The translations under genes were made by a program, and so were the position numbers. Of a DNA stretch of 36,324 nucleotides, positions 1 to 36,324 are shown in pieces; the first letter of the stretch is position 1; each line of letters opens with the position of its first letter. The notes beneath the pieces were generated by a model that saw nothing but the letters and a program-made list of their open reading frames with translations, did no database searches and had not been told where the DNA came from. This DNA is from Candidatus Aerophobota bacterium (GTDB taxonomy: Bacteria; Aerophobota; Aerophobia; Aerophobales; B3-G15). Location: NCBI GenBank assembly GCA_014859225.1, contig JACUUP010000002.1, forward strand, positions 1 to 36,324, read 5' to 3'.

Positions 1-45
1 CGCCTGTCCTAACTCTAAAAGATTGCTTCAGGAAACTGGAACTAT

Positions 46-73
46 TTGCCTTTTATGCATAGCTTGTTATAAT
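46..73 (+). promoter_or_regulatory. Sigma-70-type promoter for the AOR-led gene run
   Basis: A -35 box TTGCCT (46-51) and a perfect -10 box TATAAT (68-73) are separated by 16 bases. Transcription would begin near base 80 and give a leader of about 25 bases. A strong ribosome binding site (AAGGAGG, 92-98) precedes the ATG at 104. No other clear promoter was seen before base 7783, so this one may drive all genes up to the ABC ATPase. The call rests on sequence match only. Confidence 0.7.
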
Positions 74-103
74 TTAAAATAGTTCATTAAGAAGGAGGAA
101 AAA

Positions 104-1930
104 ATGAAGATGTTGGGAGTTTTTGGAAAGTATGCTGACGTTGACCTTTCCACTGGGAAAATCAGTAACTATGAAATACCAGAGGACTGGCACACAAAAC
201 ATATGGGCGGGCGCGGAATTGCAGCAAGAATCCTTATAAAAGAACTTGTTCCAAAAATCGACCCTCTCTCCGAACACAACATCCTTGTCTTTGCCGCAGG
301 ACCTTTCCAGGGTCTTAACATGGCAGGGGGAGGTCGGTTTCTGGTAATGGGCAAATCTCCCAAGACCTGGACAATAAATGACTCTTTCTGTGGTGGTAGA
401 TTTGGACATATTCTTGGGAGGAGCGGCTTTGATGGGCTAATAGTTCGCGGAAAGGCTGAAGAGCCTGTTTACATCCTGATTGACGATGGAAAAGTCTTCA
501 TTCACTCAGCAAAGGACCTTTGGGGACTGAACCCGAAAGAAGTAGAAGAGTACCTTGGAAAAAGACAGGGTGAGCTTTCCGTGGCTTGCATTGGTAAAGC
601 CGGTGAAAATATGGTCATGGCAGCCTGCATCATGGTTGACCACACCCGTGCGGTTGGAAGACCAGGCTATGGAGCCGTTATGGGGTCCAAGAACCTTAAA
701 GCCATTGCTGTACGAGGAACCCAAAATAAGCAAATCGCCGATGAGGAAAAACTCAAATCACTTCGACCCTCGTTCGCAAAGGGCATTTTACAGGGTGTCT
801 GGGAAAAACGCCTGGCCGAGTATGGGACCGCCGAAGGTGTGGAAAACCTTCATCAATTAGGTATTTTACCCACCAAGAACTTCGCAACCGGTATGTTCAT
901 TGACTTTGAACAAATAACTGGGGAGAGATTGGTTAAATCCGGCCTTCTGGTGGACCGTGATACCTGTCCTGGTTGTCCGGTAAGGTGCAAGAGAGTGGTA
1001 AAAGGTAGTTTCAATGGGGAGAAATTTGAGCCCACCTGGGGAGGACCCGAATATGAGACCATTGGTGCTGTTGGCTCTTTCTGCTTGAATGGCGACCTTG
1101 CTGCTATTTGTCTTCTCAATCAGAAGTGCAACCAGTATGGGCTTGACACCATAAGCACCGGTGTCCTCATTGCTTACCTTATGGAGGCAACAGAAAAAGG
1201 CCTTTTGAGGGGTGAGGATGCCATCAGGTGGGGTGATGCCCGGACCATGGTCAAACTTGTTGACAGGATTGCTCATCGCCAGGGTATTGGTGAATGGGTA
1301 GCACGGGGTGCTGAGTATCTTGCTTCCAGAGTGGGTGATTCCTCCTTTATGATGGCTATAAAGGGACAGGAGATTCCCATGCATGAGCCGCGGGGTAAAC
1401 TTTCCTTAGCTGTATACTACGCTATGACCCCAAGAGGCGGACAGCACATGGAAGGAACGCATGATCCCAATCCTCCTAATCCAGAACTGAGGCTGGGAGA
1501 AAATGAGCGACTGAGTTGGAATGATAAGGCCAGGATTACAGGAACTTACCTTAATTTAAGGTCCTTTGCTAATTCTTTGGTTCTTTGCGCTTTCACAGCG
1601 AGTCTTGCCGGAGATAGCTACCAGTTTCCAGCCGTAAGAGAGATGGTTAAAGCGGTCACCGGTCTGACCATAGATGTTGAAGAGATGTTGAGAATAGGAG
1701 AGAGAAATTATGGACTTCTGCGCTTTTTTGCGGAAAAAGAAGGATATAGCAGAAGGGATGATGATCTGCCAAAGCGTTTCAAACAGCGACTACCGGAATC
1801 AGGCTTCTATATTGATGATGCTATTTTGCAAAAAACCATAGATGAGTACTACCGTATTTTCGGTTATGGAATCTACGGTCCTACTAATGAACGATTGAGA
1901 GAATTGGGCCTTGAGGATCTTATTTCCTGA
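104..1930 (+). CDS. aor: Aldehyde ferredoxin oxidoreductase (tungstopterin enzyme)
   Basis: This 608-residue protein has the usual AOR length. The family oxidises aldehydes to carboxylic acids, or runs in reverse, with ferredoxin as electron partner, using a tungsten bis-pterin cofactor and one [4Fe-4S] cluster in the cytoplasm. The cluster ligands are visible as CPGCPVRC (C288, C291, C295) plus a distant C495, matching the spacing known for Pyrococcus AOR. The N-terminal pterin-binding domain is recognisable from the glycine-rich GGRGIA (35-40) and GRFGHILGRSGFDG regions, and the PRGGQHMEGTHD segment lies near 443-454. The start is fixed by AAGGAGG. The subtype (AOR, FOR, GAPOR or another) cannot be told from sequence. 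Odd point: it leads a run of arginine and lysine biosynthesis genes, and no cofactor-synthesis genes are nearby. Confidence 0.93.
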   Translation: MKMLGVFGKYADVDLSTGKISNYEIPEDWHTKHMGGRGIAARILIKELVPKIDPLSEHNILVFAAGPFQGLNMAGGGRFLVMGKSPKTWTINDSFCGGRFGHILGRSGFDGLIVRGKAEEPVYILIDDGKVFIHSAKDLWGLNPKEVEEYLGKRQGELSVACIGKAGENMVMAACIMVDHTRAVGRPGYGAVMGSKNLKAIAVRGTQNKQIADEEKLKSLRPSFAKGILQGVWEKRLAEYGTAEGVENLHQLGILPTKNFATGMFIDFEQITGERLVKSGLLVDRDTCPGCPVRCKRVVKGSFNGEKFEPTWGGPEYETIGAVGSFCLNGDLAAICLLNQKCNQYGLDTISTGVLIAYLMEATEKGLLRGEDAIRWGDARTMVKLVDRIAHRQGIGEWVARGAEYLASRVGDSSFMMAIKGQEIPMHEPRGKLSLAVYYAMTPRGGQHMEGTHDPNPPNPELRLGENERLSWNDKARITGTYLNLRSFANSLVLCAFTASLAGDSYQFPAVREMVKAVTGLTIDVEEMLRIGERNYGLLRFFAEKEGYSRRDDDLPKRFKQRLPESGFYIDDAILQKTIDEYYRIFGYGIYGPTNERLRELGLEDLIS

Positions 1931-1964
1931 AGAAAACAGCTCTACACAGTGCGAGGAGAGGAAA

Positions 1965-2186
1965 ATGCCTGTATACAGGTTTAAATGCAAAAAATGTGAA
2001 GAGGAGTTTACCGCTCTGACCGCTATGGGCAGGGAAAATGAGATAAAGTGCAAAAAATGTGGAAGCTCTAACATAGAAAAACTACTCCCTCGCTTTTTTA
2101 TAGGTAAAACCGCTGAGGGGAAAATAACAGGTGGAGCATGCTCTACCTGCAGCGCCTCAAGCTGCACAAGCTGTGGAGGGAGTTAG
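1965..2186 (+). CDS. FmdB-family zinc ribbon protein
   Basis: This 73-residue protein begins MPVYRFKC and carries two CxxC knuckles (C8/C11 and C29/C32), as in the FmdB putative regulatory family. The C-terminal tail is rich in Cys, Ser and Gly (C59, C62, C67, C70), also common in the family. An ATG at 1965 preceded by GAGGAGAGG (1953-1961) is the natural start; a longer in-frame opening from 1911 overlaps AOR and lacks these features. It sits 34 bases after AOR and 5 bases before argH, so it is probably cotranscribed. Family members are small and poorly understood, and a true regulatory role is unproven. The family call is firm; the function is not. Confidence 0.85.
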   Translation: MPVYRFKCKKCEEEFTALTAMGRENEIKCKKCGSSNIEKLLPRFFIGKTAEGKITGGACSTCSASSCTSCGGS

Positions 2187-2191
2187 AATTT

Positions 2192-3592
2192 ATGAGCCTC
2201 TGGAGAGGAAGATTTAAAGAGGATATGCATCCTCTGGTTAAAAATTTTACCTTTTCTGCTGAGATAGACAAGGAGCTTTTCAACTACGATATTGAAGGAA
2301 GTATCGCTCATGCAAGAATGCTTGCAAAATGTGGAATTATAAAGGAGGTAGAGGTAGAGAAAATAATTAAATCCTTAAGGGAAATTGAAAAAGATATTCA
2401 GGATGGAAAAATTGATTTCTCTAAAAAGGAAGACATTCATATGGCTATAGAAGAGGAGCTCATAAGAAGAGAAAAGGACGCAGGAGAGAAAATTCACACA
2501 GCACGTTCCCGCAACGACCAGATAGCACTGGATGAAAAGCTCTACTTAAGAGAAAAGATAAAAACTCTGTGTAGCACAATTCATAGCTTTCAGTTAACGC
2601 TTTTAGATATTGCTGAAGCTAATAAAGATGTAACTTTGCCAGGATGCACCCATCTTCAGTATGCTCAACCTGTATCACTTGCTCATCATATCCTTGCTTA
2701 TTTCTGGATGTTTGAGAGAGACAAAGGGCGTCTTTTAGATTGCTACAAAAGAGTAAATGTTTGCCCTCTGGGAGCAGCAGCCTTAGCTGGAACCTCTCTT
2801 CCCATAGACAGAGAATATACGGCAAAACTCCTTGCTTTCCCTGCCATAACTGAAAATAGTATAGATACAGTAAGTGATAGGGACTATGTGGTGGAATTTC
2901 TTTCCTCCTGCAGTATAATAATGATACATCTTTCCCGCTTTTGCGAGGAGATTATTTTGTGGGCATCTCCTTTTTTTAATTTCCTGGAAATTGGAGAGGG
3001 CTTTTCCACTGGTTCAAGTTTGATGCCCCATAAAAAAAACCCCGATGTGCCAGAACTTATAAGGGGTAAAACAGGTAAAGTTTATGCCGCTTTAATATCC
3101 TTGCTCACCATAATGAAGGCTTTGCCTTTATCTTACAACAGGGATATGCAGGAGGACAAATTTCTGCTTTTCCAGGCGGCAGATGAGGTTAAACTTTCCC
3201 TGGAAATTTTCACACAGCTCATGAAAAACTTAAAGTTCAATACTCAAAAAATGAGGCAAAAGGCTGAGGAAGGTTTTTTTGCCGCAACGGACCTTGTAGA
3301 GTACCTGGTTACAAAAGGAGTTCCTTTCCGCACCGCTCACCGCATAGTAGGAAAGCTGGTTAGATGGTGCATAGAGAACAAAAAAGATTTTACGTGCTTA
3401 AGCTTGCAGGAGTACAAAAAATTTTCCCCCTGCTTTGAGGAGAATGTAAAACAAAGGTTGAGTCTGGAGGAATGTGTGAAAAATAAAAATTCAGCCGGAG
3501 GAACGGGCAAAAAGAGCCTTGAAATTCAGATAAAGCATGCCAGAGAGAAACTGGAGATACAACATGAGTCATTTTCACTACAGGCAAGATGA
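2192..3592 (+). CDS. argH: Argininosuccinate lyase
   Basis: ArgH splits argininosuccinate into arginine and fumarate, the last step of arginine synthesis. The 466-residue protein starts MSLWRGRF, the typical ArgH opening. It contains HTARSRNDQ near residues 107-115 and the fumarase/lyase signature GSSLMPHKKNP, which carries the mobile active-site serine loop. The start at 2192 follows GGAGGG (2176-2181); a longer in-frame start at 2138 would overlap the zinc ribbon gene and is unlikely. Its 3' end overlaps the next gene by 29 bases, suggesting coupled translation. No other arginine gene lies in the window. The call is secure. Confidence 0.96.
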   Translation: MSLWRGRFKEDMHPLVKNFTFSAEIDKELFNYDIEGSIAHARMLAKCGIIKEVEVEKIIKSLREIEKDIQDGKIDFSKKEDIHMAIEEELIRREKDAGEKIHTARSRNDQIALDEKLYLREKIKTLCSTIHSFQLTLLDIAEANKDVTLPGCTHLQYAQPVSLAHHILAYFWMFERDKGRLLDCYKRVNVCPLGAAALAGTSLPIDREYTAKLLAFPAITENSIDTVSDRDYVVEFLSSCSIIMIHLSRFCEEIILWASPFFNFLEIGEGFSTGSSLMPHKKNPDVPELIRGKTGKVYAALISLLTIMKALPLSYNRDMQEDKFLLFQAADEVKLSLEIFTQLMKNLKFNTQKMRQKAEEGFFAATDLVEYLVTKGVPFRTAHRIVGKLVRWCIENKKDFTCLSLQEYKKFSPCFEENVKQRLSLEECVKNKNSAGGTGKKSLEIQIKHAREKLEIQHESFSLQAR

Positions 3593-5663
3593 ACTTTTCT
3601 GTGAAAATATACCCATACAAAATATTGCAGATAAAGTGGGAACTCCTTTTTATATTTATAGCTACGCTGCGCTGGTTGATAACTTCCGAAGAGTGGAAAA
3701 AGCCTTTTCCCCCTTCAATCCCCTCATATGTTATTCCCTTAAAGCAAACCCTAACCTTACCCTGTGCAGAATTTTATCCTCCCTGAGAGCAGGAGCAGAT
3801 GTTGTATCAGGAGGGGAGCTATACACGGCTCTTTTAGCCGGATTTTTGCCCGAAAAAATAGTTTATGCTGGGGTGGGTAAAACTCAAAAGGAAATTGAGT
3901 TCGCTCTAAAAAACAATATTTTACTTTTTAATGTAGAATCAGAGCAGGAGTTAGTAGAAATTGCAAAAGCGGCGGAAAAACTAAAGAGAAAAGCCCCAAT
4001 TTCCATAAGGATAAATCCCGATATTGACCCCAAAACCCATCATTACATTACAACCGGTAAAAAAGGAAATAAATTTGGCGTCTCTTTTGAAACTGCCGAA
4101 AGATTATATCATAAAATAGCACAAACCAGAACTTTTGAGGCAAAAGGTATTCATATGCACATTGGCTCCCAAATTACCAGCACAGAGACTTACCTTAAAG
4201 CTTTAAATAAATTGAAGGATTTTATCCGGAAACTGCAAGATTGTAAGATGAAGCCTGGCTATCTTGACATGGGAGGTGGATTTGGTATTGCCTACGAAGA
4301 GGGAGAAAAGGAACTTTGCCTGGAGGAGCTTGCCCGGCAGATTTCTCTTATTTTCCCTGAGGATATGCATTTAATCTTAGAGCCAGGAAGATACATAGTG
4401 GGAAATGCAGCAGCTCTTATAACGAAAACACTTTACAGAAAAGAGGAAGGTGCAAATAAATTCCTGATAGTAGATGCCGCAATGAATGACCTTGTAAGAC
4501 CTGCTCTTTATGGGGCTTGTCACAGAATTATCCCCATCCAAAGACTCTCTTCAAAAGCTTGCGAGAAAGTCAGTATAGCTGGTCCTATCTGTGAATCGGC
4601 AGACTTTTTTCTCAAAAATGTTGATTTTCCCGGGGTTGTCAAAGGTGAACTTTTAGCCATCCTGGATACAGGTGCATACGGTTTTTCTATGAGTTCCAAT
4701 TACAATAGCAGAACAAGATGTGCCGAAGTTCTGGTAAAAGGGGATAAATGGTGGCTCATAAGAGAAAGAGAGGACTATCAGGATTTGCTTAGGGGTCAAA
4801 GGGTCCCACGGGAAAGCTTATGGGGAATGAACATATCCTCTACTTTATCTTGTAATGTTCAATTCTGGAAAATGGAAGGGACAGGTAACGACTTTATTGT
4901 CATTGACAATAGGGGAGAGCTTATAAAAGAAAGAGCAAAGATTGCCTCCTGTCTTTGTCAAAGAAAAAAGGGAATAGGAGCAGATGGATTGATTTTAATT
5001 GAAGAAGCGAAGGACGCTGATTTTACCATGCGTATATTTAACCCCGATGGCTCGGAAGCTGAGATGTGTGGAAACGGAGCAAGATGTGCAGTCCGTTTTG
5101 CTTACCTTAAAGGAATAGCTGGCAGAGAGTGTATTTTTCAAACTCTATCCGGAAAAATTTTAGCAAAATTATCGGATGATGTTAAAGTTAAAGTGAAAAT
5201 GACCAGCCCCCAGGACTTAAGAGAGGTTGACAAACTAAATATTGATGGAAAAATTTACAAAGGGTATTATGTAAACACAGGTGTGCCTCATTTCGTCCTT
5301 TTTCTGCCCAGCTCAGAAAGTATTCCCATAAGGGAAGTAGGAGCAAAAATAAGATTCCATGAGTTTTTCCATCCCCAGGGAACCAATGTAGATTTTGTCC
5401 AGATAGAAAAGGACAGATTGCTTGTTAGAACCTACGAAAGAGGAGTGGAGGATGAAACCTTGAGCTGCGGCACGGGAGCTGTAGCTTCAGCTCTAATAAG
5501 TGCCTTTGTTCACGGGCTTAGCTCCCCGGTTACGGTTTTAACAAAAGGCGGAGAGATTGTTGTATGGTTTAAATTAAGTGAGGATAAATTTAGCGAAGTT
5601 TTCCTGGAGGCAGAAGCGAATATAGTTTACAGGGGGAATTTAAATGGAGCAAAATATGTTTAA
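3564..5663 (+). CDS. lysA-dapF: Diaminopimelate decarboxylase-diaminopimelate epimerase fusion
   Basis: This single 699-residue reading frame joins two consecutive enzymes of lysine synthesis. Residues 1 to about 415 are LysA, the PLP-dependent meso-DAP decarboxylase: the PLP lysine is in CYSLKANPN (K60), with HMHIGSQ (197-203), the GGGFGIAY glycine loop, EPGRYIVGNA and the CESADFF active-site segment (C343). Residues from about 430 are DapF, which epimerises LL-DAP to meso-DAP: it opens MEGTGNDF (437) and keeps both catalytic cysteines, C502 in MCGNGARC and C635 in SCGTGA. The linker (about 415-432) is short. No stop codon or well-spaced internal ribosome site separates the halves, so one polypeptide is expected. 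Start at 3564 after GGAG (3553-3556). Both halves look active. Confidence 0.93.
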   Translation: MSHFHYRQDELFCENIPIQNIADKVGTPFYIYSYAALVDNFRRVEKAFSPFNPLICYSLKANPNLTLCRILSSLRAGADVVSGGELYTALLAGFLPEKIVYAGVGKTQKEIEFALKNNILLFNVESEQELVEIAKAAEKLKRKAPISIRINPDIDPKTHHYITTGKKGNKFGVSFETAERLYHKIAQTRTFEAKGIHMHIGSQITSTETYLKALNKLKDFIRKLQDCKMKPGYLDMGGGFGIAYEEGEKELCLEELARQISLIFPEDMHLILEPGRYIVGNAAALITKTLYRKEEGANKFLIVDAAMNDLVRPALYGACHRIIPIQRLSSKACEKVSIAGPICESADFFLKNVDFPGVVKGELLAILDTGAYGFSMSSNYNSRTRCAEVLVKGDKWWLIREREDYQDLLRGQRVPRESLWGMNISSTLSCNVQFWKMEGTGNDFIVIDNRGELIKERAKIASCLCQRKKGIGADGLILIEEAKDADFTMRIFNPDGSEAEMCGNGARCAVRFAYLKGIAGRECIFQTLSGKILAKLSDDVKVKVKMTSPQDLREVDKLNIDGKIYKGYYVNTGVPHFVLFLPSSESIPIREVGAKIRFHEFFHPQGTNVDFVQIEKDRLLVRTYERGVEDETLSCGTGAVASALISAFVHGLSSPVTVLTKGGEIVVWFKLSEDKFSEVFLEAEANIVYRGNLNGAKYV

Positions 5664-6525
5664 AGGATGTTTTGTAGCGATAGTGACCCCTTTTAGGGGG
5701 GGAGAAATAGATGAGGATAACTTGCGTGGACTTATCCAGTTTCAACTGGAAAAAGGTGTAGACGGTATAGTTCCCTGCGGAACAACAGGTGAGTCTCCTA
5801 CCTTATCTTACGAGGAACACAAAAGGATAATTCGAATAACTGTGGAAGAAGTTAAAAAAAATGTCCCTGTAATTGCTGGAGCTGGTTCCAATTCAACCAG
5901 AGAGGCAGAAGAACTCACAATTTATGCCAGGGAAGTGGGCGCTGATGCTGCACTTGTTATTACTCCCTACTACAACAAGCCCACTCAGAAAGGAATGATA
6001 AACCACTACGCAAAACTGGCGGAAATAGGCATACCTATCATTATCTACAATGTTCCCTCACGCACCGGTGTAAACATGCTTCCTTCTACCTTAGAAACCT
6101 TGAGCAAACTTAAAAATATAGCAGGAATCAAAGAGGCATCCGGGAATATGGACCAGGTCTCCAGTATCGTCTCTTCCTGTGGCCCTGAATTTTCTGTTTT
6201 ATCCGGGGATGACTCTTTAACCCTGCCTATCCTGTCTTTAGGGGGGGTAGGAGTGATCTCGGTTCTTGCCAACATTCTGCCCGGAGAAGTAACTCAGTTG
6301 GTTAAAGCCTGGTTGGAGGGAGAGCCCGAAAGGGCAAAGGAGCTTCACTACAAACTTTTTCCTCTGTTTAAGGCCATGTTCATTGAAACAAATCCTATTC
6401 CTGTAAAAACGGCGATGGCAAAACTTGAAATGATTTCAAAAGAATGGAGAATGCCTCTGGGGGAAATGGAAGAGGAAAATGAAAAAAGATTAGAAAAAAT
6501 TCTTTCTCAACGCGGACTTCTCTAA
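5644..6525 (+). CDS. dapA: 4-hydroxy-tetrahydrodipicolinate synthase
   Basis: DapA condenses pyruvate with aspartate semialdehyde, the committed step of the DAP/lysine route. The 293-residue protein shows the full family pattern: GTTGES (46-51) with T47/T48, ITPYYNKP, IYNVPSRTG (Y135, R140) and the Schiff-base lysine in GIKEASG (K163). It starts at an ATG after GGGGG (about 5633-5637) and overlaps the lysA-dapF end by 20 bases, a sign of translational coupling. With the fusion upstream, DapA, DapF and LysA are encoded together; dapB and the middle steps are not in the window. The call is secure within the DapA family; related aldolases (NanA and others) are less likely given the context. Confidence 0.95.
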   Translation: MEQNMFKGCFVAIVTPFRGGEIDEDNLRGLIQFQLEKGVDGIVPCGTTGESPTLSYEEHKRIIRITVEEVKKNVPVIAGAGSNSTREAEELTIYAREVGADAALVITPYYNKPTQKGMINHYAKLAEIGIPIIIYNVPSRTGVNMLPSTLETLSKLKNIAGIKEASGNMDQVSSIVSSCGPEFSVLSGDDSLTLPILSLGGVGVISVLANILPGEVTQLVKAWLEGEPERAKELHYKLFPLFKAMFIETNPIPVKTAMAKLEMISKEWRMPLGEMEEENEKRLEKILSQRGLL

Positions 6526-6553
6526 AGAAAACTGGTGGTGAAGATAATCCAAA

Positions 6554-7045
6554 ATGACTGAAATCTATATAGGCATTGGAACCAATAAAGGCAACCGGCT
6601 GCATAATATTCAGCTTACTCTGGAGAAACTAAAAAAATTCATTGTTATTGATAAAGTTTCCTCTTTATACCTGACACAACCCGTCCAGGTAAAAGGGGGA
6701 TGGTTTATAAATTGCGTAGTTAAGGGACACACAGAAAAAGAACCCGCTCAGCTCTTACAGAATCTTTTGGAAATAGAAAAGGATTTGGGGAGGGTTAGAG
6801 AAAAAAAAGATGATAAGAGAATAATTGACCTTGACCTTCTATTCTATGGAGAAAAAATTATCAAAGAGAAAAATCTTACTGTTCCTCATCCTCGAGCACA
6901 CCAGCGCCGATTTGTCCTCATCCCTCTAACAGAGATAAACCCAGAGTTCAAACATCCACTTCTTAAAAAAAACAGCCATATTTTGCTTGATGAGATAGAA
7001 GACGCTTCCGAGGTGCTAAAAGTTGAAAGCCCCTTCCTCAGTTAA
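6554..7045 (+). CDS. folK: 2-amino-4-hydroxy-6-hydroxymethyldihydropteridine pyrophosphokinase
   Basis: FolK (HPPK) transfers pyrophosphate from ATP to hydroxymethyldihydropterin in folate synthesis. The 163-residue protein has the family landmarks in order: IGIGTNKGNR (7-16), the EIEKDLGRVR segment, RIIDLDLLFYG with the metal-binding acidic pair, and LTVPHPRAHQRRFVLIPL. The ribosome site is weak (GGTGGTGAAG, about 5 to 15 bases upstream of the ATG at 6554). It lies 28 bases after dapA and overlaps the next gene by 23 bases. No other folate genes are seen here. The call is secure. Confidence 0.94.
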   Translation: MTEIYIGIGTNKGNRLHNIQLTLEKLKKFIVIDKVSSLYLTQPVQVKGGWFINCVVKGHTEKEPAQLLQNLLEIEKDLGRVREKKDDKRIIDLDLLFYGEKIIKEKNLTVPHPRAHQRRFVLIPLTEINPEFKHPLLKKNSHILLDEIEDASEVLKVESPFLS

Positions 7046-7772
7046 AATAGAGAACCTGGGCAAGGTATATTCAAGCTACAGAGGATTTTTAAAAAGAAAA
7101 AAAGTTTTAGCTCTTAAAAATGTAACTCTAAAGGTAAGAAAAGGTGAAATTTTTGGCATGCTGGGACTGAACGCAGCAGGGAAAACTACCTTGCTTAAAA
7201 TCCTGTTAGGGTTTATAAAGCCCACATGGGGAAGATTTGAAATAATGGGTAAAGATGGTAGTAACAGCCGAATAAAAAGGGAAATTGGGTATCTACCCGA
7301 GGAGCCAAACCTTTATGATTTTTTTACTGCAGAGGAATTTTTGCTCTTTTGTGGTAAAATTTTTAATTTAAGCAAGGCCGAAAGCCAGAAAAGGGCAAGC
7401 AGGCTTTTAGAAACTCTGCAGATTAACTCAGCGGCAAAAACAAGGATAAAAGAGTTTTCTAAGGGTATGAATCAACGCCTTGCTATTGCTTCCTCTTTAA
7501 TAAATGACCCTGAACTTCTCTTTCTGGATGAGCCTTTAAGTGGGCTTGATCCGGTGGGGCGAAAAATAGTAAAAGAGGTCCTTCTTAGTTTAAAAAAAGA
7601 GGGGAAAACAGTTTTTTTCTCTTCCCATATCTTAGCTGAAGTTGAACAAGTATGTGATAGAGTTGGCATTCTTCACAGGGGAGAGCTTTTATGCCTAAAA
7701 AATATTGAATCTATTGTTTGCCAGTGCTCATCCCTTGAAAAATTTTTCCTGCACAGGATAGGAGAGGACTGA
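7023..7772 (+). CDS. ABC transporter ATP-binding protein, ABC-2 exporter type
   Basis: This 249-residue single ABC ATPase has a Walker A LGLNAAGKTT (47-56), a signature SKGMNQ (146-151) of the ABC-2 exporter kind, Walker B LLFLDEP (D169, E170) and an H-loop FFSSHILAEVEQVCDRVG. It would power a membrane permease, typically for export of lipids, polysaccharides or drugs. The start is a TTG at 7023 preceded by GAGGTG (7010-7015); no better start exists. No permease gene is next to it, which is odd for this family: the following 171 bases are a leader for yicC. The Walker A has Ala where Gly is usual (GPNGAGKT), a mild change. The substrate is unknown. Confidence 0.88.
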   Translation: MKAPSSVKIENLGKVYSSYRGFLKRKKVLALKNVTLKVRKGEIFGMLGLNAAGKTTLLKILLGFIKPTWGRFEIMGKDGSNSRIKREIGYLPEEPNLYDFFTAEEFLLFCGKIFNLSKAESQKRASRLLETLQINSAAKTRIKEFSKGMNQRLAIASSLINDPELLFLDEPLSGLDPVGRKIVKEVLLSLKKEGKTVFFSSHILAEVEQVCDRVGILHRGELLCLKNIESIVCQCSSLEKFFLHRIGED

Positions 7773-7782
7773 AGTACTTTAG

Positions 7783-7810
7783 TTGACAGAGAGGCTTTTA
7801 ATAATATAAT
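7783..7810 (+). promoter_or_regulatory. Near-consensus promoter for yicC-gmk-rpoZ
   Basis: Both boxes are perfect matches to the sigma-70 consensus: TTGACA (7783-7788) and TATAAT (7805-7810), with a 16-base spacer. The leader to the yicC start is about 125 bases, long for this compact genome. I saw no recognisable riboswitch in it. A minus-strand open stretch (7945 down to 7819) has no start codon. Confidence 0.8.
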
Positions 7811-7943
7811 TTAAAGCGTTATATGGAGAAAACTTGCTTTTCAGGAAAGAGGCTAATCCATAGCACATTCTTACCTCTTACATCAATTCCAATGAATGTA
7901 TTTAATTTTCTGCCTGGGTAATAAACTTTAAAAGAGGAAAATA

Positions 7944-8822
7944 TTGAGAAGTATGACCGGGTATGGTGAAAAGTCCATTAGTCGGGAAGAGGCGGAAGCT
8001 TTTGTTCAAATAAAGACTTTGAACCATCGTTTTTTACAGGTAAATATTATCTGTCCTGAGGATGTCCCCTGGAGGCTGGAAAGAGAAATAGAGGATAGGG
8101 TAAAAAAAGAAATTTATCGGGGCAAAGTGCTTATTAGCCTGCAGATAATTAAAAAAGGGGAAGATTTTATAGAAATAGAGCCAAATTTTAAATTGGCTAC
8201 CTCTTATTTTAATGTATTAAAAAAATTGGGCAAAAACTTAAATGTCAGGGAAAATATAAAACTCTCCCATCTTTTGAGTATCCCGGAAATATTTACAGTT
8301 CAAAAAAGATTTGGGAAAGATGTAGAGAATGTGCTCCAGCGAGCAGTTGATGATGCCCTGCAACAGGTAATTAAAAGCAGGGAAGAAGAAGGAGAAAGAC
8401 ATTTAAAGGAGATTCTTAAATATACGAAGAAAATTAAATCCTCCATAACTTATATAGAAAAGGAGTTTCCATGTGCCCAAAAAAAATACAGAGAAAAAGT
8501 GCAGGAGGAGATAGAAAAAATTGTTTCTCAGGAAGAGTCATCCCTTCTGTCAAATCAAATTAATTCCAGGCTAAGTTTAATAATAACAAAAGGCGATATT
8601 ACAGAAGAGGTAGTTCGATTTCATTCTCATGTTGAGGTATTTAATAAAACCTTGAGCCAAAAAGGACCCATAGGGAAAAAATTAGGCTTTATTCTTCAAG
8701 AGCTACAAAGAGAAATTAACACTGTGGGTGCCAAATCTTTATCTTCTGGCATCTCCAAACAGGTAGTTCAAATAAAGGACTATATAGAGAAAATCAGGGA
8801 GCAAATGTATAATATTGAATAG
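7944..8822 (+). CDS. yicC: YicC-family endoribonuclease
   Basis: YicC proteins are conserved endoribonucleases; E. coli YicC is linked to small RNA turnover. The 292-residue protein opens MRSMTGYGE, the family's hallmark N-terminus, and closes with the DUF1732-type end: VVRFHSHVEVF, GKKLGFILQELQREINT and IKDYIEKIREQMYNIE. The start is a TTG at 7944 with GAGGAAAA just upstream; an ATG at 7953 is possible but would cut into the conserved RSMTG. The order yicC-gmk-rpoZ is the classic bacterial arrangement. The small remA (DUF370) gene often found between yicC and gmk is absent. Confidence 0.93.
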   Translation: MRSMTGYGEKSISREEAEAFVQIKTLNHRFLQVNIICPEDVPWRLEREIEDRVKKEIYRGKVLISLQIIKKGEDFIEIEPNFKLATSYFNVLKKLGKNLNVRENIKLSHLLSIPEIFTVQKRFGKDVENVLQRAVDDALQQVIKSREEEGERHLKEILKYTKKIKSSITYIEKEFPCAQKKYREKVQEEIEKIVSQEESSLLSNQINSRLSLIITKGDITEEVVRFHSHVEVFNKTLSQKGPIGKKLGFILQELQREINTVGAKSLSSGISKQVVQIKDYIEKIREQMYNIE

Positions 8823-8835
8823 GGAGGGTTAGTTT

Positions 8836-9450
8836 TTGTTAAAAAAGGCAAAGGGATTAATCGTAGTCATTTCAGCTCCAGCCGGAGCGGGAAAAACTAC
8901 TTTATGCAAAAGGCTTTTGCAAAGTTCCCCCTCATTTATTAACTCGGTTTCCTTCACCACTCGTCCTGCGCGAAAACAAGAAATTGAGGGGGTTGATTAT
9001 TATTTTATTTCACGCCAATATTTCCAAAAACTCATTGAAGAAAACTCCTTTGTAGAGTGGGCTGAGGTTCACGGCCACCTTTACGGTACATCAAAACAAT
9101 TCCTGAAGAAAAATATAGAAGCAGGCAAAGACGTAGTTCTGGAGGTTGATGTAAAGGGAGGCAGAAAAATTAAAGAAAAGTACTCTCAGGCAATTACTAT
9201 ATTTATTCTGCCTCCTTCATGGGAAGAACTAAAGAAAAGGCTCCACAAAAGAGCCACTGAGAATGAAGAAGAGGTCAGGAGAAGATTGGCTACAGCGAAG
9301 GAAGAGATACAACATCTCCCCTTTTATGATTATTTTCTGGTTAATGATAACATAAACGCCGCTGTAAAAAACCTTCTTCTAATTATAGAGGCACAGCGTT
9401 ATAAGATTAGTAGAGTGCCAAAATGCTCTATTGATGAAGTAATTAGCTAA
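8836..9450 (+). CDS. gmk: Guanylate kinase
   Basis: Gmk phosphorylates GMP to GDP using ATP. The 204-residue protein has the P-loop SAPAGAGKTT (13-22), the GMP-binding segment SFTTRPARKQEIEGVDYYF, and the lid/adenine region KKRLHKRATENEEEVRRRL. The start is a TTG at 8836 behind AGGGAGG (8822-8828, 7 bases away). It follows yicC by 13 bases and precedes rpoZ by 2, so the three genes form one unit. Gmk-rpoZ pairing is common and ties nucleotide supply to RNA polymerase assembly. The call is secure. Confidence 0.96.
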   Translation: MLKKAKGLIVVISAPAGAGKTTLCKRLLQSSPSFINSVSFTTRPARKQEIEGVDYYFISRQYFQKLIEENSFVEWAEVHGHLYGTSKQFLKKNIEAGKDVVLEVDVKGGRKIKEKYSQAITIFILPPSWEELKKRLHKRATENEEEVRRRLATAKEEIQHLPFYDYFLVNDNINAAVKNLLLIIEAQRYKISRVPKCSIDEVIS

Positions 9451-9452
9451 AA

Positions 9453-9677
9453 ATGAAAAGGAGGGACCCTCTGAGTATCTATTTCGTTGATGAATTATTA
9501 AAAAAAAGTGGGGTTGAGGATAAATTTGCTCTAACACATATTGCTATCAAAAATATAAGGCAGCTTGTCCGGGAAAAAGATAAAAATGTCTTATTGGAAT
9601 CTGAAAAGTTAATCATTCTTGCATTGAAAAAAATTCAAAAAGGGGAAGAAAAATCAACACAAGCCTTCACCTTTTAA
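9453..9677 (+). CDS. rpoZ: DNA-directed RNA polymerase omega subunit
   Basis: This 74-residue protein matches the small omega subunit, which helps fold and hold the beta-prime subunit. The family core DKFALTHIAIKNIRQLV (22-38) corresponds to the usual DKYALVxxAAKRARQL, followed by the LIILALKKIQKGE helix. Position directly behind gmk supports the call, because short omega proteins diverge strongly. The ribosome site is weak. The last 24 bases overlap the end of the convergent RACo-like gene, so the two 3' ends share sequence and no terminator fits between them. Confidence 0.85.
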   Translation: MKRRDPLSIYFVDELLKKSGVEDKFALTHIAIKNIRQLVREKDKNVLLESEKLIILALKKIQKGEEKSTQAFTF

Positions 9678-11492
9678 CTCACCCAGAAACATTGATTCTG
9701 ACAAAATTTGATGGAAGTCAGAAGCAGTGGCAAGTTCTACATGCTCTACGAGAGATGGTATTATTTCAGCTTCCCTCTGAGCATTCCGGGAAATAAGTAC
9801 TTTAATAGCTCCAAGACTTGCGGCATTACCAACCATTTTAACCTCAGCCCCGGGGAAAAAAGGAAAAAGACCAGTACGATAGGCACTTTCTAAATTTATA
9901 TAATTACCAAAAGCCCCTGCGATGAGAAAATCATCAACCTCATCCTTATTCACTTGTAATCTTTTTAAAAGAATCTTAATTCCCGTAGAAATTGCAGCTT
10001 TAGCCAGCTGGAATTCTCTTATATCTTTTTGAGATATAAAAATACAGGGTCCATCTTTGTTTTTTACGAGTACAAACTTACGCTCCCCTTTTTCTTCTGA
10101 AACTCTATCTGCCCACAATTTTTTTTGCCGGTTGCGAGGTTTAATCCTCCCCGAACTATCAACTATCCCTTCTCTATACAGCTCACTCACTATATCCACA
10201 AGTCCGCTTCCACAGATACCCCTAACCTCCCCCCCTCCGATAACCTTTATCTGAGCAGTCCCTTCTCGTAGCTCAAACTTCTCAATAGCTCCCTCTTCAG
10301 CCATCATACCCTGGCAAATTCTTACTCCCTCAAAGGCGGGTCCCGCAGCAGTTGAGAGGGCCACTAATTTTCCCCTGTGAGAGAGGACAATCTCTCCATT
10401 AGTACCAATATCCACGGCTAATCTTACTTTGTCAGTTTCCCTGTGAAGCATGGTAGTTAAAATTAATCCAACTGTGTCTCCTCCAACAAAAGCTGCTATG
10501 TTAGGCAAAATATAAATCATGGCTGATGGATTTATCTTTATTTTTAAATCAGAGCTTTTTATACTAAGAGCATCCTGGAGCACTGGAACAAATGGGTATA
10601 AGCCTAAATTTAATGGATTAATCCCGGCAATTAAATGCTGCATTACAGTATTACCTGCTATGACAAGACGGTATATATTATCTTTTCTTAGTTTTGTTTG
10701 TTTGGTTAACTTATCAACTATTTGATTAACTTTATTAATTACGCTTTTTTGTAGCTCCAACAAACCTTTATAACCTTTTTGCTGGATATAACTTATTCTG
10801 GAAATAACATCAAAACCAAAATTGTTTTGAGGATTAAGTGCAGATTGAGTAGTAATTCTTTCTCCTGTATCCAAATCTATAAGAGTGCCCACTAAGGTAG
10901 TAGTTCCAATATCAAATGCCATACCGAAATTTTTCCCCCTAGTATCTTCTCTCTCTACGGTAATTAGTTTTCCCTCGTCCAGCACACAGGTTACTTTAAA
11001 ACAACTTTCACGTAAAAAATAAGGAACTTTTCTTACTACATTTATATCTACTTGTAAACGGTTCCATCCTTTTTTCTTAAGCTCTCTTTTTACTCTACTA
11101 ATATCTGAAACCTGGTCTTTTAGAGTAGGGGGGGCAAGACTTAAGAATACCTTTTTAATAGGAGGATTAATCTCAATAATCTCTTTTGAATTTAAGGTTA
11201 AAATTTGAAGAGTGGAAATTAAAGAAGATTTTAAAAACTCTACCCGGGCATCACCTTTTAAAATTACCTGGCAGGCGAGCCGATACCCTTTTTTTAAATC
11301 CTCTGGGATAAGTTTTTTCTCTTTTTGGGTGGGGGAATTAATATTACCTTTAATTTTCACTTTACATTTCCCACAACTTCCTTTACCTCCACAGGGAAAA
11401 GAAAAATTAAGGTTAGCTCTAAAAATTATATCTTTTAAATTTGTTAATTTAATAGTGGTTAGTTTTCTCCCAGAAGGGAGAAAACTAACCAC
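9654..11492 (-). CDS. RACo-like corrinoid protein reductive activator (2Fe-2S plus ASKHA ATPase)
   Basis: This 612-residue protein has an N-terminal [2Fe-2S] ferredoxin domain with ligands C34, C40, C43 and C74 (CGGKGSCGKC...C), a linker, and a C-terminal actin-like ATPase domain (DUF4445/ASKHA) starting at AFDIGTTTL (192-200), with VAIGTNGEIVLS-like (seen as VDIGTNGEIVLS) and GGGEVRGICGSGLVD motifs. In the family, RACo uses ATP to drive one-electron reduction of Co(II) corrinoid proteins in the Wood-Ljungdahl route or in methyl transfer. No corrinoid protein is in the window, so its partner is unknown. The start is a GTG at 11492 with AAGGA upstream, inside a perfect hairpin (11452-11495). 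The gene lies 41 bases after thioredoxin and may share its transcript. Confidence 0.87.
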   Translation of the reverse strand: MVSFLPSGRKLTTIKLTNLKDIIFRANLNFSFPCGGKGSCGKCKVKIKGNINSPTQKEKKLIPEDLKKGYRLACQVILKGDARVEFLKSSLISTLQILTLNSKEIIEINPPIKKVFLSLAPPTLKDQVSDISRVKRELKKKGWNRLQVDINVVRKVPYFLRESCFKVTCVLDEGKLITVEREDTRGKNFGMAFDIGTTTLVGTLIDLDTGERITTQSALNPQNNFGFDVISRISYIQQKGYKGLLELQKSVINKVNQIVDKLTKQTKLRKDNIYRLVIAGNTVMQHLIAGINPLNLGLYPFVPVLQDALSIKSSDLKIKINPSAMIYILPNIAAFVGGDTVGLILTTMLHRETDKVRLAVDIGTNGEIVLSHRGKLVALSTAAGPAFEGVRICQGMMAEEGAIEKFELREGTAQIKVIGGGEVRGICGSGLVDIVSELYREGIVDSSGRIKPRNRQKKLWADRVSEEKGERKFVLVKNKDGPCIFISQKDIREFQLAKAAISTGIKILLKRLQVNKDEVDDFLIAGAFGNYINLESAYRTGLFPFFPGAEVKMVGNAASLGAIKVLISRNAQREAEIIPSLVEHVELATASDFHQILSESMFLGELKGEGLC

Positions 11493-11495
11493 TAT
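11452..11495. repeat. Perfect 19-bp inverted repeat covering the RACo-like gene start
   Basis: Arms at 11452-11470 and 11477-11495 are exact reverse complements with a 6-base loop (CAGAAG). The GTG start of the minus-strand activator lies inside one arm, so folding of its mRNA would hide the start codon and the first 13 codons. Read on the plus strand, the hairpin is followed by CTTTTCC and then a run of 14 T (11506-11519), so it could also end antisense transcripts coming from rpoZ. The function is inferred. Confidence 0.85.
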
Positions 11496-11533
11496 CTTTT
11501 CCTTATTTTTTTTTTTTTTGAAAACTCATTAAA

Positions 11534-11857
11534 TTATAATAATTTCTTTATCTTTTTAACTAACTCTTTTTTACTAATCATCCCGGTGACCCTATCCACT
11601 ATTTCTCCATTTTTAAATAAAAACAAGGTGGGAATTCCTCTAATACCATACTTAGATACAATAGAAGGATTCTCATCCACATCCACTTTAAAAAAACTAA
11701 TACAACCTTTAAACTCTTCAGATAAACTATCTATTATGGGTTCTATTTTTTCACAAGGCACACACCATTTTGCCCAAAAATCTACTATAACCGGTTTTTT
11801 AGATTCTAAAACTTCTTTTTTAAAATCATTCATTTTTACCACTTTAACCTCACTCAC
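11534..11857 (-). CDS. trxA: Thioredoxin
   Basis: This 107-residue single-domain thioredoxin reduces protein disulfides in the cytoplasm. The active site is WCVPC (C32, C35), with Val in place of the usual Gly of CGPC; the cis-proline lies in GIPT (P76). VDFWAKWC and KVDVDENPSIVSKYGIRGIPT match the fold well. The start is a GTG at 11857 with GAGGAG (865-870 region) upstream; an ATG eight codons in is an alternative. No thioredoxin reductase is nearby. It sits where dnaN often lies, downstream of dnaA, but is separated from dnaA by the proposed origin unwinding region. Confidence 0.93.
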   Translation of the reverse strand: MSEVKVVKMNDFKKEVLESKKPVIVDFWAKWCVPCEKIEPIIDSLSEEFKGCISFFKVDVDENPSIVSKYGIRGIPTLFLFKNGEIVDRVTGMISKKELVKKIKKLL

Positions 11858-11860
11858 TTT

Positions 11861-11970
11861 CTTTCTCCTCTTATTATTATATTTTATTATAGTTAGTAGT
11901 TATAGTAGGAGCTGTGATTTATCTGGATAACTATTAGAAGATAGTATGTATATGGGAAAGATGTGGATAA
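11861..11970 (-). other. oriC: Proposed oriC unwinding region: DnaA boxes, DnaA-trio run, AT-rich DUE
   Basis: Read on the minus strand, downstream of dnaA, the order is: a perfect DnaA box TTATCCACA (11970-11962), TTATCCAGA (11930-11922), TAAATCACA (11921-11913), a short GCTC, a run CTACTATAACTACTAACTA (11908-11890), then pure A/T sequence to about 11871. This is the order described for the basal unwinding system of bacterial origins (DnaA boxes, GC-rich step, DnaA-trios of 3'-GAT-5', then the melting region), as in Bacillus subtilis. The sequence elements are directly visible; origin function is inferred. The rest of 11858-12079 is AT-rich with no gene. Confidence 0.65.
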
Positions 11971-12079
11971 ATTTTAGTTAAAAATTTTATTATTTTTCCA
12001 CCTTTTCCACTTTACTTAAAATAATTTATTTTTATTTCCACATTAATTCACACTTATAAACAATTTTTTAATATACTTA

Positions 12080-13408
12080 TCAAGAGGTTATTTTTTGGAT
12101 AATTTCCTCTATTTCTCTATTAATAATTTTATCTTTTTTTCTTTGCTCTTTTATCTTTCGCCAGGCATACATAATTGTGGTATGGTCTTTACCCCCAAAT
12201 TTTTCTCCAATTTCAGGAAAAGAACACTCTGTTAGCTCTCTACAAAGATACATACCTATTTGCCTGGGAAAGACAATAGATTTTACCCTCTTTTTCCCTT
12301 TTAATTGTGATTCTTTTATTTTATAATATTTAGCCACATTTTGCAAAATTATATCCGGGGTGATTAATTTAGATTCCTCGGGTGGGATAATGTCTTTTAG
12401 TATTTGTTTTGCCGCTTCAGGGTTTATTTCTTTATTGTATAAAGATGAATGGGCGGCAAGTTTCATCAGACAACCTTCTAACTTACGAATATTGGTTTTT
12501 ACCCGCTCAGCTATAAAAATCGCCACTTCATCGTTTAAAAATATTTTTTCCACCTCAGCCTTTTTCTTTAAGATAGCAATTCTTGTTTCCAGGTCAGGAG
12601 GTTGGATGTCAGTGATAAGACCCCACTCAAAGCGTGAACGCAGTCTTTTTTCTAATGTGGGAATTTCTGTTGGGGGTCTATCGCTGGATAAAACTATCTG
12701 TTTGTGAGCTTCGTATAGAGCATTAAAGGTGTGGAAAAATTCCTCCTGAGTTCTTTCCTTGCCAGCTAAAAAGTGTATGTCATCAACGAGTAGCACATCT
12801 ATATTTCTATGTTTTTTCCTGAAATCAAGGGTTTTATCATCTCTGATAGCATTAATTAATTCATTAGTGAATTGCTCGGAAGAAATATAGGTAAAGGTGA
12901 GTTCAGGTCTTGATTTTAAAATGAAGTGAGCAATAGCCTGCAGAAGGTGGGTCTTACCCAGGCCCACATCACCATAAATAAAAAGAGGGTTGTAAATGGC
13001 AGAAGGAGATTGAGCTACAGCCAGAGAGGCAGCATGGGGCAAACGGTTGTTACTTCCTACAACGAATGTCTCAAATTTATAACGAGAATTTAAACGTGAA
13101 TAAGAAACGGTACTGGTTGGTAAAACTTTATATGCTTTTCTATTTAAGCTAATACCAATCTGGTTTTCCACATCCAGGTCTATTCTTATATCTTTTTCTA
13201 TCTCTGTTGCTATTAACTGAAATAAAGGCAGGTACTTTTCCTGAACTCTCTCCCTAACAAAGTTATTGGGAGCTTTTATAACTAAATTATTAGAAAAAAA
13301 TGAACCAACTTGAAGAGGTTTAACCCATACATCAAAGCTTCTGGTGTCAATTTTAGCTCGCGCCTCTTTTAAAATCCTCTTCCACAAAGCATCTCCGTTT
13401 CTATTCAT
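12080..13408 (-). CDS. dnaA: Chromosomal replication initiator protein DnaA
   Basis: DnaA binds origin boxes and melts the origin. The 442-residue protein has domain I (LWKRILKEARAKI...FDVWVKPL, 1-70), a short linker, the AAA+ domain with Walker A GDVGLGKTH (136-144) and Walker B VLLVDDIHFL, an arginine-rich sensor region (EKRLRSRFEWGL), and domain IV with the DNA-binding signature GGKDHTTIMYA. The start ATG has AAGGGA about 8 bases upstream. DnaA boxes lie both upstream and downstream of the gene. Unusually, dnaN does not follow; thioredoxin and a corrinoid activator do. The call is secure. Confidence 0.98.
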   Translation of the reverse strand: MNRNGDALWKRILKEARAKIDTRSFDVWVKPLQVGSFFSNNLVIKAPNNFVRERVQEKYLPLFQLIATEIEKDIRIDLDVENQIGISLNRKAYKVLPTSTVSYSRLNSRYKFETFVVGSNNRLPHAASLAVAQSPSAIYNPLFIYGDVGLGKTHLLQAIAHFILKSRPELTFTYISSEQFTNELINAIRDDKTLDFRKKHRNIDVLLVDDIHFLAGKERTQEEFFHTFNALYEAHKQIVLSSDRPPTEIPTLEKRLRSRFEWGLITDIQPPDLETRIAILKKKAEVEKIFLNDEVAIFIAERVKTNIRKLEGCLMKLAAHSSLYNKEINPEAAKQILKDIIPPEESKLITPDIILQNVAKYYKIKESQLKGKKRVKSIVFPRQIGMYLCRELTECSFPEIGEKFGGKDHTTIMYAWRKIKEQRKKDKIINREIEEIIQKITS

Positions 13409-13436
13409 TTTATATCTTCCCTTACCTTGTCAGTAG

Positions 13437-13564
13437 TTAATCACAGGGTTATCCACAGCTGTGGATAACTTTTAAACCTTATAGAAAGTGAAAATGAGAA
13501 AAATCAAATTAATCTGTTTTTTATTTTCATTCAGAACAAAAAAGTCTTCTGTGAGTTATGCACA
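13437..13564. promoter_or_regulatory. DnaA box cluster upstream of dnaA
   Basis: Two perfect consensus boxes face each other with a 2-base gap: TTATCCACA at 13449-13457 and its reverse complement at 13460-13468. A third, TTATGCACA (13556-13564), fits TTATNCACA, and a weaker TTAATCACA lies at 13437-13445. The inverted pair falls around the start of transcription predicted for dnaA, so DnaA probably represses its own gene. The cluster may also be the upstream half of a bipartite origin. Box identity is seen; function is inferred. Confidence 0.75.
13478..13507 (-). promoter_or_regulatory. Likely dnaA promoter
   Basis: On the minus strand, TTGATT (13507-13502) and TATAAG (13483-13478) are spaced by 18 bases. 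Transcription would start near 13471, just before the inverted DnaA box pair at 13468-13449. The match is moderate (4 of 6 and 5 of 6), but the position fits autoregulation. Confidence 0.5.
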
Positions 13565-13890
13565 AGATTTATACCTCAGGAGAAGAAAGAGAATTTTACA
13601 CTTATGCTAAATATTTACTAAAGCACGCATAACATGACAGGCGGGACGCCTGTCATGTTATGTATTGTCCACCCATGGCAAGACAAGCATATCGACTACC
13701 CTACCTCTAAAAGATGGTTTCAGGGCTCCATTCCTTCTCACAGCCAACGTGGTTTACTGAGTATTTACCATTGTATACCCCCTCCTGCTTATGTCAAGAA
13801 TGTTCTAAACCTTTCAGGATGCGATTCTCGCAGGCTAAGGCTTGAACTATCTACCATCCAGAGGTCAAGGTAAAACTCTTTATGCCAAGA
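13565..13890. other. Intergenic stretch between dnaA region and HIT operon, no convincing gene
   Basis: Apart from the palindrome at 13628-13662, I see no gene here. A plus-strand 79-codon opening (13634-13873) begins inside that palindrome, has no ribosome site and resembles no family I know. It is more GC-rich than the flanking DNA and may be a decayed insertion. A short segment (CTCTAAAAGATGGTTTCAGG, about 13705-13724) resembles bases 13-32 of the window. Confidence 0.5.
13628..13662. repeat. Perfect 16-bp palindrome with 3-base loop
   Basis: Arms 13628-13643 and 13647-13662 are exact reverse complements around GGA, with core ACAGGCG/CGCCTGT. It is GC-rich compared with its surroundings and lies between the origin region and the HIT operon. 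No T-run follows on either strand and no gene ends here, so a terminator is unlikely. It may be the end of a small dispersed element, because the window begins with CGCCTGTC, the same half-site. Confidence 0.75.
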
Positions 13891-13919
13891 TTGACAAAGA
13901 GCTGTCATTCATTTATTAT
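13891..13919 (+). promoter_or_regulatory. Promoter for HIT-nadE-acyP
   Basis: A perfect -35 box TTGACA (13891-13896) and -10 box TATTAT (13914-13919, 5 of 6) have an ideal 17-base spacer. Transcription would start near 13926, about 23 bases before the ATG of the HIT gene. Confidence 0.75.
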
Positions 13920-13948
13920 AGAAGGAAAATGCAAATTCGGAAGTGCTG

Positions 13949-14425
13949 ATGCGTAGATTATGGGCCCCCTGGCGACTAAAATATATAAAAGAGCACAAAA
14001 GGGAAAACTGTATCTTTTGCCAGAAACCACAGGAGAAAAAGGATGAGAAAAATTACATCCTTTTAAGGGGGAAGACCTGTTTTGTCATACTGAATACTTA
14101 TCCTTACAATAATGGGCATGTAATGGTGGCGCCTTACCGTCATATTGGTTCTGTAGAAAAGATGAGCTATGAGGAAGGTGCCGAAATGATGGGATTTGCA
14201 GGCAAAATGACGAGGCTCATCAGAGAGCTTATGCAGCCGGATGGATTTAATATAGGAATGAATATAGGAAGGGCTGCAGGAGCCGGGATTGAAGACCATA
14301 TTCATATGCACATCGTTCCCCGCTGGGTTGGAGATTGCAACTTTATGCCGATTTTATCTGATACGAAAGTAATTCCTGAGGCTCTGGATGAAAGTTATAG
14401 GAAACTCAGGGATAAATTATTATAA
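13949..14425 (+). CDS. HIT-family nucleotide hydrolase/phosphorylase
   Basis: This 158-residue protein has the histidine triad HIHMHIV (H117, H119, H121; H119 is the likely nucleophile) and a N-terminal CIFC pair (C21, C24) that binds zinc in relatives. The opening MRRLWAPWRLKYI is typical of the Ap4A phosphorylase-like HIT branch common in bacteria. Such proteins act on adenosine dinucleotides or nucleoside phosphoramidates. I chose the ATG at 13949, 6 bases after GGAAG; a GTG two codons upstream is possible. It opens an operon with nadE (14-base gap) and acylphosphatase. The exact substrate is uncertain. Confidence 0.92.
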   Translation: MRRLWAPWRLKYIKEHKRENCIFCQKPQEKKDEKNYILLRGKTCFVILNTYPYNNGHVMVAPYRHIGSVEKMSYEEGAEMMGFAGKMTRLIRELMQPDGFNIGMNIGRAAGAGIEDHIHMHIVPRWVGDCNFMPILSDTKVIPEALDESYRKLRDKLL

Positions 14426-14439
14426 AAGGTTATGTTACA

Positions 14440-15168
14440 ATGGAGCCATCTAAAGTTTGTGATAAGATTGTGGAATGGACAAAGGAAAGGATGAAAAAAA
14501 CACGAGCCAAAGGAGGTTTATTTGGTTTAAGCGGAGGGGTGGATTCTTCAGTGATTGCCGCCCTTTGCCAGAGAGCATTGGGGAATAATACTTTAGCCCT
14601 GATAATGCCCTGTCACAGCGACCCTTTAGATGTGAAATACGCAATAGGGATAGCTGAGAAATTTGGTATAGAGGCTAAGGAAATTTGTCTTGATGCAATT
14701 TACGATACATTTATTCAGATTCTGCCAGCAGGTGGAAGATTGGCTTGTGCCAATGTAAAATCCAGGATAAGAATGACTACCCTTTACTACTTTGCCAATA
14801 GTTTAAATTATTTAGTCGTAGGAACCGGAAATAAAAGTGAGATAACGGTGGGTTATTTTACTAAATATGGAGATGGAGCAGCAGACATTTCTCCCCTTGG
14901 AGGGCTGCTGAAAACAGAGGTTTTGGAGCTGGCAAAATATCTGGGGGTTCCAGAGAAGATAATAAACAGGGCTCCCAGTGCTGGTCTTTGGCCTGGTCAA
15001 ACTGATGAAGCAGAAATGGGGATAACATACAGAGAACTTGATGAAGTTATTCAGTTTTTGGAGGGAAAAATAAAAGTAAAACTCTCTGAAGAAAAAATAA
15101 AAAAGGTTAAAGTCCTCATGCAAAACTCTCAACACAAAAGAGAATCTCCACCGGTTTTTAAATTTTAA
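14440..15168 (+). CDS. nadE: NAD synthetase, ammonia-dependent
   Basis: NadE makes NAD from deamido-NAD, ATP and ammonia. The 242-residue protein is the short form without a glutaminase domain, so ammonia is the expected donor. Visible motifs are the PP-loop SGGVDSS (31-37), the VVGTGNKSEITVGYFTKYGD substrate region and the SAGLWPGQTDEAEMG loop near the C-terminus. It starts at an ATG with AAAGG about 10 bases upstream. Neighbours are a HIT nucleotide hydrolase and acylphosphatase. The call is secure. Confidence 0.95.
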   Translation: MEPSKVCDKIVEWTKERMKKTRAKGGLFGLSGGVDSSVIAALCQRALGNNTLALIMPCHSDPLDVKYAIGIAEKFGIEAKEICLDAIYDTFIQILPAGGRLACANVKSRIRMTTLYYFANSLNYLVVGTGNKSEITVGYFTKYGDGAADISPLGGLLKTEVLELAKYLGVPEKIINRAPSAGLWPGQTDEAEMGITYRELDEVIQFLEGKIKVKLSEEKIKKVKVLMQNSQHKRESPPVFKF

Positions 15169-15181
15169 TTCAAAAGCCAAA

Positions 15182-15457
15182 ATGAGAAAGAAAAGAGTTT
15201 ATATTCTTGTGGAGGGGAAAGTTCAGGGAATTTTCTTTCGGGCTACGGCCCGTGATGTAGCAAGGTTCTTAGGAGTTAAGGGTTGGGTTAAAAACAGGTG
15301 GGATGGAAAGGTGGAACTTACAGTGGAGGGGGAAGAGGAGGCGGTGGATAAAATGATACAGTGGTGCCACAGCGGTCCAGCGGGAGCATTGGTTACCACA
15401 GTAGAGGTTGAACCGCAGCCATGGAAGGGAGAATTTACTAATTTTTCCATTCTATAA
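15182..15457 (+). CDS. acyP: Acylphosphatase
   Basis: Acylphosphatase hydrolyses acyl phosphates such as acetyl phosphate and carbamoyl phosphate. The 91-residue protein has the conserved VEGKVQGIFFR with catalytic R20 and GWVKNRWDG with N38, both in the expected places for this small ferredoxin-like fold. It follows nadE by 13 bases. Its stop codon (15455-15457) falls in the left arm of a long inverted repeat that probably terminates transcription. The call is secure. Confidence 0.94.
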   Translation: MRKKRVYILVEGKVQGIFFRATARDVARFLGVKGWVKNRWDGKVELTVEGEEEAVDKMIQWCHSGPAGALVTTVEVEPQPWKGEFTNFSIL

Positions 15458-15541
15458 AAAAAGGGGACAGATTTATTTTTTTACTGTTTTTTTATTTTCA
15501 AATTATTTGGCGAATAAAAAATAAATCTGTCCCCTTTTTTT
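15456..15541. repeat. REP-like 26-bp inverted repeat, probable bidirectional terminator
   Basis: Arms 15456-15481 and 15516-15541 are perfect reverse complements, separated by 34 AT-rich bases. Each arm has an A7 (or T7) outer edge and a GGGGACAGATTTA core. The stop codons of both convergent genes, acyP and the HAD phosphatase, lie in the arms. Because GC-rich stems are followed by T-runs on both strands, it can act as a terminator in both directions. Its outer core resembles that of the repeat at 23857-23934. Confidence 0.88.
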
Positions 15542-16328
15542 ACGAAAAATTGATAGATAAAAGCTGGGGAAGGGCTGATATTACATAACAGGGCCGAAAA
15601 AGAGGGGAAACTTTTTCCACTTCCTCAGACGAGCTTATACCCGAGAGAACGAGAACCGTTACTATCCCCATTTTATTACCAAGTGCAATATCTGTGTCCA
15701 GTCTATCCCCTACCAGTATAACCTGTGAAGGGGAAAAACCCATCTGCTGCAGGACTATCTTCAAACCAAAAGTTTCTGGTTTGCCCAGAACGAAGGGGGC
15801 TTTTTTAGTGGAAGCCTCCAGAGCCCTCACAATGGCTCCTGAGCCAGGGATGGTTTTTTCCTCCAGGGGATAGGTTGCATCAGTGTTGGTGGCGATAAAG
15901 TCAGCTCCATTTAATATTGCCCGATGAGCGAGGCACAGTTTCTTGAAGTTAAGCTTTCTATCCATTCCCACCGCAACAAAGCTAACTTTTTTGGGATCTT
16001 GGGAGATGGCAATACCCTGGTTTTTAAGTTCTTCAAAAAGTCCTTTTTCTCCGACAATCATTACTTTTTCCTCAGGTTTTATCTTTCTGTAATTTTTTAA
16101 ATAAAGGGCGCAAAGGTAAGAGGAAGAGAAAAACTGTCCATCTTTAACTTTTAACCCCCATCGGGTGAGCTTTTTGCAATAACTTTCCCTGCTTAAGGTG
16201 GAGTTGTTGCTTAAAAAGCAAATTTTCTCCCCCCTTCTCTCAAGCTCCTGCAGGGTTTCTTTAACTCCCGGGAGCAGTGTATTGCCAATATATATTACTC
16301 CATCAAGATCAAAAATAAAAAGATTCAT
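15540..16328 (-). CDS. HAD-IIA family sugar/nucleotide phosphatase (NagD-like)
   Basis: This 262-residue protein has HAD motif I FDLDGV (D7 nucleophile, D9), motif II SNNST, a central cap domain with GSGAIVRALE, the HAD-IIA KPETFG segment and motif IV VGDRLDTDIALG. Relatives include NagD, PGP and p-nitrophenyl phosphatases, which remove phosphate from nucleotides, phosphoglycolate or sugar phosphates; the substrate here is not predictable. The start ATG overlaps the stop of the upstream PP-loop gene by 4 bases, so translation is coupled. The stop lies in a long inverted repeat. Confidence 0.92.
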   Translation of the reverse strand: MNLFIFDLDGVIYIGNTLLPGVKETLQELERRGEKICFLSNNSTLSRESYCKKLTRWGLKVKDGQFFSSSYLCALYLKNYRKIKPEEKVMIVGEKGLFEELKNQGIAISQDPKKVSFVAVGMDRKLNFKKLCLAHRAILNGADFIATNTDATYPLEEKTIPGSGAIVRALEASTKKAPFVLGKPETFGLKIVLQQMGFSPSQVILVGDRLDTDIALGNKMGIVTVLVLSGISSSEEVEKVSPLFRPCYVISALPQLLSINFS

Positions 16329-17308
16329 ATACTTCCCTCTATCCTCAATTTTTCTATTTCCTCCTCCATGCAGCGCCTTGTTTTAACTATGTTAGTCTTA
16401 CCTTCTGCAATTTGATAGTACTCTATCTCTGTTAGCTTATCTGGAGCATCGCTATATCTTAGAACTATGGAAGCTGCTTTGCAGATGAGCTCAAAGCTGA
16501 TGTTTCCGCGGAAAAGAGCAGTGGGGCCAGGGTATTCTTTCACTTTGAGTATAAGATCACCGGGTGTGGCAAGCCTTTCAATCTTAAAATTCTCCTCTCT
16601 ACATCTTCCAACTATTACTCTTGCCTGATGGTTTATACGAAAATGTCTGCCGAGTTTTAAAAGTTTTGCTTCATTTATATTTAATTTTCCTGTAGAAAGA
16701 AGATATTTTACCCTTAGAGAAAAATTTGGGTCTGTCAAAAGGCATCCCCCCGCAGGTGTTGGAAAATCTTTAATCTGAAAATTTTCAGCAAGCTCAAGCT
16801 GTGCTTTGCGGCACCTCCCCTTTATGTCCATAAGTTTTTCTCTGTTCACCCACCCTTTTCTTTCAGGAAGCGTAGGGGGCAGATTTTTGGCTGTAAGTGG
16901 TCTGAGGATATAATCACCCCAACCAGACTCTACATCTATTATTTTCAAAGCTTTTCTACTTTGAGATTTTGGTCTTTCCCCCAGGACTTCTCCACTAATC
17001 AGAAATTTTGCTTCCTTTTTCTCCATTAAAGAGCCTGCACTTTTTATCATAAGAATGTGGCAATCTATACAGGGATTTGCTCCTTTCCCAAAACCATGGG
17101 GAGGGCATTTAATTATGGCAAGGAGCTTTCTGGTTATATCTATACTGGTAAGCGGGACTTCCAACTCTTCAGATACTTTTTTCGCCCTCCTGTCATCAAA
17201 GAATACAGAGGTAAAACAAACTGCCTCTATGTCTATTCCTTGTTTCTTGAGAAGACATATTGATAAGATACTATCCAGCCCTCCAGAAAGTAATGCAAGA
17301 GCCTTCAT
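16325..17308 (-). CDS. PP-loop tRNA thiolation-like protein with NFACT-R-like C-terminal domain
   Basis: This 327-residue protein begins with a PP-loop SGGLDS (8-13), used to adenylate tRNA uridines before thiolation, as in ThiI and MnmA. Possible thiol or metal residues are C80/C83 (CIDC) and C189 (GGCLL). The C-terminal part (about 205-290), with LGRHFRINHQARVIVGR and GDLILKVKEYPGPTALF, resembles the RNA-binding NFACT-R domain (DUF814-like). Annotations in databases often call such proteins tRNA thiouridylase or methyltransferase-like. It overlaps both neighbours, ricT upstream and the HAD phosphatase downstream, by 4 bases. The exact tRNA position modified is unknown. Confidence 0.8.
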   Translation of the reverse strand: MKALALLSGGLDSILSICLLKKQGIDIEAVCFTSVFFDDRRAKKVSEELEVPLTSIDITRKLLAIIKCPPHGFGKGANPCIDCHILMIKSAGSLMEKKEAKFLISGEVLGERPKSQSRKALKIIDVESGWGDYILRPLTAKNLPPTLPERKGWVNREKLMDIKGRCRKAQLELAENFQIKDFPTPAGGCLLTDPNFSLRVKYLLSTGKLNINEAKLLKLGRHFRINHQARVIVGRCREENFKIERLATPGDLILKVKEYPGPTALFRGNISFELICKAASIVLRYSDAPDKLTEIEYYQIAEGKTNIVKTRRCMEEEIEKLRIEGSI

Positions 17309-18096
17309 TTTTCCCCCAGCTCGTTTTTATTTACAGTTTTTCTAACACCGTCGGGAGTTTCAATTATTACAGTTTTTGTGAGAAGATTGCAACCCACAAC
17401 TTTTACCTTTTCTCCCTTAATTTTCATCTCTTTACCTATGCAAGGGAACTCTTCAACAAGATTAGAATAAAGGTAGTACTCAAAATTAAGACAACAGCGC
17501 AATCTCCCGCATATCCCGGATATTTTAGATGAGACCAGGGGAAGATTTTGAATGCGGGCTGCCTCAAGAGCTACTGATTCTAATTTGTCTTTACACCTTC
17601 CTAAGAATGAGGCACAACAGACTTCCCTGCCGCAAATACCAATTCCCCCGAAAATCTGTGGTTCATCCCTTACTCCGATTTGTTGCATTTGAATACGCAC
17701 CTTAAATGTCTTTGCCAGCTCTTTAACCAATTTTCTAAAGTCTATCCTTTGCTTTGCCGTATAGTAAAATATGATTTTTTCTTTGCCCAGGGGATATTTA
17801 GTGCATTTAAGTTTCATAGGAAGTTCATACTCAGTCATTTTTTTTTCAGCTAACTCTTTTGCCTCCCTTGCTATCTTTTCTCTTTTTCTAAATTCCTCCA
17901 GGTCACTAAGAGTTGCTCTTTTCACCTTCCTTCCTTCTCCAGGGCATTCTTTTTGAACACAGAATCTTATCTTTCCCAGTTCCCATCCTTCCTGAGATTG
18001 GAATATACACCAATCCTCTGGTCCAAGGTCTTCCTCTTTTGTTGCAAGATATATAACTCTTTTTGGATTGAATGTTTCAATTCCCACAAAGGACAT
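17305..18096 (-). CDS. ricT: PSP1-domain protein, RicT-like
   Basis: This 263-residue protein has the PSP1 C-terminal domain, with two cysteine groups, GICGREVCC and GICGRLRCC, that bind iron-sulfur clusters in B. subtilis RicT. RicT there works with RicA and RicF to guide RNase Y and RNA maturation; those partners are not in this window. A basic, charged helix (about 60-95) precedes the domain. The start ATG is preceded by AAAGGAGAA. The 167 bases upstream (18097-18263) separate it from glyS and hold no gene I can see. It overlaps the PP-loop gene by 4 bases. Confidence 0.88.
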   Translation of the reverse strand: MSFVGIETFNPKRVIYLATKEEDLGPEDWCIFQSQEGWELGKIRFCVQKECPGEGRKVKRATLSDLEEFRKREKIAREAKELAEKKMTEYELPMKLKCTKYPLGKEKIIFYYTAKQRIDFRKLVKELAKTFKVRIQMQQIGVRDEPQIFGGIGICGREVCCASFLGRCKDKLESVALEAARIQNLPLVSSKISGICGRLRCCLNFEYYLYSNLVEEFPCIGKEMKIKGEKVKVVGCNLLTKTVIIETPDGVRKTVNKNELGEK

Positions 18097-18263
18097 ATTA
18101 TTCTCCTTTCATCGCTTCATTATCTAAATATAATGTGAGAGGTAGCATCCTCTATCAGGCGTATTCATTTATGGCGGGGAATAAAGAGGTGATAGAAATC
18201 AAACTGTGGTGTATTTCATCAAGTTTGCTGAGAAAATAAATACAAACGAGCCTTATTTCTTGT

Positions 18264-20354
18264 TTAAATCTGCAACCTGGTAAAATCAGCTATCCTTAAG
18301 AATCTTGAACCAATATCTAAGAGCAAAGACAGTCGGTTTAGTCTTATCTCAAAGTCATCACACATCACCAGAACTTTGTCAAAAAAGGTGTGAATAGTTT
18401 CTTTCAATGAAGATAAATTTTTATAAGCTTTTATGTATTCTCTTTCCTCCAGAGCTTTATCAACGACTTTTTTTATTTTTTCCCAGCATTTGTAAAGATT
18501 TATCTCCTCTTTTTCCTTAAATCTTTCCGGGCTCACCTTTGAAGGTATCTTTATCCCCCAATCTTTTGCCTGTTTTAATATACTTAATAACCTAACTATG
18601 GCTATAATTTCTTCTTCAAACTTTTCTCGGGAAGCAAGACTCTGCATCGCCCTTGCTCTTTTAATTATATCTACTGGTTTATTCTTATCAACTTGCATAA
18701 TGGAATTAACTATATCTGGCGCTATTCCCATATCCCGCAGGGTAGAAACTATCCGGCCGCGCAAAAATTCACTTAACTTTTCTCTGGCATCATTTTTATT
18801 TTTATTATAAAGGTCCATACTCTGGTTTATTAGTTCTTTTAAATCAATGTCAAAATTTTTATCAATAATTATCTCCACTACACCCTGGGCTTCTCTGCGC
18901 AATCCCCAGGGGTCCTCGGAGCCGGAAGGAATAAATCCTGCCCAGAAAGCTCCGCTCAATGTATCTACTTTATCAATAATTGCTAAGATTGCTCCCTCTA
19001 AAGAATTCGGGAGTTTATCTTCAGAAAAACAGGGTCTTCTGTGCTCTTCAATAGCTTGAGCGACAAGCGCATCTTCTCCGGAATGAAGGGCATACTCTTT
19101 TCCTAAAGTGCTCTGTAGCTCAGGAAATTCTTTTCCCATATGGGTTAAAATATCAGCTTTGCAAAGATAGGCTGCCCTTTCTACTCTTTTTTGCAGGTCC
19201 TGTCCGACTCCAAGGCCGGGAGAAATTTTCTGGGTTAGCTTAACGAGCCTCTTTATCTTATCGTAGTAGCTTCCCAACTTTTCCTGCACAATAACTTCCC
19301 TTAATTCAAGGACCCTCTCTTTCAGAGGAATCTTTTTGTCCTCTCTGTAGAAAAATCCAACATCGTTGAGGCGGGCGTGCAGGACTCTTTTGTTGTTTTC
19401 CACTATCTCCTGGAGGTTGTGCCGACCTCCCTCCCTTACCCCGATAAAAAACGGTAGAACTTTCTCTCCCTCAGCAGTTGTAAAATATTTCTGATATTCT
19501 CTGAGACATGCTTTGAGGATAAAAGAAGGTAAGGATAAATATTGAGAATCAAATTCTCCCCAGAATACAGTGGGATGTTCTATAAGATAGCATAACTCTT
19601 CCAGAAGCTTCTCATCGTTAACCAGCCGGGCTTTATATCCTTTACGCTCAAGCTCTAACATAACCTTTGATATTTGCTGGGAAATTGCTTTTTTTCTATC
19701 CCCTGGGTGCGTTATTACACCTAAATTGCGGATTATTTTGCCATAACTTGGTGCATCGGACACCTCCACCCATCGGGGGAAAAGATATCTGTTCCCTCTT
19801 GTTTTTCTTCCCGATTTGATTCCATTAATTTCAAATTCAACCACTTCTTCTCCCAGAACAGAAAAAATATACCGCAAAGGCCGTCCAAAGGAAAAGTTTC
19901 CATCTTTCCATCTCATAGATTTTGAAAACCTTAAGCTTCTTATAAGTTCTGTAAAAAGGGAAGGTAAAATGGCGGATGTTTTTTTTCCTTTAATGTGCTT
20001 TTTTATGTATACATACTCTCCTTTCTTTAGAGTCTCTATTCCGAGGCTGCTCTCATTGATTTTTTTTGCCTTAAGGTACTGTCTGCCGGCTGGAGTGAGC
20101 TTACCTTCAGAGTCGTAAACTAATTTTTTAGGAGGGCCCATATCTTTTTCTACGGCATCTTCTTGTTTTAACTTTATCCCCTGTATACAGAAAATAAGTC
20201 TTTGAGAACTACCCCAGGTTGACACCTTCTGGTAGTTTATTCTGTAATTTTCAAGAAGAGTTTCTCCAAATTTTTGAAGCTGACCCAGCGTATCTTTAAC
20301 CATAGAAGGAGGCAGATCTTCCACTCCAAGTTCAAGAATAGCGGTCTTTTCCAT
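18264..20354 (-). CDS. glyS: Glycyl-tRNA synthetase beta subunit
   Basis: GlyS pairs with GlyQ to charge tRNA-Gly in the alpha2-beta2 enzyme. The 696-residue protein is close to the E. coli length (689). It begins [16 protein letters not shown], typical of GlyS, carries the [16 protein letters not shown] region, the HD-like central portion ([47 protein letters not shown]), and a DALR-type anticodon-binding end. The start at 20354 has AAGGAGAA upstream and overlaps glyQ by 23 bases; the longer in-frame start 31 codons earlier would lie deeper in glyQ and lacks homology. Confidence 0.96.
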
Positions 20355-21246
20355 GAATAATTTTCTCCTTTTTGTCGGGAGACTGAAGTTTTCCTGTAGA
20401 TTTTCTTTGCCACCATTCAAGATAAGCTGTTGCGCATCCCTTAGCAAGCTCTCTAACCCTTTTAATGTATCTTTCTCTTTCAGATACCCCCAGGGCTCCC
20501 CTTGCCTCCAGAAGATTAAAGCTGTGGGAACATTTCAGAACATAATCATAGGCTGGCAAAAAAAGCCCTTTTTCTATAAGCCTTTTAGCCTCTTTTTCGT
20601 ATATCTGAAAAAGCGTAATCTGCTGCTGAATATCTACAAGTTCAAAATTGTAACGGGAATATTGAATCTCGCTTTCAAGATGTATATCTTTATATTTTTT
20701 TTGAAAATCCCAGGCAATATCAAATACATTATCCACTTTCTGGATGCACATAGCAATTCTTTCAAGACCATAGGTTAACTCTACCGATACGGGATTTAAG
20801 TCAATGCCACCTGCCTGCTGAAAATAGGTGAACTGAGTTATTTCCATTCCATCCAATCTAACTTCCCAACCAAGTCCCCAGGCTCCCAGTGTGGGAGATT
20901 CCCAATCATCCTCCAGAAATTTAATATCGTGTTTAAGCGGATTAATTCCAATTCCTTTTAAACTATCTAAGTAGAGCTGCTGGATATTATCAGGGGGAGG
21001 TTTTATAATTACCTGGTACTGGTAGTGCTGGCGCAAGCGATTCGGGTTTTCTCCGTAGCGGCCATCCGCGGGTCTTCTGGATGGCTCCACATAAGCTGCC
21101 CTCCATGGTTCGGGGCCAAGAACTCTCAGGAACGTCGCCGGGTTAAAAGTTCCTGCACCCTTTTCCACGTCGTAAGGCTGTAACAGCAGGCATCCTTTTT
21201 TCTGCCAGTAATGGTGAAAGGCTAATATGATCTCCTGGAAACTCAT
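20332..21246 (-). CDS. glyQ: Glycyl-tRNA synthetase alpha subunit
   Basis: GlyQ holds the class II catalytic core of bacterial glycyl-tRNA synthetase. The 304-residue protein shows the strongly conserved blocks [56 protein letters not shown] and [19 protein letters not shown]. It starts at an ATG behind AAGGGAAG and overlaps glyS by 23 bases. The separate alpha and beta genes are the common bacterial arrangement. The call is secure. Confidence 0.97.
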
Positions 21247-21272
21247 ATGCCAACTTCCCTTATTTATTGTGA

Positions 21273-21301
21273 ATTATAAAGAGAGCTCGGCTAAAAGTCA
21301 A
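21273..21301 (-). promoter_or_regulatory. Promoter for glyQ-glyS
   Basis: On the minus strand, TTGACT (21301-21296) and a perfect TATAAT (21278-21273) are separated by 17 bases. Transcription would begin near 21266, about 20 bases before the glyQ start. I see no T-box or other leader structure, and the short leader leaves no room for one. Confidence 0.75.
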
Positions 21302-21391
21302 GCCATACTTCAAAGCATTTTCGGGTGGGGGGCTTGTTTTTTTCTCCAGATTTATTAGTATACATAGACTAATAAGAAGTTAGAGCTATTT

Positions 21392-21907
21392 ATGGATAAG
21401 GGAAAGACCACTCAGAAAAGGAAAAAAATTCCCCTGGCAAAAAAATATTGGAGAAAACTAAAGCGAGTTTTTAAAAGAGCATTGCTGGCTAACGATTCTC
21501 CAGAGAAGTTAGCACGCGGGTTTGCCATTGGTGTTTTCTGGGGGGTTATGCCTACTTTCGGATTTGCCATTCTTTTTTCCTTACCCACCTCTGTTTTGTT
21601 CAAGGCAAATCGGCTTACCGCTATTATGGGAACTTTTATCTCCAACCCCCTTACCAGCACATTTTTTATGATCCAGGGAACGTATCTTGGTAATTTTATT
21701 TTACGGGCAGCTCCCATTCCTTTTACCCGCGAATTGTTAACTTTAACAAGACTTCTCCAGATAAGCAGGGCTCTATTCCTGGGTACATTGATTCTGGCAG
21801 GAGGTATAGCAGTTTTAAGCTATGGGCTATTTTTGTTAGTTATTCTCGTAGTCAAACAAGTAAGAAAGGGAAAGGGGTCTATAATAGAAAATAACAGTAA
21901 ACAATAG
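21392..21907 (+). CDS. DUF2062 membrane protein
   Basis: This 171-residue protein matches DUF2062: SPEKLARGFAIGVFWGVMPTFG (36-57) and the NPLTSTFFM segment are the family landmarks. After a basic N-terminus (1-35) there are likely three or four membrane helices (about 43-70, 85-105, 128-155). Function is unknown; relatives are often found near lipid or cell envelope genes. It is transcribed divergently from glyQ and stands alone between glyQ and ruvB. The ribosome site is weak and the start is the first ATG (21392). Confidence 0.85.
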   Translation: MDKGKTTQKRKKIPLAKKYWRKLKRVFKRALLANDSPEKLARGFAIGVFWGVMPTFGFAILFSLPTSVLFKANRLTAIMGTFISNPLTSTFFMIQGTYLGNFILRAAPIPFTRELLTLTRLLQISRALFLGTLILAGGIAVLSYGLFLLVILVVKQVRKGKGSIIENNSKQ

Positions 21908-21947
21908 AGAATGACAAAGCGGAGCAATGTCAAATGCTCAAAACCTG

Positions 21948-21971
21948 CTCTCCCCTAAAAGGAGAGTTTTT
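21948..21971 (+). terminator. Rho-independent terminator after the DUF2062 gene
   Basis: A stem CTCTCC (21948-21953) and GGAGAG (21961-21966) with a 7-base loop is followed by TTTTT. It overlaps the 3' end of the convergent ruvB gene. The stem is short (6 bp), so the call is moderate. Confidence 0.55.
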
Positions 21972-22992
21972 GCTGGAGGGAAAAAGGGGGAGTTTCATTT
22001 AAATATTCATAGAGAAGAGGGGTAGCTACTCTTCCCTTGGGTGTGCGGTTGATTAGTCCTTCCCGGATAAGGTACGGCTCATATACTTCCTCAATAGTTT
22101 CTGGTTCTTCATTTACTGCCATAGATAGGGTTTTGATTCCTACCGGACCTCCTCCGAATTTATAAAGTATTGCCTGGAGGATTTTCCTGTCCATAGCATC
22201 AAGCCCTTTTTTATCAATCTCCAGTATATTTAAGGCTTTTCTGGCAATCTCTTCGGTTATAACTCCTTCTCCTTTTATCTGGGCGAAGTCCCTGACTCTT
22301 CTCAGGATTCTGTTGGCCACCCTGGGTGTTCCTCTTGCTCGTTTGGCTATTTCTTTTGCTCCTCCCTCATCTATTGTAATTTCTAAAATGCTGGATGAGC
22401 GAATCACGATAAAGAAAAGCTCATCCTCACTGTAGTAATCAAGATGACTTGTTACTCCAAATCTATTCCTGAGGGGCGAGGTGAGAAGACCGGCTCTTGT
22501 TGTTGCCCCTATTAAGGTAAAATGAGACAGGGGAATCTTTACCGAGCGGATGCTTGCTCCTTTGCCCAAAATGATATCCACCTTAAAATCTTCCATGGCA
22601 GAGTAGAGCACCTCCTCTGCCTGGGGATGCAGGCGGTGGATTTCGTCTATAAAAAGGGTGTCTTTGTCCTGGAGTTGTGTGTTGGTTAAAATTTTGGCAA
22701 GCTCTCCTGGTCTATCAATAGACGGACCACTTGTGGAGTAAATATTTCCTCCCATCTCATGGGCAATGATATGAGCCAGGGTGGTTTTACCCAGGCCTGG
22801 AGGCCCATACAAAAGGGTATGGTCAAGGGGGTCACCTCTTTCCCGGGCAGCCTGGACAAATATCTCCAGTCTTTGTTTTATCTTTTCCTGACCAATGAAC
22901 TCGGTCATTTTAGAAGGTCTAAGGGTATTTTCAAAACCCCTATCTTCTTTTTGAAATTGAGGTGTGGTTAATTTGTGCTCTTCTTCAGACAT
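21955..22992 (-). CDS. ruvB: Holliday junction branch migration helicase RuvB
   Basis: RuvB is the AAA+ motor that drives Holliday junction migration with RuvA. The 345-residue protein opens with LRPSKMTEFIGQ, then Walker A GPPGLGKTT (63-71), Walker B LFIDEIHRLH, the GATTRAGLLTSPLRNRFG sensor and arginine-finger segment, and the C-terminal winged helix with EPYLIREGLINRTPKGR. Its start overlaps ruvA by 8 bases. ruvC is not in the window. The call is secure. Confidence 0.97.
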   Translation of the reverse strand: MSEEEHKLTTPQFQKEDRGFENTLRPSKMTEFIGQEKIKQRLEIFVQAARERGDPLDHTLLYGPPGLGKTTLAHIIAHEMGGNIYSTSGPSIDRPGELAKILTNTQLQDKDTLFIDEIHRLHPQAEEVLYSAMEDFKVDIILGKGASIRSVKIPLSHFTLIGATTRAGLLTSPLRNRFGVTSHLDYYSEDELFFIVIRSSSILEITIDEGGAKEIAKRARGTPRVANRILRRVRDFAQIKGEGVITEEIARKALNILEIDKKGLDAMDRKILQAILYKFGGGPVGIKTLSMAVNEEPETIEEVYEPYLIREGLINRTPKGRVATPLLYEYLNETPPFSLQQKLSF

Positions 22993-23560
22993 ACCTGAGA
23001 GCCTCCTTAATTAAACCGGCAAGGTCATTTTTCAGGCCACTGTTTTTTTCCATAGCCTTCCGTATCGCTTCCTCAGCTCTGTTTCTGGTATACCCCAGGG
23101 AAGCGAGGGCCGCCAGCCCATCTTGATAAACTTTATCTTCCCTCAGGAGAGGTATCTTTTCTCCTGCAATATCTTCTAATTCAAGAACTAATCTTTGAGC
23201 TGTTTTTTTCCCAATTCCCGGAGTTTGGGTGAGCTGAGCAAGATTTTTCTCTATAATAGCTTGCTTGAGCTGCAAAGGAGTAGTTCTGCTGAGCATTCTC
23301 AGAGCAGACCTTGGACCGATACTTGATAAAGAGATTAAATGTAAGAAAAATTCTCTATCCTCTGTAGTGAGGAATCCGTAGAGTGCTACTGCATCATCCT
23401 TCATACGAAGGTATGTATATACCTTAACTTTTTCTCCGCGTGAAGGAAAATATTCAAAGAGAGAGAAAGGTATGTTAATCTGATATCCGACTCCATTTGC
23501 CTCCAGAATAATCCAGGAAGGATTTTTCTCTTTCAGGGTTCCTTCTAAATAGTAAATCAT
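22985..23560 (-). CDS. ruvA: Holliday junction protein RuvA
   Basis: RuvA binds the four-way junction and loads RuvB. The 191-residue protein has the N-terminal OB domain (MIYYLEGTL, GVGYQINIP), helix-hairpin-helix motifs LISLSSIGPRSALRML and LTQTPGIGKKTAQRLVLEL, and a C-terminal domain (DGLAALASLGYTRNRAEEAI) that contacts RuvB. It overlaps the upstream ferredoxin gene by 4 bases and ruvB by 8, so the three are one operon. The call is secure. Confidence 0.96.
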   Translation of the reverse strand: MIYYLEGTLKEKNPSWIILEANGVGYQINIPFSLFEYFPSRGEKVKVYTYLRMKDDAVALYGFLTTEDREFFLHLISLSSIGPRSALRMLSRTTPLQLKQAIIEKNLAQLTQTPGIGKKTAQRLVLELEDIAGEKIPLLREDKVYQDGLAALASLGYTRNRAEEAIRKAMEKNSGLKNDLAGLIKEALRYV

Positions 23561-23793
23561 GCCTTTCTTTTTTGCTCCTTGTAAACGGTTATTGCTGTAT
23601 CAGGACAAACAAGTGCACATATACCGCAGCCCGTGCAACTTCTTCCCTCCCTCTTTTCTTTAAAGACTGCGGGATGATACCCCATTTTGTTGAAATCAAA
23701 GTTAAGATAAATAAGATTTCTGGGGCAAAACTCAACACAAAACCCACATCCCTTACACCTTTCCACATCTATTTCTATTTTAGCTCGGGCCAT
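23557..23793 (-). CDS. korD: 2x[4Fe-4S] ferredoxin, 2-oxoacid:ferredoxin oxidoreductase delta-subunit type
   Basis: This 78-residue protein has two clusters of cluster-binding cysteines: C13, C16, C19, C23 and C53, C56, C59, C63. The GYHPA segment between them and the CTGCGICALVCPDTAITV end resemble the delta (KorD/VorD) subunit of 2-oxoacid:ferredoxin oxidoreductases rather than a free ferredoxin. The alpha and beta subunits are not in the window, and the gamma-like subunit is at 30343-30888. Here it leads the ruvAB operon, overlapping ruvA by 4 bases, an unusual pairing. No clear ribosome site precedes the ATG. It could instead be a free ferredoxin. Confidence 0.8.
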   Translation of the reverse strand: MARAKIEIDVERCKGCGFCVEFCPRNLIYLNFDFNKMGYHPAVFKEKREGRSCTGCGICALVCPDTAITVYKEQKRKA

Positions 23794-23820
23794 ATTTCTT
23801 AGTAATTAATTATTACATCC

Positions 23821-23848
23821 AATGTATCAGATTTTGCCTTGCGGTCAA
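23821..23848 (-). promoter_or_regulatory. Possible promoter for korD-ruvA-ruvB
   Basis: On the minus strand, TTGACC (23848-23843) and TACATT (23826-23821) are 16 bases apart, giving a leader of about 20 bases. The -10 match is only 4 of 6. It lies beside the palindrome at 23857-23934. Confidence 0.4.
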
Positions 23849-23856
23849 GGTCAATC

Positions 23857-23934
23857 ATGGGGTCAGGTCTTGCAATATCACATTTTCAATAGCATAATTT
23901 GTACTATATGTGATATTGCAAGACCTGACCCCAT
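23857..23934. repeat. REP-like 27-bp inverted repeat
   Basis: Arms 23857-23883 and 23908-23934 are perfect reverse complements around a 24-base AT-rich spacer. Each arm carries GGGGTCAGGTCTTGC at its outer part. It ends 7 bases from the stop codon of the HAD gene at 23942 and is not followed by a T-run, so it is less terminator-like than the repeat at 15456-15541. From memory, similar GGGG(A/T)CAG palindromes occur near REP-associated Y1 transposases; no transposase is present here. Confidence 0.85.
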
Positions 23935-23941
23935 CTACCAT

Positions 23942-24985
23942 CTACCCAAGCTCACCTATTTTTTCTCCCCTGAGCCTGTCTCTTTTTTGCATGCTCATTT
24001 TAAGAAGATAGGGGAAATTATCCTCTTTTACTTGAGCAAAGATACTATCAGGGGCAAACAAGCGAAGCTCTCTTTTTTCCTCTTCACCCAGGCTATCTGG
24101 CCAGCTGGATATTATTTTTAAAACAGCTTCCTTTCCCCCTTGTTCAAATTTTTTTATCACCAGAAAAAGAGGGTAGGTATGGGAAGATATGCAGGCAAAT
24201 TCAGCTTCTCTCAGGGCATACACATTGCCATTGAAGGAGATAGAGACTCCACCCTTTTCTCTTACAAATCTTAGTGCCCTGGCATCGGTAATGCTATCTC
24301 CCGCATAGGCAGTATCACGGGGATTTGCCTTATTTTTTTTCATTGATTTTTTAACTACCCTTTCTTTTTCCTCCCCCCCCACAGGATTAACTTTATCCAT
24401 AAAGGCTTTAAAGTTCATTGAAGCAATTTCCTTGAAAAATATTTTATCAAGTTCCTGAATTACTTTCATCTCTTGAGAGGATATATCTTTTTTCCCTGCG
24501 GGGGGAAGGAGAGATAAGCTATTTATCCTTTCATAAAACTGGAGCAGCTTTTCTCTTTCATTATCTATTAAAGGGAAACTGTCAAGGTCAAGAAATGTGG
24601 AGAAAGTATCCCGGGGTGGGAAATTAACACTTTCGCAGAGAGCCTGTATATAGGGATTGTAGCTTGTGCTTATTATAAATACCTTCATTTTTGATGTTAG
24701 TTTTTGCAGCAGCTCCTTTGCTCCGGGGACAAACTTTAAGCTTTCTTTTGAATATTTTTTTATTTTCTCATTGCTAAGACTATGAGCTTTAAGGAAAGGG
24801 GCGATTAACTTGAGGGTTCCTCCAGCAAAATACCCTTTTTTCTTTATTACATCAGCAAGATAATCATCAAAGGCGCTGATCACTTTAAAGAAATGCTCCC
24901 CGCGGGGAAGAAAATACTGGCATATCTCAAAAGCATTGTCATTTAAGGTTATGGGACCTTCACAATCCATCCATAGAATTTTCAT
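23942..24985 (-). CDS. HAD-like protein related to energy-converting hydrogenase subunit EhaR
   Basis: This 347-residue protein opens with WMDCEGPITLNDNAFE, the hallmark of the EhaR-like HAD group first named in methanogen hydrogenase operons. Motif I is D7-C-E9, so the second acid is Glu rather than Asp. A STSY segment (motif II) and GDSITDARAL (motif IV) complete the HAD pattern, with a long insert between them. The natural substrate is unknown and no hydrogenase gene lies in the window, so the hydrogenase link may be historical. It is the last gene of a four-gene operon, 1 base after the formyltransferase gene. Confidence 0.75.
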   Translation of the reverse strand: MKILWMDCEGPITLNDNAFEICQYFLPRGEHFFKVISAFDDYLADVIKKKGYFAGGTLKLIAPFLKAHSLSNEKIKKYSKESLKFVPGAKELLQKLTSKMKVFIISTSYNPYIQALCESVNFPPRDTFSTFLDLDSFPLIDNEREKLLQFYERINSLSLLPPAGKKDISSQEMKVIQELDKIFFKEIASMNFKAFMDKVNPVGGEEKERVVKKSMKKNKANPRDTAYAGDSITDARALRFVREKGGVSISFNGNVYALREAEFACISSHTYPLFLVIKKFEQGGKEAVLKIISSWPDSLGEEEKRELRLFAPDSIFAQVKEDNFPYLLKMSMQKRDRLRGEKIGELG

Positions 24986-24986
24986 T

Positions 24987-25784
24987 TTATATCTCCACTA
25001 AAAGAGGTCCTTTTAAGTTTTGCAGATTTATTTTAGCCTCCCCCAGAAGATGTAAGGTAGATATAACAAGAGGTATCTCCCTTTTTTTCTGCTCCTCTCT
25101 TATGGCTTTGAAAAGAGGCTCTTTTTCCCCCTCTTCTTTTTTAATCTGTGTTAAAGTTTTATGTTTTAACTTTTCCTGCATCTTTTTCCACAGGGGGTCA
25201 AACATCTCTCCCCTCAGGGAAAATTTACAGTAGGTTATGGCAGGACCTGCATCAAGTTCGCAAGTGACCCGATGAATCATTATTCCCGACTCCCTTTCCT
25301 TTTTTTCTATGAGCTGCCATATAACTTCCTGCCAGGTTCCTTTGGGGCCACAAGGAAGGGCAGGATGCAGATTCAATATGGGGAATTTTTCACAAATCTT
25401 TTCGCCCAGAATAAGCATATACCCTGCAAGAAAAATTGCCTCTGCCGGATATTCCTGAACTTTTTTCACTATCTCCCTGTCGTACAGTGCCCTCCACCTG
25501 TTGATTAGCTCAAAGTTACCACTTTTTATATCTTTTAACCCTTTTTTTCTCAAGCCGGATTTGAATTTTGTGGAGGAAAAAGATACAAAAGCTATACCTA
25601 ACCTATTAACCAGGTCAATGAATTTGTCACTCTCTTTATTCTCCTCCCTTTCGCTGTTACTAAAAACATATGAGATGCTGGCATCCCCTATTTTTCCCTG
25701 TTTTGCGGCTTCATGGCTTTCTTGCAGGAGAAGACGTGCTTGCTTGTCCCTTCCTGTAGAAAACCATCCAATTTTAAAGGTCAT
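24987..25784 (-). CDS. PurN-like formyltransferase domain protein
   Basis: This 265-residue protein has a formyltransferase fold core. Residues that match the catalytic triad of PurN and methionyl-tRNA formyltransferase are N138 and H140 in LNLHPALP and D178 in ELDAGPAI. The GPKGTWQEVIWQL segment replaces the usual LLPxFxG substrate loop, so the acceptor may differ from glycinamide ribonucleotide. Such enzymes usually use 10-formyl-tetrahydrofolate. The ATG at 25784 lies within the end of the PfkB gene (11-base overlap), and the next gene follows after 1 base, so the operon is tightly coupled. The role is not known. Confidence 0.75.
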   Translation of the reverse strand: MTFKIGWFSTGRDKQARLLLQESHEAAKQGKIGDASISYVFSNSEREENKESDKFIDLVNRLGIAFVSFSSTKFKSGLRKKGLKDIKSGNFELINRWRALYDREIVKKVQEYPAEAIFLAGYMLILGEKICEKFPILNLHPALPCGPKGTWQEVIWQLIEKKERESGIMIHRVTCELDAGPAITYCKFSLRGEMFDPLWKKMQEKLKHKTLTQIKKEEGEKEPLFKAIREEQKKREIPLVISTLHLLGEAKINLQNLKGPLLVEI

Positions 25785-26748
25785 TTTTCACTTTTACCTT
25801 TCGCAGAAAATCCTCAAGAATCTTTTTTTCCGGATATCTTGACCTGCCAAATCCAGCTATACTTATACCGGCAGCATATGTTCCCAATCTTCCACATTCA
25901 GGATAAGGCAGGTTATTTAGGCATCCGGCGAGAAAGCCAGCTGCGTATACATCGCCTGCCCCTGTTGTATCAACACTTTTTACTTTCTGTGCAGGAATAA
26001 GTATCTCTTCTTCCCTGGAAATTACCCAGGACCCTTCACTGCCTAATTTACAGACAACTACTCTCGTATCTTCTCTTGAAATCCTAAAAGAGCCTTCTTT
26101 TGCGCTTTGCCCGGTAAGAAGTTCAATCTCCCTGCCCGTGGAAAACAAAATCCAGGTTTTCTTCAAAATGGGTAAAAGCTCATCCCATCCTCTGCTTGCA
26201 TGTGGCTCTCCCGGGTCAAAGCTTACCGGAACTTTTACATCTAAGATAATTTTTTTTTGAGCCTGGAAGGAGACATCTCCTATAAAAGAGGCGGTGTGAA
26301 GAATCTTTGCTTTGTTAATGTAATTTATGTCCACATCCTGGCTGAGGAGTTTATCATTTGTCCCGGGAAGGACAAAGACACTCCTTTCTCCTTCCCCATC
26401 AACAAGAATAAAACAGATGCCAGTTTTTCCCTCTCTTGCGATTTTAGTCGTATCAACCCCCTCTTTTCCCAAATCCTGCAGGAGAAAATCGCCCTCCTCA
26501 TCCTCTCCTACTCTGCCGGTAAATCCGCAGGAAAAACCCATTTTTGAGAGTGCATAAATAGTATTAGCAGCCGAGCCTCCCCCACTTTTTATTATAAACT
26601 CTGCCTTTTCTTTTAGAAGTTTACTTATAAAGGGAACTTCCTCAAGCTCTATTTTTCGCTCTGTTCCTTTTTTTATTTGTGGTAGCTCGTCAAATCTAAC
26701 TTTGTATAAAATATCAAGATTTAAAGCACCAAGTCCCACAACATCCAC
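25774..26748 (-). CDS. PfkB/ribokinase-family carbohydrate or nucleoside kinase
   Basis: This 324-residue kinase has both PfkB landmarks: an N-terminal SGGGSAANTIYALSKMG region with TGRVGEDEEG, and the C-terminal DTTGAGDVYAAGFLAG with the catalytic aspartate (GAGD). Family members phosphorylate ribose, adenosine, fructose, sugars or vitamins; the acceptor here is not predictable. The start is a GTG at 26748 with AGGAGGG 5 bases upstream. It lies 18 bases after the methyltransferase/ATP-grasp gene and overlaps the formyltransferase gene. Confidence 0.92.
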   Translation of the reverse strand: MDVVGLGALNLDILYKVRFDELPQIKKGTERKIELEEVPFISKLLKEKAEFIIKSGGGSAANTIYALSKMGFSCGFTGRVGEDEEGDFLLQDLGKEGVDTTKIAREGKTGICFILVDGEGERSVFVLPGTNDKLLSQDVDINYINKAKILHTASFIGDVSFQAQKKIILDVKVPVSFDPGEPHASRGWDELLPILKKTWILFSTGREIELLTGQSAKEGSFRISREDTRVVVCKLGSEGSWVISREEEILIPAQKVKSVDTTGAGDVYAAGFLAGCLNNLPYPECGRLGTYAAGISIAGFGRSRYPEKKILEDFLRKVKVKNDL

Positions 26749-26766
26749 ATAACCCTCCTTTTTATT

Positions 26767-28767
26767 TCAGAAAGAGCTTTTCTGAAACACACGCCGCACG
26801 GACAGTGAATTTTGAAGGTTTTTTTCGGAAAACTGGAAAATCTGGATTCCATTTCTCTGTTCCGCTGCCTGCAGGATAGCCTCCAGCATTTCTGGATAAG
26901 ATATCCCGGCAATTTTTGCCATCTTGGCAAGATGACCATCCCAGCACCATCCCGGATTGGGATTGACCTCCAGGAGCTTTGGGTTGCCCTGGGCATTAAG
27001 CCTCCAGTCAAAACGGGCATAATCCCTGCACTCAAGTCTTTCAAATAGTTTTAAACACCACTCAACAATAGATTTTTCTATCTCTTCCGGGAGATTAGCC
27101 GGGATTGATTTAATATTCCAGTAGGGAGAATCCGGCAGCCATTTAGCCTCATAGCCACAGATTTTGGGAAGTCCATCTGGAATCTCTGAGTAATCCTCCT
27201 CTATAATAGGTAGCACAGTATAGGATTCGGGAGGATTTCCTATTATTCCTACACTGAGGTCTTTACCTGCGAGAAACTCCTCCACAAGTATGGGTTTGTC
27301 GTAGCCAAATTTTTCTCTTATTTCCGAAATAGCGTTTAGAAGCTCCTCAAGATTATTTGCTACACTCCTCTGAGTTATCCCAAAACTGGAATCGCCAAAG
27401 TTTGGTTTTACAATTACAGGAAAACCAAAGGGTAGCTCAAAGGTCGTATCTTCAGGTTTAATGAAAAAAGCTTCTGGCACAGGAATTTGCATCTCTTTTG
27501 CAATACCACGAACAAGTGATTTGTCATAACAATTGGCAAGACACTGAGGTCTTGCACCGGTATAGGGAATATCCAGTACTTCCAGTAAGGCAGGCACATG
27601 GAGTTCTTTCTGGGGGTCATTCCTGTAGCCTTCATCGCACAGATTAAAAACTAAATCCATTTTTCCTGTAAATTTTCTCAAATCCTGAATAAGGGTATCG
27701 TGATTGTTAAAATAGCTAAACTGGTAATCTCTCAGTCCTCTTAAAGCTGCTTTTAGCTTATCAATCGTGTAAAAATCATCATCGTCGAAGATAGATAATG
27801 GTTTTAAGGGGTCGGTTTTATTTGGGTCACCCAGGATTACCACCACATTTTTTACTGCCTCTTTTATTTTTCTTTTAATAGGACTCCATTCCTTCCTTAT
27901 AAGAGCTGTTGCAATGATGCGTTGTTTCATCATACCGAGGTCTTGATTTCGCCTAGAATCCGTAGAAAATCTGCCATGAAAGGTGATATCACTGAAACCG
28001 GCTGTTTTCAAAAGTTTGGTTAAACATTCCGTGGTATAAAGTCTTTCCCCATAAAACTGGTCAGCGATTGCACCTTTTTCCACATGATTTATAATCTCTC
28101 GTGATATGAGGCGTTGTCCATCAAGGGAAAGGGAGCGTTCCCTGCAAGCAAAATGTTTTTTATCTATCCACTCCCATGAGCGAGGTTGAAAATTTTCTCT
28201 TAAGTATTCGCCATCTGCAACATCTATAATGATTCTACCCCATGGCTTCAAGACTCTAAAGATTTCCTTGAGCACTCTTAAATCATCCTGGATAGTTTCA
28301 AAATATCCAAAGCTGTTTCCTAAAATCATAACTACATCAAAGGCATCAGGTGTATAAGGGAGTTTTCTGGCATCTCCCTCTCTAAATTTAACATTTAGAC
28401 CCTCCTTTTTTGCGTATCCTTTAGCTTTATAGATTAAGTAATGGGAACGGTCCAGGCCTTCAATGTATCTAAATCCTCTCCTTGCAAGTTCAAGAGAGTG
28501 TCTCCCCTGACCGCAGGCAAGATCCAGAATCTTCTCTTCAGGTGACAATTTTAAAATTTCTGAGAATAAATCAACCTCTCTGCAGGTTATATCCTCATCA
28601 GCTACCACATCTGCATCAGTTTTTAGATAGAGGGAGTTGAAAATTCCTCGCCACCAATCCGGGCTTACATACTCTTCCAGGTCTAAAACAGGTCCCAATA
28701 TTTTCTTCTGGTATTTACCCGTTTTCCCATGTTCTGGAGGTTTGTCCGCAGATTCCTTTTCCTTCAT
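26767..28767 (-). CDS. SAM methyltransferase fused to D-Ala-D-Ala-ligase-like ATP-grasp domain
   Basis: This 666-residue protein has two halves. Residues about 40-290 form a class I SAM methyltransferase with motif I LDLACGQGRH (81-90), the acidic D/E pocket in IEGLDRSH and VVMILGNSFGYF. Residues about 305-640 form an ATP-grasp ligase like D-Ala-D-Ala ligase: KPNFGDSSFG (454-463) for ATP, and the metal-binding LLEVNPNPGW (E600, N602) near the end. It probably joins a carboxylate to an amine, and methylates a related molecule. The start ATG at 28767 has AGGAGC upstream; a longer in-frame start at 28842 overlaps the promoter region. The substrate is unknown. It is the first gene of the operon. 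Confidence 0.85.
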   Translation of the reverse strand: MKEKESADKPPEHGKTGKYQKKILGPVLDLEEYVSPDWWRGIFNSLYLKTDADVVADEDITCREVDLFSEILKLSPEEKILDLACGQGRHSLELARRGFRYIEGLDRSHYLIYKAKGYAKKEGLNVKFREGDARKLPYTPDAFDVVMILGNSFGYFETIQDDLRVLKEIFRVLKPWGRIIIDVADGEYLRENFQPRSWEWIDKKHFACRERSLSLDGQRLISREIINHVEKGAIADQFYGERLYTTECLTKLLKTAGFSDITFHGRFSTDSRRNQDLGMMKQRIIATALIRKEWSPIKRKIKEAVKNVVVILGDPNKTDPLKPLSIFDDDDFYTIDKLKAALRGLRDYQFSYFNNHDTLIQDLRKFTGKMDLVFNLCDEGYRNDPQKELHVPALLEVLDIPYTGARPQCLANCYDKSLVRGIAKEMQIPVPEAFFIKPEDTTFELPFGFPVIVKPNFGDSSFGITQRSVANNLEELLNAISEIREKFGYDKPILVEEFLAGKDLSVGIIGNPPESYTVLPIIEEDYSEIPDGLPKICGYEAKWLPDSPYWNIKSIPANLPEEIEKSIVEWCLKLFERLECRDYARFDWRLNAQGNPKLLEVNPNPGWCWDGHLAKMAKIAGISYPEMLEAILQAAEQRNGIQIFQFSEKNLQNSLSVRRVFQKSSF

Positions 28768-28798
28768 TTTTCTTGCTCCTTTATAAATTTTTGCGCAT

Positions 28799-28826
28799 AC
28801 TGTAGCATAATAAGGAGTGTCGTCAA
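28799..28826 (-). promoter_or_regulatory. Promoter for the methyltransferase/ATP-grasp operon
   Basis: On the minus strand, TTGACG (28826-28821) and TACAGT (28804-28799) are 16 bases apart, with TGC directly before the -10 box (extended -10 form). The leader to the ATG at 28767 is about 25 bases. Confidence 0.6.
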
Positions 28827-28835
28827 GCACATTTT

Positions 28836-28863
28836 TTGACATTTGCCCTTTTTTTGATAATAT
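28836..28863 (+). promoter_or_regulatory. Promoter for the phosphohexomutase operon
   Basis: TTGACA (28836-28841) is a perfect -35 box; TAATAT (28858-28863) follows after 16 bases. It lies back to back with the minus-strand promoter, with 9 bases between the two -35 boxes, so one regulator could affect both operons. Confidence 0.65.
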
Positions 28864-28901
28864 TTATAAGGAATTTAACCAACAAGGCGGGAGGAGAGAG
28901 C

Positions 28902-30341
28902 ATGAGAGATATAAAGTTTGGTACCGATGGATGGAGAGGAGTCATAGCTGATGATTTTACATTTGAAAATTTGGCAAAAGCTGCCCAGGCAATTGCAGAT
29001 TATTATAAAACTGAAGCCAAAAAAGGAAAAGGTATTGTTATAGGTTATGACACCCGTTTTCTTTCCCCAGAGTTTGCTCTAAGGGTTGCCGAGGTTCTTT
29101 TAGGAAATGAGATTCCCGTTCTTCTCTCGCAAACAGATGTCCCCACGCAAGCTATATCATTTACAGTTATTGATAAAGCTCTGGCTGGAGGGATAATGAT
29201 TACTGCCTCTCATAATCCCTATCGTTTCAATGGAGTAAAAGTAAAGAGTTCTTCTGGTGCCTCTGTTGCTCCTGAGGTTACAGGAAAAATTGAGTCTTTC
29301 GTGGGAAAAAATGAGGTAAAAGCCCTGCCCTGGGAAGAAGGTGAGAAGAGGGGTTTAGCTGCAAAGATGGACCTTCTACCTGCCTATCTGAACAAAGTTT
29401 CTTCCTTTCTGGATATGGAGCTGATGAAAAAAGCGCATCTTAAAATAGTTTATGATTCCATGTATGGAGTGGGATATGGGCTTCTGGAAAAGCTCCTGGA
29501 AAAGTCCAACTGTCAGCTTATCAACATTCATCCCGGGCCTAACCCTGGTTTTGGTGGTATAAACCCTGAACCTATTGAAGAAAACTTAGAAGAGTTAGCG
29601 CACCAGGTAAAAGCTAAAGAGGCGCATCTTGGTCTTGCTACAGATGGAGATGCTGATAGAATGGGGCTAATAGATGATAAAGGCAGATATCTTTCCCCTC
29701 TTCAGATTTTCTCCCTTTTACTCCTTTATCTGGTGGAGGAAAGGAATATGAGAGGCAAGGTGGTAAAAACAGTTTCTCTTGGTTATCAACCAGAGAGGAT
29801 ATGCCGTAAATTTGGTCTTGAATGGGAGCAAACGCTGGTGGGATTTAAATATATTGCGGATAAAATGCTTAAAGAAGAGGTGTTTTTTGGTGGAGAGGAA
29901 AGTGGGGGTTATGGCTACTATGGGCACCTGCCGGAAAGAGATGGTGTTCTTTCCTGCCTTCTTTTTGTGGAGATGCTGACAAAAAAGGGAAAACCTTTAT
30001 CCAGCATTTTAGATGATATGGAGAAAAAATTTGGCAAATCTTTCTTTAAAAGGGTGGACTTTGAGCAAGAAGGTGTAGATAAAGAAAGGATAGTAAAGGA
30101 GCTTACCTTAAATCCTCCCTCCGCTCTTGGGAGTGTTCCCTTAAAAGAGATTTTAACCATTGATGGGGTCAAATTTATAATGGAAGATGAAAGCTGGCTT
30201 TTAATAAGACCCTCAGGAACCGAGCCCAAAGTAAGAGTTTATGCGGAAGCCCCTAAAGTTTCTCAGCTACAAAGAATCATCCAGGAAGGGGAAAATTTGA
30301 CCAGGGCAGTTATTGATGGTATCAATTCGCCAGGAGGATAA
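28902..30341 (+). CDS. Phosphoglucomutase/phosphomannomutase
   Basis: This 479-residue alpha-D-phosphohexomutase moves phosphate between C1 and C6 of a hexose. It opens KFGTDGWRG, has the phosphoserine loop TASHNPYRFNG (S103), metal loop DGDADRMG (248-255), sugar-binding GGEESGGYGYYGH and phosphate-binding RPSGTEPKVRVY. The real start is the ATG at 28902 with GGAGGAGAG just upstream; an upstream in-frame opening lacks a ribosome site. Glucose, mannose or glucosamine specificity cannot be fixed from sequence. It precedes korC by 1 base. Confidence 0.93.
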   Translation: MRDIKFGTDGWRGVIADDFTFENLAKAAQAIADYYKTEAKKGKGIVIGYDTRFLSPEFALRVAEVLLGNEIPVLLSQTDVPTQAISFTVIDKALAGGIMITASHNPYRFNGVKVKSSSGASVAPEVTGKIESFVGKNEVKALPWEEGEKRGLAAKMDLLPAYLNKVSSFLDMELMKKAHLKIVYDSMYGVGYGLLEKLLEKSNCQLINIHPGPNPGFGGINPEPIEENLEELAHQVKAKEAHLGLATDGDADRMGLIDDKGRYLSPLQIFSLLLLYLVEERNMRGKVVKTVSLGYQPERICRKFGLEWEQTLVGFKYIADKMLKEEVFFGGEESGGYGYYGHLPERDGVLSCLLFVEMLTKKGKPLSSILDDMEKKFGKSFFKRVDFEQEGVDKERIVKELTLNPPSALGSVPLKEILTIDGVKFIMEDESWLLIRPSGTEPKVRVYAEAPKVSQLQRIIQEGENLTRAVIDGINSPGG

Positions 30342-30342
30342 T

Positions 30343-30888
30343 GTGTACTCCGATGTGCTCATAGCTGGATTTGGTGGTCAGGGAATAGTATTTACCGGTA
30401 AACTTTTAGCCTATGCTGGCTTAAGAGAGGGGAAGCAGGTTGTTTTTTATCCTTCCTATGGGGCTGAAATGCGAGGAGGAGCTGCCAGTTGCACGGTTAT
30501 AGTTTCAGATTCAATAATTCCTTCACCCATTATTTCTTCTCCTCAAAGTGAGATACTCATGAGTTATCCTGCTGTGGAAAAATTTTTATCTTGTGTAAAA
30601 AAGGAAGGTTATGTAGTGGTTAACAGTTCTCTTGTGAAAAAAAATTTTAGAGGAAAAAAAGTCCGTATATTAGAAGTTCCTGCCAATCGTATTGCAGAAG
30701 AGCTGGGAACTGTAAGGGCAGCAAATATGATAACTCTTGGAGTTTGGGCCTGCATCTCCCAGGTTGTCTCTCTTGAAAGTCTTATCCTATCTTTAAAGCA
30801 AGTTCTATCCCCCGACAGGCTTGCTCTTTTAAAAGTTAATGAGAATTCATTAAGGGAGGGATGGAGATTTGCCTCAAATCCCAATTGA
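30343..30888 (+). CDS. korC: 2-oxoacid:ferredoxin oxidoreductase gamma subunit
   Basis: This 181-residue protein matches the gamma (KorC/VorC-type) subunit: DVLIAGFGGQGIVFTGKLLAYAG at the N-terminus (written here only in part), FYPSYGAEMRGG and ANMITLGVWA. The gamma subunit closes the active site of enzymes that decarboxylate 2-oxoacids to acyl-CoA while reducing ferredoxin. I chose the GTG at 30343, 5 bases after AGGAGG; a TTG ten codons upstream overlaps the mutase. The catalytic alpha and beta subunits are missing from the window. It could also serve indolepyruvate or another 2-oxoacid enzyme. Confidence 0.83.
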   Translation: MYSDVLIAGFGGQGIVFTGKLLAYAGLREGKQVVFYPSYGAEMRGGAASCTVIVSDSIIPSPIISSPQSEILMSYPAVEKFLSCVKKEGYVVVNSSLVKKNFRGKKVRILEVPANRIAEELGTVRAANMITLGVWACISQVVSLESLILSLKQVLSPDRLALLKVNENSLREGWRFASNPN

Positions 30889-31735
30889 TTGTTTTCTTGA
30901 CTATCTCAGCGTGGAAAGAGGTCTTTCTCCCAATACCCTCATCTCTTACAGGATGGACCTCAAGCAGTTTGAAAAGTGGCTGCCCTGTGATATATCTGAG
31001 GTTTCTACCTCACTAATTGGGGAATATGCCTCTTTTTTAAAAAGCAAAGGGCTGTCAATATCCTCCATTTCAAGGAAATTATCAGCTACGAGAATGTTTT
31101 ATCGTTTCCTCTTAGCCGAAGGGGTTGTTTTAGAGAATCCTGCTCAGGATGTGTTTTCTCCTCGACGAGGAAGGAAAATTCCAGCTTATCTTTCTTTAAA
31201 AGAGGTGGGAAATCTACTGAATGCTCCACCCATTAATTCAAAACTTGGCTTAAGAGATAAAGCTTTTTTAGAGTGTCTTTATGCTACAGGTATTCGCATA
31301 TCTGAGCTTGTGGGTTTAAAACGCAGGGACCTAAATTTTACCTCGGGTTGGCTAAAGGTTAAAGGCAAAGGTTCCAGGGAAAGGATGGTTCCTCTGGGCA
31401 GGGAGGCTATAAAATGGATGAGTAGATACTTGAGGGAAAAGGGTGAAGAAAGTAGGGATTCCCCCTTTTTTTGTAACCGTTATGGGGAAATAATCTCCCG
31501 CCAGGCCTGCTGGAAGATAGTAAAAAAGTATGCCCGCAAAGCCGGTATAAATAAAGTTATTTCACCCCACACCCTAAGACACTCCTTTGCCACCCATCTT
31601 ATATCCAGGGATGCTGATTTAAGGTCAGTTCAGGAGCTTTTAGGCCATGTAAATATCTCTACTACTCAAATTTATACCCATATCACCCAGGAAAGATTAA
31701 GAAAAGTATATAAAAAATTTCATCCAAGAGCTTAG
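30869..31735 (+). CDS. xerD: Tyrosine recombinase XerC/XerD
   Basis: This 288-residue protein has the length and layout of XerC/XerD, which resolve chromosome dimers at dif. The N-terminal SAM-like domain (1-95) is followed by a catalytic domain with R143 (GIRISEL), K167 (VKGKGSR), H234 and R237 (SPHTLRHSFATH), H260 (LLGHVNIS) and nucleophile Y269 (TTQIYTH). The start is a TTG at 30869 with GGGAGGG upstream, giving a 20-base overlap with korC. Location in a housekeeping operon argues against a phage or integron integrase. XerC and XerD cannot be told apart here. Confidence 0.93.
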   Translation: MPQIPIDCFLDYLSVERGLSPNTLISYRMDLKQFEKWLPCDISEVSTSLIGEYASFLKSKGLSISSISRKLSATRMFYRFLLAEGVVLENPAQDVFSPRRGRKIPAYLSLKEVGNLLNAPPINSKLGLRDKAFLECLYATGIRISELVGLKRRDLNFTSGWLKVKGKGSRERMVPLGREAIKWMSRYLREKGEESRDSPFFCNRYGEIISRQACWKIVKKYARKAGINKVISPHTLRHSFATHLISRDADLRSVQELLGHVNISTTQIYTHITQERLRKVYKKFHPRA

Positions 31736-31746
31736 ATTAAGGGAAG

Positions 31747-34320
31747 ATGCAACTAATAACTACACATACAGGCTGTGATTTTGATGCTCTTGCCTCAATG
31801 GTGGCGGTAAAGAAGCTTTATCCTGAAGCCAAGCTTTGCTTTTCCGGTTCTCCCTCCCGCGAGGTCAGGGATTTTATGCATGTTTATGGATGGTTAATTC
31901 CCATTGAAAAGATAAGTGAGAAAGACCTTAAAAAGGTAAAAAAACTTATACTGGTAGATACAAGGTGGAAGGATAGAATTGGGATGTTTGGCAGGTTGGT
32001 GGGTAAAAAGCAGGTAAAAATTCATATTTATGACCACCACCCCTCTCATCCTGAAGATATTAAGGCAGATAGAGGGGTATGTAAGGATGTAGGAGCAACC
32101 GTTAGCATACTAATAGATTTGATTAAGAAAAGAAAAATCCCGATTAGCTCTTTTGAAGCTACTCTTTTTGGTCTTGGAATATATGAGGATACCGGCTCTT
32201 TGAGTTTTTTTTCCACCACTTCTTTTGACTTAAGAGCGGTAGCCTATCTTCTGGACAAGGGGGCAAAGCTTGAGTTTATTTCCAATTTTCTAAACTCTGG
32301 CTTAACTGAAAAACAGGATGCATTGCTCAGGGATTTTCTAAACAAAGCAAGAGTTTTATCTATTAATGGGGTGGAGGTGGTAGTGATAACAACACAAATA
32401 GAAGAGTTTGTGGGAGGATTATCACTCCCTCTGCATAAATTTATTGATTTTAAAAATCCAGATGTAGTTTTTGCCATTGTCTGCTCAGGTGATAAAATAT
32501 TTATCCTGGCTCGTTCACGTCTTCCCTTTGTTAATGTTGATGATATTCTTTCCGAATTTGGCGGAGGAGGTCACAACCTGGCTGCGTCAGTTAGGTTAAA
32601 AGATACTCAAATAAAAAAAGTGGAGGAAAAACTTGTGCACATCTTGCAGGAAAATATCCACTCACCTCTTACAATAGAAAATATAATGCATTTACCTGCA
32701 AGGTTCGTTTTTCCTGAAATGCAGGCAGGAGAAGTTAAAGAGATTTTAGATAAGGAGGGTCTTGAGGTTATTCCGGTTCAGGAGCAAGGTAAGATAACAG
32801 GAATTATCTCCAGGCAAAAAGTTGAGCACATAGTTAGCTATAACTCGGCCAGCTCCCCCATAAAAAGCTACTACTCCAGAAAGTTTGTGGCGGTCCATCC
32901 CTCTTTATCTTTAAAGAAGGCACAAAGGATAATAATTGAAGAGGAGGTGCCCTGGCTTTTGGTTTTTCAAGGGGAAAGCTTCCTGGGCGTAGTTACCAGC
33001 TTTGATATCTTCAAGGCATTTGATGGAAACTTTTCTCAAGATAGTTTAAAGTCCCTGCTGGAGAAAAAGGTTCCCCCTTATATTATGAGAACCCTGATAG
33101 AGGCAGGCAAGCTGGCAAACAGGATGGGTTTTTCAGTATTTATAGTGGGAGGTTTTGTAAGGGACCTACTTTTGGGAAATGAGAATCTGGATATAGACCT
33201 TGTGGTTGAGGGAGAGGGGATTGTTTTTGCTCGGGAACTTGCAAGAAATTTAAGAGCTGAGCTGACAGTCCATCCCAAGTTTGGCACAGCTACCATTAAT
33301 GTGAGTGAGGATTTTAAACTGGATGTGGTTACTTCACGCCATGAATTTTACTCTCACCCGGGAGCTTTGCCTGTCGTGGAGAAGGCAGCGTTAAAGGAGG
33401 ACCTTTTTAGAAGGGATTTTACTGTTAACGCCATGGCTATTAGTATTAATCCGTCTGATTTTGGCAAATTACTGGATTTTTTTGGGGGGAAAAAAGACCT
33501 GGAAAATAAAAGGGTTAGAGTTTTGCATCCTAAAAGTTTCATAGATGACCCTACGCGGATATTTCGTGCAATTAGATTTGAGCAAAGGTACCGATTTTCT
33601 ATTGATAACAAGACAGAGAGGTTAATTAAAGAAGCTCTGCAAGAACATGTTTTTCGCCAGGTAAGTGGTAAGAGGATAAAAGAGGAGATTCTTCAAATTC
33701 TTGAAGAGGACCGGCCGGGGAATATGATACGTAGAATGAAAGCCCTTGGAGTTCTTGAGTTTATCCACCCCGGGATTCGTTTAACAGCATCAAAAGATAA
33801 AATTATGGACGAGCTGGTGGATGCTATCGCCAGATACGAGGTTTTGAAAGGGGAAAGAAGTAGAAGGTGGCTGGTAAGGCTTGCGCTTCTTCTGGATAAG
33901 ATGGAAAAAGAAAAAGTGAAGAATTTCTGTCAAAGATACAGTTTTACCCGGGAGGAGAAAGAGGTTCTTTTTGTTAGTATCGCAGGTTCAAGGCAAATAA
34001 TAACAAAACTTAAAGCAGTCAGGATGAGGCCAAGTTCCATTTATTATCTTTTAGAATCTTATCCGCCAGAGGCGCTTATTCTAACAGTGGCGAGGACAAA
34101 AAGCAAGCTGGTTAAAAGAAGGATAATTTCATACCTTTCCTCTCTTTGCAAGGTAAAGTTGGAGATAAGCGGGGAAGATTTAAAAAAACTGAATTATAAA
34201 CCTTCACCTGAGTTTTCCCGCATCCTTGAAGAGGTAAAGAAGGCAAAGTTAAATGGAGTGGTAAAAACAAAAGAGGAAGAGATTGAATTCATTAGAAAAA
34301 AATTTTTGTCCAGGAGATAA
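31747..34320 (+). CDS. DHH-CBS-nucleotidyltransferase, CCA- or A-adding tRNA enzyme
   Basis: This 857-residue protein has three parts. Residues 1-310 are a DHH phosphoesterase domain (DHH at 96-98, GGGGHNLAASVRL). Residues about 315-440 are a pair of CBS domains. From about 455 is a class II CCA-type nucleotidyltransferase with GGFVRDLLLG (468-477), the catalytic DID pair (D482, D484), RRDFTVNAMA and DPTRIFRAIRFEQRY. Such long fusions are known from A-adding or CCA-adding enzymes of Aquifex, cyanobacteria and deltaproteobacteria. They repair or complete tRNA 3' ends. Whether this one adds C, A or both is not clear. The ATG has GGGAAG directly upstream. Confidence 0.9.
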   Translation: MQLITTHTGCDFDALASMVAVKKLYPEAKLCFSGSPSREVRDFMHVYGWLIPIEKISEKDLKKVKKLILVDTRWKDRIGMFGRLVGKKQVKIHIYDHHPSHPEDIKADRGVCKDVGATVSILIDLIKKRKIPISSFEATLFGLGIYEDTGSLSFFSTTSFDLRAVAYLLDKGAKLEFISNFLNSGLTEKQDALLRDFLNKARVLSINGVEVVVITTQIEEFVGGLSLPLHKFIDFKNPDVVFAIVCSGDKIFILARSRLPFVNVDDILSEFGGGGHNLAASVRLKDTQIKKVEEKLVHILQENIHSPLTIENIMHLPARFVFPEMQAGEVKEILDKEGLEVIPVQEQGKITGIISRQKVEHIVSYNSASSPIKSYYSRKFVAVHPSLSLKKAQRIIIEEEVPWLLVFQGESFLGVVTSFDIFKAFDGNFSQDSLKSLLEKKVPPYIMRTLIEAGKLANRMGFSVFIVGGFVRDLLLGNENLDIDLVVEGEGIVFARELARNLRAELTVHPKFGTATINVSEDFKLDVVTSRHEFYSHPGALPVVEKAALKEDLFRRDFTVNAMAISINPSDFGKLLDFFGGKKDLENKRVRVLHPKSFIDDPTRIFRAIRFEQRYRFSIDNKTERLIKEALQEHVFRQVSGKRIKEEILQILEEDRPGNMIRRMKALGVLEFIHPGIRLTASKDKIMDELVDAIARYEVLKGERSRRWLVRLALLLDKMEKEKVKNFCQRYSFTREEKEVLFVSIAGSRQIITKLKAVRMRPSSIYYLLESYPPEALILTVARTKSKLVKRRIISYLSSLCKVKLEISGEDLKKLNYKPSPEFSRILEEVKKAKLNGVVKTKEEEIEFIRKKFLSRR

Positions 34321-34324
34321 ATAA

Positions 34325-34960
34325 ATGAGAGCAGTTATTCTTATATCTGTTGTTGTTATTTTGTTTTTCTCTATTATTCTTCACGAGATTGCCCACGGTT
34401 TGATGGCTGAGAGACATGGGGACCCCACAGCAAGAATTATGGGGAGGATAACTCTCAATCCTCTTCCCCATATAGACCCTGTTGGAACAGTTCTTTTGCC
34501 GGCAATTATGATTATCATGAATCTTTTTGGAGGAGCCTTACCTATATTTGGATGGGCAAAGCCGGTCCCTATAAATCCGCGCAATTTGAATGACCCCAAA
34601 AAAGATATGATGTGGATAGCTCTTTCTGGACCCGGGACCAATTTTGCCATAGCTGTTTTTCTTGCGCTCGTTTACAGACTGTTTGCAATGCCTAACACAT
34701 TAGCCGGAGTGGTGCTTTTTTACGGAACTACTGTAAATCTTTTTCTTGCATTTTTTAATTTAATTCCCATTCCTCCCCTTGATGGCTCGCGTATTCTATC
34801 AGGGGTTCTTCCTGAGCATTTAAGCTATAAACTGGCTCAAATTGAACCTTTTGGATTCATCATCCTTTTACTTTTGCTGGTGAGCGGGGTTTTAAACTAC
34901 CTTTTTTTTGCCTTAATTAGATTAAGCGCTGTCTTAACTGGTGCTTATCTTCTTTTCTGA
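34325..34960 (+). CDS. M50 site-2-protease-like membrane protease
   Basis: This 211-residue protein is a small member of the M50 family. The zinc site HEIAHG (H20, E21, H24) lies in the first membrane helix and the third ligand is in the NLIPIPPLDGSRIL segment. Further helices lie at about 55-70, 95-120, 125-145 and 175-200. Small bacterial S2P-like proteins of this YwhC type cut within membranes, but their substrates are mostly unknown. It starts 4 bases after the previous gene. Its last 44 bases overlap the convergent purF end. Confidence 0.9.
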   Translation: MRAVILISVVVILFFSIILHEIAHGLMAERHGDPTARIMGRITLNPLPHIDPVGTVLLPAIMIIMNLFGGALPIFGWAKPVPINPRNLNDPKKDMMWIALSGPGTNFAIAVFLALVYRLFAMPNTLAGVVLFYGTTVNLFLAFFNLIPIPPLDGSRILSGVLPEHLSYKLAQIEPFGFIILLLLLVSGVLNYLFFALIRLSAVLTGAYLLF

Positions 34961-36324
34961 TGGGAAAGACAGGCTTCTCTCTTTTTTCAAAGATGTATTT
35001 GGTGCGGGGTTTGACTTTCAAGGGGTATTTTCCTGAAAAACAGGCTGTGCAATAATTTTCAGGTTTTTCCACACAGCTAAGCAATCCTTCCAAAGATAAA
35101 TAAGCCAGGGAGTTTGCTCCTACCATTTTCCTTATCTTTTCTACGCTGTGAGTTGAGGCTATTAACTCTCGTCTGACTGGGGTGTCAATGCCAAAAAAAC
35201 AGGGAAACTTTATAGGAGGGGAGCTAATTCTAAAGTGAATCTCTTTGGCTCCTGCCTCACGCAAAATTCCAATAATCTTTTTGCTGGTTGTTCCTCGTAC
35301 TATAGAATCATCTACAAGCACTATTTTTTTATCTTTCAGGACATCCCTTATGGGGTTTAATTTAATCTTTACCTCCATATCCCTTACAAATTGAAGAGGT
35401 TGTATAAATGTTCTTCCCACGTAGTGGTTTCGGGTAAGACCCATGCTGTAAGCTATCCTGCTTTGCTGAGCGTATCCCAGCGCAGCTGATATTCCTGAAT
35501 CAGGAACTGGAATTACAAGGTCTGCTTTAGCTGGATGTTCCCTGGCTAGAGTTTTGCCCATCTTTCCTCTCACCGTATGGGCAGTTTCTCCAAATACGAT
35601 GCTGTCCGGGCGGGCAAAGTATATATGTTCAAATATACACTGGGATAGTTTTTTAGGCTCTTTTATTGTGTAGGATTTTATCCCTTGCTGGTCAATAATA
35701 ACCATCTCCCCCGGTTTAATCTCTCTTATATATGTTGCTCCTACCAGGTCAAAGGCACAGGTCTCTGAAGCTAAAAGATAACTTGAACCACTACTTCCCA
35801 GCACAAGTGGTCTAAACCCAAGATGGTCTCTTGCACCGATTAAAACATCGTTAAAAAGCATAACCAAAGAGTAAGCACCTTTAACTTTTCTGAGAGCTTC
35901 CACTAAAGCTCTTTTTTTCCCGAGGGATTTGTTAAATTTAGTAAAAAGGTGGACAATCACCTCTGTATCCATTGTGGACTGAAAGATAGAACCTGAGAGC
36001 TCCAGTTTTTCTCTTATTTCTGTGGCGTTTATCAAGTTCCCATTATGAGAGATAGCTATTCCTTCTCCAAAAAAGCTTATAAGCAGAGGTTGGATATTGG
36101 ATGGAGCAGTAGAGCCTGTTGTAGAATATCGGTTATGGCCAATGGCAAATCTACCGGGCAGGTTTGCCAGCACCTCTTCACTGAAAATAGAATCAACCAG
36201 GCCAAGACCTCTATGTATTGAAGTGTTCAGCCCATCAGATGTAGCAATACCGGCACTTTCCTGACCTCTATGCTGGAGGGCGTAGAGGCCAAGGTAGGTT
36301 AGCTTTGCTGCCTGTGGATGGTTA
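34917..36324 (-). CDS. purF: Amidophosphoribosyltransferase, N-terminus beyond window
   Basis: PurF makes phosphoribosylamine from PRPP and glutamine, the first step of purine synthesis. The frame stays open to the right edge (reading LQHRGQESAGIA and HRGLGLVDSIF), so the start and the catalytic Cys at the N-terminus are outside the window. Visible parts are the Ntn glutaminase (GHNRYSTTG, SHNGNL) and the PRTase signature VLVDDSIVRGTTS. Cysteines in QCIFEHIYF, FPCFFGID and NYCTACF match the [4Fe-4S] ligands of Bacillus-type PurF. The 3' end overlaps the M50 protease gene by 44 bases. Confidence 0.96.
   Translation of the reverse strand, partial: NHPQAAKLTYLGLYALQHRGQESAGIATSDGLNTSIHRGLGLVDSIFSEEVLANLPGRFAIGHNRYSTTGSTAPSNIQPLLISFFGEGIAISHNGNLINATEIREKLELSGSIFQSTMDTEVIVHLFTKFNKSLGKKRALVEALRKVKGAYSLVMLFNDVLIGARDHLGFRPLVLGSSGSSYLLASETCAFDLVGATYIREIKPGEMVIIDQQGIKSYTIKEPKKLSQCIFEHIYFARPDSIVFGETAHTVRGKMGKTLAREHPAKADLVIPVPDSGISAALGYAQQSRIAYSMGLTRNHYVGRTFIQPLQFVRDMEVKIKLNPIRDVLKDKKIVLVDDSIVRGTTSKKIIGILREAGAKEIHFRISSPPIKFPCFFGIDTPVRRELIASTHSVEKIRKMVGANSLAYLSLEGLLSCVEKPENYCTACFSGKYPLKVKPRTKYIFEKREKPVFPIRKEDKHQLRQRLI

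Follow-up and report, generated by a model that had tools for sequence, protein, structure and literature searches.

A PurN-like formyltransferase with two frequent partner proteins: a putative purine module in anaerobic bacteria and archaea

The window analyzed here, a stretch of 36,324 nucleotides, belongs to a Candidatus Aerophobetes MAG (genome size 1.8 Mb). Its minus strand carries four ORFs with intergenic spacing of 18, −11, and 1 bases, as a preliminary description of this DNA had reported. The first gene (26767–28842) encodes a methyltransferase–ATP-grasp fusion, for which the ATG at 28767, the end given in the preliminary description, is an alternative start with a better ribosome-binding site (AAAGGAG) in front of it. 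Downstream on the same strand lie a PfkB-family, nucleoside-kinase-like protein of 324 aa (hereafter K; 25774–26748, GTG start, PF00294 at 8e-47), a PurN-like formyltransferase of 265 aa that is a probable GAR transformylase (F; 24987–25784, PF00551), and a HAD protein of 347 aa homologous to Archaeoglobus AF1437 (H; 23942–24985, matching 1y8a at 2.5e-34 as a single sequence). Pfam matches (methyltransferase plus Dala_Dala_lig_C, PfkB, Formyl_trans_N, and HAD, the HAD scores being weak) agree with the four family assignments made earlier. The single promoter proposed for the four genes was not borne out, as 13 sigma-70-like sites in the sequence compare with 10.9 ± 3.9 in shuffled sequence, no excess over chance. 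Neighboring genes include a phosphoglucosamine mutase-like gene, ruvA, and ruvB; other families nearby were assigned by reading the sequence. Roughly 8 kb upstream of K, also on the minus strand, is purF (34917–36173; TIGR01134, 442.9 bits against a cut-off of 350), the product of which, amidophosphoribosyltransferase, is the first enzyme of the purine pathway. A tblastn search with E. coli PurF extends this gene to 36296, and its reading frame probably continues to the window end. Both PurF and PurD were confirmed in the window genome.

The methyltransferase–ATP-grasp gene stands apart from the other three. It belongs to the PF07478 domain family and scores 130.2 bits against the D-alanine–D-alanine ligase model TIGR01205, under the cut-off of 245.65. 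Only 2 of the 17 Aerophobetes genomes, the window genome included, hold it intact, and it was not found beside K in any other Aerophobetes genome examined. The second intact copy (G010, 74% identity) sits elsewhere in its genome among unrelated neighbors, and another genome (G015) retains a decayed copy. In G011, a genome of the same family, the kinase starts approximately 100 bases from a divergent phosphoglucosamine-mutase-like gene, a gap too short to hold the first gene. Its GC and GC3 are no different from those of its neighbors, so base composition does not point to a recent transfer, and a search of viral contigs returned no match. We conclude from synteny and distribution that the first gene is a passenger, a local insertion sharing the operon only in the window genome, and we ruled it out as a pathway member.

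K, F, and H, by comparison, form a conserved set that is widespread in anaerobic bacteria and archaea. H is present in 16 of the 17 Aerophobetes genomes, and wherever the contig is long enough F adjoins H, with K alongside in nearly all cases, in the order K-F-H. This order is kept through Aerophobetes and several other phyla, archaea included, far above chance. A scan with an F alignment confirmed 218 relatives, from which 80 loci were retained; by their record titles, the taxa represented include Latescibacterota, Thermodesulfobacteriota, Nitrospirae, Elusimicrobia, Poribacteria, Chloroflexota (Dehalococcoidia), Bacillota and Ammonifex, Thermoplasmata, and Methanomassiliicoccaceae. At many of these loci K and H both adjoin F, arranged as K-F-H or F-H-K, and H is present in 37 of 45 F genomes; where it does not adjoin F, it usually lies at another place in the genome. 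The set also appears in reduced forms: Dehalococcoides-like genomes have K adjoining F and are missing H, some Dehalococcoidia have F alone, and in Thermodesulfobacteria K stands alone. In Methanomassiliicoccales, H adjoins F with its catalytic motifs altered, and no K was found. A PHP-domain gene beside F in Dehalococcoidia was considered as a substitute for H and found no support, since it turns up in the presence of H as well. The preliminary description had grouped all four genes together, suggesting that conservation of their order across phyla be examined and that adjacency confined to this genome, or well-known separate housekeeping roles, would speak against the grouping. Order across phyla is conserved for the kinase, formyltransferase, and AF1437-type HAD, whereas adjacency confined to this genome describes only the first gene; F would in part qualify as a housekeeping gene.

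We then consider what F does. Its AlphaFold2 model (pLDDT 95) retrieved GAR transformylases as all of the best 20 structural matches, with the E. coli enzyme 1cde at Z 21.3 (rmsd 2.3, 198 of 209 residues aligned). These were followed by PurU (18.0), the hydrolase domain of 10-formyl-THF dehydrogenase and Fmt (17.7), ArnA (15.8), and PvdF (15.0). Asn138, His140, His171, and Asp178 are invariant among 27 diverse F sequences and correspond to Asn106, His108, His137, and Asp144 of E. coli PurN, so that the two proteins have in common the Formyl_trans_N fold and the Asn/His/His/Asp catalytic residues. They differ in overall identity (28%), in a longer C-terminal portion of F with conserved motifs of its own, and in the accompanying K and H. 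Against the PurN equivalog model TIGR00639, F reaches 64.7 bits, below the cut-off of 150.1. With fold and catalytic residues kept and the score this low, F is PurN-like yet outside the PurN equivalog by score. The GNGSN loop of PurN, which we take to hold the GAR phosphate, is replaced by STGRD at the matching place in F, and the substrate of F could accordingly differ from GAR.

F occurs apart from the canonical enzymes. Neither PurN (TIGR00639) nor PurT was found above its curated cut-off in any of 43 F genomes, 41 of which have the GAR-making PurD, while PurN exceeded the cut-off in 11 of 14 control genomes; all such presence and absence counts come from incomplete MAGs and from species that are not independent. 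Of 80 Chloroflexota genomes, 24 carry F, 55 do not, and one is set apart; PurN was above the cut-off in none of the first group (0 of 24) but in 41 of the 55 in the second (Fisher p 8.5e-11, on species that are not independent), and F and PurN are thus mutually exclusive here. In the genome set apart, G119, the F gene is broken and PurN is missing. Some F genomes do contain full-length PurN matches of 107–131 bits in frames of ~290 aa, which also appear as second copies in genomes with PurN; we read these as PurU.

Gene neighborhoods point to the same pathway. One genome (G032) has purM-K-F-H-purH on a single strand. In another (G028), the order purA-purD-purE-purB-purS-(masked)-purQ-purL-purF-K-F occupies a contig that breaks off within F, and a second contig starts within H and continues with purH; the two likely join. 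A third genome (G021) places purD-purE and purM-(one gene)-K-F on one contig with pyrimidine-like genes in between; farther on, this contig carries H-purB-purA. In several other Aerophobetes, purF, purM, or both lie close to K-F-H, and in two Thermodesulfobacteria H lies near guaA. The earlier statement that these genes match no known pathway can be replaced accordingly, as K-F-H would fall within de novo purine synthesis, where F would take the place of PurN. From the computed families, fold, catalytic residues, PurN/PurT exclusion, and operon context, we infer that F formylates GAR; it is very probably the GAR transformylase of the third pathway step, sharing with E. coli PurN a place in the pathway that is assigned by exclusion and operon context. 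A third kind of canonical GAR transformylase may be present in the F genomes and would count against this role.

The roles of the partner proteins are less sharply defined. K scores 160.5 bits against PF00294 (cut-off 25.8) and has an invariant GAGD motif (G263, A264, G265, D266), although an NCBIfam search with K reached no cut-off. Its model is closest to the bacterial adenosine kinase 3ubo of the PfkB family (Z 40.5, rmsd 1.9, 309 residues aligned), with which it has fold and GAGD motif in common despite 25% identity, followed by the related 4e3a (Z 40.1) and by ribokinases from 36.7 downward. H carries conserved DxEGP and GDSITD motifs. The first motif is thus of the DxE rather than the DxD form, a variant that occurs in the enolase-phosphatase MtnC. 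At the profile level H matches AF1437 of Archaeoglobus fulgidus (1y8a) over its full length at 4.8e-64 (profile positions 2–355), with DxEGP and GDSxxD in both. A point of difference is that the AF1437 host is reported to be without PurN and PurT (PMC3261824). A literature search on AF1437 yielded no function. That H is kept beside F in Methanomassiliicoccales despite altered catalytic motifs suggests that its function there is structural or regulatory. Searches for H returned no match on plasmids and one phage copy among viral contigs. The phage copy has intact motifs and lies a few kb from genes that look, by eye, like those for PRPP synthetase and nicotinamide phosphoribosyltransferase, a setting in keeping with a nucleotide-related activity.

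Taken together, the observations are best explained by a conserved purine module, to which we assign a probability of about three in four. In this module F would convert GAR to FGAR with 10-formyl-THF, standing in for the missing PurN and PurT, with K and H as frequent yet dispensable partners and the first gene as an insertion. The targets of K and H are weakly inferred; most likely, K would keep a purine-pathway riboside 5′-phosphorylated, and H, a phosphatase-type HAD, would act in the purine pathway as a phosphatase or nucleotidase or else as a protein partnering F. Counting against the module are the absence of K or H from some F genomes and the position of F far under the PurN cut-off. 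The same dispensability, along with the size and versatility of the PfkB and HAD families, would be expected if F were the only purine enzyme and K and H were general nucleoside salvage and phosphatase genes kept nearby by chance. We regard that as unlikely, because in Chloroflexota H is restricted to genomes with F (7 of 24, compared with 0 of 55 others), most F genomes without an adjacent H carry one elsewhere, and H lies beside purH and purB or near guaA even when apart from F. At the other extreme, the three proteins could act in strict succession, with K phosphorylating GAR or a related riboside, F formylating the phosphorylated form, and H stripping the extra phosphate to give FGAR. Such a route would account for a kinase, a formyltransferase, and a HAD occurring together in a conserved order and for the altered phosphate loop of F, and a similar trio with an unrelated formyltransferase lies at the end of the eha operon (PMC3087415; EhaR was named in the preliminary description). 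It sits poorly with the Dehalococcoides-like genomes that have F and K without H, the Dehalococcoidia with F only, and the Methanomassiliicoccales with a motif-altered H and no K found, and the presence of PurD means that GAR itself is available; we consider it quite improbable.

Two further proposals fare worse. HypX uses a formyl-THF-dependent domain, and K-F-H might by analogy make the CO ligand of [NiFe]-hydrogenases, an idea that arises because the similar trio sits in the eha hydrogenase operon, where EhaS and EhaT are annotated as formyltransferase and ribokinase (PMC3087415). HypD, however, occurs in 12 of the 17 Aerophobetes genomes against 16 of 17 for H (the genomes being incomplete), and G015, 93% complete, has K-F-H without HypD. 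On this co-occurrence we set the hydrogenase proposal aside, and its misfit with the purine operon context and the PurN exclusion makes it very improbable. The original suggestion of a four-gene route to a small molecule through amide formation, methylation, phosphorylation, and formylation drew on the genes being co-directional and close in the window. With the gene for the first two of these reactions outside the conserved set, adjoining K-F-H in the window genome alone, with its intact relative among unrelated neighbors, and with all four genes together at none of the other loci examined, hardly anything speaks for that route.

The purine module may have a counterpart in methanopterin-using archaea. 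We take EhaR to be a HAD protein akin to H, and EhaS to resemble formylmethanofuran:H4MPT formyltransferase, of a family presumably unrelated to that of PurN. In Methanothermobacter the eha operon closes with EhaS and EhaT, first annotated as methanopterin formyltransferase and ribokinase, so that here, as with F and K, a formyltransferase and a ribokinase-like protein are encoded together (PMC3087415). The two systems differ in that F matches PF00551 and no other family, falling outside the Ftr family, and in that eha encodes a hydrogenase whereas K-F-H in the window has no sign of one beside it. In 2011, GAR formyltransferase was reported missing in seven archaea, namely two Archaeoglobi, four methanogens (Methanothermobacter among them), and Methanopyrus (PMC3261824); it was again missing in Archaeoglobales, Methanobacteriales, and ANME-1, and still unidentified in 2022 (PMC9012536). 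Ftr2, a second formyltransferase paralogue, is found in ANME-1, ANME-2a, ANME-2b, Archaeoglobales, Methanopyrus, and Methanothermobacter (PMC9012536), and the overlap of this range with that of the missing enzyme suggests that Ftr2/EhaS may mirror F in methanopterin users. Against such a counterpart, ANME-2a and 2b also have PurN (PMC9012536), and formyl-methanopterin is not regarded as donating formyl groups (PMC3261824). Our literature search on a methanopterin-linked GAR formyltransferase retrieved nothing beyond PMC3261824, PMC9012536, and PMC3087415. We tentatively suggest, at somewhat less than even odds, a single module with non-homologous, carrier-specific formyltransferases, F for folate and Ftr2/EhaS for methanopterin, with H (AF1437/EhaR) and K (EhaT) in common.

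What is new here is a putative GAR transformylase that is PurN-like and has two partner proteins; the methanopterin counterpart, potentially the weightier result, is a lead. The predicted activity would mark out a divergent family of GAR transformylases, spread over many anaerobic bacteria as well as some archaea, and would tie the unexplained HAD family of AF1437, together with a PfkB kinase, to purine synthesis. If the methanopterin counterpart is real, formyl-methanopterin would serve as a formyl donor in biosynthesis, and EhaR, EhaS, and EhaT would be purine enzymes misassigned as hydrogenase subunits. Ftr2/EhaS would then be the missing GAR formyltransferase of Archaeoglobi, Methanobacteriales, and Methanopyrus, offering a concrete candidate for the archaeal gap described previously (PMC3261824, PMC9012536).

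The HAD protein H, which in its intact form carries the motifs DxEGP and GDSITD, has lost these catalytic Asp motifs where it adjoins the PurN-like formyltransferase F in Methanomassiliicoccales-type archaea, and the protein is retained nonetheless. The altered motifs read NCRGLI and VGGGIAD at one archaeal locus (L140:1489-2604) and EAQGFL and IGGELID at another (L111:3717-4844).

In many Dehalococcoidia, a gene for a PHP-domain protein lies immediately upstream of F, with or without H and the PfkB-family kinase K (L178:4980-5636, L143:3-656 and L179:2300-2959). F is broken by internal stops in one Chloroflexota genome (G119:C9:99684-100158), in which no PurN exceeds the curated TIGR00639 threshold of 150.1 bits. 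Within purL of Candidatus Subteraquimicrobium, there is an intein with a LAGLIDADG domain (L161:3515-7162).

The methyltransferase-ATP-grasp gene has a decayed remnant in an Aerophobetes genome (G015:C2:45700-46264, locus L177), with at most 72% identity and several stops. In the window, visual inspection of the protein encoded at 104-1930 suggests a tungsten aldehyde:ferredoxin oxidoreductase; GC content here is 47% versus a window mean of 40%.

An H-family HAD protein is also encoded on a phage contig (IMGVR_UViG_3300003886_000013, L180:2027-3112), scoring 310 bits with intact motifs. Genes that we read by eye as encoding PRPP synthetase and nicotinamide phosphoribosyltransferase lie within a few kb of this phage copy.
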